DNA from: Anaerolineales bacterium
GTDB lineage: Bacteria; Chloroflexota; Anaerolineae; Anaerolineales; Villigracilaceae
Assembly: GCA_919902735.1 (NCBI GenBank)
Contig: CAKKRM010000261.1
Span: 1 to 59,054 of the forward strand
DNA length: 59,054 nucleotides
Direction: 5' to 3'
A program made the translations under genes and the position numbers. Numbering within the stretch: position 1 is the stretch's first letter; each line of letters opens with the position of its first letter. The notes under the pieces are model-generated. The model was not told the DNA's origin and searched no databases. It was given only the letters and a program-made list of their open reading frames with translations. This document shows, piece after piece, positions 1-59,054 of this stretch.

Positions 1-42
1 AAGCCAATTTACTTCAATTTATCACTCGCTTCCTAACAAACT

Positions 43-456
43 TTGAGTGCTCCCGCTTTCACCATCAAACTGCGCAAGAAGCCCGATGAATATCACGGCC
101 CGCGCATCAGCCTGCTGGGGCTGTTCGGCGGATTCTGCGATGCCATCGGCGGTGGAGGCTGGGGGCCGGTGGTTACATCGACTTTGGTGGCGCGGGGAAA
201 AAACCCGCGTATGACGATTGGTTCGGTGAATTTTTCCGAGTTCTTTGTCACGCTGGGTCAATCCATTCTATTTGTGCTTACATTAAGTTTTGGGGAATAC
301 TGGCAGGTTATTCTGGGGCTGCTGATCGGCGGGGCAATTGCCGCGCCCATTGCAGCAAAGCTTGCCCAAAAATTACCCTTGAAAGCATTGATGATCTTCG
401 TAGGAATTCTGATCATCGTATTAAGCGTCCGCACGATTTACCTTGCGGTGAAATAA
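43..456 (+). pseudogene. TSUP/TauE-SafE permease, C-terminal half only
   Basis: The 137 residues match the second half of TSUP (sulfite exporter TauE/SafE) membrane permeases. The conserved glycine-rich segment GGFCDAIGGGGWGP lies at about residues 29-42 and is followed by three or four hydrophobic helices. Family members are usually about 250-300 residues with two such halves, and here the first half is missing. An in-frame stop (34-36) precedes the only possible start, a TTG at 43 without a clear Shine-Dalgarno site. None of the three plus frames in bases 1-42 gives a recognisable N-terminal half. The break falls at an inverted repeat copied near 1207, so a rearrangement is likely. It is probably non-functional. 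Confidence 0.7.
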
Positions 457-492
457 GGAAAGGGACGGCTCCCGTGGAAACCGTCCCTTTCC
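457..492. terminator. Bidirectional hairpin between convergent genes
   Basis: GGAAAGGGACGG (457-468) pairs perfectly with CCGTCCCTTTCC (481-492) around a 12-nt loop. It starts directly after the TSUP stop codon and ends two bases before the stop of the opposing gene, so it can serve both transcripts. Confidence 0.75.
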
Positions 493-494
493 TG

Positions 495-1163
495 TTACCA
501 AATCCCTGGCAGCAAGCGATAGCGGGTTTTCTGCGCGTATTCCTTGTAGCCGGGTAATTCTTCTTGAAGTGTTTTATCTTCCAGCGCAGTGCGAACGACC
601 ATTACAATCATAAGCAAAACAACTGGAATAAACGCCCAGAGCGAATTCAATAAAAGGGGGATGAATAAATATCCGAACAAACCGCCGGCGTAGCCGGGGT
701 GGCGGATGATACGGTATGGGCCAGTGGATACGACGTGATGTCCGCGCTCGGTTTGGATGCGGACGGTGCCGGAGAAAAAGCGATTCTCGATCAGCGCCCA
801 GGAGGAAAAGCCGTAGCCGAGGAGAATGCCAAAGAGCGCAGCCAAATTCCAGATTAAGGAAGAGGCGGGAGTCCAGGTGGGTTTATCCACGCCAGCGACA
901 ATCAAGATCAAGATGGAGCCAAGCCCTAACAGCGGGGCGAGGATTTTATCCCAGGGTTTGGTGTCTTTGGCTTGCATGAAGCGGGCGCGTTCTTTGATCA
1001 AATCCGGGTGGCGGCGGTTGACGATGATGCGGCTGATGACAAATGACAGGATGCTGACCACAGCATACGCCCAGGCCTGCCACCAACCCCATTGACCTGA
1101 AACGATCATCGGGATGAAGGGCGCGACCATGACAACGATGACGAGTTGGACAATGACGCGCAA
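495..1163 (-). CDS. Isoprenylcysteine carboxyl methyltransferase-family membrane protein
   Basis: The 222-residue integral membrane protein resembles the ICMT/PEMT-like methyltransferase family. Several hydrophobic helices come first. The C-terminal third has the family's SAM-site signature, with STGPYRIIRHPGY at about residues 147-159 and a late Glu-Asp pair (ALEDKTL). Bacterial members are usually of unknown substrate, so a methyltransferase role is family inference only. The start is uncertain: TTG at 1163 retains the first helix, and ATG at 1130 is the next choice. The gene converges on the truncated TSUP gene and shares a hairpin terminator with it. Confidence 0.75.
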   Translation of the reverse strand: MRVIVQLVIVVMVAPFIPMIVSGQWGWWQAWAYAVVSILSFVISRIIVNRRHPDLIKERARFMQAKDTKPWDKILAPLLGLGSILILIVAGVDKPTWTPASSLIWNLAALFGILLGYGFSSWALIENRFFSGTVRIQTERGHHVVSTGPYRIIRHPGYAGGLFGYLFIPLLLNSLWAFIPVVLLMIVMVVRTALEDKTLQEELPGYKEYAQKTRYRLLPGIW

Positions 1164-1220
1164 AGTGAAGGTTTTCTGCTTTCACGGGAGCACTCAAAGG
1201 TTGTTAGTCATCAGGCTCAA

Positions 1221-1274
1221 GCCGCCGTCCTCGGCGGCGTTTCACGAGTAAATTCTTCGCCGAGGACAGCGAAG
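1221..1274. repeat. GC-rich double palindrome (GCCGAGGAC family)
   Basis: GCCGCCGTCCTCGGCGGC (1221-1238) is followed by a related inverted arm, CTTCGCCGAGGACAGCGAAG (1255-1274). A sharper copy of the same family lies inside the acyl-CoA dehydrogenase gene at 34458-34509. Nothing else was seen in 1208-1320. Confidence 0.65.
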
Positions 1275-1322
1275 GGAGCAACTCATCTACAAACTTTTAG
1301 CGCGCCCGTTTTCTGAGTCTTG

Positions 1323-1351
1323 TTCATAACATCCTCCTTAACCATTATAAT
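1323..1351 (+). promoter_or_regulatory. Putative sigma70 promoter of nfeD
   Basis: A perfect TATAAT -10 box (1346-1351) lies 24 bases before the nfeD ATG. The -35 candidate TTCATA (1323-1328) is weak but has a 17-bp spacing. Confidence 0.5.
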
Positions 1352-1374
1352 AACCAGCAACCCTGGAAACAACC

Positions 1375-2679
1375 ATGAAACTTACCTGTATACCCGTTTT
1401 ATTTCTGATGGCGCTGGCTTTGTTCCAACCGGTCTTTGCGCAAAGCAATGAGCCGCTGGCTATTGTGATGACGGCGGATGGGCCGATCATGCCGCCGATG
1501 CTGGAGTATTTTAAACGCGGCATCGAAACGGCGGAACAGAGCCATGCCGAAGTACTCGTCATTCAGTTGAACACGCCCGGCGGAAGTGTGGAGACCATGC
1601 TCAGCATCATTCAAGTGATGCGTGCCAGCAAGGTGCCGGTGGTGGTTTATGTTTCGCCAAACAATGCGATTGCAGGCAGTGCGGGGGCGTTGATTACGAT
1701 GGCGGGCCATGTCTCTGCGATGGCGCCCAAGACGGCCATCGGCGCGGCAAGCCCAATCGACTCTAGCGGCGCGGATATCGAATCTACGCTGGAAACAAAA
1801 GTAAAGGAAATTTTAAAAGCCCGCGCGCGCAGTTTGGTGGAGGATCGCAGCGCTGAGGCGATAAAGCTTGCCGAAGCGATGATCGACGATGCAAAAGCCG
1901 TCACGGCCAAGGAGGCGCTGGAAGCGGGGTTAATTGATTTCATCTCTGATGACACCGAAGACCTGTTGCAATCTTTGGACGGTTTCACTGTTCAAATGGA
2001 AGACGGCAAACACACCTTCGACACAAAAGACATTCGCACACAAAATCTAAACATCAGTTTCATCGAGCAATTGCTGTTGCTGCTCACCGACCCAAACATC
2101 GCATTCCTGTTACTTGCCATCGGCGTGCAGGGAATCTTGATCGAAATCTCCAGCCCCGGCGGTTGGTTCGCGGGCTTCATCGGCGCGGTCTGCCTGACGC
2201 TGGCTGTGTATGGCATGGGCGTGCTGACCGTCAACTGGTTTGGGTTCATCTTCCTCATCATCGCCTTTGTGTTGTTCATCCTCGACATCAAAGCGCCCAC
2301 GCATGGCGCGCTCACTACGGCGGGCGTGGCGTCGTTTATCATCGGCGCGTTGGTGCTGTTCAACTCGCCGGGCACGCCGCAGTTCCAGCGCGTATCTGTT
2401 CCCCTCGTTATTGGCATGGGGATTTTCCTGGGCTTGTTATTTTTTGCGATTCTGCTGATTGCATTGCGCGCGCAGCGCGCGCCCGTCCGCATCGGCGTGG
2501 AATCAATGATCGGGAAAACAGGAACAGCCAAATCGTTTAGTCATGAAGCGGGGCAGGTGCAGGTTGGAAGCGAATTGTGGAGCGCGGAAAAAACCGCCGA
2601 GTCGGAAAAAATCGGCAAGGGCGATTTCATCGAAGTTGTCGAAGTTCGTGGATTGAGATTGATCGTTAAGAAGAAGTGA
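1375..2679 (+). CDS. nfeD: NfeD-like membrane-bound ClpP-class serine protease
   Basis: This 434-residue protein is a full-length NfeD/1510-N type protease. A signal peptide (about 1-22, ending VFA-QS) is followed by a ClpP/crotonase-like protease domain with TPGGSV (68-72) and the nucleophile loop AIAGSAG, in which Ser102 is the probable catalytic serine. Lys142 or Lys144 is the likely dyad lysine. Four or five transmembrane helices (about 230-370) and a C-terminal OB-fold NfeD domain (about 380-434) complete it. In characterised relatives the protease cleaves the C-terminus of stomatin-type SPFH proteins. The SPFH protein in this window (21084-22022) is not adjacent. The protease active site faces outward by family precedent. 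Confidence 0.92.
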   Translation: MKLTCIPVLFLMALALFQPVFAQSNEPLAIVMTADGPIMPPMLEYFKRGIETAEQSHAEVLVIQLNTPGGSVETMLSIIQVMRASKVPVVVYVSPNNAIAGSAGALITMAGHVSAMAPKTAIGAASPIDSSGADIESTLETKVKEILKARARSLVEDRSAEAIKLAEAMIDDAKAVTAKEALEAGLIDFISDDTEDLLQSLDGFTVQMEDGKHTFDTKDIRTQNLNISFIEQLLLLLTDPNIAFLLLAIGVQGILIEISSPGGWFAGFIGAVCLTLAVYGMGVLTVNWFGFIFLIIAFVLFILDIKAPTHGALTTAGVASFIIGALVLFNSPGTPQFQRVSVPLVIGMGIFLGLLFFAILLIALRAQRAPVRIGVESMIGKTGTAKSFSHEAGQVQVGSELWSAEKTAESEKIGKGDFIEVVEVRGLRLIVKKK

Positions 2680-2682
2680 TAT

Positions 2683-2765
2683 GTCATTGCGAGAAGGGCT
2701 TTAGCCCGACGAAGCAATCTCCTCCTTAAGTTGGGGATTGCTTCGCAAAGAACGCTCGCAATGAC
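2683..2765. repeat. Palindromic interspersed repeat (GTCATTGCGAG family)
   Basis: GTCATTGCGAG (2683-2693) is inverted at 2755-2765, and inside it GAAGCAATC/GATTGCTTC arms form a second level. This occupies nearly the whole nfeD-lipA gap. Related copies lie at 27808-27924, 29861-29956 and inside 30732-30913. Repeats with this sequence are common in many bacterial phyla. Confidence 0.85.
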
Positions 2766-2787
2766 GTGAACGCTTCAAGAGGACCTT

Positions 2788-3726
2788 ATGCCTGCCACCC
2801 CGACGAGAGACAGAGTCAAACCTGAAACAGATTCGCGCCCGCTGCGGCGGCCGGATTGGATCAAAGTGCGCGCGCCAGCGGGCGAGACTTACGAACGCCT
2901 GCAAGTATTAATGCGCTCGAAAGAGCTGCACACGGTCTGCGAAGAAGCGATGTGCCCAAACCTCGGTGAGTGCTGGGGCAGCGGCACGGCCACGTTTTTG
3001 ATGCTCGGCGATGTGTGTACCCGCACCTGCGCCTTTTGTGACATCAAACACGGCAAGCCCGCTTTATTGGATTGGGGCGAAGCCGAGCGCGTGGCGCAGG
3101 CTGTGAAATCGATGGAATTGAAGCACGCGGTTATCACATCGGTCAACCGCGATGAACGCCGCGATGGCGGCGCGCCGATCTTTGCAATGGTCATTCGGAG
3201 AATTCGAGAATTGCTGCATGGCTGTTCCATCGAAGTGTTGATCCCCGATTTCAAGGGCAATATCGAAGCCTTGAAGATCGTGATGGATGCGCGCCCTGAA
3301 ATTTTGAACCACAATGTTGAAACCGTGCCGCGTTTGTTCAAGACCGTGCAGCCGCAGGATAATTACGAATGGGCCGCGGCGACCTTGTCCAACGCGAAAA
3401 AGCTCGACCCCGATGTGCTTACAAAGTCCGGCATCATGCTTGGTCTTGGTGAAACGATGAATGAAGTGAAATCCGTCATGCGTGACCAACGCTCCTGGGG
3501 CGTGGACATTCTGACCATCGGTCAATATCTGCAACCGAGCAAGAAGCACATGGCAATAGACCGTTATTACACGATGGAAGAATTCGCCGAACTGCGCGAT
3601 TTTGGAAAAGAGATCGGTTTCAAGTGGGTGGAGTCGAATCCGCTGGTGCGGTCTTCGTATCATGCGGCAGAGCAAGTCCGCGCATTGAGTGTGGTGCATC
3701 GGAAGTTGTATGGGGAGTGGCAGTGA
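2788..3726 (+). CDS. lipA: Lipoyl synthase (radical SAM)
   Basis: LipA inserts two sulfurs into protein-bound octanoyl groups to make the lipoyl cofactor of 2-oxoacid dehydrogenases and the glycine cleavage system. All cluster ligands are present: auxiliary-cluster Cys51, Cys56 and Cys62 (C-x4-C-x5-C), radical-SAM Cys77, Cys81 and Cys84 (C-x3-C-x2-C), and the C-terminal RSSYHA motif at 288-293 that gives the serine ligand. At 312 residues it has normal length. The Shine-Dalgarno AAGAGGA lies before the ATG. No lipB was seen nearby. Two degenerate copies of its 3-prime end lie at 4765 and 8747. Confidence 0.97.
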
Positions 3727-3748
3727 TCAGTAATCAGTGATCAGTAAG
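3721..3748. repeat. Heptamer array, CAGTGAT type (4 units)
   Basis: Four consecutive 7-bp units (CAGTGAT, CAGTAAT, CAGTGAT, CAGTAAG) start within the lipA stop codon. The same heptamer family follows both lipA-tail remnants downstream. Confidence 0.8.
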
Positions 3749-3785
3749 TTCCGTTGGATCGAAAGATTGAAGGAGATGAGACAGA

Positions 3786-4721
3786 ATGAAGACGAGAATG
3801 TTCGCACTCTTAATCATCTTCACATGCATATTGGCTTCGTGCGGCGGCGCAACACCTCTATCGCCAACGGCGACAGGGGAAGCGACACAGGCCGCCGTTG
3901 CGCCAAAAGATACGGCGACGCCGATGCCCACACGCACACCAGCGCCGACCAGCACGCCGAACCCGTTGGCGTTGGGGGAAACGCTGGCAATTTGCGGCTA
4001 CGATCTCTGCGTTGTCAGCGGTGATAGGAGCAGTCAAGCACTTGGCTTGAGTGAAGACTACGATATTGTGCCCTGGGCCCGGGGTGGGGCAAGTTGGTCA
4101 CCAGATGGTTCACAAATTACGTTTGTCGCCTGTGCACGGGAATATGTATTGCAATTTCCTACAGAGAACTGCCCAATACACGTCTTTGTTGTCAATCGTG
4201 ATGGCTCTAATGCGCAACGCATTCCTTACGAGGCAACCAATGACTACCGCTACCCAACATGGTCACCTGATGGAGAATGGATTGCTTTTTGGCACCGATG
4301 CCAACTCACAATTGTTCATCCCGACGGATCTGGCTGGACAGATCTTGGTACATATACTAGACGCACCTGCCCATATGGGATCGCATGGTCACCCGACTCG
4401 CAACGGATTGCGTGGCTTGCTGCAGAGTCAGATGACCCCAATCCCAGATATCTTTGGGTCATCAATAGCGATGATAGCGGCGCCCGCCTCCTGCAAAGTT
4501 CCACTGAGATCGCATTTGCCGAGGCTCAAATAGCATGGAGTCCCGACGGAAATTCTGTCGCTGTCCAACTTACGAATGGGTCTACATTCCTCGTGGATGT
4601 GAACTGCACAGGCAGCGTTACAGGCTGTGACGAATCAGCACGCACCGAAATCAAACAGATACCGCAAGACTGGCTTCCCACTTTCCACCCGCAATGGCTC
4701 AGCGCTCATGCCAACCCCTAA
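3786..4721 (+). CDS. Exported lipoprotein with TolB-like (PD40) beta-propeller repeats
   Basis: The 311-residue protein has a lipoprotein signal with lipobox LASC (Cys19) and then a Thr/Pro-rich stalk (about 25-60). A C-terminal domain follows, carrying at least four WSPDG/WSPDS motifs typical of PD40/TolB propeller blades. Such proteins sit on the outer face of the membrane and may bind peptides or carbohydrate, but the ligand is unknown. A strong Shine-Dalgarno, AAGGAG, lies 10 bases before the ATG. The gene sits between the true lipA end and a degenerate lipA tail, suggesting it was inserted there. The same motif type recurs in the kinase at 38493-40601. Confidence 0.85.
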   Translation: MKTRMFALLIIFTCILASCGGATPLSPTATGEATQAAVAPKDTATPMPTRTPAPTSTPNPLALGETLAICGYDLCVVSGDRSSQALGLSEDYDIVPWARGGASWSPDGSQITFVACAREYVLQFPTENCPIHVFVVNRDGSNAQRIPYEATNDYRYPTWSPDGEWIAFWHRCQLTIVHPDGSGWTDLGTYTRRTCPYGIAWSPDSQRIAWLAAESDDPNPRYLWVINSDDSGARLLQSSTEIAFAEAQIAWSPDGNSVAVQLTNGSTFLVDVNCTGSVTGCDESARTEIKQIPQDWLPTFHPQWLSAHANP

Positions 4722-4764
4722 AACGGTGTGGTTCTGTTTGCTGAGGGTCTTGAGGATGTGGGCG

Positions 4765-4820
4765 CACACCTCAGAGGATGCGCTTTGAGTATGGTGCATC
4801 GCAAGTTGTATGGGGAAGAG
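4765..4820 (+). pseudogene. Degenerate second copy of the lipA 3-prime end
   Basis: This stretch encodes a LipA-like C-terminus, [13 protein letters not shown], against [13 protein letters not shown] in the real lipA. A frameshift separates it from a preceding HTSEDA, which also resembles LipA C-termini. Heptamers of the GAGCAGT type and a decayed version of the CTCCCG...CGGGAG hairpin follow. No start or other LipA region was found. The rest of 4722-5006 holds the hydrolase promoter and leader. Confidence 0.7.
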
Positions 4821-4877
4821 CTGGGGAGCAGTGAACAGTAAATAGTGAGCAGTTTCTCCTGATGTCCCAAAGACGGC

Positions 4878-4917
4878 GGGGGGGGGGTTTATCATTCGGG
4901 TGGAATCGTGCTATACT
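4878..4917 (+). promoter_or_regulatory. Promoter with adjoining G10 tract before the membrane hydrolase
   Basis: A run of ten G residues (4878-4887) directly abuts a -35-like TTATCA (4889-4894). After 17 bp comes TATACT (4912-4917). The predicted leader runs about 85 nt to the start at 5007. The G tract is a possible slippage site. Confidence 0.5.
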
Positions 4918-5006
4918 TTTTTTAAATTTTTACAGCATGGCCGCAGTTTCGGATACTTACAGCCTTTCGGAAGTCTTCAAAGTCTAATGGTCAAAAGGAG
5001 ACAGTC

Positions 5007-7127
5007 ATGGCAAAGAAAACAACCCCACTCACGAAAAAAAACGATAAAAAAGAGGAGACAGATGTCATCCTGGTTGTCAAAGGCGCGGGGGAGCAGGATG
5101 AGGATGTACACCTGAACCTGTTTTTGCGCGGATTCTGGCCGGCGGTCAAAGCGCTGGACAAGAATGCAACCATCGCGCAAATCATAGATAACACGCAGGA
5201 TGCCGCCTCCTCGCCGCACAATGAAAAGGGCGGCGTTCATAAACACCTCACGGAAATTCGCGCCAAATTCAGCGACCCCGAAGACAAAACCCGCCAGTAC
5301 CCCAACAAGCGCATTTTGATCAAAGAGTCTTATTGGGAGTATGAGGTATTACCATCCACGGCGCTGGGGAATCTCTCTAAAGAGTGGCAGATGTCCTCCT
5401 ACGTCTTTGTCAATATGCTTCAGGATATCTTTTTCACACGAAATTCAAAAAGAATTAGAAAGCTGCGTGAGGGGACAATACAGGAGACGAAATACCCACC
5501 CCCCGGGGTGTTGGATTACGTTGGCAACTATGTCTCTTATTGGCTGCTCTTCCTGCTTTTGCTCCTGCCGCTGGGAGTGGCTACCTTCGTGGAGAAGAAT
5601 CTATTCAAGGAGGCTCTGGTCAGGATAGCGCCTGCCACGCTAACCTCGGCCCTGGGGAATTTCAACGGGGTGTACGGCCTGGGATTTATCCTTGTCATCG
5701 CGGCCATTTGGGCCATCGCGCCATCGTTTGAAATCTCCAAAATGATTTTCATGCGGGAAACGACAGATCTCAAGACTTTGCCCGGATTACCCGCCTGGAC
5801 CTTGATTCTTTTGATCCTCCTGCTCCTGTCAAACCCGCTGGGTTATTTTTACGTTTTACTAACCCTGCTGTCCTTGCAGATTGCCCAGCTTCTCTCTCGC
5901 CGCCTTTTGTGGAAATACCGGAAATACGCGAACAGCGATGTGGATTGGGCATCCTATTATTCCTACAGCCAAAAAAATATCAAGGGAAAACGTATTGGAA
6001 AAGTGCAGGAAGGAGGGCTGGCACGGCTGGCCTTTTCGCCGCTGATCTATCGCTATTTCATTTTTCTTGCGCTGCCTCTTACATTCGTAATAACAATCCT
6101 TGCCGGTATTCTTAAATGGACAAAAATCCTGGGCGCGCTCGGCGAACTCCTGGATGGATTCGTAAAATTCCTGCTGGTTGGATATATGGATGACGTGGTC
6201 AATTATGCAACCGACCCGGCGCAAGCCCATCGGGTGCGAAGTGTCATCATGGAAGATATCAAGCATTTCCACGATCTCACGGGAAAAAAGAAGGTCCAAC
6301 GGATTCATATCGTTGCCCATTCGCAGGGAACACCCATCACCTTCGAGACGCTGTTCCATTTCCTCGACCCGAAGTATCAGAAGAAAATCCACACGTACGT
6401 TACATTGGGCAGTATATTGAGTTATTACTATCAGTCCCGAGGCATCCTGGACCTGGTCTATTACAACCGCTTTCAAATGCCCATCCGGGAAGATAAATTC
6501 CCTGAGGGGTTCAAATGGATGAACTTCTGGAATTTCACCGACCCGATCACGGAGTTTTACGGGCTGGATGAATACGACTGGTTCAAGAATGAATGGATAG
6601 TGGATCCACAGACGGGAGAAAAAACGCCAAAGCGCGGCTTCGCAGGCCCGGTAAATATCCGTACCCGTTCTTCTCTACCGAAAAATCATGGTGAATATTG
6701 GGATAACCTTGAGAAATTCCAAATACCCTTTGCAAAACGCATCCTTGGCAAGGCCAAACCGGAGGAGTGGGATCCCGAGATACTCGACAAAAGAAACTGG
6801 CATCATGCGGGCGTTCTCTTGTTGTGGCCGTTTTTGCTTTTGCTTATGGCTGGCGCGGGGTACGGAATGTATTGGCTGTGGCAGAATTTCTTTATCAATT
6901 ACTTCCATGATATCAACGCGGGCGTACAGGGTGTCTACGGAGCGCTGTTCCCTCCAAAAGCGGGAGCGGAAAAGAGCTTATTTGAAAAATTTACCGACCC
7001 TGTCACATTGCCTCTATTGAAAGAAGTCTGGCGAAATGTTCTTTCTCTCTCGCTGGTAATCCTCACTGTATGGGGGGCATTCGATTGGGCCGGCCAGTTG
7101 CGCAGGGCATTCAAGTTCGGGCGTTGA
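5007..7127 (+). CDS. Membrane-embedded alpha/beta-hydrolase-like protein
   Basis: The 706-residue protein has a soluble N-terminal domain (about 1-165) and a first hydrophobic region with about five helices (170-370). A hydrolase-like domain carries the nucleophile elbow AHSQG, with Ser439 as the candidate nucleophile, and His561 is a possible triad histidine. Two more helices lie near the C-terminus (about 595-625 and 682-700). The GxSxG-like motif after a beta-strand (RIHIVAHSQG) supports a lipase/esterase fold, but I do not recognise a named family and no substrate can be given. Shine-Dalgarno AAAGGAGAC precedes the ATG. It stands alone between a promoter and a hairpin terminator. Confidence 0.75.
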   Translation: MAKKTTPLTKKNDKKEETDVILVVKGAGEQDEDVHLNLFLRGFWPAVKALDKNATIAQIIDNTQDAASSPHNEKGGVHKHLTEIRAKFSDPEDKTRQYPNKRILIKESYWEYEVLPSTALGNLSKEWQMSSYVFVNMLQDIFFTRNSKRIRKLREGTIQETKYPPPGVLDYVGNYVSYWLLFLLLLLPLGVATFVEKNLFKEALVRIAPATLTSALGNFNGVYGLGFILVIAAIWAIAPSFEISKMIFMRETTDLKTLPGLPAWTLILLILLLLSNPLGYFYVLLTLLSLQIAQLLSRRLLWKYRKYANSDVDWASYYSYSQKNIKGKRIGKVQEGGLARLAFSPLIYRYFIFLALPLTFVITILAGILKWTKILGALGELLDGFVKFLLVGYMDDVVNYATDPAQAHRVRSVIMEDIKHFHDLTGKKKVQRIHIVAHSQGTPITFETLFHFLDPKYQKKIHTYVTLGSILSYYYQSRGILDLVYYNRFQMPIREDKFPEGFKWMNFWNFTDPITEFYGLDEYDWFKNEWIVDPQTGEKTPKRGFAGPVNIRTRSSLPKNHGEYWDNLEKFQIPFAKRILGKAKPEEWDPEILDKRNWHHAGVLLLWPFLLLLMAGAGYGMYWLWQNFFINYFHDINAGVQGVYGALFPPKAGAEKSLFEKFTDPVTLPLLKEVWRNVLSLSLVILTVWGAFDWAGQLRRAFKFGR

Positions 7128-7154
7128 GCAGTGGATAGTGAGCAGTGAAAAGAT

Positions 7155-7188
7155 GCTCCCGTTTGGCTAAAAGGTCAGCGGGAGTTTT
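7155..7188 (+). terminator. CTCCCG/CGGGAG hairpin plus T-run
   Basis: CTCCCG (7156-7161) pairs with CGGGAG (7179-7184), followed by TTTT. The hydrolase stop is followed first by three AGTGAGC-type heptamers. The same heptamer-hairpin module follows the MFS gene (8872-8903). Confidence 0.65.
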
Positions 7189-7272
7189 CAATGTTCAACA
7201 CATTAATTTCTTCCCGTAAGTACTCCCCGATGTTTGTTGTCCAGAAATTATTCCGTACTTTGAAAGGCATCC

Positions 7273-8751
7273 ATGTCACGTAACCGAATCATTCTCGTCA
7301 CCATTGGGGTCATGCTCAGCCTGTTCCTCGCTTCGATGGAATCGACTGTTGTCGCAACGGCCATGCCGACCATCGTCGGTCAACTGGGCGGGCTGGAGCA
7401 TTACTCTTGGGTCTTTTCGGCGTACATGCTGGCATCCACCACGTCCGTTCCGTTGTACGGAAAACTCTCGGATATTTATGGCCGCCGCCGAATCTATGTG
7501 ATTGCGATGGCGCTGTTTTTGAGCGGCTCCGTGATGAGCGGGCTGGCAAACAGCATGACCCAGCTCATCTTCGCGCGCGCCTTGCAAGGACTCGGCGCGG
7601 GCGGCATTATGCCGCTGGCGTTTATCCTGATCGGCGAGATGTTCAACTTGCAGCAGCGCGCCAAAATGCAGGGGCTTTTCTCCGGAGTGTGGGGCTTCTC
7701 ATCCATTGCAGGCCCGCTCCTCGGCGGCTTCCTCGTGGATCAATTCACCTGGCGCTGGGTCTTCTACATCAATGTGGCGCCAGGTTTGATTGCCGCAGCG
7801 TTGGTCGCTCTTGCGTGGCGGGAGCAGGCCCAGGGTCACGAAAGACCGAAAGTGGATTATCTCGGCGCAGCCTTGCTCACATCCAGCGTCGTCTCGCTAT
7901 TGCTTGGGTTAATGGAATTCGGCTCATTCAATAGTTGGATGTTGATCGCGCTCGCCGTTGCATTGTTCATCGCATTGATGTGGGTCGAAAGCCGCGCCGC
8001 CGACCCGATTCTGCCAATCGGACTATTCCGCGACCGTCTGTTCGCCACAGCCGTTACGCACGGCATCTTCACGGGTTGGGCTTTGTTCGGCAGCATTTCC
8101 TTCATTCCGCTCTTTGTGCAATCGGTGATGGGAACCAGCGCAACCCAGGCTGGCATCACCATCACGCCGCTGCTGTTGGGATGGGTGACCGCCAGCATCA
8201 TCGGCATGAGGCTGATCTTGACGGTCGGGCATCGCAGGCTGGGCGTGATCGGCACATCCGTGTTTGCAACAGGCGCATTCCTGATGACATGGATTAGCGC
8301 AGGGTCGAGCCAGATCACCATCATGGTCTTTGTCACCATGATGGGCATCGGCATGGGTCTTTCGATCCCTTCGTTTTTGGTGGCGGTGCAGACGAACGTG
8401 GAACGACGCAATCTCGGCACGGCCACCTCGATGCTTCAATTCAGCCGTTCAATGGGCGGGACTCTCGGCGTAAGCGCGATGGGCGCCGCCCTGAGCATTC
8501 GACTCGCCTCGAACTTGCGCGCCTCTGGCCTGGACCCGAAGCTGGTGACTGCTTTACTCGATCCTTTGCCTGGCTCTGAAATTGTCGTGAATGCCGGCCT
8601 GCGTCTCGCCATGGCAGACTCGATCCACCTTGTCTTCATCATCGCATTCATATCCGCCGCGCTGGGGTTGGCGGCAGTCTTCTTCACCCCACATCAGGAA
8701 TTGAGGGAGAAAGCGCCCGAAAGCGAACCTTCTCTGGCGAGCATGGATTGA
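7273..8751 (+). CDS. MFS drug exporter, DHA2 (EmrB/QacA-like) family
   Basis: At 492 residues it fits the 14-helix DHA2 group of proton-driven multidrug exporters. The N-terminal ESTVVATAMPTI (about 23-34) is the D1-type motif of DHA2 proteins. GKLSDIYGRRRIY (about 63-75) is the MFS loop 2-3 motif A, and GPLLGGFLVD is a motif C-like stretch. Substrate cannot be told from sequence. There is no regulator gene beside it. Its stop codon is embedded in a degenerate copy of the lipA 3-prime end, implying a rearrangement exactly at the gene end. It overlaps the read-through tail of the opposing DUF1232 ORF. Confidence 0.9.
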   Translation: MSRNRIILVTIGVMLSLFLASMESTVVATAMPTIVGQLGGLEHYSWVFSAYMLASTTSVPLYGKLSDIYGRRRIYVIAMALFLSGSVMSGLANSMTQLIFARALQGLGAGGIMPLAFILIGEMFNLQQRAKMQGLFSGVWGFSSIAGPLLGGFLVDQFTWRWVFYINVAPGLIAAALVALAWREQAQGHERPKVDYLGAALLTSSVVSLLLGLMEFGSFNSWMLIALAVALFIALMWVESRAADPILPIGLFRDRLFATAVTHGIFTGWALFGSISFIPLFVQSVMGTSATQAGITITPLLLGWVTASIIGMRLILTVGHRRLGVIGTSVFATGAFLMTWISAGSSQITIMVFVTMMGIGMGLSIPSFLVAVQTNVERRNLGTATSMLQFSRSMGGTLGVSAMGAALSIRLASNLRASGLDPKLVTALLDPLPGSEIVVNAGLRLAMADSIHLVFIIAFISAALGLAAVFFTPHQELREKAPESEPSLASMD

Positions 8752-9303
8752 GTGTGCGTATCGGAAGTTATATGGGGGAGCCAGTGAGCAGTGAGCAGTG
8801 AGCAGTGAACAGGGAGCAGTGAGCAGGGAGCAGTGATCAGTAATCAGGGAGCAGGGAGCAGTGAACAGTTTCTCCCGTTGTCCTAAAGGCAGCGGGAGTT
8901 TTTGTTGAATAACAGCAATAATCAGCACCACGATTAAAAGCCAGATCAGAATGATGATTACGGCGGCTATTCGATTGACAGGCTTGTCTTGACGGATGAT
9001 CTCCTGCGCTTTTTCGCGGCTCTCGGCCAGAACGTTTGCAGGGATCATGGAAAGCGCGATCTTGACTCCCAGTGGAATGAGAACAAAATCATCCAAATAT
9101 CCAAGGATGGGAATGAAATCCGGAATCAGGTCTATTGGGCTGAAGGCGTAGGCCACCACACAGGCGGTGAAGACCCGCACCGCCCAATGGACTCTTGGGT
9201 CTCGATACGCCAGGTACAAAGCATATACTTCAACCTTGAGCTGTCTGGCGCGCTGTTTCCATGCTTTGATAAAATTTTCCATTATATTTTGGGTGTGTTT
9301 CAT
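8554..9303 (-). CDS. DUF1232 (YkvA-like) membrane protein with read-through tail
   Basis: Residues about 30-95 carry the DUF1232/YkvA signature, including SPIDLIPDFIPILGYLDD, a short helical membrane domain of unknown function. A second transmembrane helix lies at about 112-130. The native protein should end near residue 135. No stop is present there, and the frame continues through the terminator (134-144), the heptamer array (about 146-174, a repeating Cys-Ser-Leu pattern) and 198 bases antisense to the MFS gene. The ATG at 9303 overlaps the end of a nested palindromic element, whose AAGGTGAG lies where a Shine-Dalgarno should be. The last 115 residues are probably accidental. Confidence 0.75.
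   Translation of the reverse strand: MKHTQNIMENFIKAWKQRARQLKVEVYALYLAYRDPRVHWAVRVFTACVVAYAFSPIDLIPDFIPILGYLDDFVLIPLGVKIALSMIPANVLAESREKAQEIIRQDKPVNRIAAVIIILIWLLIVVLIIAVIQQKLPLPLGQREKLFTAPCSLITDHCSLLTAPCSLLTAHCSLAPPYNFRYAHSIHARQRRFAFGRFLPQFLMWGEEDCRQPQRGGYECDDEDKVDRVCHGETQAGIHDNFRARQRIE
8747..8786 (+). repeat. Third lipA-tail-like remnant
   Basis: About 40 bases match the last codons of lipA (ATTGAGTGTG, CGGAAGTT.TATGGGG and CAGTGA in order), with one small deletion and a few substitutions. It begins inside the MFS stop region and runs into the heptamer array. Confidence 0.65.
8783..8866. repeat. Heptamer tandem array, AGTGAGC type (12 units)
   Basis: Twelve consecutive 7-bp units follow the pattern AG(T/G)(G/A)A(G/A/T)C without any phase slip. 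The array is translated on the minus strand as a Cys-Ser-Leu-rich repeat in the DUF1232 ORF. Confidence 0.9.
8872..8903 (+). terminator. Rho-independent terminator of the MFS gene
   Basis: CTCCCG (8872-8877) pairs with CGGGAG (8893-8898), followed by five T residues. It matches the terminator after the hydrolase gene. Confidence 0.7.
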
Positions 9304-9459
9304 TAATCACTCACCTTACGCAGTTTTGCGTGTTTTAGGGTCATGTCGCCCTGAGCGGAGCGAAGGGTCTCTACGACTATCTTAGAGACCCTTCGCTCCG
9401 CTCACATCGTCCCGATGTCCTTCGGGAGGGAATCATGGGCGGTGCGTAAGGTGAGTTAA
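9303..9459. repeat. Nested palindromic element, copy 1 (TTAA...CTCACCTTACGCA ends)
   Basis: The left end TTAATCACTCACCTTACGCA (9303-9322) is inverted on the right as TGCGTAAGGTGAGTTAA (9443-9459), with TTAA at both edges like a target duplication. The interior holds a second palindrome of the CCCTGAGCGGAGCGAAGGG / CCCTTCGCTCCGCTCA type. Copy 8 (44258-44394) is its reverse complement without a 24-bp insertion seen here. Confidence 0.85.
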
Positions 9460-9473
9460 TCAGTTGGAACAAC

Positions 9474-9551
9474 CGTCCCGAAGGTTTAAAAAACGGCCAA
9501 ATTCTTCGAGAAAACCTCACCGCACTGGCGCGCGGCGCAAGTGTCGGGACG
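9474..9551. repeat. CGTCCCGAAGGTTT palindrome with interrupted arm
   Basis: The left arm CGTCCCGAAGGTTT (9474-9487) is inverted on the right, but that arm is split by about 26 GC-rich bases between AAACCT and TCGGGACG. Intact copies are at 14128-14181 and 57005-57059. The rest of 9552-9777 shows no gene or motif I can support. Confidence 0.65.
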
Positions 9552-9777
9552 TTTCATCCTTCAACTCATTTGAAACACATCCTTATGCTTTCCCATGCAA
9601 ATCGGATTCTTTATATTGCCAAAGAGTCCAGGCGCAAGCGGTCGGTGGGCTGGATGAGTCTTTATGAAAACAGGATTACGCGCAGAGTTCAAATGCCGTG
9701 GAGTGCGCGAATATAGTACGATGTATCTCATGGGCATGTACAGTGATGGAGATACTTATTTTTTAAGAAAAGCGTAC

Positions 9778-9806
9778 TTGTTTATACATATAATTTGCGT
9801 TATCAT
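9778..9806 (+). promoter_or_regulatory. Putative phnD promoter
   Basis: TTGTTT (9778-9783) and TATCAT (9801-9806) are separated by 17 bp, about 60 bases before the phnD start. Confidence 0.45.
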
Positions 9807-9816
9807 CTTCATGTCA

Positions 9817-9832
9817 GGGGTGACTTCACCCC
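9817..9832 (+). promoter_or_regulatory. Operator-like dyad in the phnD leader
   Basis: GGGGTGA and TCACCCC form a perfect 7-bp dyad around CT. It lies just past the predicted transcription start, a usual position for a repressor site or a 5-prime stabilising hairpin. Confidence 0.4.
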
Positions 9833-9867
9833 AATCAACCCTTATATATCTCTTAAGAGGAGAAGAT

Positions 9868-10998
9868 ATGAATAAACGTTCGTTATTTGTCCTGCTGACA
9901 CTCATCATTGCTGCATCGATGATCCTCAGCGCCTGCGCCCCTGCGGCGACAGAGGCCCCCGTTGTAACCGAAGCCCCCGCAACCGAAGCTCCCACTGAAG
10001 CCCCTGTTGCCACCGAAGCTCCTGTTGCCATCGGCTCCCCCGAACACCCCATCAAAGTGCTGTTCGTTCCTTCCGTGGATGCGAACATCATCACAACGGG
10101 TGGTGAAGTAATGGCTGCCGCTTTGAACGAAGCCACCGGCCTGACCTTTGAAGTGACCGTTCCCACTTCCTATGCCGCCACCATCGAAGAAATGTGCGCC
10201 TCCCCCGCAGACACCATGGCCTTCATCCCCGGCCTCGGATACGCCATCGCCAGCCAGTTGTGCGGCGTGGATGTAGCCTTCAAGGCCATCCGCTTCGGCT
10301 ATCCTGTCTATTGGGCTGAATACATCGTCGCCCGCGACAGCGAATTCCAAACCCTTGCCGACCTCGAAGGCGCAACCTGGGGCTATGGCGATCAAGGCTC
10401 AACCTCTGGTTACATGGTTCCCTTCGTTGAAATGACCGAAGCGGGCATTACTCCCGGTGAGCAACTCCAAACCGGCGGCCACAACCAGACCGTCACCGCT
10501 GTATACAATGGCGAAGTTGATTTCGGAACGGTTTTCTACAGTGTTCCTTTGAGCCCCGAAGGAAAACCAATCTTCAGCTATGATGATTATCTGGCTGGCG
10601 GCATCACCACACTGGAACAGTACGAAATTCCTGCCGAAGCCATCCCGAACTGCGCCCCGGATACCGAAGGCAAGAAATTATTCTGCGACGGGTACCGCGT
10701 TCTCGATGCCCGCGCCAATATCCGTGTGGAAGCTCCGGATGTGATGCAAAAAGTTCGCATCCTCGCAGTATCCTCTGCCATCCCGAATGACACCCTGTCC
10801 TTCGGCCCTGATTTCCCCGCCGACGTTCGCGCCCAGATCGAAGAAGCGCTTGTTGCCTTCGCCGCAACCGAAGCCTGGGGAACCTCCATCGGCTCCGCTG
10901 ACTTCTACGGCTGGTCTGGCATTGCGCCCGCCACTGACGCCGAGTATGACATGGTTCGCGCCATGGTGGAAGCCACGGGCTACACACTTCCTGAATAA
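9868..10998 (+). CDS. phnD: PhnD-like phosphonate/phosphite-binding lipoprotein
   Basis: This is the substrate-binding lipoprotein of an ABC importer. The 376-residue product has a lipobox (ILSAC, Cys23) and a stalk of Thr-Glu-Ala-Pro repeats (about 26-53). A periplasmic-binding fold follows with the PhnD-type anion-binding turn, GSTSGYMVP. I chose ATG 9868 because AAGAGGAG precedes it and the signal peptide starts there; the frame is open upstream but lacks these. PhnC and PhnE genes follow. No C-P lyase or phosphite dehydrogenase gene is in the window, so the ligand (phosphonate, phosphite or phosphate) is undecided. Confidence 0.9.
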   Translation: MNKRSLFVLLTLIIAASMILSACAPAATEAPVVTEAPATEAPTEAPVATEAPVAIGSPEHPIKVLFVPSVDANIITTGGEVMAAALNEATGLTFEVTVPTSYAATIEEMCASPADTMAFIPGLGYAIASQLCGVDVAFKAIRFGYPVYWAEYIVARDSEFQTLADLEGATWGYGDQGSTSGYMVPFVEMTEAGITPGEQLQTGGHNQTVTAVYNGEVDFGTVFYSVPLSPEGKPIFSYDDYLAGGITTLEQYEIPAEAIPNCAPDTEGKKLFCDGYRVLDARANIRVEAPDVMQKVRILAVSSAIPNDTLSFGPDFPADVRAQIEEALVAFAATEAWGTSIGSADFYGWSGIAPATDAEYDMVRAMVEATGYTLPE

Positions 10999-11013
10999 GT
11001 TCTGCCGTTCGTA

Positions 11014-11054
11014 AAAAATTAGGGGCAGGGATTTTATCCCTGCCCCTAATTTTT
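11014..11054 (+). terminator. Strong hairpin after phnD
   Basis: An 18-bp perfect stem (11014-11031 with 11037-11054) around TTTTA contains GGGGCAGGGA and ends in a T-run. It implies that phnCE need read-through or their own promoter. TATAAT at 11262-11267 is a candidate -10 box without a good -35. Confidence 0.85.
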
Positions 11055-11078
11055 CTTAACAGGAAAAACCCTAAGAAG

Positions 11079-11230
11079 CTGTTTAATAACTCGATTTTAC
11101 CAACTCTCCTTACGCACCCTACCGTGATTCCCTGAGCGCTAGCGAAGGGTCTCTACGATGCTCTCAGAGATTCTTCGCTGGCGCTCAGAATGACATTGCG
11201 GAGAGTGAGTTATTAAACAGTCTCTTAGGG
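11079..11230. repeat. Three-level nested palindrome, copy 2
   Basis: Outermost 24-bp arms (11079-11102 and 11207-11230, beginning CCCTAAGA) differ at two positions. Inside lies a decayed version of the CTCACCTTACGCA ends (CTCTCCTTACGCA at the left). Inside that is the CTGAGCGCTAGCGAAG / CTTCGCTGGCGCTCAG palindrome. Each level uses a different sequence. Confidence 0.8.
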
Positions 11231-11326
11231 TTTCAGATCAGAGATTGGGACGGATATATTTTATAATACCTTTGAAGACCTTCAGCGCAACGACGCGCTG
11301 GCATCACAGTTTTCAGGATATCAATC

Positions 11327-12079
11327 ATGCTTCAAATCAAAAACCTGACCAAGATTTATGATGGTGGAGTCAAGGCGCTCGACAACGTCAGCTTTGAAGT
11401 GCCCGATGGACAGTTCCTGGCAGTCATCGGGTTGAGCGGTTCGGGAAAATCCACCCTGTTGCGCTGCATCAACCGTCTGATCGAACCGACCGCAGGGCAA
11501 ATCCTCTGGAACGGCGAAGACATCACCGCCGCCTCGCAGGAGGAAATGCGCCGCATCCGACGCAAGATCGGCATGGTCTTTCAACACTTCAATCTTGTGC
11601 ATCGCTCGAAGGTGATCACGAATGTGCTCGCAGGCAGGCTGGGCTACGTCAACCCCGCCTGGAGTCTGTTGAACCGCTTCCCCAAAGAAGATGTGGAAAA
11701 AGCCATCAAACAATTACAAAGAGTGGGGATTGCAGAAAAGGCCTATCAACGGGCAGATGAATTGAGCGGCGGGCAGCAGCAACGCGTCGGCATTGCGCGC
11801 GCGCTCATGCAGGACCCGAAGATGGTCCTGGCCGATGAGCCGGTTGCCAGCCTGGACCCTGTCCTCGCGCACAGCATCATGAGTCATTTGGAAGATATCA
11901 ACAAAAATGACGGTGTCAGCGTGTTATGCAGTTTGCATTTTCTCGATCTGGTACACCGCTATGCAGACCGGGTAGTCGCGCTCAATGAAGGCAGGCTGGT
12001 ATTCGAAGGACTTCCAAAAGATATTGACGACAACAAGTTCAAAGAAATCTATGGCCGCGATGCGGAACGGGTGGGATGA
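11327..12079 (+). CDS. phnC: Phosphonate-type ABC transporter ATP-binding protein
   Basis: The 250-residue ATPase powers the importer. It has Walker [10 protein letters not shown] (35-43), the signature LSGGQQQR (about 145-152), Walker B MVLADEP (about 165-171) and the switch histidine in CSLHFLDL. The length is normal for PhnC. The start has AGGA eight bases upstream. PhnE begins six bases after its stop, so the two are co-transcribed and probably translationally coupled. Confidence 0.95.
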
Positions 12080-12085
12080 GCCGAC

Positions 12086-13924
12086 ATGAAAAACAACAAA
12101 AAAACATCCCCCTGGAAATCCATAAAAGTTGGCCTGCTCTCGCTTCTGGCGATGATTATTTTTGCGTACGGCTTTCAGATCACCAAAGTGGATTTGGAGG
12201 AATTGCGCAGTGAAAACCGCCAGCAGAGTCTGGTTCGTGTAACGCGCGCGCTGGCACAACCTGAAATATTTGAATACGAGCAGGTTGAAGAGATCGTGAA
12301 CTACCCAATATACGTCCCCTGCCTTTCGGACGGGAGTCAGGCGTCGGCGTCGGAGCGAAGCGCGTCCGAGCCGTATATCGTCATCACCCCGGCTTGTGCA
12401 AATCCCGGTGAAATCATCCAGGTGGAGGGGTTCAATTTTGCCCCGCTTACCGTGGGTCCCATTCGCTTCATCCCCGGCAATGATCCGTCCAATGTGGTTT
12501 CCCTTGGCCGCGTCAATGCCGAGACGGATTCAGATGGACATTTCATCGTGGATATGGAAATCCCCGACCGAACCAGTGACGATGCCCAGTTTATTCGCGC
12601 CACACTTCGCAGAAATATCGGCGCTCCGCGTTTTTCCAAAACCGCGTACGATACCTGGAATAAGATCGTTGAAACCGTATTTCTTGCGCTGCTGGCAACG
12701 GTCTTTGGAACCTTCCTTGCGATACCGCTTAGCTTTATCGCCGCGCGCAACCTGATGAAGACCGTCAAAAGCCCATTGACCAGCATTTCGCTTTCCGTTT
12801 TGGGGTGGCCGCTCGGCATCCTGCTCGGGTTTGTGGCTGTCCGCGGGGTTGGGAATTTCAGCGCTGCCATTGGCTCGAACGTTTTGGTTAACCTCGCGGG
12901 TATTATCGTGTCGCCCGCATTGGCATGGGTTGGTTTGCGCTGGGCATTGCCCCAGGAGGAAATTACCCGTCCGAGTCAGAACATGCGGTTCGCCCGCCTG
13001 GGTGTAATTCTTCTGGTGGTATTGGTCAGTTTTTATGGGCTGTTCCAACTTGCCAACCTGGCCATGAGCATCGGACAAACCCTTGAGGCAGTTCTTGGCT
13101 CATTCAGTTTCCTCGGGTATTTCCTGTTCCAAGTCGGAGACATAGTAGCCATCATTACCCCTGCTCTGGGCGGGCTTGCGGCTGGCGGCGCCCTCAGCAG
13201 TATTTTGGGTCGCCTGGGTCAGATTGGCTCAGAGAAATTGCCCGGCTCCACAATAAAAACCCTCAACCTAATCCTGACCACCATGGCAGGAGTCACAGTG
13301 ATGGGCTTGCTTGGTCGGCTCGTAGAATGGTTGTATGAAATTGGCGAACCCATGTACACCTTGTGGGGGCCCGTTGCGGTTGGAGCTATTGCGGGTCTCC
13401 TGCTCGCAACGTTGACCAAACCCAAAGAATCCCTGCCCATTGGCATGGTGATCTATTCCATCACCCGCACCTTCCTCAACGCCCTGCGCTCGGTGGAAGC
13501 TTTGGTCATGGCTATCGTGTTCGTGATCGCGGTGGGCATTGGCCCGTTCGCTGGGGTGATGGCATTGGGACTGCACACCATCGTCAGCCTGGCTAAACTT
13601 TATTCCGAACAGGTGGAGAGTATTCTGTCAGGTCCGTTGGAAGCGATTGAGGCCACAGGAGCCAATCGTTTGCAGACCATCATCTATGCGGTCATCCCAC
13701 AGATCGTGCCCCCATACATTTCCTACACCATGTATCGCTGGGACATCAACGTACGCATGTCCACCATCATTGGCTTTGTCGGCGGCGGCGGTATCGGCTT
13801 CCTGTTGCAGCAGAACATCAACCTGCTCAACTACCGTGCGGCCAGCGCCCAAATGCTCGCCATTGCAATCGTGGTTGCCAGCATGGACTACATCAGTTCG
13901 GTACTGCGCGAAAAAGCGATATAA
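12086..13924 (+). CDS. phnE: Phosphonate-type ABC permease, enlarged, with an extracytoplasmic TIG-like insert
   Basis: The C-terminal region is a PhnE-type permease, with the cytoplasmic EAA loop EAIEATGANRLQTIIYAVIP near residues 513-532. Known PhnE proteins have about 260-290 residues, and this one has 612. One N-terminal helix (about 12-33) precedes an external domain (about 98-180) whose PGEIIQVEGFNFAP resembles IPT/TIG immunoglobulin-like folds. Then comes a first membrane block (about 190-330) and a second (about 345-610), so the permease domain itself is expanded. A short in-frame palindrome lies at residues 75-98. The function as importer permease is well supported by phnD and phnC; the added domain's role is unknown. 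Confidence 0.88.
   Translation: MKNNKKTSPWKSIKVGLLSLLAMIIFAYGFQITKVDLEELRSENRQQSLVRVTRALAQPEIFEYEQVEEIVNYPIYVPCLSDGSQASASERSASEPYIVITPACANPGEIIQVEGFNFAPLTVGPIRFIPGNDPSNVVSLGRVNAETDSDGHFIVDMEIPDRTSDDAQFIRATLRRNIGAPRFSKTAYDTWNKIVETVFLALLATVFGTFLAIPLSFIAARNLMKTVKSPLTSISLSVLGWPLGILLGFVAVRGVGNFSAAIGSNVLVNLAGIIVSPALAWVGLRWALPQEEITRPSQNMRFARLGVILLVVLVSFYGLFQLANLAMSIGQTLEAVLGSFSFLGYFLFQVGDIVAIITPALGGLAAGGALSSILGRLGQIGSEKLPGSTIKTLNLILTTMAGVTVMGLLGRLVEWLYEIGEPMYTLWGPVAVGAIAGLLLATLTKPKESLPIGMVIYSITRTFLNALRSVEALVMAIVFVIAVGIGPFAGVMALGLHTIVSLAKLYSEQVESILSGPLEAIEATGANRLQTIIYAVIPQIVPPYISYTMYRWDINVRMSTIIGFVGGGGIGFLLQQNINLLNYRAASAQMLAIAIVVASMDYISSVLREKAI
12308..12378. repeat. Small nested palindrome inside phnE coding sequence
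   Basis: ATATACG (12308-12314) inverts to CGTATAT (12372-12378), and inside it TCGGACG (12326-12332) inverts to CGTCCGA (12363-12369). The stretch is read in frame as a Ser/Ala/Glu-rich linker between the first helix and the external domain. Confidence 0.5.
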
Positions 13925-13928
13925 AGTT

Positions 13929-14102
13929 GGCTCATGTGTAAAGAGTGTGCAGGTGGCAATGCGTGGCTATGCAAAGAGCGAAAATCTTAACGCGAATTTT
14001 CCGGAGGAAGCGAATACCGCGAAAAATTCGCGCCATTCGCCCCTTTCGCGAAATTCGCGTTAAAAAGGGCTTGCCTTATTGCACAGAGTCTACACATGAG
14101 CC
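13929..14102. repeat. Nested palindromic element with GGCTCATGTGTA ends
   Basis: Perfect 12-bp ends, GGCTCATGTGTA (13929-13940) and its inverse (14091-14102), enclose an inner palindrome (13987-14063) with TTAACGCGAAT / ATTCGCGTTAA arms. The outer ends differ from those of the TTACGCA family, yet the layout is the same. Confidence 0.8.
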
Positions 14103-14106
14103 CATG

Positions 14107-14204
14107 TTATTAACTGATGTTACGCACCGTCCCGAAGGTTTGGGCTACAAACCAGCTTGATTTACGAGAACCTTCGGGACGTTTCGCGTAAGGTGAGTTA
14201 TTAA
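14107..14204. repeat. Nested palindromic element, copy 3
   Basis: The ends TTAACTGATGTTACGCA and CGCGTAAGGTGAGTTATTAA belong to the TTACGCA family. The inner palindrome is CGTCCCGAAGGTTT (14128-14141) with its inverse (14168-14181), different from copies 1, 2 and 8. Confidence 0.8.
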
Positions 14205-14243
14205 CCAAAAAGGACTGGCTTTTGGAGCCAGTCCTTTTTGGTT
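14203..14243. terminator. Bidirectional 18-bp hairpin terminator
   Basis: Bases 14203-14220 pair perfectly with 14226-14243 around TTTGG. A-runs and T-runs on both sides make it usable on either strand. It overlaps the desaturase stop codon. Confidence 0.85.
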
Positions 14244-15255
14244 ACATCTTATCGCTTTGCATTCGCATCTTGTATTTTTTGACTGCGCGCCAGCCGACAA
14301 GCATTTTTTCTTTTTCATCCCATAGGCGAAAATAGAGCGATTTCAAACTATCCCTGAAGGTAAGCGGTTCGATCTGGAAGATCGGATTCTCGTTGTGACA
14401 TTCCTCCAGTTTATAGTTCGGGATCTTCGGGCTGAGGTGGTGGATGTGGTGAAAGCCGATATTGCCCGTGAACCACTGCAACACCTTGGGGAGTTTGTAG
14501 AATGAACTACCATCCATACCGGCCTTGAAGAACTCCCAATTTTGGTGGCGTTCCCAGTAGGTCGGCTCGAAGTTGTGCTGAACATAGAACAACCACACGC
14601 CCGCGCCGCAAGCCATGAGCAAAATTGGGATCTCAACCAACAGATAGGCCTGCCAGCCAATGTGATAAACCGTCCAGCCGACAAAGGCGAACAAGGCAAT
14701 GTTCGTCCAGACGACGCTGTTCTTTTCACGTGTGCCGGCGTTCTTTTCCCAAAAGCGGTGACCAAACACAAAGACAATCAATGCGCCAACGGTGAAGAGG
14801 ATGATGGGGCTGCGCATCACGCGATAACCAAATTTCTTGTACCAGGATGCGGCGAGGTATTCCTCCACCGTCATGGTGTAGACATCGCCAATGCCGCGGC
14901 GGTCCAGGTCACCGGCGGTGGCGTGATGGATGGCATGGGAATGCTTCCAGGCGTAATAAGGAGTCCAGACTGCCGCGCCGAGGAGCAACCCCAAACGGTT
15001 GTTGGCCAGCGGGGTTCGGAAGAAGGAACCGTGACAGCAATCATGGAAGATGATGAACATCCGCACCATAAAGCCCGCCGCGGGAATGGTAACCAGGAAG
15101 GTCAGCCAGTATCCGATCTCAAGGCTGCGATATGCCAGATACCATAGGACAAAGAAGGGAATGGCTGAATTTAACACCTGCCACAAGCTGCGCCACGTTT
15201 CAGGGAAGGCATATTTTGAAACCACTGCCTGCCATTTTATTTTTCCAATACTCAT
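14242..15255 (-). CDS. Membrane fatty-acid desaturase (di-iron)
   Basis: This 337-residue integral membrane desaturase has the three histidine boxes that bind two irons: HDCCH (71-75), HSHAIHH (105-111) and HHIHH (269-273). Four hydrophobic helices lie between and around them. The enzyme inserts a cis double bond in acyl chains using O2 and electrons from ferredoxin or cytochrome, implying at least occasional oxygen exposure. The regiospecificity (delta-9 or delta-12 type) cannot be set from the motifs alone. The SD GGAG precedes the ATG. Confidence 0.9.
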   Translation of the reverse strand: MSIGKIKWQAVVSKYAFPETWRSLWQVLNSAIPFFVLWYLAYRSLEIGYWLTFLVTIPAAGFMVRMFIIFHDCCHGSFFRTPLANNRLGLLLGAAVWTPYYAWKHSHAIHHATAGDLDRRGIGDVYTMTVEEYLAASWYKKFGYRVMRSPIILFTVGALIVFVFGHRFWEKNAGTREKNSVVWTNIALFAFVGWTVYHIGWQAYLLVEIPILLMACGAGVWLFYVQHNFEPTYWERHQNWEFFKAGMDGSSFYKLPKVLQWFTGNIGFHHIHHLSPKIPNYKLEECHNENPIFQIEPLTFRDSLKSLYFRLWDEKEKMLVGWRAVKKYKMRMQSDKM

Positions 15256-15325
15256 TTTTTCTCCATTTCTTTATTGCAACCATACCCAGCGCGGTAATTA
15301 ATTGCGGTTTTCTGGAACTAATTTT

Positions 15326-15418
15326 TTAACGCAAAGCCGCAGAGTCGCACATCGTCCCCTTGTTTTTCGGGAAAGGAAAAACCATTTGAATCTTTGCGCC
15401 TTGGCGTCTTTGCGTTAA
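15326..15418. repeat. TTAACGCAAAG palindromic repeat
   Basis: TTAACGCAAAGCCGCAGAG at the left is inverted on the right as CTTTGCGTTAA. The middle contains CATCGTCCCC and TTTTTCGGG, a smaller motif also seen in copies 1, 5 and 7 of the nested elements. Related copies are at 30539-30594 and inside copy 6. Nothing else was seen in 15256-15485. Confidence 0.7.
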
Positions 15419-15485
15419 ACCTACTTGGCAAAAACGCAATTTGTACCCGCGCGAAATATATAACCCTGAAGCCCTGCCGCAGATG

Positions 15486-16709
15486 CTACCTTGCTCCAAT
15501 CATACTCTGATATTCCAGATAGGCAGTTACTCCATTAATCCAATGCTGCACACCGTCCACACGAATGGACGGGTCTTCACAACTGTTGAAAATGCCGCCT
15601 TCATAACTTAAGACGATTTCGTTGCTGAACTCGAAATTACAGTCGTTATCCGGAAGTTGCCTGGCCCGCACAAAAGTGATGAAAGCGCTGATCTCCCGAT
15701 CCAGCCAGGTGTATTCTCCGCCTGAAAGATAAAACGCCTGAGCCAACGCCGCCAGTGACTCGATCTTCGTAGCCGTGGAAATACTGGTGTTGGTTTTGTT
15801 CAGCGAACGCACCTGCCCTTCGACAACCGTTTCCGCGATTTTCACGGCATAGTCTTGCTCGGCTTTGTTCAGTTTATCCAGGTGGGCAAACATGGCGAAG
15901 GCATAGCTGTGCCAGTGATCTTCCGTGACAGGCTGGGTGATCATAAAATCATTCACTTCGTACGCCTGCTCCAGCCAGAATTCGTTGCCTGTCATTTCGT
16001 GCAATTCCAAAAGCGCATACAGGCTTTCACCGGGAAAATAGGCGGCAAAATAATCCACGTTCACTGCGCCTTTGAGATGCGGGTCAAATGAATGATAGAA
16101 ACTGCCGTCCGGCTTGCGCATGGAAACGATGAAATAACCCATATCCATGGCGGTGGTGAGCAGGTTGCGGTCTTCGAGGATGAATCCGCCGCTGGCCTGC
16201 CAGCGTTTGTAGATCGCATCCACAGTCAACGCCACGCCGCCCAATGGACAGCCGCCGTTTGTGTACAGGCACGTTCCAGTAAAATTTTGCGGGTCACTGA
16301 TCAGCTTTTCCAAATAATGATCCAGAGCGCGGTCGCCTGCCTCGCAATATTTTGTGTCGCCTGAAACGCGGCACACGGTAAAAAGCGACCCTGCCCCTGC
16401 AATCAGACGAATATCGGAAGGCGTGTAAGATCGTTCCCCGGTCATAAAATCAACCTGGTAGGAAAGTTCGCCATTCACCAATTGCTGGCGCACAAGATAA
16501 TCGCCCGCGGCAATGATCGAATCCTTGAGCGGGCTATCTTCAATTGGAATCGTTTCGGGGACAAGCGCAGGGGTAAATGTAGGAGTTGCGGGAAGGTTTA
16601 GAACAGCAGGTGTGGAGACAACCTCAGGTTGATTGCCCCGCGCCCAAAAAAATGCAGCGCCTGCCAAAGCAAGCACGCTCACAATCACAAATACAAATTT
16701 TTTAGGCAT
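15486..16709 (-). CDS. Membrane-anchored alpha/alpha-toroid (six-hairpin) protein
   Basis: The 407-residue protein starts with a membrane anchor or signal (about 4-24) and a Pro/Thr-rich linker (30-50). The rest is rich in helices with repeating aromatic and acidic motifs (GGVALTVDAIY, SFYHSFDPH, YFPGESLYALLEL), as in six-hairpin glycosidase-like or epimerase-like folds. Four or more Cys residues may form disulfides outside the cell. I do not recognise a specific family, and a carbohydrate-active role is only a guess from the fold type. The next gene upstream ends within a palindromic repeat. Confidence 0.6.
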   Translation of the reverse strand: MPKKFVFVIVSVLALAGAAFFWARGNQPEVVSTPAVLNLPATPTFTPALVPETIPIEDSPLKDSIIAAGDYLVRQQLVNGELSYQVDFMTGERSYTPSDIRLIAGAGSLFTVCRVSGDTKYCEAGDRALDHYLEKLISDPQNFTGTCLYTNGGCPLGGVALTVDAIYKRWQASGGFILEDRNLLTTAMDMGYFIVSMRKPDGSFYHSFDPHLKGAVNVDYFAAYFPGESLYALLELHEMTGNEFWLEQAYEVNDFMITQPVTEDHWHSYAFAMFAHLDKLNKAEQDYAVKIAETVVEGQVRSLNKTNTSISTATKIESLAALAQAFYLSGGEYTWLDREISAFITFVRARQLPDNDCNFEFSNEIVLSYEGGIFNSCEDPSIRVDGVQHWINGVTAYLEYQSMIGAR

Positions 16710-16726
16710 ATAGTTTTATTCCGTTT

Positions 16727-16818
16727 CAGACTCTGGAGTCAGGCTGCTTGCCGCCTGTGGGCGCTGCTGATATTTTCCATCAGCAAGCTGATGGACTCCG
16801 GAGTTTTTGCAGAGTCTG
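16727..16818. repeat. Palindromic element supplying the 3-prime end of the HAD gene
   Basis: CAGACTCTGGAGTC at the left corresponds to an inverted, longer arm at the right (GACTCCGGAG...CAGAGTCTG). Between them CCATCAGCAAGCTGATGG (16777-16794) is a perfect palindrome. The HAD reading frame runs into the element and takes its stop codon from it. Confidence 0.65.
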
Positions 16819-17454
16819 CAAAGACAAATCTGCCAGCGACGAAACTGTCAGATCACCAGTGACACCCATCTTCGCAGTCAGTGGATTGGGGACAGCCACC
16901 ACGAAGATGTTTGCGCGGCGGGCAGCTTCCACGCCGTTGAGCGAATCCTCGAAGACCACCGCTTCTGTGTTCTGGACTTTGAGCATAGCCAGCGCCTTCA
17001 AATAGATATCAGGGTTGGGTTTGGTCCTGCCGGGCGGCACATCATCCTGGCAAATAATGCGCTTGAAATAATGAAAGATGCCAAGCCGCTTCGCGTGCGC
17101 ATCCACCCAGGAATGCGGCGAGCTTGAACCGATGGCAACCTGAATTCCCTGCTCGCGCGCCTGCTCGATGAGGTTGAGAACGCCCGGCATAATGTCGCTG
17201 GCGTGGATGAGCAGGTCGGATTCTCTTCGGTAGCGAATGCGCATCGAAGCAGAATCCAGCCGTCCCTGAGAAAGAAGCGAGAGATGCTCCGCGGCGTCAA
17301 AGTTCGAGATGCCGTATCCGCCAATCGTTTTTTCCCACTCATCAACTGGAAGGTCAAATCCGTGTTCGCGATAGATCGATTGCCAGACCAAAACTTCGGG
17401 CGTCTCGGTGTCGAGGATCAGCCCGTCAAAATCAAAAATTAAAGCTTTCAACAT
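16780..17454 (-). CDS. HAD-superfamily phosphatase, beta-phosphoglucomutase-like
   Basis: The 224-residue protein has HAD motif I DFDGLILDTE (8-17, nucleophile Asp8, acid/base Asp10), a helical cap, motif II GSSSPH (about 113-118), and motif III/IV with PNPDIYLKA and VFEDSLNGVEAA. It belongs with the PGM-like phosphatases acting on small sugar phosphates; the actual substrate is unknown. ATG directly follows the TAA of the upstream gene, so it is translationally coupled. The last 12 residues come from a palindromic repeat and replace the native C-terminus. Confidence 0.88.
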   Translation of the reverse strand: MLKALIFDFDGLILDTETPEVLVWQSIYREHGFDLPVDEWEKTIGGYGISNFDAAEHLSLLSQGRLDSASMRIRYRRESDLLIHASDIMPGVLNLIEQAREQGIQVAIGSSSPHSWVDAHAKRLGIFHYFKRIICQDDVPPGRTKPNPDIYLKALAMLKVQNTEAVVFEDSLNGVEAARRANIFVVAVPNPLTAKMGVTGDLTVSSLADLSLQTLQKLRSPSAC

Positions 17455-17775
17455 TTACGGAAACCGCCTTACGAATTCTGAGATCGCTTCCCAAATTTTT
17501 ATTTCCTTCACGCCGCTCGTGTGGATCACATCCAACGCCGTTTCGAGCGCGGCTTTCATCGCCACATATTCGCGCTGGGCATCGGAGACCGTGCCGAAAA
17601 AACGGGTGTGATCCATCCAGCCATAAATATTGCAGGAAACCGAAACATAGCCGCTGCCGCGTTTGAGCGTGATGCGCGCGCCGCTGGAGTTTTCATCGTC
17701 GCGCAAAATCACGCCGCCCTCGGCGCTTATTTTTCCAATACTGCGGCCATCGTCGAATGCGAACCAGTTACTCAT
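17455..17775 (-). CDS. Conserved-looking small protein of unknown function
   Basis: The 106-residue protein has no family I recognise. It has mixed alpha/beta character, with a strand-rich first half (ARITLKRG, YVSVSCNIYG) and a helical second half. I take ATG 17775 as start because AGGA lies nine bases upstream; ATG 17781 would leave only three bases. The start overlaps the stop of the GNAT gene and its stop abuts the HAD start, so it belongs to a three-gene operon. Confidence 0.7.
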   Translation of the reverse strand: MSNWFAFDDGRSIGKISAEGGVILRDDENSSGARITLKRGSGYVSVSCNIYGWMDHTRFFGTVSDAQREYVAMKAALETALDVIHTSGVKEIKIWEAISEFVRRFP

Positions 17776-18685
17776 CCACATCCATCCTGCTCATGCGCGA
17801 AGGCTGCACGCCCACATTCGTTGGAACCACGCGCACCGTTTGATCGGTCCTGACCAAACGCGCAAGGTGTTTCACCATCACCGCCTGCCGCGCAGAAGCC
17901 TTTGCGCCAAGGTCTGCCAGCACTGGCTCGAGCCACGCCTGATAAGAACGGACATTTAAATATACGGGGCGTCCGCGGCGGTCTGGTAAATTCGTCACAA
18001 GCGAAATAATTTTTTCGCTCACATGCTCTTCGTCGGGATGAATGAGCGGCGTCAACACAATGCCATACATACCCGCCGTCACATTCGCAAAACATTTCAT
18101 ATCTGCATGAACAAAACCAACCACACGATTCGGAGCAGGCTCGACGGGATGCAGCAACTGCGGCACAATTTGATAATGCAGACTCTGCACCGCAGGCAGG
18201 TCGATGGACTGCATTCGCTTCCACTCTCCGCCGTTGCCTGCTCCTGTTTTCTCAAGCAGACTCGCATCCCAAACCCTTTGCCAGGCATAGACGGAGAATC
18301 CCGCCATTCGCAAGGCGGGGAAAACGTCGCTCGTCTCATCCACTTCTGCAATGACGTGAAACGCCTGCCACTCGCCCGCCTGCACGGCAAGATGCTCGAT
18401 CAATGCAGGCAGTTGCGGGTCATGCAATTGGGACGATGGCGCAAGATACAACAGCTTGGCAAACGTATCGCCATGCGTGTGGATGATGCCGCCCAGCAGG
18501 GCCGTCTCACCGCCGTTTGAAATGGCGGCATACAAATGCCGCGCCGGGTTGATGTAAGCCAGCAATCCCATTGCCCCCAGGGGATGTCCACGCGTGAGGG
18601 CACGCGCGCTATCGAGGGTCAACACATCGTTTCGATAACGTGCAATGGTGGGGATGTCGAGCAGGTCTAGGGAGCGAATGGACAT
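17768..18685 (-). CDS. GNAT-family acetyltransferase-like protein
   Basis: The product of about 305 residues appears to hold two GNAT-like halves. The N-terminal half begins IRSLDLLDIPTIARYR as in many acetyltransferases, and the second half has strands and loops such as RPVYLNVRSYQAWLEPVLADLGAK, resembling the acetyl-CoA-binding part. The acceptor is unknown. ATG 18685 is chosen; the upstream part of the open frame lies inside a heptamer array. No Shine-Dalgarno is visible. It heads the operon with the small protein and the HAD phosphatase. Confidence 0.65.
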   Translation of the reverse strand: MSIRSLDLLDIPTIARYRNDVLTLDSARALTRGHPLGAMGLLAYINPARHLYAAISNGGETALLGGIIHTHGDTFAKLLYLAPSSQLHDPQLPALIEHLAVQAGEWQAFHVIAEVDETSDVFPALRMAGFSVYAWQRVWDASLLEKTGAGNGGEWKRMQSIDLPAVQSLHYQIVPQLLHPVEPAPNRVVGFVHADMKCFANVTAGMYGIVLTPLIHPDEEHVSEKIISLVTNLPDRRGRPVYLNVRSYQAWLEPVLADLGAKASARQAVMVKHLARLVRTDQTVRVVPTNVGVQPSRMSRMDVDE

Positions 18686-18690
18686 GATGG

Positions 18691-18822
18691 GGTTGCAGGT
18701 CAAAGGTTGAAAGTTGCAGGTTGAAGGTTGCAGGTCAAAAGTTGCAGGTTGCAGGTTGAAGGTTGCAGGTTGCAGGTCAAAAGTTGCAGGTTGAACCTTT
18801 GACCTTCAACCTTTCAACTTTC
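18691..18822. repeat. Heptamer tandem array, GGTTGCA type (15 units) with inverted tail
   Basis: Fifteen units in unbroken 7-bp phase (GGTTGCA, GGTCAAA, GGTTGAA, AGTTGCA) run from 18691 to 18795. They are followed by inverted units (CCTTTGA, CCTTCAA) that allow a hairpin. The array lies between the start of the GNAT gene and the end of pdxT. Confidence 0.9.
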
Positions 18823-19398
18823 ACTTGCCAACGAAATAAAATATTCGTGAAAGCGCGTGTCGCTTGTCAACTCTGGGTGAAAAGAGGTCGCCAGCAAATG
18901 ACCTTGCTGTGCCGCGACGATGCGTCCATCTTCCAAAACCGAAAGCGCTTTTGCGCTTCCACTGACAGACTCAATGATCGGCGCGCGAATAAAGACCGCA
19001 TGATATGGATGCTCCGTGCCAGTGGCTTTCATCAACTCTTCAATTTCGAGATCGGTCTCGAACGAATCAACCTGCCTGCCAAACGCATTGCGCTGGACTT
19101 TGATATCCATTAATCCAAGCAAGGGCTGGTTGCGTCCAATATCCTTTGAAAGAAAGATCGCGCCCGCGCAGGTGCCCCAAACCGCGTGGATTTTCCCAAA
19201 CTCACGCAACGGTTCCATCAAACCGTACGCCACAGCCAGCTTGCCAATCGTCGTGGATTCACCCCCAGGCATGATCAACCCATCGAGTCCATCGAGATGT
19301 TTCGGCAGGCGCACTTCCACCGTCTCCGCGCCGATTTTTTTCAGCATGGAGATATGTTCTGCAAAATCGCCTTGTAATGCTAAAACGCCAATTTTCAT
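18814..19398 (-). CDS. pdxT: Pyridoxal 5-phosphate synthase glutaminase subunit
   Basis: PdxT hydrolyses glutamine and passes ammonia to PdxS for PLP synthesis. The 194 residues include the oxyanion segment GGES (45-48), the nucleophile Cys77 in GTCAGA and the His-x-Glu of the triad in FHPELT near the C-terminus. Length is typical. PdxS lies upstream on the same strand, separated by a heptamer array. No Shine-Dalgarno is visible before the ATG, where the array ends. Confidence 0.95.
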   Translation of the reverse strand: MKIGVLALQGDFAEHISMLKKIGAETVEVRLPKHLDGLDGLIMPGGESTTIGKLAVAYGLMEPLREFGKIHAVWGTCAGAIFLSKDIGRNQPLLGLMDIKVQRNAFGRQVDSFETDLEIEELMKATGTEHPYHAVFIRAPIIESVSGSAKALSVLEDGRIVAAQQGHLLATSFHPELTSDTRFHEYFISLASES

Positions 19399-19401
19399 AA
19401 T

Positions 19402-19478
19402 TTAGCTTTTGGCCGTTAGCGGTTAGCTATTAGCCAAAAGCCAAAAGCTAAATGCTAAACGCTACACGCTACACGCTA
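19402..19478. repeat. Heptamer tandem array, (A/T)(A/T)(A/C)GCTA type (11 units)
   Basis: Eleven 7-bp units without phase slip (for example TTAGCTA, AAAGCCA, AACGCTA, CACGCTA) make up almost the entire pdxS-pdxT spacer. The sequence differs from the other arrays, and only the 7-bp period is shared. Confidence 0.9.
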
Positions 19479-19480
19479 AT

Positions 19481-20368
19481 TTACCAACCACGTACCGCCA
19501 ACTTCTCGCCTTCGGGCATATGCGCGGCATTGCGTCCAACCATTGCTTCGCCGAGGTTCTTGCTCACTTCTGCGAGAATGGCTGCATCTTGATAATGCGT
19601 CACCGATTTGACGATAGCCGCCGCGCGCTTGGCAGGGTCACCAGATTTGAAAATGCCGGAGCCAACGAACACGCCATCCACACCGAGCTGCATCATCAAC
19701 GCCGCATCCGCAGGAGTTGCAACTCCGCCCGCCGCAAAATTCACCACGGGCATACGTCCGAGAGTCTTCACTTCTTTTACCAATTCATATGGCGCGCCGT
19801 TGTTCTTGGCAAAGGTCATCAACTCTTCATCATTCATCACTTGCAGCGCTCGGATCGAACCGATCACGCTGCGCGCATGGCGTACAGCTTCCACCACGTC
19901 ACCTGTGCCAGCTTCGCCCTTGGTGCGGATCATCGCCGCGCCTTCACCAATGCGGCGCAAGGCCTCGCCAATGTTGCGGCATCCACAAACGAACGGCACT
20001 TTGAAGTTGTGCTTCAAAATATGATGTTCCTCATCCGCAGGCGTGAGCACCTCAGATTCGTCAATATAGTCCACGCCAATCGATTCCAAAATCTGCGCTT
20101 CCACAAAATGTCCAATGCGGCACTTCGCCATCACTGGGATGCTGACCGCCTCCATGATCTTCAAGATCATGTCAGGGTCAGACATACGCGCCACGCCGCC
20201 GTCCGCGCGAATATCGGCAGGCACGCGCTCCAGCGCCATCACCGCACACGCGCCCGCTTCTTCCGCAATTTTGGCTTGCTCGGCATTCACCACATCCATG
20301 ATGACGCCGCCTTTTAACATTTGAGCCAAACCTTTTTTCTCAGTCCATGTACCAGTCTTTGCTTCCAT
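19481..20368 (-). CDS. pdxS: Pyridoxal 5-phosphate synthase PLP-forming subunit
   Basis: PdxS condenses ribose 5-phosphate, glyceraldehyde 3-phosphate and ammonia into PLP in a dodecameric (beta/alpha)8 barrel. The 295 residues keep Asp25 (VIMDVVN), Lys82 (MAKCRIGH), which forms the sugar Schiff base, and Lys150 ([10 protein letters not shown]), which transfers the intermediate. AAAGGAG (20378-20384) is the Shine-Dalgarno. It is divergent from the GntR gene and transcribed with pdxT. Confidence 0.97.
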
Positions 20369-20536
20369 TTTTATTTACTCCTTTATTGATTGCGGACAAA
20401 TTCTACCATGCGGATTATCTTAAAATAATAAGAGGACTGTAAACACAAAACGCCTCCTTCTTAACTGAAAATTGATTCTACCCAACAGGCAGAGTCCACG
20501 CTGTAACAGTTTGTCTATTGCAGGGGAGATTGAGTA

Positions 20537-20564
20537 TTGACAAAATATCCTTAAGTGCTACAAT
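20537..20564 (+). promoter_or_regulatory. Strong sigma70 promoter of the GntR operon
   Basis: The consensus -35 TTGACA (20537-20542) and the near-consensus -10 TACAAT (20559-20564) have a 16-bp spacer. It is the best promoter match in the window. Confidence 0.8.
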
Positions 20565-20596
20565 TCACACAATGATACAATTAGTACAATATTACA
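20559..20596 (+). promoter_or_regulatory. Phased ACAAT repeats from the -10 box to the ribosome-binding site
   Basis: Five copies of (T/C)ACAA follow each other every 8-9 bases, starting with the -10 box. This is a likely operator zone for the GntR protein encoded next, by analogy with autoregulated YtrA-type regulators. Confidence 0.5.
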
Positions 20597-20606
20597 AGGA
20601 ACGCCT

Positions 20607-21035
20607 ATGACAGAGAAAAAGCCACCCCTTCAACTCGACTTCCATTCCGGGCTGCCCATCTACACCCAGATCGTCAACCAGATCCAAAGCCAGTTGGCGA
20701 ATGGGGTTTTGAAACCTGGAGATCAATTGCCCACCGTCCGCGCATTGGCACAGGAGTTGAGAGTCAACTTCAACACCGTGGCGCGCGCCTACCGTATGTT
20801 GGATGAAGTGAGAATCATATCCACACAACAGGGACGCGGCACATACATCACCGAAATCCCGCCGCTGGAAGTCAGCGAAAAGCTAAGGCACGAATCGCTT
20901 TCCGCGCTCACACAGCGATTCGTCAGCGAGGCAGTTCGGTTGGGCTTCTCACAGCGTGAAATCAGCCAGATGGTGAGAGACAGCCTCAAGCCTGCGCTTG
21001 AGGCGAGTCGAAGCGTTGCGGAAAGAAGCGAATGA
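20607..21035 (+). CDS. GntR-family transcriptional regulator, YtrA-like
   Basis: The 142-residue protein has the GntR winged helix at about 10-80 (PIYTQIVNQIQSQL, PGDQLPTVRALAQELRVNFNTVARAY, GRGTYI). It has only a short helical tail instead of a large ligand domain, as in the YtrA subfamily, which usually represses its own membrane-protein operon. AAGGA precedes the ATG. It leads a run of five same-strand genes behind a strong promoter with phased repeats, so it is probably the operon's repressor. Confidence 0.9.
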   Translation: MTEKKPPLQLDFHSGLPIYTQIVNQIQSQLANGVLKPGDQLPTVRALAQELRVNFNTVARAYRMLDEVRIISTQQGRGTYITEIPPLEVSEKLRHESLSALTQRFVSEAVRLGFSQREISQMVRDSLKPALEASRSVAERSE

Positions 21036-21083
21036 TAAAAATGATAAAGATGATGAATAGGTTATTAATCAGGAGAATGCAAA

Positions 21084-22022
21084 ATGAACACAAAACCGCT
21101 TAAATCAATAATCAAAGTAAAAAAAGAAGATCAACATATCCCTCCAATTGCAGGGTTTGTATTCGCGATCATTTTGATCGGTTCGATCAAAGTTGCGCTG
21201 CTGTTGGACTCCATGCGCATGTCTGACCTTGTGATTGGCACAACCGTTCTGGCTCTGGCCGGGATCGCCACATACTTTCTTTTTGCGATTAAGGTTGCAT
21301 CGCAATGGGAAAAAGTGATTGTTCTGCGGCTCGGTAAGTTCACGGGTCTAAGAGGCCCTGGCCTGTTCTGGATCATCCCGATCGTTGATACCGCCGTGTT
21401 GTGGGTCGATCATCGCGTGGCAGTGACTTCGTTCTCGGCGGAGAAAACACTTACAAAAGACACCGTCCCTGTGGATGTGGACGCAGTTTTGTTCTGGGTT
21501 GTGTGGGATGCGGAAAAAGCCGCGCTCGAAGTTACAGATTACAACTCTGCGATTTCATGGGCGGCGCAGACTGCGCTGCGCGAGATCATCGGGCAAATGT
21601 CTCTGGCAGATATTCTTATTGGCCGCGGAAAGATGGACGCCGACCTGCAAAAGATCATTGATGAGCGCACAACCCCCTGGGGTGTGACCGTTCAATCCGT
21701 TGAGATCCGCGACGTGATCATTCCGCCTGACCTGGAAAACGCAATGTCGCGCCAGGCACAAGCCGAGCGCGAACGACAATCCCGTGTGATTCTGGGCGAA
21801 TCAGAGCAACAGATCGCGGCTTCATTTGCGGAGGCGTCGAAAGCTTATATCAACAATCCCACCGCATTGCACCTCCGCGCAATGAACATGTTATTCGAAG
21901 GCCTGAAGGAAAAAGGCGCGCTGGTGATTGTCCCATCTTCCGCAGTGGATTCGATGAATCTCGGCGGGTTGAGCGGCATGGTCGCGCTCGCGCAGAATAA
22001 TATGCCGAAGGAAGAAAAGTAA
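21084..22022 (+). CDS. SPFH/band-7 (slipin-type) membrane protein
   Basis: The 312-residue protein has two N-terminal hydrophobic segments (about 20-42 and 47-70) and an SPFH domain (about 72-240). The latter carries slipin hallmarks: GLRGPGLFWIIPIVDT, VDVDAVLFWVVWD and SVEIRDVIIPPDL. A coiled C-terminal region rich in Gln, Arg and Glu follows. Such proteins form oligomeric membrane rings that organise other membrane proteins and are often clients of NfeD proteases. Here the partners are probably the SdpI-like and YhfC-like proteins of the same operon. Confidence 0.93.
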   Translation: MNTKPLKSIIKVKKEDQHIPPIAGFVFAIILIGSIKVALLLDSMRMSDLVIGTTVLALAGIATYFLFAIKVASQWEKVIVLRLGKFTGLRGPGLFWIIPIVDTAVLWVDHRVAVTSFSAEKTLTKDTVPVDVDAVLFWVVWDAEKAALEVTDYNSAISWAAQTALREIIGQMSLADILIGRGKMDADLQKIIDERTTPWGVTVQSVEIRDVIIPPDLENAMSRQAQAERERQSRVILGESEQQIAASFAEASKAYINNPTALHLRAMNMLFEGLKEKGALVIVPSSAVDSMNLGGLSGMVALAQNNMPKEEK

Positions 22023-22039
22023 TTCAGTGTTCAGCAATC

Positions 22040-22055
22040 AGTTTCATGTGAAACG
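22040..22055. promoter_or_regulatory. Degenerate parS-like palindrome, site 1
   Basis: AGTTTCATGTGAAACG agrees with the bacterial parS consensus TGTTTCACGTGAAACA at 13 of 16 positions. It lies between the SPFH and SdpI genes, just before a Shine-Dalgarno. Confidence 0.4.
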
Positions 22056-22076
22056 TGATTGGAAAGGTAGATCAAA

Positions 22077-22727
22077 ATGACAACAAAAACCACATCCATT
22101 ATTACACTCGTATTGATCGCGCTGGCTTTGCTTGCGGGAGCATTATTATGGGATCAACTCCCCGATCAAATGGCTTCCCATTGGAATGTAAATGATCAGG
22201 TGAACGGTTACATATCCAGATTTTGGGGCGTGTTCCTCATGCCGCTCGTGACCCTGGGAATGTTCGCGTTATTTCTGGTGGTTCCAAACATTGACCCGCT
22301 CAAGGCGAACATCGCACAATTTCGTGGGACCTTCAATGTCTTTATCGCGTTAATCGTGGCATTCATGCTCTACATCCACGGGCTGACTCTGGCCTGGAGC
22401 CTGGGCTATCAGGATTTCAAGATGAGCGCCGCCATGCTGCCTTTCATGGGCATCCTGTTCATCGCCATCGGCTATTTGCTGCGAAAGGCCAAGCGCAACT
22501 TCTTCATCGGCATTCGGACTCCCTGGACTCTCTCCAGCGATTCGGTCTGGGACAAGACGCATCAACTCGGCTCGGTCCTGTTCATGCTTTCAGGAGCATT
22601 CGCCATTCTTGGAGGATTCTTCGGCGGCATGACGGCCTTCTGGCTGATGTTTGTTCCGCTGATCGGGTCTTCCCTCTTTCTGGTGATCTACTCTTACATT
22701 TTGTATCGCAGCGAAACAAAATCGTAA
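22077..22727 (+). CDS. SdpI-like (DUF1648) membrane protein
   Basis: The 216-residue, roughly six-helix protein opens with a DUF1648 segment (LPDQMASHWNVNDQVNGY at about 28-45) and closes with the SdpI-type block (NFFIGIRTPWTLSSDSVWDKTHQLGS). In Bacillus, SdpI gives immunity to the SdpC toxin and helps sequester its repressor. Most homologues have no known toxin partner, and none is visible here. Its place in a GntR-SPFH operon suggests an envelope-stress or antimicrobial-tolerance role. The SD GGAAAGG lies upstream. Confidence 0.9.
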   Translation: MTTKTTSIITLVLIALALLAGALLWDQLPDQMASHWNVNDQVNGYISRFWGVFLMPLVTLGMFALFLVVPNIDPLKANIAQFRGTFNVFIALIVAFMLYIHGLTLAWSLGYQDFKMSAAMLPFMGILFIAIGYLLRKAKRNFFIGIRTPWTLSSDSVWDKTHQLGSVLFMLSGAFAILGGFFGGMTAFWLMFVPLIGSSLFLVIYSYILYRSETKS

Positions 22728-22753
22728 TATGTGATGCGTGAATGGGTTACGCA

Positions 22754-22769
22754 TGTTTCACGTGAAACG
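22754..22769. promoter_or_regulatory. Near-perfect parS-like palindrome, site 2
   Basis: TGTTTCACGTGAAACG matches the parS consensus at 15 of 16 positions, with a perfect 14-bp palindromic core. It lies 13 bases before the start of the small gene at 22783. dnaN lies about 4 kb downstream and the oriC candidate about 26 kb downstream. Confidence 0.65.
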
Positions 22770-22782
22770 AAAGGAAAGCAGA

Positions 22783-23007
22783 ATGAACAATAATGAAGTA
22801 CTCAAATGGGAATATCGTGTGCAAACAATAGGCAGCATGTTCGGCACAAGAGATGAGGCCATCGAAAACATACTAAACGAATGGGGCGAAGAAGGCTGGG
22901 AGATAACTCACGTTTACACGCCCGAAGGAAGCGGCAAAGTGACCATCGTCGCCAAACGCCTGTTGACTCGTGAAACGATCCGCCGACGTTCGTTGCCATC
23001 CATGTAG
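22783..23007 (+). CDS. Small DUF4177-like protein
   Basis: The 74-residue protein contains the pattern WEYRVQTIG...NEWGEEGWEITHVY, typical of small DUF4177-like domains of unknown function. ATG 22783 is chosen because AAAGGAAAG precedes it; the frame is open further upstream through the parS-like palindrome, but those codons lack a ribosome-binding site. The fourth gene of the GntR operon. Confidence 0.75.
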   Translation: MNNNEVLKWEYRVQTIGSMFGTRDEAIENILNEWGEEGWEITHVYTPEGSGKVTIVAKRLLTRETIRRRSLPSM

Positions 23008-23023
23008 TACGGAGAATAATAAA

Positions 23024-23821
23024 ATGTTGGAAGCCATGCTTGTCATCAGTTTTTTGGGAATGATCATTCTCCCCATCTTCACCGGGATTTATTTCGCGCG
23101 CAAGCTCAATCTGTCGTGGAAACTGTTCCTTGCGGGCGGTTTGACCTTTATTGCATCGCAGGTGTTACATGTTCCGCTTGTGCTGGCGCTGACCCCAACG
23201 TTTCAATCCTGGGGAGTCATCGCATATGCCGTGGTTCTGGGTTTACTTGCGGGACTCTTTGAAGAGACGGCACGGTACATTCTGTTGAAGTTCATTCTCA
23301 AGAAAAGCAGAACCTTGAATGAAGGCGTTTACATCGGGCTTGGGCACGGTGGAACGGAAGCCATCCTTCTTGGTGTTTTCGCCGCGCTGGCATTCGTCAA
23401 TATGGCGGCCTATCGTTATATTGACTTGTCCACTGTGCCAAGCATTCCAGCAGAACAGCTTGAGCTGGCAAAGCAGCAGGTTGAAGCCTATTGGTCAACG
23501 CCGCCGTATCTCGCGATTCTCGGATTTGTGGAACGCATCTTCGCCATGTGTTTGCATGTGGCGCTGTCTGTGATGGTTTTGTATGGGCTGGCTGCCAAAA
23601 AACAAAGCTGGTTTTGGATGGCTGTTGCATGGCACTCTCTTGTGGATGCAGTGGCTGTTTATCTTGGGCAAAATATCAGCCTGCTTGCAGTGGAGGGGAT
23701 CGTTGGAGTATTCGCTGTCATCAGCCTGGGAATTGTATTTTGGATCAAGCCAAAATTTGCGGGCATGATAAATGCTGAAGCGCAGAGTCGGGTTGAGGAA
23801 ACGGGAGCAGGCGTCAGGTAG
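23024..23821 (+). CDS. YhfC-family intramembrane metalloprotease-like protein
   Basis: The 265-residue protein has seven or eight transmembrane helices. The motifs FEETARY (about 80-86) and GLGHGGTEA (about 103-111) mark the YhfC family, proposed to be related to CPBP-type intramembrane proteases; a later WHSLVDAVAVY offers a further His/Asp. GGAG lies before ATG 23024. As last gene of the GntR operon it may process or protect envelope proteins, but no substrate is known. Confidence 0.85.
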   Translation: MLEAMLVISFLGMIILPIFTGIYFARKLNLSWKLFLAGGLTFIASQVLHVPLVLALTPTFQSWGVIAYAVVLGLLAGLFEETARYILLKFILKKSRTLNEGVYIGLGHGGTEAILLGVFAALAFVNMAAYRYIDLSTVPSIPAEQLELAKQQVEAYWSTPPYLAILGFVERIFAMCLHVALSVMVLYGLAAKKQSWFWMAVAWHSLVDAVAVYLGQNISLLAVEGIVGVFAVISLGIVFWIKPKFAGMINAEAQSRVEETGAGVR

Positions 23822-23842
23822 GAAAGAGGCGAGAAGTAAATT

Positions 23843-23856
23843 AGAACATTTGTTCT
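23843..23856. promoter_or_regulatory. Perfect palindrome AGAACATTTGTTCT (SOS-box-like)
   Basis: The core GAAC-N4-GTTC resembles Gram-positive-type LexA sites. It lies between convergent gene ends, not upstream of a start, so a role as an operator is doubtful. Confidence 0.3.
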
Positions 23857-23874
23857 GTATATTAAGTCAACAAA

Positions 23875-23903
23875 ATGGGCGACTCATCATCGCCCATTTT
23901 TTT
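23875..23903. terminator. Terminator between convergent operons
   Basis: ATGGGCGA (23875-23882) pairs with TCGCCCAT (23890-23897), followed by six T residues. It can stop the GntR operon. Confidence 0.75.
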
Positions 23904-26280
23904 ATTCCAGTTGCGCTGGGGATGCGTTGTTTGTAATTTCATCCTCCGCTTTTGGTTTTTTCTCTTCCACCAGAAAGGCAACGGCGCGACTCTTGTTTGC
24001 ATCCATGATCAAATCCATGTGATGATAAGGACGATAATCATCGACGGCGATCAATCGCAGGGCCGCAAGAACGCGGGGATTTTCGACGGGGATAAATTCT
24101 TCAAGATGATTTGGCGTGGTGTAGAAAAAATCCCTGTTGAAGATGGTGTCTTTATCATCCAGAAAAACAGCAAGGGGATAAATATCCGCTTCCATCAGAT
24201 CCTGAAAAAAATGCGTGCCGAAAGAAGGCTCAGGCGACGCGCCGATGGCTTCGCCCGCAAGTTCAACGAGGGAACGCGCATTGTAAATATCACTGTACGA
24301 AACATGAACGCCGAGATCAGGTGTGGATGTACCCCAGCGGCCAGGGCCAACCGCGATATAGGTTTCACCCTTCAACGCAGTATTGAGTTGACCAATGGCT
24401 CTTTCAAGCTGGATGCGCTCCGCCTGAGATGTGAGGCTGAAATATCCCTCGGATGGGACGAAGAGGATGTAGCGAATATTTTGCACCGCGCCTTGCGGAA
24501 CCATGCGCTGTGTTGAGAAAATAATATTTTCATTTTGCAAGTCGACAGGAAGCTGTGCGTCGTTGACTTCCTGAATATGACTCTGCGGACGACATTGAAG
24601 AAGCGTGATGCGAACCTGCGGACGCTGCTCTTCAGGGTTGAGAATTTCAATTGTGAATTCCGTATCCACGGGAGAGTCATAATGCGTTTCCAACAATCGC
24701 AACGCCTCGCGGATATTTGCAGCAAAAGAGGTGCGTGACAGCAAGCCGTCAAAGGTGATTACCATTTTTTCAGGCACAGCCAACCTTGAACGAATCGTGG
24801 CCAGGTAACCATCCTCTTCCACCTGAGCAATGTAACGGACGGGGTCATAATCGGCATGAATAAGACCATGGACAGGAACCGTGGTGAAGGCGTTATTTTC
24901 GAGATCGATCACATCCACGTTTTGTTGGGAGTAGCGTTTCGTGGTGCGGACATCGGACGATGAATGCAAACGCGGATGACTGAGCGCAACGAGGCGTGGA
25001 TAATCATCTGCAACCAAATCCACGGCGCGTGTGCCCAGACCCCAAACGAGTCGCAGAAAGCCATCCTCCTGTTTGATTTGCGGCGACCAGCGATACAGGT
25101 TGCGGCTGAACGCAACTCCCGCGCCATGTGGAAGGAAGTACTGCCCCAATTTTTCACCTTCCACAAATTGGATGAGGATGCCGATACGTTCATCGTAATC
25201 AGCCAGGTCTTTGAGATGACGATAGAGCAGCGCGTCAGGGTCCATGACGCTGGCATAGATTCGGGAAATGGCATTCGTCAGCGCGGAGAGTTTTTCATCC
25301 TGTGTTCCCTGATTGGGCAGAAAGATGCTTTCATATTTCCCCGCAAAGGATGTGCCGAAATTATCCTCCAGCAAACTGGAAGAGCGGACGATGAGCGGGG
25401 TATCCCCAGCTTCGACGAGAATCTCCTCCAGGCGCTCAACGATCTCGGAAGAGAATTGTCCTTTTAGAAATTCAGCGGAGAGATGCGGAAAATCTTCCCG
25501 CATTTGCTCTTCGGTTTTATATTTCTGGTCGTTCCAGTGTACCAGCCCGTTGAAGGTCATGAAGTTGTAGAACACATCCGAGCCGAGGTAATAGGAAACG
25601 GGAATTCTGAAACTATCACGAACTTCAGGCGGAGCGGTTTCTTTGATGATGCGCATGGCCAGCAACATGCCTGCGGCTTTACCGCCGATCTTTCCGCCGC
25701 CGATCTTGCGCCTGCGGATTTCCTTCAAATCCTCCGCTGTAAACCATTGGCGCGCCATTTTGATATATTTCAACTGGTCGCTGACCAGGGTGCGGATGAG
25801 CACCACAATGATCTCCTGCAAACGCGCCTGATATTTTTCCCGTTCCTCAAGCGGCATGGACTCGATGATCTCGGCCTGCTCAAAAAGCAGATCCTGCGGG
25901 GCCAGCTCAGGGTTGAACCAGATAAAGTCCGAATCGGTACTGCCGCGCTCGGTCAACGTCTGGCGAACGATATTCTCAAATTCCAGATAAGGCAGGTTAT
26001 AGGCAAAATAAAAATCGGTGAGAGAGTCTCTTACGCGCGCGAGACGGGTTGCCCAAATATCCGCTTTCTCTTCGACGTATGGATTGTGCAATCCTTCGCG
26101 CTCCTGCGACTCGACAGCCTTGCGGCGTGCCTCTTCATCGAAATTATCCTTCGTGATAATTCCGCGCGCAAACAACGCCTTCCGCATCTGGTGACGGATG
26201 CGCGTGCTGAGGATGGGATATTGACTCAGCGCAAGCAATATCTTAATTACATTGTCCATGGATGTGCTGGGGAAGGTCAT
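23902..26280 (-). CDS. PEP/pyruvate-binding-domain (PPDK-N ATP-grasp) protein
   Basis: The product of about 792 residues has a helical N-terminal region (1-190). An ATP-grasp domain related to the N-terminus of PEP synthase and pyruvate phosphate dikinase follows: GGKAAGMLLAM (about 200-210), TPLIVRSSSLLEDN with FGTSFAGKYES (about 295-320) and a late TLLQCRPQ. The swivelling phosphohistidine domain and the PEP-binding barrel are not evident. It could therefore be a stand-alone nucleotidyl or phosphotransferase relative, as seen in several bacterial phyla, rather than a complete PEP synthase. ATG 26280 has AGGTG upstream; GTG 26289 is an alternative. Confidence 0.75.
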   Translation of the reverse strand: MTFPSTSMDNVIKILLALSQYPILSTRIRHQMRKALFARGIITKDNFDEEARRKAVESQEREGLHNPYVEEKADIWATRLARVRDSLTDFYFAYNLPYLEFENIVRQTLTERGSTDSDFIWFNPELAPQDLLFEQAEIIESMPLEEREKYQARLQEIIVVLIRTLVSDQLKYIKMARQWFTAEDLKEIRRRKIGGGKIGGKAAGMLLAMRIIKETAPPEVRDSFRIPVSYYLGSDVFYNFMTFNGLVHWNDQKYKTEEQMREDFPHLSAEFLKGQFSSEIVERLEEILVEAGDTPLIVRSSSLLEDNFGTSFAGKYESIFLPNQGTQDEKLSALTNAISRIYASVMDPDALLYRHLKDLADYDERIGILIQFVEGEKLGQYFLPHGAGVAFSRNLYRWSPQIKQEDGFLRLVWGLGTRAVDLVADDYPRLVALSHPRLHSSSDVRTTKRYSQQNVDVIDLENNAFTTVPVHGLIHADYDPVRYIAQVEEDGYLATIRSRLAVPEKMVITFDGLLSRTSFAANIREALRLLETHYDSPVDTEFTIEILNPEEQRPQVRITLLQCRPQSHIQEVNDAQLPVDLQNENIIFSTQRMVPQGAVQNIRYILFVPSEGYFSLTSQAERIQLERAIGQLNTALKGETYIAVGPGRWGTSTPDLGVHVSYSDIYNARSLVELAGEAIGASPEPSFGTHFFQDLMEADIYPLAVFLDDKDTIFNRDFFYTTPNHLEEFIPVENPRVLAALRLIAVDDYRPYHHMDLIMDANKSRAVAFLVEEKKPKAEDEITNNASPAQLE

Positions 26281-26401
26281 GAGGGACACCTGTTTGTTTT
26301 TTGTACACGGAACTCACGGAATATCACTTACAAATTCAAAAAATCCGTACTCTTCCGTGCGATCCGTAAAATCCGTGCGCTGCGCGAAAAGATTGTAGTT
26401 T

Positions 26402-26548
26402 GACAATGTCACATTAAGGCTGAAACCAAAGTTTTTAACCACAAAGGACACGAAGTAACACGAAGGAAACCTTTGGTTTTAGCATTTTGCTCTCCTTTGT
26501 GACCCTTTGTGAACTTTGTGGTAAAAGGTTTTGAAATGTGACATTGTC
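26402..26548. repeat. Nested palindromic element with GACAATGTCACATT ends
   Basis: Perfect 14-bp ends (26402-26415 and 26535-26548) enclose an inner inverted pair TTTTTAACCACAAAG / CTTTGTGGTAAAA. A 66-codon open frame here is only translated repeat. The preceding 26300-26400 holds tandem ATCCGTA/ATCCGTG motifs with 9-10 bp spacing. Confidence 0.8.
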
Positions 26549-26563
26549 GAAGTAGCAATGATA

Positions 26564-26599
26564 ACAAAAAATCCGCCAGGCAAATTGCGCTGGCGGATT
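26564..26599 (-). terminator. dnaN terminator
   Basis: AATCCGCCAG (26570-26579) pairs with CTGGCGGATT (26590-26599). On the minus strand the stem is followed by a T-run (26564-26570). Confidence 0.85.
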
Positions 26600-26615
26600 C
26601 ATCTTTCAAATTATA

Positions 26616-27749
26616 TTATCCCAAATGCATCGGCATGATGACGTGCAGGAAATTATCGTCTCCAACCGGCCTGACCACGCCTGGCGCATTTGATGCGGAT
26701 GTCTCCAGCGCAACATTCGGAGTCCTGATAACCTCCAACGCTTCACGCAGAAATTTGACATTGAACGCAATCAACACACTGCCGCCGTCCACCGTGGCTT
26801 CAACGATGGTCTCGTTCTTGCCAGTCTCTTCGGATGTGGCGGAAATCTCAACTTCACTCGGCTGCATCTCGCCTTTGGATTCTTTGATGTCCAAACGCGC
26901 AACATTCGAACCTTCACGAGCAAAGATCTCAGCCTGCTTACAAGCCTTGAGAAGCGTAGCAGTTGAAACGAGTGTGCGCGACTTGTAGCTGCGCGGAATG
27001 ATCTGCTGATAATCGGGGAAGGTGCCGTCAATCAATTGCGAGACCACTTCCACATCCTTCACTCGGAACAGGACCTGCCCGCGGTTTTTCGGGACGACCA
27101 TGTAAATGGGTTCCTCGCCATCCCCTGCAACGCGGGCCAGTTCATTCAACGCGCGAGACGGGATGATGATATTGATCGGCTGTGAAACTGCATTGGAAAG
27201 CTGTGCCTTGCGCACCGAAAGACGGAAACCATCCGCCGCCGCCATCGTCACCTTGTCTTTTTCAACATGCATTAAAACACCCATCAACACCGGGCGGGCT
27301 TCATCTGTCGAAGAAGCGAACGCCACCTGATGGATCATCTCTTTGAAATCAGCCACATTCAACTGCACCGCGCCATCCATATCAGGCGTGGGGAGCGGCG
27401 GAAATTCCTGCGCGTCGATGCACTTGATATCGTTATTCGACGCGCCGCCTTTTACATGCAGGCTTTGCGTTTTCAAATCGAGGGTCAATTGCACCTGGTC
27501 GCTCGGCATGGCGCTCACCAGGTCAGAGAAGGTGCGCGAAGGCACAGTCGTCGAACCATCTTCGTCGATGCGCGCCGCGATCCAACACGTAATGCCCAAT
27601 TCAAGATTGGTTGCAGAAAGCCGCAGGCGGCCTTCGTCAGTTGCGATCAAAATATTTGATAAAACGGGAAGGGTACTGCGCGGCGATACAGCGCGTGAAA
27701 CAACGCTCAAACCGCGCGCAAGGTTTTCTTGAAGGACAGTTACTTTCAT
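26616..27749 (-). CDS. dnaN: DNA polymerase III beta subunit (sliding clamp)
   Basis: The 377-residue protein is a complete three-domain clamp. It begins MKVTVLQENLARGLSVVSRA and carries SNILIATDEGRLRLSATNLELGI, typical of DnaN. It ends with the MPMHLG-type C-terminus that packs at the ring interface. It encircles DNA and tethers polymerase III. dnaA is not beside it. A TATACT box lies at 27788-27793 (minus strand), about 40 bases before the start. Confidence 0.96.
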   Translation of the reverse strand: MKVTVLQENLARGLSVVSRAVSPRSTLPVLSNILIATDEGRLRLSATNLELGITCWIAARIDEDGSTTVPSRTFSDLVSAMPSDQVQLTLDLKTQSLHVKGGASNNDIKCIDAQEFPPLPTPDMDGAVQLNVADFKEMIHQVAFASSTDEARPVLMGVLMHVEKDKVTMAAADGFRLSVRKAQLSNAVSQPINIIIPSRALNELARVAGDGEEPIYMVVPKNRGQVLFRVKDVEVVSQLIDGTFPDYQQIIPRSYKSRTLVSTATLLKACKQAEIFAREGSNVARLDIKESKGEMQPSEVEISATSEETGKNETIVEATVDGGSVLIAFNVKFLREALEVIRTPNVALETSASNAPGVVRPVGDDNFLHVIMPMHLG

Positions 27750-27807
27750 GGTTGTTCGCCCTCGGTTTCCTTTGAATAATTTTCAAAAGTATATCATTAA
27801 GTTCCAT

Positions 27808-27924
27808 GTCATTGCGAGGGCGGGGTTCTTCCGCCCGAAGCAATCTCCCATTCGGCGTGGAGATTGCTTCGTCGCTATCCTTCGACTTCGCTACGCTCCG
27901 CTCAGGACAGCGGCTCGCAATGAC
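27808..27924. repeat. GTCATTGCGAG palindromic repeat with second insert
   Basis: GTCATTGCGAG (27808-27818) is inverted at 27914-27924, with GAAGCAATCTCC / GGAGATTGCTTC inside. An extra TTCGACTTCGCTACG...GCTCAGGACAG segment sits between the inner and outer right arms, suggesting one repeat inserted in another. Confidence 0.8.
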
Positions 27925-27929
27925 GATTA

Positions 27930-29846
27930 CTAAAACCCCGTCACCATCGAAACGCCGAACACCAGCAACCCAACCAGCAACTGACAGGCAAACAGCGCCG
28001 CAAACACATAGGCCACATACGTCCACACAGAAGTCATTCTTGCTGGGGATTGCGGGCGGATTTCCTGCCCCTCGGCCAACGCCTTCGCTGAATCAGCCGC
28101 CTGCCCGAAATCATTCAGCCAGAAAACGCCCGCCGCCTCATCCGGGACGATAAGCCTGCTTCCGTTAAAGGAGCTGATCCACGCTGCCGCATTTCCCTGT
28201 GAACTCACCGCCAGCGAACCTGGCAATACAACAGCGTCAGCTTTTACATCGGCGGGGATTCCATCTTTAACATTTACCACGGTCACAGGGACTTTCGGCG
28301 CGCGCTTTGCAAACACTGCTTTCACAGCCTCCCCAAATTTTCCATCACTGTTATCTAACACGAGGAGTTTAAAACTCTCCTGTTTGGTTTCCAACTCATC
28401 TGCACGCGCCGCTCCATCCTTCCGCAAAGCCGACAGGTGATACAGCAACAGCACGACAAATAAAACCAATGTCTGCAAAGTATTGAGGATGGAATTTGCA
28501 AAGTCACCCGTGCTGCCGCCCAACGCCGCGTTGATCAACGTAAAGACCAGACCGCCCGCAGACACCATCCCGCCGATGACCGCAGCGAACAGCACAAGAT
28601 ACAAATACGTTTTGCGGATGACAGAGCGGCGGGCATGGTCGCCCAAGCTGCCCTCTGCGAGAGCTTCGGCCTGCATGGGACGCCAGGTCAATAACCAGAG
28701 CGGCAAACCCACAACGAGCGTGGAAAGCGCGCCAGACAACGGCTGACGAAATCCACTTCCGCTGAGGTAGGTATTGCCCAGCCCAAAGTCAATGACAAAG
28801 GAGAGCAGCCACGCTACACCCGTAAATGACGCGACCAGGCCGATCAGCGCAAGGATATAAAAATAGACGCGCTGCTTGCCTGCGAGGCGGGGAGCCTGTT
28901 CTTCAAATCCAATTTGTTGATTCAGCCAGTGGCCAAAATAAGCCCACATCACACCGAAGGGCAAGCCAATCGAAATCGGGCCGCCGATCTTTTGCAGGAA
29001 CTGTGCGCCTGTCATTTCTTCGCCGAGCAAACGGTTGAGGAGCATGTACAGCAAATTTCCGCCAGCGGTGAGTACGATGATGACTCCGCTCAACGCGAGC
29101 AGGTAGAGAATGCCGAGGCGTAGGTAAGATTCCCTTTCAGCAGAATCAGGCAAAACGTCCTGCAAGATGCGCCAGGAGAAGTACCAGATCGGCGAGCCGA
29201 CCATGAGCAAGGCAATCGCATTGACGGCGGTCTCCCGTCCAATCTCCCCAAGCACGCTGACGGGCAAGGTAAAGGCAAAATTCAATGCCTGTTGTGCGCC
29301 GTAGATCACCATCAGCAAACCGTAGAGCATCCAGATAAAGCGGGAGAGGCGGCGGATTTCTGCGAAGTTTTCAGTCTCTTGCAGGGTGCGCCATTCCGCT
29401 TTTAAGATATTCCAAAAATATGCGGCAATGAGCAGGTTGATAGCCACGGCAATGAGATTATCCATCCAGGTTTGCGAGCCGCCGACGATGGCGCGATAGG
29501 CATATAAATTTGCAGTGGTGAGAAAGGTGCGGTTGATGAAGGCCAGAAAATTCTGCACGGCGGGAATCAGTGTGGCAAGCAAGACGCCATAAAAATATAC
29601 GGCGCGCAGGCTGGCGGTTTTTTCTTCATCATCCTTTGCGGAAGCGCGCTGCGCCCACAGCCAGTGGAAAAGAAAGATCGGCACGCCGACAAGAATCAAG
29701 GAAAGCGCCTGCGCGAGCGCCTGGGCATTGTCCACAACATTATCAGCATCGAATATCGAACGCAAAAGTCCGATGACGCCCCACAGCACCACTTCCAGGC
29801 TGATGAAGGCAATGGCGTAAAAATATAATCGTCGAATGGTTTTCAT
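27930..29846 (-). CDS. DUF5671-type polytopic membrane protein
   Basis: The product of about 638 residues holds four repeats of a DUF5671-like module, each with three or four helices starting near sequences such as RRLYFYAIAFISLEV, LRAVYFYGVLLAT and QRVYFYILALIGLV. A soluble segment (about 510-590) and two final helices follow. The family is widespread in Chloroflexota and its function is unknown. ATG 29846 is preferred because GGAAGG lies upstream; GTG 29855 is the alternative. The gene lies between two GTCATTGCGAG repeats. Confidence 0.75.
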   Translation of the reverse strand: MKTIRRLYFYAIAFISLEVVLWGVIGLLRSIFDADNVVDNAQALAQALSLILVGVPIFLFHWLWAQRASAKDDEEKTASLRAVYFYGVLLATLIPAVQNFLAFINRTFLTTANLYAYRAIVGGSQTWMDNLIAVAINLLIAAYFWNILKAEWRTLQETENFAEIRRLSRFIWMLYGLLMVIYGAQQALNFAFTLPVSVLGEIGRETAVNAIALLMVGSPIWYFSWRILQDVLPDSAERESYLRLGILYLLALSGVIIVLTAGGNLLYMLLNRLLGEEMTGAQFLQKIGGPISIGLPFGVMWAYFGHWLNQQIGFEEQAPRLAGKQRVYFYILALIGLVASFTGVAWLLSFVIDFGLGNTYLSGSGFRQPLSGALSTLVVGLPLWLLTWRPMQAEALAEGSLGDHARRSVIRKTYLYLVLFAAVIGGMVSAGGLVFTLINAALGGSTGDFANSILNTLQTLVLFVVLLLYHLSALRKDGAARADELETKQESFKLLVLDNSDGKFGEAVKAVFAKRAPKVPVTVVNVKDGIPADVKADAVVLPGSLAVSSQGNAAAWISSFNGSRLIVPDEAAGVFWLNDFGQAADSAKALAEGQEIRPQSPARMTSVWTYVAYVFAALFACQLLVGLLVFGVSMVTGF

Positions 29847-29860
29847 AAGATTCACCTTCC

Positions 29861-29956
29861 GTCATTGCGAGGAGGGCATTTGCTCTTTCCGACGAAGCAA
29901 TCTCCTCGTCATATGAGATTGCTTCGGGCTAAGAACAAGAATGCCCTCGCAATGAC
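29861..29956. repeat. GTCATTGCGAG palindromic repeat
   Basis: GTCATTGCGAG at 29861-29871 is inverted at 29946-29956, with GAAGCAATCTC and GAGATTGCTTC as inner arms. It fills the gap between the two membrane-protein genes. Confidence 0.8.
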
Positions 29957-29962
29957 ATGATG

Positions 29963-30436
29963 CTACGGCCTGTACGGCTCCTGATACCAGTTGTAATCCC
30001 AGAAGTTGTACGGCATGGAATTCAACTTCCACTCGCCATCCTGTTCCACCAGCAGGGCGCGGTCCACGCTTTCTGAGCCGCTGGAGAATGGGTCGCCGTA
30101 GGAATAGAACAGGCTGAGAGTGACAATTGCTTCATCGCCGTTGATCTCAGACTCGCCCACATCCACACCTGTGTTGTTGGGGTTGACCGCGCCGTTGAAA
30201 AATGAACTGCGGAATTCTTCGTAGGTGGGTTTGTATTTCAGGTCGGCAAGGTAGCCATAGGCTTTTTCGTAATCCTTGTTGAGGATGGCAAGCACATAGT
30301 TATGCGCCACGCCTTCGGGCACATTATCCGCAACGTACTCGCGCTTATCCTGCCGCGTGAAGAACAACCCCAACGCCAGCAGGATGAGCGCCCCAATGCC
30401 GATGAGTATGCCTGTCAGAAATTTATCTTGTTTCAT
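29963..30436 (-). CDS. Membrane-anchored NTF2-like (DUF4878-type) protein
   Basis: The 157-residue protein has one N-terminal transmembrane anchor (about 8-27). A small external alpha/beta domain follows, with a helical start (VAHNYVLAILNKDYEKAYGYLA) and a strand-rich end that closes with VEQDGEWKLN. This is the layout of DUF4878 or lumazine-like NTF2 domains. Function unknown. It may be co-transcribed with the DUF5671 gene, separated only by a repeat. Confidence 0.65.
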   Translation of the reverse strand: MKQDKFLTGILIGIGALILLALGLFFTRQDKREYVADNVPEGVAHNYVLAILNKDYEKAYGYLADLKYKPTYEEFRSSFFNGAVNPNNTGVDVGESEINGDEAIVTLSLFYSYGDPFSSGSESVDRALLVEQDGEWKLNSMPYNFWDYNWYQEPYRP

Positions 30437-30538
30437 AGTGCCTCCAGTTTACACGTTAACTTTACTCCAAAAATGACTGAAAAACTGCCGAAAAGTTCCA
30501 TAGATTATCCCTATTGCCAGTTCTCAAAACCGGCGTTT

Positions 30539-30594
30539 TTAACGCAAAGACGCAGAGGTTCAAAGGAAAAGACATCTTTACGCCCTTGCGTTAA
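30539..30594. repeat. TTAACGCAAAGACGCAGAGG palindromic repeat
   Basis: TTAACGCAAAG at the left is inverted at the right as TTGCGTTAA. Related to 15326-15418 and to the interior of copy 6 (38248-38410). Confidence 0.65.
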
Positions 30595-30611
30595 AAAATA
30601 ACGGAGACAAT

Positions 30612-30735
30612 TTAATCACTCACCTTACGCAGTGTCATGCTGAGCAGCGAAGCATCTCTACGATCATCTCTGAGACCCTTCGCTAGCGCTCAGGGTGACA
30701 TGCTAAAAGGTATTAAAGTGTGTAAGGCGAGTTAA
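30612..30735. repeat. Nested palindromic element, copy 4
   Basis: The left end TTAATCACTCACCTTACGCA and the right end GTGTAAGGCGAGTTAA bracket an inner palindrome of the GAGACCCTTCGCTAGCGCTCAG type. It shares its right-hand TTAA with the left end of copy 5. Confidence 0.8.
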
Positions 30736-30913
30736 TCACTCACCTTACACAGTAATGGTATGTCGTTGCGAGGACGCTCTTGTTCTTTGTCCGAAGCAAT
30801 CTCCTAACCGTCTCGGAGATTGCTTCGCCGCTAAAACCAAGTGCGCGGCTCGCACATCGTCCCCGAATGGGGAACGACATCACTTTTTCTCAAAACTGCG
30901 TAACATCAGTTAA
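30732..30913. repeat. Nested palindromic element, copy 5 (tandem with copy 4)
   Basis: The ends TTAATCACTCACCTTACAC and CTGCGTAACATCAGTTAA enclose a GTCGTTGCGAGG / GCAATCTCC repeat of the GTCATTGCGAG family and a small CCCCGAATGGGGAACGACATCAC motif that recurs in copy 7. Confidence 0.8.
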
Positions 30914-30955
30914 TCATCCACGCCCGAGCAGGGTTTTCCCGCAAACCAATCACGG

Positions 30956-30961
30956 TATACT
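30956..30961 (+). promoter_or_regulatory. -10 box of pepF
   Basis: TATACT within GGTATACTTGCCC; the same 13 bases occur at the kinase promoter (38479-38491). No convincing -35 box was seen. Confidence 0.45.
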
Positions 30962-30990
30962 TGCCCCATCTTTTCATAAGGAGATACCTC

Positions 30991-32793
30991 ATGACCGTTT
31001 CCGCAACCCGCTGGGATATGACCAACGTCTATCCATCGCTTGAATCCAAGGAATTCAAGATCGCCATCAAGAAGTACAAATCCGCGCTGGATGAAATGGA
31101 AGTATTTTTCAAAAAAGCCAGCAAGGCCGATTCAAAGACCGAGCCGAAGAAACTCGGCAAACTCCTCGGCGAATCCGTGGACAGGTTCAACGCGCTCTTT
31201 GAGCTGTCCAACACCATCAATCCCTACATCTACTCCTTCGTCACCACCGACTCCCACAACCAGAACGCCATGCGCGCCCTCTCGGAATTCGAGCAAATGT
31301 CGGTGCAGGCCAGCGTGCTCAACACCAAATTCCAAGCCTGGGTTGGGACCTTGGGCAAAGCGGCCATAAAGAAAGCCGCAAAAACAAGCGACTCTGCCAA
31401 AGCGCATGAGTTTGCACTCAACGAAGCCGCGGAACAATCCAAATATTTGATGAGCGAAGCGGAGGAAATCCTCGCCGCCGAACTGACCTTGAGCGGGGGC
31501 AACGCCTTTGGCAAATTGCAAGGGACAGTCACTTCACAGCTAACCGTTGATTTTGAGTTGGACGGCAAGACCCAAAAGATGCCCATGCCCGCGCTGATCA
31601 ACCTGCGCTCCCATCCCGATGAAGCCACCCGCCGCCGCGGATACGAAGCGGAGAACATTGCCTGGGAGGGAGTCAAAGAAACGTTAGCCGCCTGCATGAA
31701 CGGGGTCAAGGGCGAGACGCTCATCCTCGATAAAAAACGCGGACGTGAAGATGCTGTCCACGCCTCCCTCGATTTTGCCCGCATCGACCGCGCCACTTTG
31801 GATGCCATGCTCGGCGCAATGAAGGATTCCTTCCCGATGTTCAAGCGTTATTTCAAACACAAAGCCAAACTGATCGGCAAGGAAAAACTCGCCTGGTGGG
31901 ATATCTCCGCGCCGATGGGCAAGACCGGTAAAGTTTATTCATTCGATGAAGCCCGTGATTTCATCGCTGAGAATTTCAACAAATTCTCGCCCGAACTCGG
32001 CGCCTTCGCCAAACGCGCCTTCGACAACAATTGGATCGACGCCGAACAGCGCGAAGGCAAACGCGGCGGCGCGTTCTGCATGGGCGTTTCAAGGGTTAAG
32101 GAAAGCCGCATCCTTGCCAACTTTGACGGCTCGCTCGATCAGGTTGGCACACTGGCGCATGAGTTGGGCCACGCCTTCCACAATGAATGCGCCTATCAAG
32201 CCAATAAAACTGAATTGCAACAAGCCACGCCGATGACCCTGGCTGAAACCGCCTCCATCATGTGCGAGACCATCGTCACCGAAGCCGTGCTGGAGCAGGT
32301 CACCGATCCGCAGGAAATCCTCGCCGTGCTCGAAGCGCAGATGAACAACGCCTCACAGGTGGTCGTGGATATTTACTCGCGCTATCTCTTCGAGAAGGAA
32401 GTCTTCGAGCGCCGCGCCAAATCTGAACTCTCCGCCGACGATCTCAACGACATCATGGAACGCGCGCAAAAGGCGGCCTATGGCGAAGGTCTCGACGAAA
32501 AATACCTGCAAAAATTCATGTGGACCTGGAAGCCCCATTACTACACCAGCGGCTTCTCTTTCTACAACTATCCCTACACATTTGGCTTACTCTTCGCCAC
32601 TGGCTTGTATGCCATCTACCAAAAACGCGGCGCGGAATTTGTCCCCGCCTACAAGGCGCTGCTCGCCGCCACGGGTGAAGCCCGCGCAGCCGATCTTGCC
32701 GACCAGTTCGGCATCAACATCCGCACCAAGAAATTCTGGGCCGACAGCCTCGCCATCATCGGCAAGCGCGTGGATCGGTATTGCCAGTTGTAG
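30991..32793 (+). CDS. M3-family oligoendopeptidase (PepF/M3B type)
   Basis: The 600-residue zinc metallopeptidase has the HELGH motif (His390, Glu391, His394) followed by the glutamate ligand in the M3 ETAS segment. Helical N-terminal residues and a C-terminal half typical of PepF (YNYPYTFGLLFATGLY) complete it. It degrades oligopeptides in the cytoplasm. AAGGAG lies eight bases before ATG 30991; the open frame extends to 30961 but has no signal there. The upstream region is packed with nested repeats. Confidence 0.93.
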   Translation: MTVSATRWDMTNVYPSLESKEFKIAIKKYKSALDEMEVFFKKASKADSKTEPKKLGKLLGESVDRFNALFELSNTINPYIYSFVTTDSHNQNAMRALSEFEQMSVQASVLNTKFQAWVGTLGKAAIKKAAKTSDSAKAHEFALNEAAEQSKYLMSEAEEILAAELTLSGGNAFGKLQGTVTSQLTVDFELDGKTQKMPMPALINLRSHPDEATRRRGYEAENIAWEGVKETLAACMNGVKGETLILDKKRGREDAVHASLDFARIDRATLDAMLGAMKDSFPMFKRYFKHKAKLIGKEKLAWWDISAPMGKTGKVYSFDEARDFIAENFNKFSPELGAFAKRAFDNNWIDAEQREGKRGGAFCMGVSRVKESRILANFDGSLDQVGTLAHELGHAFHNECAYQANKTELQQATPMTLAETASIMCETIVTEAVLEQVTDPQEILAVLEAQMNNASQVVVDIYSRYLFEKEVFERRAKSELSADDLNDIMERAQKAAYGEGLDEKYLQKFMWTWKPHYYTSGFSFYNYPYTFGLLFATGLYAIYQKRGAEFVPAYKALLAATGEARAADLADQFGINIRTKKFWADSLAIIGKRVDRYCQL

Positions 32794-32794
32794 A

Positions 32795-32861
32795 GTGTAG
32801 GTCATGCTTAAAGCGTGACGATTCCATTATTTTTTCGTCACGCTGCAAGCGTGACCTACAC
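32795..32861. repeat. GTGTAGGTCACGCTT palindrome, probable terminator
   Basis: Near-perfect 27-bp arms (32795-32821 and 32835-32861) around an AT-rich loop follow pepF directly. Degenerate fragments of the same repeat occur near 38218-38247. Confidence 0.75.
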
Positions 32862-32874
32862 ATCTTGAGGAGAG

Positions 32875-33324
32875 ATGAAAAAACATAAACTGCTTTTTGC
32901 ATTTTCAATTCTTGCGCTTGCCGTCCTCGCCTGCAGCTCGATCCTACCGCAGGCAAACCCCACCGCCATCCCAACGCAACCACTGCCTCAAACCGAAGCG
33001 GATGTTCCACGCATTAACGTGGAGAACGCCAAAGCCGCATTTGACTCAGGCCAGGCCATTATCGTAGATGTGAGAAGCGCAGACTCATATGCCGCAGGTC
33101 ACGCCGTTGGCGCGATCGCGATCCCATTGGCAAATATCGAGAACAACATCGCCAGCCTCTCGCTTGAAAAAAATCAGTGGATCATCACCTACTGCACCTG
33201 ACAAAATGAACACACGAGCGCCCGTGCGGCGTTCCTGCTTCTTCAAAACGGATACAAAAAAGTGAACGCACTCCTCGGCGGACTCGCCGCCTGGGTGGAT
33301 GCAGGATACCCCATCGAACCATGA
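32875..33324 (+). CDS. Rhodanese-domain lipoprotein with in-frame TGA (candidate selenoprotein)
   Basis: Codon 109 (33199-33201) is TGA, yet the same frame continues for 40 codons with a perfect rhodanese C-terminus (GYKKVNALLGGLAAWVDAGYP) and ends in TGA at 33322-33324. The lipobox LAVLAC gives Cys20 and a short Pro-rich stalk follows. The TGA falls in TYCT-x-QNEHTSARAA, the second position of a C-x-C active-site loop of this rhodanese type, where related proteins have Cys. A SECIS-like hairpin follows, and the downstream gene starts in an ATGA overlap with the final stop. Either selenocysteine is inserted or a recent nonsense mutation is present; I favour the former modestly. Confidence 0.7.
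33216..33234 (+). promoter_or_regulatory. SECIS-like hairpin downstream of the in-frame TGA
   Basis: GAGCGCC (33216-33222) pairs with GGCGTTC (33228-33234), with one G-U pair, around the loop CGTGC. The loop starts 22 nt after the TGA, is five bases long and has G at its second position, which fits the loose rules for bacterial SECIS elements. Confidence 0.5.
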
Positions 33325-33686
33325 AAATCCTATCGATTGACCACATTCAGATTGCGATGCCTACGGGCGAAGAGGATAAGGCTCGCGCTTTTTACGTTAA
33401 CCTGCTGGGCTTTACCGAAATTCCTAAACCCGCTGAGTTGGTCAAACGCGGCGGAGTCTGGTTTGAATCAGACTCCGTGCGGCTACACCTAGGCATTGAA
33501 ACTGATTTTCGATCCGCACGCAAGGCACATCCTGCTTTTATAGTCGATGACTTGATGGGATTTGTCTCAAAAACCCAAAAGGCTGGTTATGAAACCGATA
33601 CATCCCAACCTCCTCTTGACGGATATATTCGTGCGCATATTTTTGATCCGTTTGGGAATCGAATTGAACTGATGGAAAAACAATGA
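33321..33686 (+). CDS. VOC-family (glyoxalase-fold) protein
   Basis: The 121-residue single-domain protein has paired beta-alpha-beta-beta-beta modules. Candidate metal ligands are His8 (IDHIQIAMP), His56 (VRLHLGIE) and Glu116 (NRIELME), as in glyoxalase and catechol-dioxygenase relatives. The substrate is unknown. Its ATG overlaps the stop of the rhodanese readthrough frame (ATGA), meaning translation is coupled to the full-length upstream protein. Confidence 0.88.
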   Translation: MKILSIDHIQIAMPTGEEDKARAFYVNLLGFTEIPKPAELVKRGGVWFESDSVRLHLGIETDFRSARKAHPAFIVDDLMGFVSKTQKAGYETDTSQPPLDGYIRAHIFDPFGNRIELMEKQ

Positions 33687-33764
33687 CAAACCCGCCTCTT
33701 CTCTCACTCTGGCCTGATTCTGAACTACCAACATGATCGGCGCTATGAGTGAAATGTGAAGCAT

Positions 33765-33803
33765 AAAAATAGGGGCTTGCTTTTTGAGCAAGCCCCTATT
33801 TTT
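33765..33803. terminator. Bidirectional 17-bp hairpin terminator
   Basis: Bases 33765-33781 pair perfectly with 33787-33803 around TTTTG. A and T runs flank the stem, so it serves the VOC and acyl-CoA dehydrogenase transcripts. Confidence 0.85.
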
Positions 33804-33835
33804 ATTGTCCATCGTCAGCGGTCTGTCGTCGGTAC

Positions 33836-35068
33836 TTACGAAAACGCCTGAATTCCCGTCTGCGCCCTGCCCAAAATCAAGGCGTGGATGTCGTGCGTGC
33901 CTTCGTAGGTATTCACCGCTTCCAGATTCATCACATGCCGAATGACGTGGTACTCGTCTGAAACACCGTTGCCGCCGTGCATATCGCGGGCGTGACGCGC
34001 GATCTCCAACGCTTTGCCGCATGAATTACGTTTTACCAGCGAAACCATCTCAGGCGTGGATTTGTCTTCATCCATCAAACGGCCCACGCGCAACGCGCCC
34101 TGCAGCCCCAACGTAATCTCCGTCATCATATTTGCCAGCTTCAGTTGAATGATCTGGTTCGCCGCCAACGGACGCCCAAACTGTGGGCGGTCCAGAGTGT
34201 ATTGCCGCGCCGCGTGCCAGCAGAATTCCGCCGCGCCCAACGCGCCCCAGGAAATTCCATAGCGAGCTTTGTTCAAACAGCCGAACGGACCCTTCAAGCC
34301 GCTGACATTTGGAAGTAAATTTTCATCGGGCACAAAGACTTCGTCCATCACGATCTCGCCCGTGACGCTTGCCCGCAGGCTGAACTTGCCTTCGATCTTC
34401 GGCGCGCTCAAACCCTTCATCCCTTTTTCGAGAATGAAGCCGCGTATCTCACCCTCGCCGCCGAGGACGGCGGCATGAGCAGGGTTGCTTCTTCCGCCGT
34501 CCTCGGCGGAAAATGCTTTTGCCCAAACCACAAACACATCCGCTATCGGCGAGTTGGTGATCCACATTTTGTTGCCGTGCAAAATATAGCCGCCGTCCAC
34601 TTTTTTAGCGCGGGTTTCCATGCTGGCAGGGTCACTGCCGTGGTTGGGTTCGGTCAACCCAAAACAGCCAACCCATTCTCCGCTGGCGAGTTTGGGCAGG
34701 TATTTTTTGCGCTGTTCTTCTGTGCCATAGGTAAAAATGGGATGCATCACCAGCGAGCTTTGCACGCTCATCGCGCTGCGATAGCCGCTGTCCACGCGTT
34801 CCACTTCGCGGGCGATCAGGCCATACGAAACATAGTTCAACCCCGCGCAACCGTATTCTTCGGGGATGGTGGAGCCGAGAAAGCCCAGCGCGCCTATTTC
34901 GTTCATGATCTCGCGGTGGAAAATCTCTTTGCGATTCGCTTCGAGGATGCGCGGCATTAATTTGTCCTGGCAATATCTCCGCGCTGTGTCACGGATCATG
35001 CGCTCTTCATCGGTCAGTTGGTCGTTGAGCAGGAAAGGATCGTCCCATTTGAAGGTTGGTTTGGTCAT
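33836..35068 (-). CDS. Acyl-CoA dehydrogenase, glutaryl-CoA dehydrogenase-like, with in-frame palindrome
   Basis: The 410-residue FAD enzyme resembles glutaryl-CoA dehydrogenase, with the catalytic Glu389 in [15 protein letters not shown] and the flavin/substrate motifs [12 protein letters not shown] and [17 protein letters not shown]. Normal members have about 390 residues. The excess is explained by about 20 residues ([20 protein letters not shown]) inserted after VWAKAF and encoded by a palindromic repeat. This replaces a surface beta-turn before [15 protein letters not shown], so the fold may survive. It feeds electrons to ETF in lysine, tryptophan or aromatic degradation. GAGG precedes the ATG. 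Confidence 0.9.
34458..34509. repeat. Palindrome inserted in frame in the acyl-CoA dehydrogenase gene
   Basis: Perfect 16-bp arms CCGCCGAGGACGGCGG (34458-34473) and CCGCCGTCCTCGGCGG (34494-34509) surround 20 bases. It encodes residues of about 187-204 of the host protein. It is related to the intergenic palindrome at 1221-1274. Confidence 0.85.
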
Positions 35069-35087
35069 GAATTCCTCGTTTGTAGTT

Positions 35088-35321
35088 GATAGCTTTCAGC
35101 GGTCAGCAATTAGCTTTGGGTATGTGGTTATTGTATCAAAAGCCGTTCATAAAAAATTCGTGGTATTCGTCAATTCGCTTCATTCGCGTTTCAGGGTTGG
35201 TTTCTGCATCAGAAAACAGAATCAGGCAAACGGTCAGAAAAGGAGCGTGAATCAAAAGAGGACTTGCCAAAAGACAAGTCCTCTTTATTTCTAAAAGCTA
35301 ATCGCTGAAAGCTGACAGCTT
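35088..35321. repeat. Paired inverted heptamer blocks around the gdhA terminator
   Basis: Four heptamers at 35088-35115 (GATAGCT, TTCAGCG, GTCAGCA, ATTAGCT) are matched in inverse by four at 35294-35321 (AAAGCTA, ATCGCTG, AAAGCTG, ACAGCTT). The middle holds ATTCGTGGTATTCG / ATTCGCGTTTCAG repeats and the terminator. Confidence 0.7.
35255..35286 (-). terminator. gdhA terminator
   Basis: AAAGAGGACTTG (35255-35266) pairs with CAAGTCCTCTTT (35275-35286) around eight bases. Confidence 0.8.
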
Positions 35322-35322
35322 C

Positions 35323-36621
35323 TTAAGCAGCGCCCGTCAACCAGCCGCGCAATTCCATCGCCTTCACCACGCGGTCGATGGCGACCATGTAGGCCGCATC
35401 GCGCATGTAGACTTTTTCCTTTTCACTGCGTTCGAGTACGCCGTGGAAGGCGGAGGTCATTTTCTGGTCGAGGCGTTCGAGCACTTCTTCGCGTGACCAG
35501 TAGAAGTTCATGTCGTTCTGGACTTGTTCAAAATAGGAGGTGGTCACGCCGCCGGCATTGCAGAGGAAGTCTGGAATGTTGAAGACCTTGTTTTTCTTGA
35601 AGGCTTCGTCGGCTTCGGGGGTGGTGGGGCCGTTCGCGCCTTCGGCAACGATGCGGATGCCCTTGGAGACCTTGCCAACCGTATCGCCATTGATCTGGCC
35701 TTCGAGCGCGGCGGGGATCAACACGTCGCCTTCGAATTCGATCCACTTGTCGCCGTCATCCACTGCATAACCGGAGTCCATGGCCTTTTTCTTGTCGATG
35801 GTTCCGTACTCATCCACGATGGAGAGCAGGAAACGCGGATCGATGCCGCCCTTCTTGCTGTAGGTGTAGGCTGTTTTGTCGTGGCGGTCGTAGCAGGAAA
35901 CGCAAGCGACCGTTCCGCCGAGGATCTCGACGAAACCAATGGCTGCATATTGCGACACATTGCCAAAACCCTGAAGCACCGCAACGGATTTCTTGGGATC
36001 CATGCCAATGTGCTTCATGGCTTCGCGCACAGTGTAGATGACGCCGTAGCCTGTGGCTTCGGTGCGGCCCAATGAACCGCCGCCGCCGAGGGGCTTGCCG
36101 GTGAAAACGCCTGGCGTGTATTGACCAACGAGGCGGGAATATTCGTCCATCATCCAGCCCATCATTTGAGGCGTGGTGCCCACATCCGGAGCGGGCACAT
36201 CATTGCGCGGGCCAATGTTCTTCCACATCACACGCACCCAGCCGCGGCACAGTTCTTCTTTTTCGCCAACCGAAAGCGTGGAAGGATCAACGATGATGCC
36301 GCCCTTGCCGCCGCCGAGCGGAATATCCGCCACAGCGCATTTCCAGGTCATCCATGTCGCAAGGGCACGCACGGTGTCCATGGTTTCAGCGGGGTGGAAG
36401 CGAATGCCGCCCTTGTTGGGGCCGCGCGCGTCGTTGTGCTGGACGCGAAAGCCCTGAAAGACCTTGAGCGAACCATCATCCAAACGAACGGGAATGCGGA
36501 ACGAAAACTCACGCATCGGCCAGCGCAGCACTTCGGCCACACCTGAGTCGAGTTTCAATTGCTTGGCGACAGCGTCGAACTGTTTCTGCGCCATTTCAAA
36601 AGCGTTGATCTGTCCTGACAT
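35323..36621 (-). CDS. gdhA: Glu/Leu/Phe/Val dehydrogenase (glutamate dehydrogenase)
   Basis: The 432-residue enzyme interconverts glutamate and 2-oxoglutarate plus ammonia. Substrate-site motifs GPNKGGIRFHP (about 67-77) and PLGGGKGGI (about 101-109, catalytic lysine) and the dinucleotide-binding VLQGFGNVSQYAA (about 210-222) are all present. Its size fits the hexameric NAD(P)-dependent bacterial and archaeal type. The SD AGGAG lies before the ATG, and a promoter is visible about 150 bases upstream. Confidence 0.95.
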   Translation of the reverse strand: MSGQINAFEMAQKQFDAVAKQLKLDSGVAEVLRWPMREFSFRIPVRLDDGSLKVFQGFRVQHNDARGPNKGGIRFHPAETMDTVRALATWMTWKCAVADIPLGGGKGGIIVDPSTLSVGEKEELCRGWVRVMWKNIGPRNDVPAPDVGTTPQMMGWMMDEYSRLVGQYTPGVFTGKPLGGGGSLGRTEATGYGVIYTVREAMKHIGMDPKKSVAVLQGFGNVSQYAAIGFVEILGGTVACVSCYDRHDKTAYTYSKKGGIDPRFLLSIVDEYGTIDKKKAMDSGYAVDDGDKWIEFEGDVLIPAALEGQINGDTVGKVSKGIRIVAEGANGPTTPEADEAFKKNKVFNIPDFLCNAGGVTTSYFEQVQNDMNFYWSREEVLERLDQKMTSAFHGVLERSEKEKVYMRDAAYMVAIDRVVKAMELRGWLTGAA

Positions 36622-36675
36622 GTTATTCTCCTGAGTAGGTTGTACGGATTATGAGAAAGCGGTAGAGAAAATATA

Positions 36676-36703
36676 AGCGGGCACCCCGGATGGGAAGCCC
36701 GCT
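36676..36703 (-). promoter_or_regulatory. Hairpin in the gdhA leader
   Basis: AGCGGGC (36676-36682) pairs with GCCCGCT (36697-36703) in the roughly 140-nt untranslated leader of gdhA. There is no T-run after it on the minus strand, so attenuation is not indicated; stabilisation is possible. Confidence 0.35.
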
Positions 36704-36769
36704 CTAAGCACAAGTTATGTCAATCATTTGAGCCATACGCTTAATCCAATAAATCACAATTGCCCTCAA

Positions 36770-36798
36770 ACTTTACACGATAATAAATTCTGCGTCAA
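36770..36798 (-). promoter_or_regulatory. Putative gdhA promoter
   Basis: On the minus strand TTGACG (36798-36793) and TAAAGT (36775-36770) are separated by 17 bp. Confidence 0.55.
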
Positions 36799-36862
36799 TA
36801 TGACAAAAATCCGATTATTTTTTGATTACTTTTATTAACCGTGTTCGCGGTGAAAAGATACG

Positions 36863-37633
36863 TCAACCAAAGCGCGGGGTGCGCTTTTCAAAGAACGCCG
36901 CCACCCCCTCGCGATGCTCCGCCGATTTGCCAGCTTCATCTTGCAGGATTCCCTCGTAATTGAGGACTTCCTCCAAATTGGGAAGGATCGCCCTATTGAA
37001 CGCTTTCTTCCCTGCCGCAAACGCCTCCCGCGGACCTGCGGCCAGAGCGCCCGCAATTTGCATGACCATCCGCTGATAGTTGAATCCACCCACCTGATTG
37101 ACCATGCCCCATTCATAACCAAGCTGTGCGTGAATCTTTTTGTTGGAATAAAAATATTCCTGCGCCCGTCCGAGGCCGATGTATTTTGGAAGAAAGATCG
37201 AAATGCCAGAATCAGGCGCGAGGGCAATGCCGCTGAAGCCCACCACAAAATACGCGCTGGATTTTGCGACGCGCAAATCACATGCCAGCGCAATACCAAA
37301 GGCTGCGCCGGCGCACGGGCCGTTCACTGCGGCGATGACGGGCTTGCCCATGCTGCGGATCTGCAGAATCAACGGGTTGTAGGTTTTGTCCAAATGCTCG
37401 CGGTAGGAAATCTCGCCGCCGCCTTTTTTCATTTCGCCGATATCCTGCCCTGCGCTAAAGACATTGCCCGCGCCCGTGATGACCACGCATCTCACCTGCG
37501 GGTCGTTCTCCGCTGCGGCAAGGGCGCGTTGTAATTCATTGGTCATTTCGATGTTAAAGGCGTTGGCGCGTTCGGGGCGGTTCAGTGTCAGAATAACAGA
37601 ACCAGCTTTGAGTTCGGTATGAAGCGTTGTCAT
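36863..37633 (-). CDS. Enoyl-CoA hydratase/isomerase (crotonase family)
   Basis: The 256-residue enzyme has the crotonase oxyanion-hole segments NVFSAGQDIGEM (about 56-67) and NGPCAGAAFGIALACDLRVA (about 105-124). At the place of the hydratase Glu it has FSGIALAPDSG, where Asp/Ser replace the usual Glu pair in the manner of PaaG-type isomerases. Hydration or isomerisation in fatty-acid or aromatic degradation is likely, and the nearby glutaryl-CoA dehydrogenase fits. ATG 37633 is used; a TTG nine bases upstream has no better signal. Confidence 0.88.
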   Translation of the reverse strand: MTTLHTELKAGSVILTLNRPERANAFNIEMTNELQRALAAAENDPQVRCVVITGAGNVFSAGQDIGEMKKGGGEISYREHLDKTYNPLILQIRSMGKPVIAAVNGPCAGAAFGIALACDLRVAKSSAYFVVGFSGIALAPDSGISIFLPKYIGLGRAQEYFYSNKKIHAQLGYEWGMVNQVGGFNYQRMVMQIAGALAAGPREAFAAGKKAFNRAILPNLEEVLNYEGILQDEAGKSAEHREGVAAFFEKRTPRFG

Positions 37634-37645
37634 GAGAGTCAAAAA

Positions 37646-37678
37646 AGGTGACAGTCACTTTGGAAGTGACTGTCACCT
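37646..37678 (-). terminator. 15-bp hairpin between two minus-strand genes
   Basis: AGGTGACAGTCACTT (37646-37660) pairs perfectly with 37664-37678 around TGG, and the minus strand continues with six T residues. A shorter GGTGACA/TGTCACC relative is at 47911-47943. It separates the small gene upstream from the hydratase. Confidence 0.75.
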
Positions 37679-37686
37679 GATCCTTT

Positions 37687-38052
37687 CTATTCGTCAGGGA
37701 AATCGTCCATCTGATCGTCATCGCCGGCGTCCATTTCGTATTCCACGCCATCGCCATCCAGGTAAACCCACAAAAGCAGAACGTGCCCGTCGGAAGTTTC
37801 CACGTTGCGGGCGGCGAGGATGGGGGCGGTCTGTTCGAGGCCCATGTCGTTGCGATAGTGCAAATGAATGGATGACTTTTGGTGCCAGGCGGTATAGCAT
37901 CGTTGCACAAGCGCGGGACCGTTAAAGGTTCGCAGCCGCGTCAGCGCAGGAACGGATAGTGTCGGGCTTTCGTTCAAGCCCATGGCCCAGCCATCGTTAA
38001 CGTGCTCAAAGACTGGGGGTGGTCCTTCAATGATTGTGATTTTATCGTCCAT
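37687..38052 (-). CDS. Small acidic protein of unknown function
   Basis: The 121-residue protein is not recognised. It has a predicted strand-rich core (SSIHLHYRN, HVLLLWVYLDGDGVEYEM) and an unusual C-terminal tail dominated by Asp and Glu (about 106-121). The gene is complete, with an AGGTAA-type ribosome-binding site, and is followed by a strong hairpin. The upstream 38053-38247 holds only a weak CGCCTC/GAGGCG hairpin (38169-38186). Confidence 0.6.
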   Translation of the reverse strand: MDDKITIIEGPPPVFEHVNDGWAMGLNESPTLSVPALTRLRTFNGPALVQRCYTAWHQKSSIHLHYRNDMGLEQTAPILAARNVETSDGHVLLLWVYLDGDGVEYEMDAGDDDQMDDFPDE

Positions 38053-38247
38053 AAGGTTACCTGTTGTATGCGGGAATATACCACACCCACACAGGGGAAT
38101 CGTTTCAGAGTTTCATTAGAATTCCATAACAGTACGCATGGGCTGTTTCGAGGTATTTTCTAACAAAGCGCCTCGCCACAGAGGCGGCAGAGAAAAATGA
38201 GATTTTACGGGTATGCAGCGTGACGGTCACAATACAAACCTGACCTA

Positions 38248-38410
38248 CTTAACTGACCTTACGCACGGAAGAACTCTTTGCCGAAAATTTTAACGCCAAG
38301 CCGCAAAGACGCGAAGTTTTATTTCCCTTTGGGCCTTCGCGTCTTTGCGTTAGATGTTTTGGGCAAGTATCCCACCCTGCAGAGCGGACTGCGTAAGGTG
38401 AGCTACTTAA
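38248..38410. repeat. Nested palindromic element, copy 6
   Basis: The ends CTTAACTGACCTTACGCAC and CTGCGTAAGGTGAGCTACTTAA enclose a TTAACGCCAAGCCGCAAAGACG / CTTCGCGTCTTTGCGTTA palindrome, a third kind of interior. A GGTCACAA motif occurs inverted just outside both ends. Confidence 0.75.
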
Positions 38411-38457
38411 TTTGTGACCGCACTCGATATATGTCTTAATATTGCAACGCTTTTTTC

Positions 38458-38486
38458 TTGCACTCGCTCATTTGGATGGGTATACT
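38458..38486 (+). promoter_or_regulatory. Promoter for a leaderless kinase mRNA
   Basis: TTGCAC (38458-38463), 17 bp, TATACT (38481-38486). Only six bases separate the -10 box from the ATG at 38493, so transcription should start at or next to the start codon. Confidence 0.75.
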
Positions 38487-38492
38487 TGCCCT

Positions 38493-40601
38493 ATGAAGCC
38501 TGACAAGATCGGACGCTACGACATCAAGGACGAACTGGGACGCGGAGGCATGGCAACCGTCTATCGCGGGTACGATCCGCGCTTTGAACGCGAGGTTGCC
38601 ATCAAGTTCCTGCCGCCGGAACTCATCCACGCCGACCCGCAGTTTCGGCTGCGCTTCGAACGGGAAGCGAAGATCATCGCGCAGTTGGAACACCCGTCCA
38701 TTGTGCCGGTCTACGATGTAGGCGAGGAAAACGGCCAGCCGTATTTTGTCATGCGCTACATGGGCGGCGGATCGCTTTCCGAAAGAATCAAAGCCGGGTT
38801 GTTCAGCATCGAAGACGCGGTCAAAATCATCGAGCAAATTGCCCCCGGCATGGATGAAGCCCACGCCAAGGGCATTGTCCACAGGGATTTAAAGCCGGGG
38901 AATATTTTATTTACCACCAGGAGCGTTGCCCTTATTTCAGATTTTGGAATTGCAAAATTCACCCAGGGGGAAGCCGGCAACATGACCGGCAGCGCAATCA
39001 TCGGCACGCCGGCGTACATGGCGCCTGAACAAGCCGCCGGGGAAGCGGTGGATGGGCGCACCGACATTTACGCACTGGGCGTCATCCTCTACGAAATGTT
39101 GACGGGCAAACAGCCCTATAAAGCCGACACCCCGCTGGCGGTAGCCATCAAGCACATGACGGAACCCGTGCCGCGCATTTTGGAGGCAAACCCAAGCCTG
39201 CCCGTGTGGATGGAAAAAGTCATTTCCACGGCCATGGCAAAGAGCAGGGATGATCGTTTCTCCACCGCCGTTGAAATGGTGGAAACGATCAAAGCCTTCC
39301 TGCGCGGCGAACCCCTGCCTGAAACCGTCAAGAACAGCAAGCCGACCCTGAAAGTCTCACCGTACAATAAAACATCCGCCGTAAAAACCACCGCTGTGCA
39401 GGCTCCTGTTGCAAAGAAAAAAGGCGCCCGTGGGCTGGCGGTAATTGCGGGCTTGCTGGTTTTGACTGTGCTCGGGGGTGGAGTCTTTTTATTGGGCAGT
39501 AACCTGCTCCCGTTTGGGAAAGAAGCGTCCACATCCACGCCCACCACAGAAGCAACGGAAGCGACATCCGCGCCGCTGGTTGAAGTCACAGAAACCGAAA
39601 CTGAATCTGTCCCTGAGACCGCCACCCTGGAACTGCCTGCCGCCACCGAAAGCCCATCCCCCTCTGCCCACCCCGTTATTGGCGGCGCAGACAAGATCGC
39701 ATTATTGCGCAACAACGAAGTATGGGTCATGAACATCGACACCAGCGAGGCCAAACAAGTCACAAGGGATGGCGTGGCCAAATTCAACCTGCAATGGATT
39801 CCGGGCGACGGCAATACCCTGCTTTACATGAGCGGCAAGACCGTCAAAACGGTGAACATCGAAACCGACGTGGAAGAGATCATCATGAGTTTTATCTCTG
39901 CCGAATATTTCGAAGCCTTCAGCGTTTCCCCGGATGGCACGCAGGCCGCGATCGTCGTCAACCGCGAAATGTATATCGTTCCCTACGAACCCAAAATATT
40001 AATAGATATGGGCAAGAAGAGCGCCCTGCTCGCTTATGTGGAATCGGAAGGCTGTCTTTTCTATCGAGACCTGGCCGTCACCGACGCGCTCTGGTCCGAC
40101 GATGGCAAGCAAGTTGCCATCAAGTATCATGCCAACCTCAACGGAGTTACCGGCGACGCTATCCGCATTTTGGAAATTAAAGATTGCAAGGGACTGCCGC
40201 CCTCCCGCCTGGACGAGTTCCCCATTGGGAGATTCCAATTCCCCGATACAATCGTCAACTTCGACTGGGACGGCGATCTGCTCTTCTTCATCAATAGCGA
40301 CAGGCGCAACGACGGCTTCGGCGATCTGCTTTTCTACAGTTCCTTCACCCACAAGTTCGACTATTTCAAGCCCTTCGAAAACAACTGCTGTTATCGTGAC
40401 GCCACCTTCAGCCCCGACGGCACCTACGTTCTCTTCGCCTTTCAGGATATCCGCCTCGGCAGTGACAGCCCGATCAACCTCTACTACATCCCCTCCGACT
40501 CCCTCTCCTCCCAGCGCATTCTCGAACCGCTTCTTGCAGACGACTTCTTCACCAAACGCAACGAAGCTCCCATGCCTGCACTGCGCCCTGCCCAGCCTTA
40601 A
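38493..40601 (+). CDS. Ser/Thr protein kinase with extracellular TolB-like propeller
   Basis: The 702-residue receptor-type Hanks kinase has a glycine loop GRGGMATVYRG (16-26), Lys38, catalytic HRDLKPGN (130-137), DFG (150-152) and APE (177-179). After a juxtamembrane linker there is one transmembrane helix (about 314-336) and an acidic Thr/Pro stalk. The external domain (about 400-700) has PD40 beta-propeller features (VWVMNID, FSPDGTYVLFAF). It probably couples an outside signal to phosphorylation in the cell. The start at 38493 is fixed by the promoter; the frame is open further upstream but would include the promoter. The stop overlaps that of pyrD (TTAA). Confidence 0.93.
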   Translation: MKPDKIGRYDIKDELGRGGMATVYRGYDPRFEREVAIKFLPPELIHADPQFRLRFEREAKIIAQLEHPSIVPVYDVGEENGQPYFVMRYMGGGSLSERIKAGLFSIEDAVKIIEQIAPGMDEAHAKGIVHRDLKPGNILFTTRSVALISDFGIAKFTQGEAGNMTGSAIIGTPAYMAPEQAAGEAVDGRTDIYALGVILYEMLTGKQPYKADTPLAVAIKHMTEPVPRILEANPSLPVWMEKVISTAMAKSRDDRFSTAVEMVETIKAFLRGEPLPETVKNSKPTLKVSPYNKTSAVKTTAVQAPVAKKKGARGLAVIAGLLVLTVLGGGVFLLGSNLLPFGKEASTSTPTTEATEATSAPLVEVTETETESVPETATLELPAATESPSPSAHPVIGGADKIALLRNNEVWVMNIDTSEAKQVTRDGVAKFNLQWIPGDGNTLLYMSGKTVKTVNIETDVEEIIMSFISAEYFEAFSVSPDGTQAAIVVNREMYIVPYEPKILIDMGKKSALLAYVESEGCLFYRDLAVTDALWSDDGKQVAIKYHANLNGVTGDAIRILEIKDCKGLPPSRLDEFPIGRFQFPDTIVNFDWDGDLLFFINSDRRNDGFGDLLFYSSFTHKFDYFKPFENNCCYRDATFSPDGTYVLFAFQDIRLGSDSPINLYYIPSDSLSSQRILEPLLADDFFTKRNEAPMPALRPAQP

Positions 40602-41677
40602 AGCGCCCTCACGATATCACGCGCCAACCCCGGCCCGCGATAGATCAACCCCGTATACACCTGCACCAGCGCCGCCCCCATCTCGAGGCGGCGTTTTGCG
40701 TCTTCGGGATTCATGATCCCGCCCGCGCTCACCACAGGGATTTCTCCATTCACAAACTTCAATGTTTGACGAAGAACCGCTTCGCTCTTAACGGTCAGCG
40801 GGCTGCCGCTCAACCCGCCTGATTCTCCCTTTTGGTCTGCCCTTAACCCCTCGCGCCCCAGAGTCGTGTTCGTAACGATGATTCCATCCATCTTCGCATG
40901 GATGATGGCTTCAATGGCTTCATCGAGTTCCATTTCACTTAAGTCTGGCGCAAGTTTTACGAGAATGGGAATGCGCTTCTTGTAATTCGTCTGTTCGAGC
41001 AAACGCTGTTGATGCAATTGAATGAGCAATTTCTCCAGCGCTTCGCGTCCCTGCAGGTTGCGCAGTCCCACCGTGTTCGGCGAGCTGACGTTGACTGTTA
41101 AATAATCGGCGACGCCGGCAAAGTTTTGCAGGAGGGCAAGATAGTCGAACACGGCTTCTTCATTCGGCGTGTCCTTGTTCTTGCCGAGATTTACACCAAG
41201 GACTGTGTTCCAATTCCGCTTCGTGATCTGCTTTTTACGTGGTGAAAAACCAGTCACCCTCTCGATCCAATTGGAGCGCAGGCCTGGGTTCAATTGCATT
41301 TGCACGAACTCGGAGCCTCTGCTTGGAAAGCCCATGCGGTTGATGACGGCTTCATCTTCCAGCAGGCGGAAAATGCGCGGGGACGGATTCCCAGCCTGAG
41401 GCTTGGGCGTGACCGTTCCAATTTCCACGTGACCAAAGCCCAAAGCGCAGAGTCCCTTTATTGCCAGGCCGTCCTTGTCATAGCCTGCTGCAAGGCCAAT
41501 TGAGTTTTTGAAAGTTAATCCAAAGGCTTCCACGGGCTTGGGCGGCGCTTTGAATTGCTGCGCCACAAGCCAGCGCAATGGGGCAAACGAACCTGTGATG
41601 CGTAATGCGTGAAGCGTAAGCGCGTGGGCGCGTTCAGGGTCGAGGCGGAAAAGGAGGGGGCGAAGGAGGCTGTACAT
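40598..41677 (-). CDS. pyrD: Dihydroorotate dehydrogenase (quinone), class 2
   Basis: The 359-residue FMN enzyme oxidises dihydroorotate to orotate, passing electrons to quinone at the membrane. An amphipathic N-terminal extension (about 1-45) is the class 2 membrane contact. AAGYDKDG, VINRMGFPSRG and VNVSSPNTVGLRNLQG, with the catalytic serine just before PNT, are present. About 17 residues more than usual lie between the NRMGF loop and GVNLGKNKDT. The ATG lies three bases after the NUDIX stop, so the genes are coupled. Confidence 0.95.
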   Translation of the reverse strand: MYSLLRPLLFRLDPERAHALTLHALRITGSFAPLRWLVAQQFKAPPKPVEAFGLTFKNSIGLAAGYDKDGLAIKGLCALGFGHVEIGTVTPKPQAGNPSPRIFRLLEDEAVINRMGFPSRGSEFVQMQLNPGLRSNWIERVTGFSPRKKQITKRNWNTVLGVNLGKNKDTPNEEAVFDYLALLQNFAGVADYLTVNVSSPNTVGLRNLQGREALEKLLIQLHQQRLLEQTNYKKRIPILVKLAPDLSEMELDEAIEAIIHAKMDGIIVTNTTLGREGLRADQKGESGGLSGSPLTVKSEAVLRQTLKFVNGEIPVVSAGGIMNPEDAKRRLEMGAALVQVYTGLIYRGPGLARDIVRAL

Positions 41678-41680
41678 GGG

Positions 41681-42304
41681 CTAATCAAAAAAAGAGGGGC
41701 GCGTTGAATCTTGAAGGTGAGCAAGGATTTCAGCGATCATGTGTTGATCGGTTCGCGCAGTGGAGAGCGGCGGCAGCTGCGTGGGGTCGAAGAAATCCAC
41801 AGCCAGGGTTTCATGGCATGTGCGCATTTCACCGCCGAGCAGCTCGCATAAAAAAATGATTTTGTACGCATGGAAAAATTCCATCGGCTCCAGGCGGTTG
41901 GCATCGTACACCGCAATGATCTTGGCCGCGCGGACTTCCAAACCGCTTTCCTCCAGCACTTCACGCTCCACCATCGCGGATGGCAGGTCGCCAATATCGG
42001 CCCATCCGCCGGGCATGGCCCAGTTGTTATCCGCCCGCTCCTGCACAAGCAAAATCTTTCCATCGCGGAATACTGCGCCGCGCACATCTATTTTGGGCGT
42101 GGCATAGCCCGCCTGCATGGAGAAAACCTGTGTGATATCTTCTTTCAGCAGGTTAGTTTGGTCTGAGATCATTTCCGCCGAAATCTCCTGCATACGGCGG
42201 TATCTCTCGAGATCATATTCATTTTTGCAATACGTTAACCCAGACTGCGAAATGGAAAATAACTCGCGGGCAAGCTCCAGCCATTTTGGGGAGGATGATT
42301 TCAT
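41681..42304 (-). CDS. NUDIX hydrolase with N-terminal helical domain
   Basis: The 207-residue protein has a helical N-terminal part (about 5-60) and a NUDIX domain with GGWADIGDLPSAMVEREVLE and then ESGLEV. This fits the G-x5-E-x7-REUxEExGU box except that Asp stands for the first Glu. The layout is that of ADP-ribose or sugar-nucleotide pyrophosphatases. The start at 42304 shares one base with the upstream stop (TAATG). It lies in a coupled trio with a YdeI-like gene and pyrD. Confidence 0.88.
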   Translation of the reverse strand: MKSSSPKWLELARELFSISQSGLTYCKNEYDLERYRRMQEISAEMISDQTNLLKEDITQVFSMQAGYATPKIDVRGAVFRDGKILLVQERADNNWAMPGGWADIGDLPSAMVEREVLEESGLEVRAAKIIAVYDANRLEPMEFFHAYKIIFLCELLGGEMRTCHETLAVDFFDPTQLPPLSTARTDQHMIAEILAHLQDSTRPSFFD

Positions 42305-42768
42305 TATTTTTCTTTTTTCCCCTTCTTCAACTTCTCGATTGTTTTCGCAATACGAGCCTGCCGCGTTTCGTCCCTTTTGGCTTCGTTGATCCACATCACG
42401 TATTCGCGTTGATGGGTGTAAGCCAGCTTCTCGAAAAAGGCTTTTGCATCCTTTTCAGTTTTGAAGGCCTTCTTCAACTCCGCAGGGACTTCGATCACAC
42501 GCGGCTCGGTATCCAACTCGACAGTGATCTTCACTTCGTCTCCGAATGTTTTGCCGATCTGCTCACGGATTCCCTTGAGGATGATGAGCAGGTGGTTTTC
42601 TGTACCCATACGAACCAGCAATCCGCGATAGGGAACTCCCTTGATCATGGCTTTGACCTTGGGCTTTTTCGAGCCAAAGGCCGCTTCCACATCGAATGGG
42701 ATTTCCACGAACGCGCCGCCTCCGCCCGCGTTTTGGATGATGGCTGTGAAAGTGTGTTTTTTGGGCAT
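42304..42768 (-). CDS. DUF1905/YdeI-like protein
   Basis: The 154-residue protein combines a small beta-barrel DUF1905 domain (about 5-85: FVEIPFDVEAAFG, GLLVRMGTENHLLIIL) with a C-terminal YdeI/OmpD-associated helical tail (AFFEKLAYTHQREYVMWINEAKRDETRQARI). Function is uncertain; YdeI relatives have been linked to peptide resistance. ATG 42768 follows AGGAG by seven bases. The Lys-rich C-terminus ends in a TAATG overlap with the NUDIX gene. Confidence 0.88.
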   Translation of the reverse strand: MPKKHTFTAIIQNAGGGGAFVEIPFDVEAAFGSKKPKVKAMIKGVPYRGLLVRMGTENHLLIILKGIREQIGKTFGDEVKITVELDTEPRVIEVPAELKKAFKTEKDAKAFFEKLAYTHQREYVMWINEAKRDETRQARIAKTIEKLKKGKKEK

Positions 42769-42785
42769 GGCATCTCCTATCGCCC

Positions 42786-43505
42786 TTATTTTATCTCCCA
42801 ATAGATTATGGTTTCGCCCGGCATATAGGGGATTTCTATCGCATTGTTCCCATGTTCATCATCGCTGATTCTTCCCGGTTCACTGACCGAGTTGGTTGCA
42901 AGGGCGCTTTTTAACCAAAGCACGTAAATGGTTCCGCATGAATTCCCCAGGTTGATATCAAACCAGCCGTTATCGGATTCTTGAACGAAATTATCTTCAT
43001 CGGAAATAGCGCCTTCCACCTCTCCAGGGATATTAAACGTGACGCTTACCTTTTCGTTTATCACCTCTTCCTGAGTATCGCGCGTCCCGTTAGAATTCAG
43101 GTCCTCCCACACTAAAATTTTTACCCGAGATAACTGATCCTGCGGGGTGGCAGGCCAGAAACCAAATTCGGCCTTTTCCGCGCTTGTCATATCCCGAAAA
43201 AGAGGAGTAGTGGAGTAATACCCGCAGGGAGGAACCACGCTGACATCGAAAAAGTGTGTGTACCCAATAGAAAAATTTACCTGCCCGTTTTGATCTGTCA
43301 GCTTAACTTCCCGATACATGCCTCCATGATGGTTCCACTTTGCGACAACCAAGGTATTTGGCAAAGGCTGGTAGGTTTCGGGAAGTATTCCTTTTCCACT
43401 CTCATCCACAAATGTAGTGACACTGACATCCTTGGTTGTCACGCCAGGGCCGCACGCCAGTATCGCGACCAATAAAGCCACCAGAGTAAGAGACATCCGT
43501 TTCAT
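42786..43505 (-). CDS. Exported lipoprotein with beta-sandwich-like domains
   Basis: The 239-residue protein has the lipobox ILAC (Cys18). The rest looks strand-rich. DLNSNGTRDTQEE is a calcium-loop-like motif as in SdrD/B-type repeats, and VKLTDQNGQVNFSI resembles carboxypeptidase-regulatory-like repeats. The function is unknown; an outer-surface structural role is likely. The ATG shares one base with the pyrE stop (TAATG), an unexpected coupling of a lipoprotein to pyrimidine synthesis. Confidence 0.75.
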   Translation of the reverse strand: MKRMSLTLVALLVAILACGPGVTTKDVSVTTFVDESGKGILPETYQPLPNTLVVAKWNHHGGMYREVKLTDQNGQVNFSIGYTHFFDVSVVPPCGYYSTTPLFRDMTSAEKAEFGFWPATPQDQLSRVKILVWEDLNSNGTRDTQEEVINEKVSVTFNIPGEVEGAISDEDNFVQESDNGWFDINLGNSCGTIYVLWLKSALATNSVSEPGRISDDEHGNNAIEIPYMPGETIIYWEIK

Positions 43506-44116
43506 TATTGTCGTCCCTTCAGAAAATTCCTTGTTTCTACAATTTTATCCTTAGCTACTTCGCCACTTTCTTCCCAATAATCCAGCAACTGCGTAATGGT
43601 CAGTACTGCGTGCATGGCATAGCCTGCCTGTGCGAGGGATTCCTTCGCGCCCGATTGACGGTCCACCAGCACAACGACATCCTTCACGAGCAGGCCTGCG
43701 CCTGTCAGTTTTTCGATGGCTTCGAATTTGCTTCCGCCTGTGGTGGCGAGATCGTCAATAACGAGGGCCGTTTCACCTGCCTGGAAATCGCCTTCGATCT
43801 CGGCCTTCGTGCCGTAGGCTTTCACTTCCTTGCGCGGATATATCATGGGGTAATTCCCTGCAAGGCTGATGGCGGTGGCGATGGGAATGGCGGCATAGGG
43901 CAGGCCGGCAATACGGGAGAATTGGAGACTGGAGATTATGGGAAGATAGGCTTGCGCGATGTCTGCGAGCAGTTTGGGGTAGGTGATGATTCGGCGCAGA
44001 TCAATATAGATGGGGGATTTGAGTCCGGACTTGAGGGTGAAGTCGCCAAATTTGATGCAGCCAGCGGCGAGCAGTCCATCGGCAAGAGATGCGAGGCGGG
44101 AGTCGAGTTGTGTCAT
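43505..44116 (-). CDS. pyrE: Orotate phosphoribosyltransferase
   Basis: The 203-residue enzyme joins orotate and PRPP to form OMP. FTLKSGLKSPIYIDLR (about 26-41) is the orotate/PRPP segment, YPRKEVKAYGTKAEIEG the flexible loop, and VIDDLATTGGS the PRPP-binding signature. ATG 44116 has AAGG upstream; the open frame extends 42 bases further without support. Its stop overlaps the lipoprotein start. Confidence 0.95.
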   Translation of the reverse strand: MTQLDSRLASLADGLLAAGCIKFGDFTLKSGLKSPIYIDLRRIITYPKLLADIAQAYLPIISSLQFSRIAGLPYAAIPIATAISLAGNYPMIYPRKEVKAYGTKAEIEGDFQAGETALVIDDLATTGGSKFEAIEKLTGAGLLVKDVVVLVDRQSGAKESLAQAGYAMHAVLTITQLLDYWEESGEVAKDKIVETRNFLKGRQ

Positions 44117-44175
44117 GGTTAACCTTTTTCTGTACATGGATTGCACGGACAAATCCACTGCAAAAAGTAAAATTA

Positions 44176-44263
44176 TTAACTCACCTTACGCAGTAATGGT
44201 ATGTCTTTCCCGAATGGGGAACAACATCACTTTTTCTCAAAATCGCGTAAGGTGAGTTATTAA
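44176..44263. repeat. Nested palindromic element, copy 7
   Basis: TTAACTCACCTTACGCA (44176-44192) is inverted perfectly as a GCGTAAGGTGAGTTATTAA end. The interior is short and holds CCCGAATGGGGAACAACATCAC, a partial form of the copy 5 interior. Confidence 0.85.
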
Positions 44264-44394
44264 TTCACCTTACGCACCGCGCATGATTCCCTGAGCGGAG
44301 CGAAGGGTCTCTGGGATTGTCGTAGAGACCCTTCGCTATCGCTCAGGGCGACATGACCCTAAAACACGCAAAACTGCGTAAGGTGAGTTATTAA
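44258..44394. repeat. Nested palindromic element, copy 8 (tandem with copy 7)
   Basis: The left end TTAATTCACCTTACGCA overlaps the end of copy 7. The interior is the reverse complement of copy 1 apart from scattered changes and the absence of the 24-bp insertion. The right end runs into a TTAACGCGAAGGCGC fragment. Confidence 0.85.
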
Positions 44395-44451
44395 CGCGAA
44401 GGCGCAAGGTCGCCAAGGTTTTCAAAAAGATGTTTATTTTTGCGCGTCATG

Positions 44452-45294
44452 TTATCCGCGCCCAAAGATATCTCTTTTGATATTCACGATCTGGTCGCGG
44501 ATTTCTGCCGCGGCTTTGGCTGGGCCTTCGGCGGCTCGTGAAATGGCGCGCGAAACGGGCAACAGGATACCCTTGCCATCCTTTCGCAAACCTGCCTTGA
44601 GCGCCAATTCCAGTTCGCCGCCTTGTGCGCCAACACCGGGAGATAAAAACCATACATCGGGCGCGGCGGCGCGGATCATTTCCATAATTTGCGGATGGGT
44701 TGCGCCAACAACGAGGCCGATGTTTTTGTTCACATTCCATTCCTGGGCCATGTAGGCTACATAAAGATATAGGGGCATGGGGCTATCGGAACCAGATGGC
44801 AGGACGAGTAAATTCTGCAAATCCATGGAACCTGCGTTGGATGTTTTACATAAAAGAAAAATCCCCTTCTCAGGGTCTTTGATGAACGGCTCGATTGAGT
44901 CTTTGCCGAGGTAGGGATTCAAGGTGATGCAATGCGCGCCGAGGGATTCAAATGCGGATTGAGCGTACGCTTCGGCTGTGGAGGCAATGTCGCCGCGCTT
45001 CGCATCCAGGATGACGGGGATGCGCGATCCCATCCGGTCTGATTCTTCGCGGATGGCTTCGATAACCTGCTTGAGCGCGGTCCAGCCTTCTGCGCCGAAG
45101 ACTTCGAAGAAGGCGGCGTTGGGTTTGAATGCCGCAGCGTAGGGAGCTGTCTGTCGGACCAGGGTCAGGCAAAAGTCGAGGGCGGAGGCGGCGGTGGGTT
45201 CTTTTAGGTCGGGGATGTGGGGGTCGAGTCCAATACAGAGAAGGGAGGATGAGTCTTCGACTCTTTTTTCAAGAAGGGTGAAGAAGGTTTCCAT
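44452..45294 (-). CDS. pyrF: Orotidine-5-phosphate decarboxylase, type 2
   Basis: The 280-residue barrel decarboxylates OMP to UMP. The catalytic network DAKRGDI has Asp97, Lys99 and Asp102. CIGLDPHIPDL, FKPNAAFFE and the phosphate-site GATHPQIM also match the longer type 2 PyrF group. AAGGA lies before the ATG. With pyrC, pyrD and pyrE it gives four of the six de novo steps within 13 kb, though not in one operon. Confidence 0.95.
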   Translation of the reverse strand: METFFTLLEKRVEDSSSLLCIGLDPHIPDLKEPTAASALDFCLTLVRQTAPYAAAFKPNAAFFEVFGAEGWTALKQVIEAIREESDRMGSRIPVILDAKRGDIASTAEAYAQSAFESLGAHCITLNPYLGKDSIEPFIKDPEKGIFLLCKTSNAGSMDLQNLLVLPSGSDSPMPLYLYVAYMAQEWNVNKNIGLVVGATHPQIMEMIRAAAPDVWFLSPGVGAQGGELELALKAGLRKDGKGILLPVSRAISRAAEGPAKAAAEIRDQIVNIKRDIFGRG

Positions 45295-45316
45295 GGAGTG
45301 TCCTTGTTTTAAAGTA

Positions 45317-45349
45317 AGACCCTAAAGGTTTTAGAAGCCTTTAGGGTCT
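45317..45349 (-). terminator. Hairpin after the lamin-tail gene
   Basis: AGACCCTAAAGG (45317-45328) pairs with CCTTTAGGGTCT (45338-45349) around nine bases, just past the stop of the minus-strand gene. Confidence 0.75.
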
Positions 45350-45354
45350 GCGTT

Positions 45355-47793
45355 TTACTCGATAATCGCTTCCCATTTACTGGTATTTTGCGGAATGTAC
45401 CGCGAGCCTGGGATGCCGGTTTGGTCCCAAAAATAGGCGTCCCAGATGTTGGCGCCGAAGCCGTGACATTCGGCGAAAAGGAAATCGGCGGGGAGGGTGT
45501 CGGGGAGCTGGCAGACGGGGGATTCAACTTCTCCGCCTGGCAAGGATGGGACGGTGCCTGTGCGGGTGTTGGTGAATTTTGGGGTGGGGGTGCAGTCGTC
45601 GAACCATTTGTCCAATGCTGTGCCATCGGGCAGACGGCAGATGGATTGGTCTTCGACCTTTGCGATGGAGTAGGTGTATTCGTCGTAGATTTTTCCGTTA
45701 GGGTGGATGAGGCGAACGGTGTCGCCGCCGTCGCTGAGGAGGAGGTTGGTTTGGAGAGCGTAAAACACAATTCGTTGACCGGGTTTCAGGGTGATATCCG
45801 GCAGTGAGAATGGGCTGGAGGAGCCTGCGATTGCGCTATCATCCAGCCTCCAGCCTTTCATGTTGAAATCCACGGGGCCTTCATTTTTGATTTCGATGAA
45901 TTCATCGTAGACATCCACCCTGCCGTCCTGGTTCCAGTCGAAGCCGGGGCGGGGGAGGATTTCGTTGATGTAGGGCCGCGGGGGCGGGGGCGGCGCGGAG
46001 GGGGTTCTGCTTGGGGTTCTGCTTGGGGTGATTGTGCGGGTTCTTGTAGGCGTTCTGGATGGGGTTGGGGTGAATGTGATAGAGTTGCTAGTTCTTGGGG
46101 TTCCCAAAATGTTTCCGCCGTTTGCGGTGGTTCCGTTGCGTTTAACGCCTGTGTTGGAATGCCAGGAACCGTCGTTCTCAGCAGAGGTTCCATCCCGCTC
46201 CATGGAAGCGTAAGTGGAGGAGGCGGTACCGGCAGGCCAGGGACCGGCATTGACATTGGCAGTATCTATGACGCGGTTCGAACCATCATACAAAGTAAGG
46301 GTTTCGCCTTCGTTTTCGAGGGAGTTTCCGGTGTAGATCTGGCTTGCGGCCATGTTGGCTACAGTAGTGTTATCGGTGAGGGTGGCGCCGCGTTCGAGAA
46401 GGAAATAGCCATCAGGGGCGATACTGCCGCTTAAGAGAATATTCGGGGTGCCGTCTGCCGCGCTCAAACGCCAGCCCGATAGATTAATGGATTTGTTGCC
46501 CGGGTTGTAGAGTTCCATCCATTCATCGTCGCTGAGGCCGGAGGCTGTGCCGCCCCAGGCGATTTCGTTGATGATGATGGACTGGACAACGGCGGAGGTG
46601 GGGGTTTTGGTTGGAGTGCGGGTGATCGTGGAGGTGACGGTGGCGGTGCGGGAGGGAGTTAGTGTGTTTGTGGGGGATGGGGTGATTGTCGCAGTTGGGG
46701 TTGGAGTAGAGGAATTTCCACTTTTTGGAGTGCCCCAAATTGGGTCTTCGTTATTGTCCAATCCATTTCGCATGACACCATCGTTTGTAAACCACGCTGA
46801 ATCACTATCAGGTAGAATCCCAATGCGTTCCATTGATCCAAGCGTAACATCGCTGCCCGCAGACCATGCGCCACCATTTCCATTGGCTGTATCAATTACG
46901 GCGCTCGTGGGGGAGTAAAGGGTAAGGGTTTCTCCACCATTTGCAAGAGCTCCGCTATAAATTTGATCGGCTGTTATATCGAATATAACGCTGTCATCAT
47001 CCCGCTCAAGCAAAAAATAACCGCCTGCAGGTATTATCCCAACTAAATTTATATCTGGAGTAGTGTCTGAAGATGCAAGTCTCCAACCTGTGATATCTAC
47101 ATTGATTGCGCCCGGGTTATATAATTCTATCCATTCATCGTCCGGGAAAGCAGCGGTTCCTGCCCATGCAACTTCACTGATAAGGAGTGCAATAGGTGGT
47201 GGGCAAATTTCTGAGATTGTTACGTTATCCAATCGTAAATTTCCACCCGACGCTCCATAGCCATATAACCTAAACTTTGTATTAGGATTATTATTAATAG
47301 TAAGGATTGAAGATAAATTAAAAGAAATATTATAAAAGGTTGAATCTCTAGTTAAAGAAACAGATGTATAGGGTGTAAAAGATGTTCCATCGGCTGAATA
47401 ATATAACTCTAAGGTAGTAGGGCCGGCAGCTGTAGAACGATAGTCAAAACTAATGCCAATATCGCTGTAAATTGTTGTATCTACAGCAATTTCTACATAG
47501 TCATTTGGATCAAACGCAGCAGCCCATGCAGTAAAACTTATTGCACTATTGGCATTTCCTGCAGCATCAGCCGCAAAGGAAGGATTTATACCAGTGCCAT
47601 TTGTAAATGTTCCAGACCCAGTTGAAGGAGTTGTAACATTACTAAACGTCCATTCTGTAATCACCCCGCCCGGGCACGCCGCAAGCGGCCTCGCCTCCAC
47701 CTTCCCCATGCGCGGCGCGAAAATCCCTGCGCACAAGCCGACCAGCAGGGATAAAACCAGGAAAACGCGGGAAAATTTATTCCATTTTTGCAT
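45355..47793 (-). CDS. Secreted protein with lamin-tail domains and Thr/Pro stalks
   Basis: The 812-residue product has a signal peptide, then an N-terminal strand-rich domain (about 45-195, LELYYSADGTSF and similar). Two closely related lamin-tail (LTD) domains follow (LISEVAWAGTAAFPDDEWIELYNPG and IINEIAWGGTASGLSDDEWMELYNPG starts) and a third, more distant one (INEILPRPG.DWNQDGRVDVYDEFIEI). Stalks rich in Thr-Pro repeats join them. Such proteins are surface-exposed adhesion or matrix proteins. The first half is visibly more AT-rich than the second, suggesting mosaic origin. The start at 47793 is chosen for the signal peptide; a frame to 47886 is open. Confidence 0.8.
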   Translation of the reverse strand: MQKWNKFSRVFLVLSLLVGLCAGIFAPRMGKVEARPLAACPGGVITEWTFSNVTTPSTGSGTFTNGTGINPSFAADAAGNANSAISFTAWAAAFDPNDYVEIAVDTTIYSDIGISFDYRSTAAGPTTLELYYSADGTSFTPYTSVSLTRDSTFYNISFNLSSILTINNNPNTKFRLYGYGASGGNLRLDNVTISEICPPPIALLISEVAWAGTAAFPDDEWIELYNPGAINVDITGWRLASSDTTPDINLVGIIPAGGYFLLERDDDSVIFDITADQIYSGALANGGETLTLYSPTSAVIDTANGNGGAWSAGSDVTLGSMERIGILPDSDSAWFTNDGVMRNGLDNNEDPIWGTPKSGNSSTPTPTATITPSPTNTLTPSRTATVTSTITRTPTKTPTSAVVQSIIINEIAWGGTASGLSDDEWMELYNPGNKSINLSGWRLSAADGTPNILLSGSIAPDGYFLLERGATLTDNTTVANMAASQIYTGNSLENEGETLTLYDGSNRVIDTANVNAGPWPAGTASSTYASMERDGTSAENDGSWHSNTGVKRNGTTANGGNILGTPRTSNSITFTPTPSRTPTRTRTITPSRTPSRTPSAPPPPPRPYINEILPRPGFDWNQDGRVDVYDEFIEIKNEGPVDFNMKGWRLDDSAIAGSSSPFSLPDITLKPGQRIVFYALQTNLLLSDGGDTVRLIHPNGKIYDEYTYSIAKVEDQSICRLPDGTALDKWFDDCTPTPKFTNTRTGTVPSLPGGEVESPVCQLPDTLPADFLFAECHGFGANIWDAYFWDQTGIPGSRYIPQNTSKWEAIIE

Positions 47794-47910
47794 GGGACAT
47801 GAAAAGGCGTGGATTCTGCCCCGCAACAGAACCAGCCTAGGGCGGGGTGCGAAGCGGAAACATCCACTACGAAGATTATACGCCACCCATGCTTCACTTG
47901 TCTATAAGTT

Positions 47911-47943
47911 AAGGTGACAATCCATCTCGAAATGAACTGTCAC
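47911..47943 (-). terminator. GGTGACA/TGTCACC hairpin after spoVS
   Basis: GGTGACA (47911-47917) pairs with TGTCACC (47937-47943) just past the spoVS stop. Confidence 0.5.
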
Positions 47944-47948
47944 CCGTT

Positions 47949-48221
47949 TTACGGATTCGGGATTCGCGGCTCAATCACCAGCTTGATGGCCGTTCGCACC
48001 TTATCCTCGATTTCCACATCCACAAACTCAGGGACGCACACCACATCGATCCCATCGTTCTTGAGGTAACTGGTGGCGAGCACCAGCGCCTTGACAGCCT
48101 GATTGACTGCGCCAGCGCCGATGGCTTGTACATCCGCCCGTTTATGCTCGCGGATCACTCCGGCAATAGCCCCGGCAACTGCAGAGGTACGGGAGTTGGC
48201 TGAAACTTTGATAATATCCAT
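47949..48221 (-). CDS. spoVS: SpoVS-family protein
   Basis: The 90-residue protein is a clear SpoVS homologue (IIKVSANSRTSAVAGAIAG at its start, then AIGAGAVNQAVKALVLA). SpoVS is an Alba-like small nucleic-acid-binding protein that affects sporulation and septation in Bacillus and is also found in many non-sporulating bacteria. GGGAGG lies six bases before ATG 48221; the longer frame upstream is unsupported. It flanks the oriC candidate, which fits a nucleoid or cell-division role. Confidence 0.93.
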   Translation of the reverse strand: MDIIKVSANSRTSAVAGAIAGVIREHKRADVQAIGAGAVNQAVKALVLATSYLKNDGIDVVCVPEFVDVEIEDKVRTAIKLVIEPRIPNP

Positions 48222-48284
48222 GGCAACCTCCCAAGGTTGGCTAAGTGGGGATGAACGTTCTTGTATTTGGATTGTACAGGAATC

Positions 48285-48660
48285 CCTTAATAGATTCAAG
48301 CATTATATAAGTATGATAATGATTTAGTAATATTAGTAGGGGCTGTGGATACTGTGGATAAGTACGATTCACCCCCATATACGGGATGAAGTACAACGCC
48401 TCCCACCAAACCTAAGGCTGGTTGCCCTTTTTGATCATTCCCTCCGCTGTGGAGAGATTCTGGATAACTTGCCCACAAAATAGACGCCATAAACCCGCTT
48501 TGGATGAGTCTTCCATATATTGGATTTATTGAAAACCACCCCCCATATATGGGGGTGGTGGTTTTCAAGTTGTCAGACCAATTTTCCGAAAAGGATGGGT
48601 ATTGTCCACAGGGCAGGGGAGTTTTCCACAGTTTCAGGGGACTTATCCACAGTTTTGGGG
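48285..48660. other. Candidate chromosomal replication origin (oriC)
   Basis: Two perfect DnaA boxes occur, TTATCCACA at 48643-48651 and its inverse at 48353-48361. Near matches are TGTGGATAC (48344), TTGTCCACA (48602), TTTTCCACA (48622), TGTGGAGAG (48448) and TTGCCCACA (48469). The left pair faces an AT-rich stretch (48285-48340). Read on the minus strand, the pair is followed by a short C-rich step and then CTACTAATATTACTA, resembling the DnaA-trio of Bacillus oriC. The whole 48222-48757 gap has no gene. dnaA itself is not in the window. Confidence 0.8.
48511..48566. repeat. CCATATA motifs and large palindrome inside the origin region
   Basis: GAAAACCAC and CCCCCATAT (48531-48549) invert to ATATGGGGG and GTGGTTTTC with a three-base bulge. 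Further CCATATA motifs lie at 48374 and 48512. They may bind an origin-regulating protein. Confidence 0.6.
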
Positions 48661-48734
48661 TCTGCTGAAACTTCTTGTCTAAACAAATACCCCCAAATGT
48701 GGCCTGTTGATGAGAGATTTCGGATAGCAATAAG

Positions 48735-48761
48735 GTAGCGCGAGATACTATCTCGCGCTAC
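48735..48761. repeat. Perfect 27-bp palindrome at the EamA gene end
   Basis: GTAGCGCGAGATA (48735-48747) is inverted at 48749-48761 with one central base. It contains the stop codon of the EamA gene and could be its terminator, although no T-run follows. Confidence 0.75.
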
Positions 48762-49819
48762 ATGCCACTATGCTCATGCCTGTGATGAATATCTGGCATG
48801 TGATCGTGCTCATGTTTTTCTGCGGGGTGCTCGTGCTCGTGGGAATGTGCGCCTGTTGCGGTTGAATCATGATTGTGAGCGGGGTCATCATGTCTATGGC
48901 TGTGCTCATGAAACAAGACCTTATGCACATGCAAATGCGAGTGTTCCTCATTGATAAGCAGAAGCGCGCCGCCAATCATCAAAATCCCCGCAAAAATATA
49001 CGAAATAGACGGTGATTCGCTGAAAATAAAAATAGACAACAACACCCCCGCCAGTGGAGCTGTGCCAAATAAAGCGCTTGTCCGCGCCGCGCCCAGCCCG
49101 CGCATGGATAGAATGAACAGCATTGTGCTCATCCCGTAGCTGATGAAGCCCAGCCCCATTGTCAGCGCTATGGAAGTGAAGGATGGCAGGGAATTCCCAA
49201 GCAAGGTGGCGAGAATGAAGGAGAATGTGCCGGCGGCCAGCCCCTTCCACGCCACGATCACAAGCGGATCTTTGCCTGAGATGTTGCGCGTGAGGTTATT
49301 GTCCAACCCCCAGAGCACACAAGCCAGAATAATTCCCAACGCTCCAATGGAAAGCCCGAAGCCTGTGGAAAAATTGGTGGAGAGGAAAATGCTGGCAAGT
49401 GTGATGACGAGGATCGCCGTCCATGCCCTGCGGCTGATGGCTTCCCTGAAAAATAACAAGGCAATCAGAGTTGTGCCCACGCCTTCGAAATTCAAAAGTA
49501 ACGAGGCTGTGGATGCGGGTGTGTTTTGCAGGCTGACCATCAACACAATCGGAGCCATCACCCCGCCAGAGATAATCGCTCCCGCCAGCCATTTGATATC
49601 TGCTTTTTTGACGCCCGCTTCCACTTGCTGCGACGGACGGGTTATCCTTTGCCCAAGTTTCAAGAGTGAAATCCCCGTCCCACTGCCGAGGTAAAGAAAA
49701 GCCGCGAGATAGACGGGTGAAATATCGCCAAGCAGTAATTTTGCAAAAGGAGCGCTCGCACCGAAAAATATCGCGGCGGTCAGAGCTTGTAAAACGAAAG
49801 GGAGATTGGACGATTTCAT
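48758..49819 (-). CDS. EamA/DMT-family transporter with histidine-rich tail
   Basis: The 353-residue protein has ten predicted helices in two EamA repeats (about 8-140 and 155-288), as in drug/metabolite exporters. It then has a cytoplasmic-looking tail (about 293-353) in which 21 of 61 residues are His, mixed with Asp and Glu. Such tails bind Zn, Ni or Co in metal transporters and are unusual on EamA proteins, so a metal-linked export role is possible. Its ATG overlaps the pyrC stop (ATGA), making it the second gene of a pyrC transcript. Confidence 0.85.
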   Translation of the reverse strand: MKSSNLPFVLQALTAAIFFGASAPFAKLLLGDISPVYLAAFLYLGSGTGISLLKLGQRITRPSQQVEAGVKKADIKWLAGAIISGGVMAPIVLMVSLQNTPASTASLLLNFEGVGTTLIALLFFREAISRRAWTAILVITLASIFLSTNFSTGFGLSIGALGIILACVLWGLDNNLTRNISGKDPLVIVAWKGLAAGTFSFILATLLGNSLPSFTSIALTMGLGFISYGMSTMLFILSMRGLGAARTSALFGTAPLAGVLLSIFIFSESPSISYIFAGILMIGGALLLINEEHSHLHVHKVLFHEHSHRHDDPAHNHDSTATGAHSHEHEHPAEKHEHDHMPDIHHRHEHSGM

Positions 49820-50886
49820 GATCCCCTCACATTTCTTCCATACCCAGCTTCGACCAATATCTTCCCATCTTCAAAGGCGGTTTTGCCGCGCAAGATAACC
49901 TTGCGGACTTTGCCCTTCACCTTCCAGTCTTCAAACGGAGTCCAGCCGCAGCGTGTGAATTGCTCGGAGGCTTTGATTTCGTAGGTTGTGCTCTCGTCCA
50001 CTTCGACCCAGGTTTCAGGCTGTTCAGGCAGATTGAATATTTTGCGCGGGTTGGAGTGCATCTTTGTGATGATGTCGTTCATTGTCAGTCTTCCATCGTC
50101 CACGGCGGTGAGTAAAAGAGGCAATGCAGTTTCCAAGCCGGGGAATCCGGGCGGAGGATTATCCGAATCCTTTTCTGCGAGGGTGTGCGGGGCATGGTCG
50201 GTGGCGAAACAGTCAATCACGTCAAGATTATCCCAGAGAGCATCCACATCCTGTTGAGTTGCCAGCCTGGGGCGCACCTCCCTTCTCCCTTCTTTCCTCT
50301 TTCCTCTTTCTTCACTTGAGACTTGCGAAACCATAAACAGATGATGCGGACAGACTTCACAAGTCACTTTGATACCGCGTTCTTTTGCGGCTTTGATGAG
50401 CAGAATCTCTTCTTTCAATGAAACGTGCGCAATGTGAATGGGACGGTCGTACATGGCGGCGAAGAGGATCACAGCGGCCATCGTGCGGCTTTCGGAATGC
50501 GCCACGATGGGCTGGCTGCGTGGGTATTTCTCGAAATGCGGCATCCAGAGCGACATGTCATCGAGGCGGAGTTCCCCAAAGGTGGAATCAAGGTACATCT
50601 TTAGCCCGGCAACTGTCCCTGAGAGAGAGGCGGCGGATTTTGCGTTCTCCGGGCCTGCGCCGATGTATTGTCCATAGTCACAGCGGGCTTTTTGTTTCGC
50701 GGCATCCAATGCAAGTTTGAGTGTCGAGGCATCGAATATCGGCGGTTTGGTGTTGGGCATGGCCAGCACAATCGTAAATCCGCCTGCCAGCGCGGCGGAT
50801 GTGCCGGAGTCGAAATCTTCTTTATGGGTTGCGCCAGGTTCGCGCAGGTGGACGTGCGGGTCAATGAGGCCGGGGAGTTTTAGCAT
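49816..50886 (-). CDS. pyrC: Dihydroorotase
   Basis: The 356-residue amidohydrolase cyclises carbamoyl aspartate. Zinc ligands lie in DPHVHLREPG (His11, His13), with the carboxylated-lysine candidate in GLKMYL, then HIAHVS and CPHHLF, and catalytic Asp in CFATDHAPHT. ATG 50886 is chosen because a -10 box lies six bases before it, predicting a leaderless mRNA; the upstream open frame would cross the promoter. A run of heptamers (50281-50329) encodes part of a charged loop (EERGKRKEGRR) between CPHHLF and the CFATDHAP segment. Confidence 0.93.
   Translation of the reverse strand: MLKLPGLIDPHVHLREPGATHKEDFDSGTSAALAGGFTIVLAMPNTKPPIFDASTLKLALDAAKQKARCDYGQYIGAGPENAKSAASLSGTVAGLKMYLDSTFGELRLDDMSLWMPHFEKYPRSQPIVAHSESRTMAAVILFAAMYDRPIHIAHVSLKEEILLIKAAKERGIKVTCEVCPHHLFMVSQVSSEERGKRKEGRREVRPRLATQQDVDALWDNLDVIDCFATDHAPHTLAEKDSDNPPPGFPGLETALPLLLTAVDDGRLTMNDIITKMHSNPRKIFNLPEQPETWVEVDESTTYEIKASEQFTRCGWTPFEDWKVKGKVRKVILRGKTAFEDGKILVEAGYGRNVRGS
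50281..50329. repeat. Heptamer array inside pyrC coding sequence
   Basis: About five to seven 7-bp units (CCTTCTC, CCTTCTT, TCCTCTT, TCCTCTT, TCTTCAC and decaying TTGAGAC, TTGCGAA) occur in phase. The region encodes a basic and acidic surface loop of dihydroorotase. Confidence 0.65.
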
Positions 50887-50892
50887 TTGGCG

Positions 50893-50921
50893 AGTATAAA
50901 TGTCTATTGAAAGAACTTCAA
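50893..50921 (-). promoter_or_regulatory. Promoter for leaderless pyrC mRNA
   Basis: On the minus strand TTGAAG (50921-50916), 17 bp, TATACT (50898-50893), then six bases and ATG. It is back to back with the MFS promoter; the two -35 boxes are three bases apart. Confidence 0.7.
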
Positions 50922-50924
50922 TAC

Positions 50925-50953
50925 TTGACACTTCCACCTTCCCCCCTGATACT
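50925..50953 (+). promoter_or_regulatory. Promoter of the MFS gene
   Basis: Consensus TTGACA (50925-50930), a 17-bp spacer, GATACT (50948-50953). The start codon follows after about 28 bases. Confidence 0.7.
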
Positions 50954-50981
50954 TGGGCATCTCATAACTAGCGAGGTCGTC

Positions 50982-52265
50982 ATGTCCAAAGAACAAGCGC
51001 GTAACCGTTGGGTTGTGGTCGTTATCTTTTTCTTTTTCATGCTCCTGCACCAGACCGATAAATTGATGATCGGTTCGCTGCAAGTGCAGATCAGCGAAGA
51101 CTTCAAGATTGATAATACCCAATGGGGGCTGGTGAACTCCGGCGCGTTGATCGTGGCTACGGTGCTTTACCCGATCTGGGGATATTTATACGACCGTTAT
51201 TCACGCACAAAACTGCTTGCCTTCGCATCCCTTGTGTGGGGCTCCACCACCTGGCTGAATGCCATCGTCAAATCTTTTGGCGGATTTTTGGTCACGCGCG
51301 CCTCCACCGGCATCGATGATTCTTCCTACCCCGGTCTGTATACCTTGATCGCTGATTATTTTGGTCCGAATCTGCGCGGAAAAATTTATGGCGTTCTACA
51401 ACTTGCGCAGCCCATCGGCTATCTCGTCGGGATGATACTTGCTTTGATGGTGGCTCCAGCTATCGGTGGATGGCGAAGCGTGTTCTACATCACCGGATCA
51501 TTGGGCTTGGTGATCGCCGTGCTGATCTACTTCTTCGTAAAAGAAATGCCGCGCGGCAAGGCCGAACCCGAATTCGAGAACATGGCCGAAATGCAAACCT
51601 TCAAGTTCTCGTGGGCCGAGGCCAAAGAGATTTTCAAAAAGAAGACCATGTGGTTCGTGTTCCTGCAAGGCTTTGCGGGCGTCTTCCCGTGGAATGTGAT
51701 CACCTTCTTCTTCTTTGCCTATCTTGAAAAAGAACGCGGCTACGATGCGAACGGCATTCTCTTCACCATGGCCCCCGTCATCCTCATCCTCGCCAGCGGA
51801 TATTTCGTCGGCGGCGCGCTCGGTGACTTTGCCTTCAAACGCACCAACAAAGGCCGTATCATTGTTTCATGCGTCGGCGTTCTAATGGGCGCGCTTTTTA
51901 TGTATCTTGCCATCACCACGCCCATCGAGGCGAAGAATCAATTCTTTATCTTCATGTGTCTCACCGCCATCTTCATGCCGCTTTCTTCTGCGAACGTCAT
52001 TGCCACCGTGTACGACATCACCGTACCGGAAGTCCGCTCCACGGCCCAGGCATCGGAATACTTCATCGAAAACGCAGGCGCGGCCTTCGCGCCCATCATC
52101 ACCGGCATCATCGCAGATGCCTATGACCTGAAAACCGCCATCCTGCTTATTTGCACCGTGGCGTGGGTCTTGTGCTTCTTCTTCTATCTTGGCGCGATCT
52201 TCACCATCGATAAAGATACAAAGCACCTGCGCGACCAAATGGCAGACCGCGCGAAATCCATGTAA
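50982..52265 (+). CDS. MFS transporter, spinster/OPA-like
   Basis: The 427-residue, 12-helix major facilitator has helix 1 with FFFFMLLHQTDKLMIGSL and the motif A variant GYLYDRYSRTKLLA. Helices 4-5 carry RASTGIDDSSYPGLYTLIADYF, as in sugar-phosphate or spinster-like members. The substrate is unknown. ATG 50982 follows GAGG and a good promoter; the open frame to 50907 would include the promoter. It is divergent from pyrC. Confidence 0.9.
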   Translation: MSKEQARNRWVVVVIFFFFMLLHQTDKLMIGSLQVQISEDFKIDNTQWGLVNSGALIVATVLYPIWGYLYDRYSRTKLLAFASLVWGSTTWLNAIVKSFGGFLVTRASTGIDDSSYPGLYTLIADYFGPNLRGKIYGVLQLAQPIGYLVGMILALMVAPAIGGWRSVFYITGSLGLVIAVLIYFFVKEMPRGKAEPEFENMAEMQTFKFSWAEAKEIFKKKTMWFVFLQGFAGVFPWNVITFFFFAYLEKERGYDANGILFTMAPVILILASGYFVGGALGDFAFKRTNKGRIIVSCVGVLMGALFMYLAITTPIEAKNQFFIFMCLTAIFMPLSSANVIATVYDITVPEVRSTAQASEYFIENAGAAFAPIITGIIADAYDLKTAILLICTVAWVLCFFFYLGAIFTIDKDTKHLRDQMADRAKSM

Positions 52266-52269
52266 TACA

Positions 52270-52298
52270 GCAGGGACACAGCGCCGCTGTGTCCCTGC
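52270..52298 (+). terminator. GC-rich hairpin after the MFS gene
   Basis: GCAGGGACACAGC (52270-52282) pairs with 52286-52298 around three bases. There is no T-run, so strength is uncertain. Confidence 0.55.
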
Positions 52299-52386
52299 AA
52301 ATGGATGAACGCCTCCGCCTTAACCGACAGCGGCTTCCGCACTACCTACATTCCCACCCCGATTATTTTCCCGCGCGCCGTGTGTA

Positions 52387-53493
52387 CTAATCGAATTCCT
52401 TTAAGAGATTAATGATATATTCCACAGCATCCAAATCCATGTGCGGGCCCATGGGGATGCTTAACTCTGTTGAAGCGATGGTTTCCGCAACGGGGAAGGC
52501 TTCTTTAGGAATGCCCATCTCTACATAAGCTTTAGAGAGGTGCGGGGGCACCGGGTAGTGAATCAACGTGTCCACGTTCCCATTTTTTAAATATTTCTGA
52601 AGATCGTCCCGCCTTGGATGCCGTATGGGAAATATGTGCCAAATAGGAGATGCCCAATCAGGGACAAAAGGCAAAATGAGGTCATTTACATTGGATAGGG
52701 AATTCAAGTAAGCCGATGCAAGGGTAGAGCGGCGCTCGTTCCATTCGTTCAGATGATTCAGCTTAACTCGTAGAAAGGCGGCTTGCATTTCATCAAGGCG
52801 TGAATTGTAACCTTTCACATCGTTGAAATACTTCACTTTGGAGCCATAATTACGCAACATCCGAACCTGCCCTGCCAATGATTCATCATTTGTTACTACC
52901 GCCCCCGCATCCCCTAACGCCCCCAGGTTTTTCCCTGGGTAGAAACTAAACCCAGCCGCATGACCAAGGTTGCCGCTCAATCGTCCCTTGTAGCGGGCTC
53001 CTTGTGCCTGGGCGGCATCCTCAATTACCCGCAGGTTGTATTTATCAGCAAGAGACATTAACGGGTCCATATCCGCAGCCAACCCGTAAAGATGAACCGG
53101 CAATATTGCGCGTGTTCGGGAAGTGATGGCAGACTCCACCCGTTGCGGGTCAAGATTATATGTACGAAGATCTGGTTCCACCGGCACGGGGGTGGCGCCG
53201 GTATACGAAACAGCAAGCCAAGTGGCGATGTAGGTATTGGATGGGACGATCACCTCATCCCCCTGGCCTATGCCGTAGGCCCGCAGGATCAGATGCAAGG
53301 CTTCCAGTCCATTCCCAAGCCCAATGCAATGTTTTGCCCCACAGTATGCGGCAAAATCCTGTTCAAAAGCTTCCACTTCCTCCCCTAAAATATACCAACC
53401 AGACTCCATGACGCGATGATAGGCATGATCCAATTCATCTTTAAGTTCTCTATAAGGGGATTTCATGTCAAGGAAGGGTATTCTTTGATTCAT
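52387..53493 (-). CDS. Nucleotide-sugar aminotransferase (DegT/DnrJ/EryC1, FdtB/QdtB-like)
   Basis: The 368-residue PLP enzyme has the Schiff-base Lys188 in [15 protein letters not shown], with EDAAQAQGA and PSNTYIAT as cofactor motifs. The adjoining ketoisomerase gene indicates that it aminates C3 of a dTDP-3-keto-6-deoxyhexose to yield a 3-amino-3,6-dideoxy sugar (Fuc3N or Qui3N type) for surface glycans. Its start overlaps the upstream stop by four bases. It is the last gene of the minus-strand polysaccharide locus. Confidence 0.92.
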
Positions 53494-54428
53494 CTTTTTT
53501 TGACCTCATTCAGAAACTGGTTGTAATCGCGAATGTAATCTTCCGCTCTATAAACATCTGATGCAAGAACCATTAGTACTGCGTCTGATGAATATTTATA
53601 TTCTATGGCCCATACCATGGGGGAAATATGTATCCCAAGATTCGGGCGATTTAGCAAAACTTCTGCACGATTCTGACCATCATCTAAAACCACAAAGCAA
53701 CTGCCCTTTATACACACTAAAAATTGATGACATTCACGATGTGCATGTTCCCCGCGGACTTCCTGGCTCGGTACGTCGAACACTAAAAAAAATCTTTGAG
53801 GGACAAAAGGCAGGGATTTATCGTATTCAGAGAATGTAAGGCTGCCGCGCAAATCCTTTATAACGGGCATTTCATACAGCCGTGCCCCTTTAACTTCCAA
53901 ACGACCGTCTATTTTAAATTCATTATCCAGCGTGACGGGACTTATCGAATGGTCATTGTTTGCGTGGATATAACCAGTAATTCGTGCGGGGTTACCTTTC
54001 ACTATCGCGAACGGCGGAACATCTTTAGTAACCACTGTACCGGCCCCTACCATGGCATATTGTCCAATCGTCAAACCGGGTAAGATAGTGGCATTGGCGC
54101 CAATAGAGGCACCTTTGCAAATAACGGTACGTGAGAAAGTTGCAGGGTATTGTTTGCTACGAGGAAATGGATCGTTCGTAAAAGTGGCGTTGGGGCCGAT
54201 AAAAACATCGTTTTCGAGGGTAATTCCATCCCATAATTGTACACCGCTCTTTATTGTTACACGATTTCCAATTACAACATCATTTTCGACAAAAACCTGG
54301 TCGCACAGATTGCAGTCTTCACCAATACTTGCACCAGGTAAAACATGGGAAAAAGCCCAAATCCGAGTATTTTTACCAATGTTTTTCGTTTCCACCAAAG
54401 CATTTGGATGAGCGAAAAAATTTATCAT
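53490..54428 (-). CDS. Bifunctional sugar N-acetyltransferase / 3,4-ketoisomerase (WxcM-like)
   Basis: The 312-residue protein fuses two enzymes of one pathway. Residues of about 1-160 form a left-handed beta-helix acyltransferase with hexapeptide repeats ([34 protein letters not shown]). Residues of about 175-312 form an FdtA-type cupin ketoisomerase with [12 protein letters not shown]. Xanthomonas WxcM has the same order. It should isomerise dTDP-4-keto-6-deoxyglucose and later N-acetylate the amino sugar made by the next gene. No rmlA or rmlB is in the window. Confidence 0.9.
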
Positions 54429-54431
54429 TAT

Positions 54432-55400
54432 TTATCCTGCTGTACGATTGGCATTGCTGTTTTGTGTCAATACAGAATCATATATACGGTCAATTACAAA
54501 ATGTGGGCGGCGGCGGACTTCATCCAAAGTACGCCATAAATATTCTCCTAAGACGCCCAGCATGGTCATCTGTATTCCGGAAGTAAATGTCATAATCAAC
54601 ATCATAGGGACGTATCCCTTAACATCGATGCCAAAAAACAACCAGTAAAAGAGAATAAACGCCCCATACATAAAAGAACTTAATGCCACGACAAAGCCAA
54701 TGATGGAAAGTATGCGAATTGGGAAGAATGAAAACGCCACAAAGGTATCAATAAACAACTTGGTTTTCTTCGACAACGTCCAACGCGATTTTCCTTTTGC
54801 TCGACCGCGACGGATATAGGGGAGCATTACCGGTTTGAAGCCAAGCCAAAAGATCAATGTCATTAGATTTGTGTTTTTTTCTTGTATATGGTTAATCTCA
54901 TTTACTATTTGACGATCTATTAGAAAAAAGTCAAAGCCACCATCGGGATATTCAGTGATAGCAAATTTACGTATTAAAGAATAATAGGCGCGGGAGAATT
55001 GTTTCTGCATAAACGGATCTTCCCTATCTTGGCGGACGGCAAAAACAGCTTTAATCCCTTTCTCCCAATAGCTAATCATTTCTTGGAACAATTCAGGCGG
55101 ATCTTGTAAATCGGCGGAGATCATCCCAATACAATCACCTGTTGCAACAGTAAACCCGGCCTGAATGGCCACCATGGAGCCGAAGTTCCGTGTCATCTTG
55201 ACGACCTTAATCGTTTCAGGAAAGCGTGATTGAAAATCAAGAAGAATTTCAAGCGAATGGTCGCGGGAACCGTCGTCCACAAAAACAAGCTCGAGACGAT
55301 AATTAGGAAGCTTATCATCTAAACTAAGAAGCTGCGGGATGGTATCTGGCAGGTTTAATTCGTTGTAGTAAACAGGGATGACAATCGAAAAAGTCTTCAT
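54432..55400 (-). CDS. GT2 glycosyltransferase with C-terminal membrane helices
   Basis: The 322-residue protein has a GT-A domain of the dolichol-phosphate/undecaprenyl-phosphate type: FSIVIPVYYNELNLPD at the start, VFVDDGSRDHS (about 39-49) and SADLQDPPE (about 94-102) binding nucleotide and metal. Two transmembrane helices (about 230-285) and a GKSRWTLSKK loop follow. It likely makes a lipid-linked sugar for transfer at the outer face. The stop lies three bases before the next start, so the locus is one operon. Confidence 0.92.
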   Translation of the reverse strand: MKTFSIVIPVYYNELNLPDTIPQLLSLDDKLPNYRLELVFVDDGSRDHSLEILLDFQSRFPETIKVVKMTRNFGSMVAIQAGFTVATGDCIGMISADLQDPPELFQEMISYWEKGIKAVFAVRQDREDPFMQKQFSRAYYSLIRKFAITEYPDGGFDFFLIDRQIVNEINHIQEKNTNLMTLIFWLGFKPVMLPYIRRGRAKGKSRWTLSKKTKLFIDTFVAFSFFPIRILSIIGFVVALSSFMYGAFILFYWLFFGIDVKGYVPMMLIMTFTSGIQMTMLGVLGEYLWRTLDEVRRRPHFVIDRIYDSVLTQNSNANRTAG

Positions 55401-55454
55401 CTCTTATAGGTCTTTGGCAGTTTTTTTTGGAGATACTCTGAAGTCCATGTCATA

Positions 55455-56948
55455 TCATTGCCCTTGTTCCTTTAATGGAAGGTCGTCGTCAAATAAATAA
55501 TTAAATACAATGGGAAACGTATTGATTGGTTCTATATCCTGGGATAGTTTAGACGTGTCGTATCCGGGCATATGGAGCGCAAATAAAATCTGCGTTTTAT
55601 ATTCTTCGGGGAAGTTTTCCAGCAACGGTCCTCCGTAATCAATATTTCTAGCCCCGTGGTCGGATTGAAGGATAATCACCGGCGGACGCTCTGGATCCGC
55701 ATTTGCCAAAATATTCTCTATCAATTTTTTTGCAACTTCCATTGAATAATTATACTGCCCAAGATAATAATTCCAGTTTCCGTGAAGCTCTTCGTCAAGA
55801 ACATTTCCATTTTCGTCAAACATAAAGGGAAAATGAGGGAGCAGCAGATGCACATATATAAATTTAGGACTTGAAACTTGATCTACATCTCCAATCTTGT
55901 TAATTAAATAAAGAATCTTGTCTCTATGGCCTGAAAGAGTTTTGTCATGTGTCGCCGGTATTATTTTTAACATTGAACCATTCGCAACAAACACTCCAAA
56001 CTCATCGAATATTGTTTCTGAATTAGTTATAGCCATGCGGGTTTCCGGAACATCGGCAAAGGAATAATCAGCAACGATTGGGTCCAGGGCTGGATATGCG
56101 CGCGGTATGGTCAACTCTTCAAATACTGCGGTTGAGTATCCCCTCGATTTTAGATACCTCATAACCTTATTATAAGACACGTTTTCATAATATGTTTCGA
56201 GGTACTCTCCAGATTCACAGCAGGGAAATTCTTCATAATTCAACCTAGTCGCCATTTGATGAAGAGAATAGATGGAGCTGCTATGGCTTTGTTCCGCAAT
56301 AAAAAAGTCATGGGAATCCAGAAATTGTATAAAATCATCCACGTTCGGATTGTGCCAGTATTTTCTCATTGGTTCAAAACCGGAAAACTCGTCAAATACA
56401 ATAAAGTAAATATCCGGATAGTTTTGCGCCGCTAAATTTGCAGTTGTGGCCGATGGTAAAACCACATCTGATTTTTCCAATTTATTAATTTCCACAGGAA
56501 TTATTTTGATGATGTTGAAAATGATCAGCGCACTCACTGTAAAACTCAAATTTTTCCAAATACTAACGGAACGAGAAGGGCTTATATTCAGTATCCACCA
56601 AGAAAATTGCATTGCGAGCAGTATATAAAAGGGTAGGAATGTATAATGTTCTACTTGGAAAATATCCAATCGGAGCGAGTAATCGTAGACTGTTCCATAA
56701 GTGTGGAAAAAGATAAGAAAAACAAAGGAGGCATTCGCCGCTTCAATAGCTCGTTTTCCTAAAATAAATAAAACCACATAGATTACTGTGGCCACTAAAC
56801 TGTAAAATACAATTGCTCGAATCAGGCTTTGTATCAGCAATAATCTGGAGTTGTTTCCATAGTGAAAAAACGCCGGATAAACTGCAGCAAGAAATGGCAA
56901 CAGGAATGGTTTTATGAATTGTAATATTGTCTTATCTGATGAATTCAT
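55455..56948 (-). CDS. Sulfatase-like membrane protein (alkaline phosphatase superfamily)
   Basis: The 497-residue protein has four or five N-terminal helices (about 15-160) and an external alkaline-phosphatase-superfamily domain. IYFIVFDEFSG supplies the first metal site, and LQSDHGARNIDYGG the second Asp-His pair. This layout resembles lipoteichoic-acid-synthase or phosphoethanolamine-transferase relatives that modify envelope polymers. There is no obvious Thr/Cys nucleophile in a canonical sulfatase motif, so the reaction is open. Confidence 0.75.
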   Translation of the reverse strand: MNSSDKTILQFIKPFLLPFLAAVYPAFFHYGNNSRLLLIQSLIRAIVFYSLVATVIYVVLFILGKRAIEAANASFVFLIFFHTYGTVYDYSLRLDIFQVEHYTFLPFYILLAMQFSWWILNISPSRSVSIWKNLSFTVSALIIFNIIKIIPVEINKLEKSDVVLPSATTANLAAQNYPDIYFIVFDEFSGFEPMRKYWHNPNVDDFIQFLDSHDFFIAEQSHSSSIYSLHQMATRLNYEEFPCCESGEYLETYYENVSYNKVMRYLKSRGYSTAVFEELTIPRAYPALDPIVADYSFADVPETRMAITNSETIFDEFGVFVANGSMLKIIPATHDKTLSGHRDKILYLINKIGDVDQVSSPKFIYVHLLLPHFPFMFDENGNVLDEELHGNWNYYLGQYNYSMEVAKKLIENILANADPERPPVIILQSDHGARNIDYGGPLLENFPEEYKTQILFALHMPGYDTSKLSQDIEPINTFPIVFNYLFDDDLPLKEQGQ

Positions 56949-56980
56949 TTAAGCCTTTGAGGTAAAGGATTTTGAACATT

Positions 56981-57088
56981 AGACTTTATCCGTAATTAGA
57001 AAAACGTCCCGAAGGCTGCCTTCAAAGGTCAAAATTGCTCTCAAAAAACCTTCGGGACGGTGGTTGGAAGTTATTTCGGATAATGTCT
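56981..57088. repeat. Nested palindrome with AGACTTTATCCG ends
   Basis: The outer arm AGACTTTATCCG (56981-56992) inverts, with one change, at 57077-57088. Inside, CGTCCCGAAGG (57005-57015) inverts to CCTTCGGGACG (57049-57059), the same inner palindrome found in copy 3 under different outer ends. Confidence 0.75.
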
Positions 57089-57109
57089 ATTGGTTGGAAA
57101 CGCTAAGAC

Positions 57110-57601
57110 TTAATTCTTTTTCGCGTTTTTCATTTTCAAGTCATTAGGGGTTCGGACGAGCAACTTGTTGGTAATTCTGTAATACGCGGCTTGATTCCGC
57201 TTATCCTTGAACAATACGCCGATCTGGTATGACCCTGGTTGAATAAATTCTTTGGAAATATTAACTTCAATCTGCCGTGTTGGCATCGTAACGGGAAAAA
57301 GATAGGTCTTGACATCTGATTGTAGAACAACCCATCTTTCAAAATGAGTATTATCAAGGTCGGGTTTGAAAAAAGCCCATCCACTCAAACGATATAGACC
57401 CTTTTCAACATGGGTTAATTTGCCAAACCCACCTCCTATATTTTTCGTCTCAGAAGGCAGCTTTTCTTCATAGACAAGAGGGTACCCATCGGTTAGGGGT
57501 AGAAAAAACTTGGCGTAGACTGTATGCGCAAAAGGCAGGTAGGCAAACAAAAGGCACCAGGTCAATAGGTAAAGTTTATTTTGATTGATAAATTTTTGCA
57601 T
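57110..57601 (-). CDS. Exported protein of unknown function, paralogue A
   Basis: The 163-residue protein has an N-terminal membrane anchor or signal (about 9-30) and a strand-rich external domain. Shared motifs with the next gene are LYRLSGWAFF, KTYLFPV, KEFIQPGSYQIGVLFKDK and YYRITNKLLVRTPN. I do not recognise a family. It lies in the polysaccharide locus next to a glycosyltransferase-like protein whose visible part has a similar C-terminal domain style (external, strand-rich). AGAGAAAG precedes the ATG. Confidence 0.65.
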   Translation of the reverse strand: MQKFINQNKLYLLTWCLLFAYLPFAHTVYAKFFLPLTDGYPLVYEEKLPSETKNIGGGFGKLTHVEKGLYRLSGWAFFKPDLDNTHFERWVVLQSDVKTYLFPVTMPTRQIEVNISKEFIQPGSYQIGVLFKDKRNQAAYYRITNKLLVRTPNDLKMKNAKKN

Positions 57602-57710
57602 ATCTTTCTCTTCTGCTATTCAGAACGTCTTCAGGCCTGATTCATCGAAATATGGAGGGAAATTGACCTTTTGCCAAATTTACCTGTAACAAGGCTGTTG
57701 CAATCTGTGT

Positions 57711-58202
57711 TTAGTCGCTTTTATCACTCTCAAGTTTTAAATAGTTGGGTGTTCGAACAATTATTTTATTGGTAATTCCATAATAGATGGTGAGCTTTTC
57801 CTTATCTTGAAACAATACGCCAACACGATACGACCCTGGTTGAATAAAGTCTTTAGACATAAAAAATAGAATTTTTTGTGATGATGAATAGACAGAATAC
57901 AAATAGGTCCTTTTATCAGATTGTAAAATGATAAATTTTTGAAACTGAATGTTATCGGGATTGGGTTGAAAAATTGCCCATCCGCTTAAACTGTATAAAC
58001 CTTTCCCTAGATCCGACAGTTTTTCAAAATCGCTTGTAAGTTCTTGGGCCGGAGGGGGAATCTTCTCGTGATAGATAACAGGTTGCCCATCCGCTTCAGA
58101 CATAAAAAGTTTAACATACAAATCATGGGCAAAAAATAAATAAATCAATAAAAGCAGCCAGGCAAGAATTGTAAACTTTTTTTGGCCAAAATTTTTTTTC
58201 AT
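57711..58202 (-). CDS. Exported protein of unknown function, paralogue B
   Basis: This protein also has 163 residues and the same layout as paralogue A (LYSLSGWAIF, RTYLYSV, KDFIQPGSYRVGVLFQDK, YYGITNKIIVRTPN). The two arose by tandem duplication and have diverged to roughly half identity by eye, so the duplication is not recent. The gene is AT-richer than the housekeeping part of the window. AAGAGAAA lies before the ATG. Confidence 0.65.
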   Translation of the reverse strand: MKKNFGQKKFTILAWLLLLIYLFFAHDLYVKLFMSEADGQPVIYHEKIPPPAQELTSDFEKLSDLGKGLYSLSGWAIFQPNPDNIQFQKFIILQSDKRTYLYSVYSSSQKILFFMSKDFIQPGSYRVGVLFQDKEKLTIYYGITNKIIVRTPNYLKLESDKSD

Positions 58203-58358
58203 AGTTTCTCTTGAACAATGATTTATATGCCGATCGTAGGGTCATATAGTTTTGGAGAATCCCCAGGGGTAAGAAGTGTTGACAGGTTATGTCCTTGGGC
58301 AGGTTTCATTTGGATGAAGTCTGGTTCATTACTACTTGTTAGGCGATATTATAGAAAA

Positions 58359-59054
58359 CTACTGTTGGGGCAGGTTCTTGGGGCAAAAGTCCTTTGGAAG
58401 TTTTGTATAATGAAGATTAGTTTCCAAGTCACTGCATATCTGCACTCTTTGTCTATATGCATAATCACTAAATTTTATCAATACTGTATCTTTGACAACT
58501 ATGACGCTGCCTTCTGCTGGCCATACTGGCATCTTGTTTACCGGATCCATAAATTCTATTCGTCGTATTTCAGGTAGGGCCTTTAAGGAGCTATAACCCG
58601 AAATTTGCAGAAAAAGAGATATTCTATAAATTTGCCCGCCCGTTCCTTTCAATTCAAAAAAAGAAATACCAAAAGTTTCTCGCCTAAGTATAGGTTGTGT
58701 CTCAGGCCTAGATATATCCCCAATGACATCTACATAGTTTGGATTCAGAATTCCTGATTTAGCTTTGGCTTCATCTATCTTGTCCATCAAACGCGCAGCG
58801 AGTAGACGGTCTGCCTGTAATGCTAGATGAGAAGATGAAAATAACCGATTATTTGCAGTAATGAACTGAAATACGCTGAATAACGCCAGCGTCAACATAA
58901 AGAACCGGATAATTCGTGGGGTTGTGGGCAATCCTAGAATAAAAATACCGGCGATGGAAACCGGCAAGGCAATCAAAGTGCGAGATATGACTGTTCCACG
59001 TGAGAATAAAATGTCTGCAAACGGAATAAGTAATACAGCGAGGGAAAATAAAAT
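58359..59054 (-). CDS. Membrane glycosyltransferase-like protein, C-terminal part (cut by window end)
   Basis: The frame is open to the last base of the window, so the start is outside. Visible are two or more hydrophobic helices (including ALPVSIAGIFILGLPT and FFMLTLALFSVFQFITA), followed by an external C-terminal domain (NRLFSSSHLALQADRLLAARLMDKI). This resembles the end of GtrII-type O-antigen glucosyltransferase proteins. The match is weak and the function is inferred mainly from the locus. Nothing else was found in 58203-58358. Confidence 0.6.
   Translation of the reverse strand: MLFSLAVLLIPFADILFSRGTVISRTLIALPVSIAGIFILGLPTTPRIIRFFMLTLALFSVFQFITANNRLFSSSHLALQADRLLAARLMDKIDEAKAKSGILNPNYVDVIGDISRPETQPILRRETFGISFFELKGTGGQIYRISLFLQISGYSSLKALPEIRRIEFMDPVNKMPVWPAEGSVIVVKDTVLIKFSDYAYRQRVQICSDLETNLHYTKLPKDFCPKNLPQQ

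Follow-up and report, generated by a model that had tools for sequence, protein, structure and literature searches.

A rhodanese-domain lipoprotein gene in an Anaerolineales genome very probably encodes a selenoprotein in which UGA at codon 109 specifies selenocysteine (Sec); the probability is put at about 0.93. The gene lies in a stretch of 59,054 nucleotides, hereafter the window. The whole case is comparative and is built from sequence and predicted structure. The features concerned, as read or predicted, are the following.

30961-32793, forward strand: M3 oligoendopeptidase (PepF type), upstream neighbour, kept in 25 of 26 orthologous loci
32875-33324, forward strand: rhodanese-domain lipoprotein gene, 149 amino acids with the predicted Sec109, stop TGA at 33322-33324
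32875-32934, forward strand: putative signal peptide with a lipobox (LAVLAC) whose last residue is Cys20
33022-33300, forward strand: rhodanese domain (PF00581), residues 50-142, from Pfam and from fold matches to PDB rhodaneses
33193-33195, forward strand: Cys107 (TGC), the usual rhodanese catalytic position, with strand 102-106 before it and helix 113-124 after it
33199-33201, forward strand: in-frame TGA, read as U109, which closes the C107-T-U109 site
33216-33234, forward strand: bacterial SECIS-like hairpin, stem 33216-33222/33228-33234, loop CGTGC at 33223-33227
33321-33686, forward strand: glyoxalase/VOC-superfamily gene, overlapping the rhodanese stop as ATGA, present in some relatives only

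A preliminary description had proposed an in-frame TGA within a C-T-U rhodanese site and a next gene entered by ATGA overlap, and both are found. The TGA at 33199-33201 is in frame with the ATG at 32875, 40 codons (110-149) separate it from the distal stop, and the next ATG (33321) overlaps that stop (33322-33324). With TGA read as U, the 149-residue translation starts with MKKHKLLFAFSILALAVLAC..., continues through a linker and enters the rhodanese domain, where the site reads ...WIITYC-T-U-QNEHTSARAAFLLL... (context YC-T-U-QNEHTSAR). The Pfam Rhodanese domain runs across the TGA (residues 50-142, E 5.2e-15, 56.2 bits versus a gathering cut-off of 22.2). AlphaFold, given 48 aligned sequences and a query in which Sec was entered as Cys and the distal TGA contributed one additional residue, returned a rhodanese fold with a mean pLDDT of 89. 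In this model, C107 terminates strand 102-106, U109 sits in the loop formed by residues 107-112, and helix 113-124 comes next; the closest folds are PDB rhodaneses, including GlpE and YgaP. No variation is seen among 48 relatives at positions D65, C107, U109, R117 and G136 when Sec is counted as Cys. The surface location suggested earlier agrees with a lipobox pattern that 25 of the 26 orthologues match, and the product is probably an extracytoplasmic lipoprotein.

The neighbours, namely PepF, the VOC gene and an acyl-CoA dehydrogenase gene found beyond PepF in most loci of the closest group, provide no sulfur context. A long inverted repeat (32796-32860, TGTAGGTCA...GCGTGACG / CGTCACGC...TGACCTACA) separates the PepF and rhodanese genes, and more palindromic repeats occur in intergenic DNA elsewhere in the same genome (L016 and L154).

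The homologue search covered 60 related whole genomes and the source genome, and its best 30 matches were read in the correct frame and strand; the genomes compared are mostly draft bins and the genome searches are samples. TGA occupies the Sec codon in 30 of 30 homologues, none of these close homologues has TGC or TGT there, and Cys appears at this position in distant homologues only (YCAC in L112 and L150). From the TGA to the stop there are 39-41 sense codons in each (63 in one), the distal stop itself differs (TAA, TAG or TGA) and no frameshifts have accumulated. Codons +12 to +39 after the TGA display dN of 0.08-0.32 versus dS of 0.36-2.4 where defined, a sign of purifying selection about equal in strength to that on the upstream part. 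Since the same M3 peptidase gene (PepF) adjoins the rhodanese gene in 25 of 26 loci of the closest group, the genes of this group are considered orthologues; the named members are Chloroflexi or Anaerolineales metagenome bins. An ordinary stop, leaving a lipoprotein cut short at 108 residues or a pseudogene in decay, would agree with the fact that TGA terminates elsewhere in this genome, including at the rhodanese gene's own distal end. Such a reading is nevertheless extremely improbable and was rejected, because the TGA is shared by all homologues read, the downstream frame is intact and under selection, the rhodanese domain has its core past the TGA, and the hairpin that follows is conserved at the RNA level. 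Thus, the earlier preference for Sec insertion over a dead gene, with forty conserved codons beyond the TGA, is upheld by the homologues and by the co-variation of the hairpin.

The 7-bp hairpin with a 5-nt loop at nt 22, also described before, is present at 33216-33234. It reads GAGCGCC-CGTGC-GGCGTTC and starts 14 nt 3' of the TGA (first base at nt 15, loop from nt 22), with a nearly always paired core at 33218-33222/33228-33232. Because the single window sequence only modestly beats its shuffles (z -1.38; 23 of 200 shuffles as good), the case for the hairpin rests on 98 homologous sequences. Among them, 79 were picked without any hairpin pattern and form the cleaner set, and about 19 were added through a pattern containing part of the hairpin. 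An Rfam search for SECIS elements or riboswitches gave no match above threshold at the hairpin. In the 79 unique downstream sequences, 6.16 of the 7 stem pairs form, versus 3.85 after synonymous-codon redraws, and the fold is better than 95% of redraws in 45 of the 79 (these sequences are related, and the count carries no formal probability). Synonymous variation is nearly absent at codons +5 to +11 (ACG AGC GCC CGT GCG GCG TTC) and freer on either side. Each of the five core pairs is formed in 97-98 of the 98 unique sequences, i.e. 99.6% paired overall, versus 20-60% in a control that shifts the 3' strand by 1-3. Compensatory changes from CG to TA occur at +18/+30 (L028/L031 and L144) and at +20/+28 (L161 and L231); in L131, where Ser has the codon TCA and not AGC, matching substitutions on the other side of the stem keep three consecutive pairs. 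These double changes belong to separate branches. Collectively, these comparisons argue that the hairpin is conserved beyond what the protein requires. The second base of its 5-nt loop is G in 98 of 98 sequences, which fits the small apical loop containing G of bacterial SECIS elements (PMC1088965).

The earlier proposal to look for selA, selB, selC and selD in the source genome was followed, and all the proposed checks that were run point to Sec. Three of the genes are present (selA 550 bits, selB 339 bits, selD 352 bits), and tRNA-Sec (selC) was not found in the assembly; the best Rfam tRNA-Sec matches in this genome were rejected as selC, ARAGORN calling them tRNA-Ser, Leu, Trp and Gly. Most sister genomes have tRNA-Sec, and in those of the same genus it lies ~200-1300 bp from tRNA-Pro(ggg). 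In the source genome, contig C259 begins 131 bp from tRNA-Pro(ggg), and this is the flank on which tRNA-Sec would be expected. The missing selC is therefore most simply explained by a contig break, since C259 ends beside this conserved neighbour. The gap in the assembly and the general possibility of UGA readthrough in bacteria would favour a selenium-free decoding, either through a near-cognate tRNA or with another amino acid inserted. This is very unlikely in view of the SelA, SelB and SelD found here, the tRNA-Sec of most sister genomes, and a hairpin position and loop G that fit bacterial SECIS elements. In addition, the remote homologues L112 and L150 have Cys at the site, as expected for Cys/Sec exchange.

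Two observations concern the machinery itself. The selD gene of the source genome (L016, G000:C167:31614-32549, minus strand) has an in-frame TGA at its own Sec/Cys site (ACAGUASKL) and is a second candidate selenoprotein gene. In a relative (G017, C2:1971690-1973574), selB is split between two neighbouring segments (positions 2-134 and 138-580), for which a frameshift or an assembly error may be responsible; the TGA rhodanese of that genome is intact.

As a selenoprotein, the lipoprotein would be made by SelB and tRNA-Sec decoding UGA at codon 109 under the guidance of the downstream hairpin. After export and lipid modification at Cys20, it would be held on the outer face of the cytoplasmic membrane. 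The fold suggests a sulfurtransferase role. Cys107 and Sec109 in the rhodanese active-site loop may act as a thiol/selenol pair, one of which would accept sulfane sulfur from a persulfide, a polysulfide or thiosulfate; the pair may release this sulfur via a Cys-Sec selenenylsulfide and be re-reduced by a partner. That such sulfane-sulfur handling is the main activity is a tentative assignment. It is also quite possible that the selenoprotein serves mainly in thiol/peroxide redox or in metal/metalloid binding, with the rhodanese fold as a scaffold for CxU, and a purely redox function competes seriously with the sulfur reading. Among selenoproteins whose function is known, most are oxidoreductases (PMC2398784). 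Simple sulfur transfer does not usually involve a vicinal Cys/Sec pair, the first residue of the site may also be Sec (UxU), and the fusion of related domains to Na+/H+ antiporters suggests redox sensing in those members. Against this role, the catalytic Cys position and D65, R67 and R117 are kept, which fits bound-sulfur chemistry.

Single-domain rhodaneses of the GlpE, PspE and Alr3790 types share the fold and the position of the first catalytic Cys. They have one active-site Cys and a shorter loop and are not known to have Sec or a CxU pair. Rhodanese selenoproteins with CxU have been described as form 3, covered by model NF041203 rhodanese_LYCAU (PMC13188914, PMC9312934). They have the same fold and the same site, in which Cys occupies the customary catalytic position and Sec follows two residues later, and NF041203 is the best NCBIfam match of the window protein (84.1 bits, E 6e-24). 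This score is below the curated equivalog cut-off of 115 bits, which is reached by 0 of 301 Chloroflexota genomes though dozens have TGA matches; for these reasons the window protein is not filed under NF041203. The motif also differs (LYCAU there, YCTU here), and the window protein is a lipoprotein with PepF upstream, whereas its relatives are membrane-anchored by a transmembrane (TM) segment, antiporter-fused or UxU. The window protein is predicted to work like NF041203 members and to belong to a variant clade of CxU rhodanese selenoproteins. Other Sec rhodaneses in the 2026 inventory are forms 1, 2 and 4 (UxxS, UxxG) and TsoB (UxxxxU, a rhodanese/DsbD fusion) (PMC13188914). All place Sec near the active site of a rhodanese domain, but in another position or motif; TsoB is, moreover, a much longer fusion, against whose model NF045694 the window protein scores 30.5 bits (cut-off 805).

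The distribution of the site was explored with a joint pattern, TGH-NNN-TGA-N15-hairpin, searched across 400 Chloroflexota genomes. It gave 72 matches in 62 of them versus 0 for the reversed control pattern, so that the motif is not a chance occurrence. A selB gene is present in 57 of the 62 motif genomes versus 254 of the 338 others (Fisher p 0.0025, indicative only, as the genomes are related). Four of the five motif genomes without a selB match have tRNA-Sec, and the fifth (G185, 82% complete) has neither; in total, 61 of 62 have selB or tRNA-Sec. The 108 TGA rhodaneses collected comprise 97 CTU, 3 CAU, 7 UTU and 1 UAU. A CTU selenorhodanese domain is C-terminal on a Na+/H+ exchanger in 20 loci by sequence motif, and the fusion (PF00999) was Pfam-checked in four (L126, L127, L141 and L145). 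From sequence comparison, a Chloroflexota-wide clade emerges that would include lipoprotein, membrane-anchored, soluble and Na+/H+-antiporter-fused forms.

Two further groups were noticed. A second CTU rhodanese group in the same genus (L178-L196 and others), about 45-50% identical, has an N-terminal transmembrane helix anchor and no lipobox, and was not found in the source genome. Rhodaneses with TGA five residues past the active-site Cys (YCSGSTUGES, YCTGATUGSS) occur at L162, L164 and L165, and possibly correspond to the known UxxS form 1.

In eight genomes (G324, G265, G162, G209, G296, G185, G177 and G147), TGA-NNN-TGA stands ahead of one conserved hairpin. The corresponding loci, all outside the window, are L144, L146, L158, L159, L160, L161, L228 and L229 (YUTU or YUAU), in which both site cysteines are apparently replaced by Sec. 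The crude pattern test used for the orthologues found no signal peptide in these copies. In a tree built on the short domain, with many weak branches, L158 (UTU) groups with the CTU copies L133/L139 (support 1.0), apart from the other UxU copies; the change from C-x-U to U-x-U thus probably occurred at least twice. UxU rhodaneses are not in the 2026 selenoprotein inventory (PMC13188914), and a search of open-access literature found no paper on them or on Anaerolineae selenoproteomes.

While CxU rhodanese selenoproteins were known already, the Chloroflexota-wide variant clade with its UxU copies appears to be new. Because standard gene callers stop at this TGA, annotations of the relevant genomes probably list the protein in truncated form. 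Chloroflexota probably hold a large selenorhodanese family missed by the current annotation model, in which C-x-U changed to U-x-U more than once, creating a candidate natural diselenide site presumably served by one shared downstream SECIS hairpin, and in which other branches sit on Na+/H+ antiporters. The U-x-U copies would provide a test case for a diselenide in a bacterial rhodanese site, and for one SECIS serving two UGA codons one codon apart. More generally, the family would mean that selenium is used at the cell surface, and on antiporters in other branches, across a major environmental phylum.
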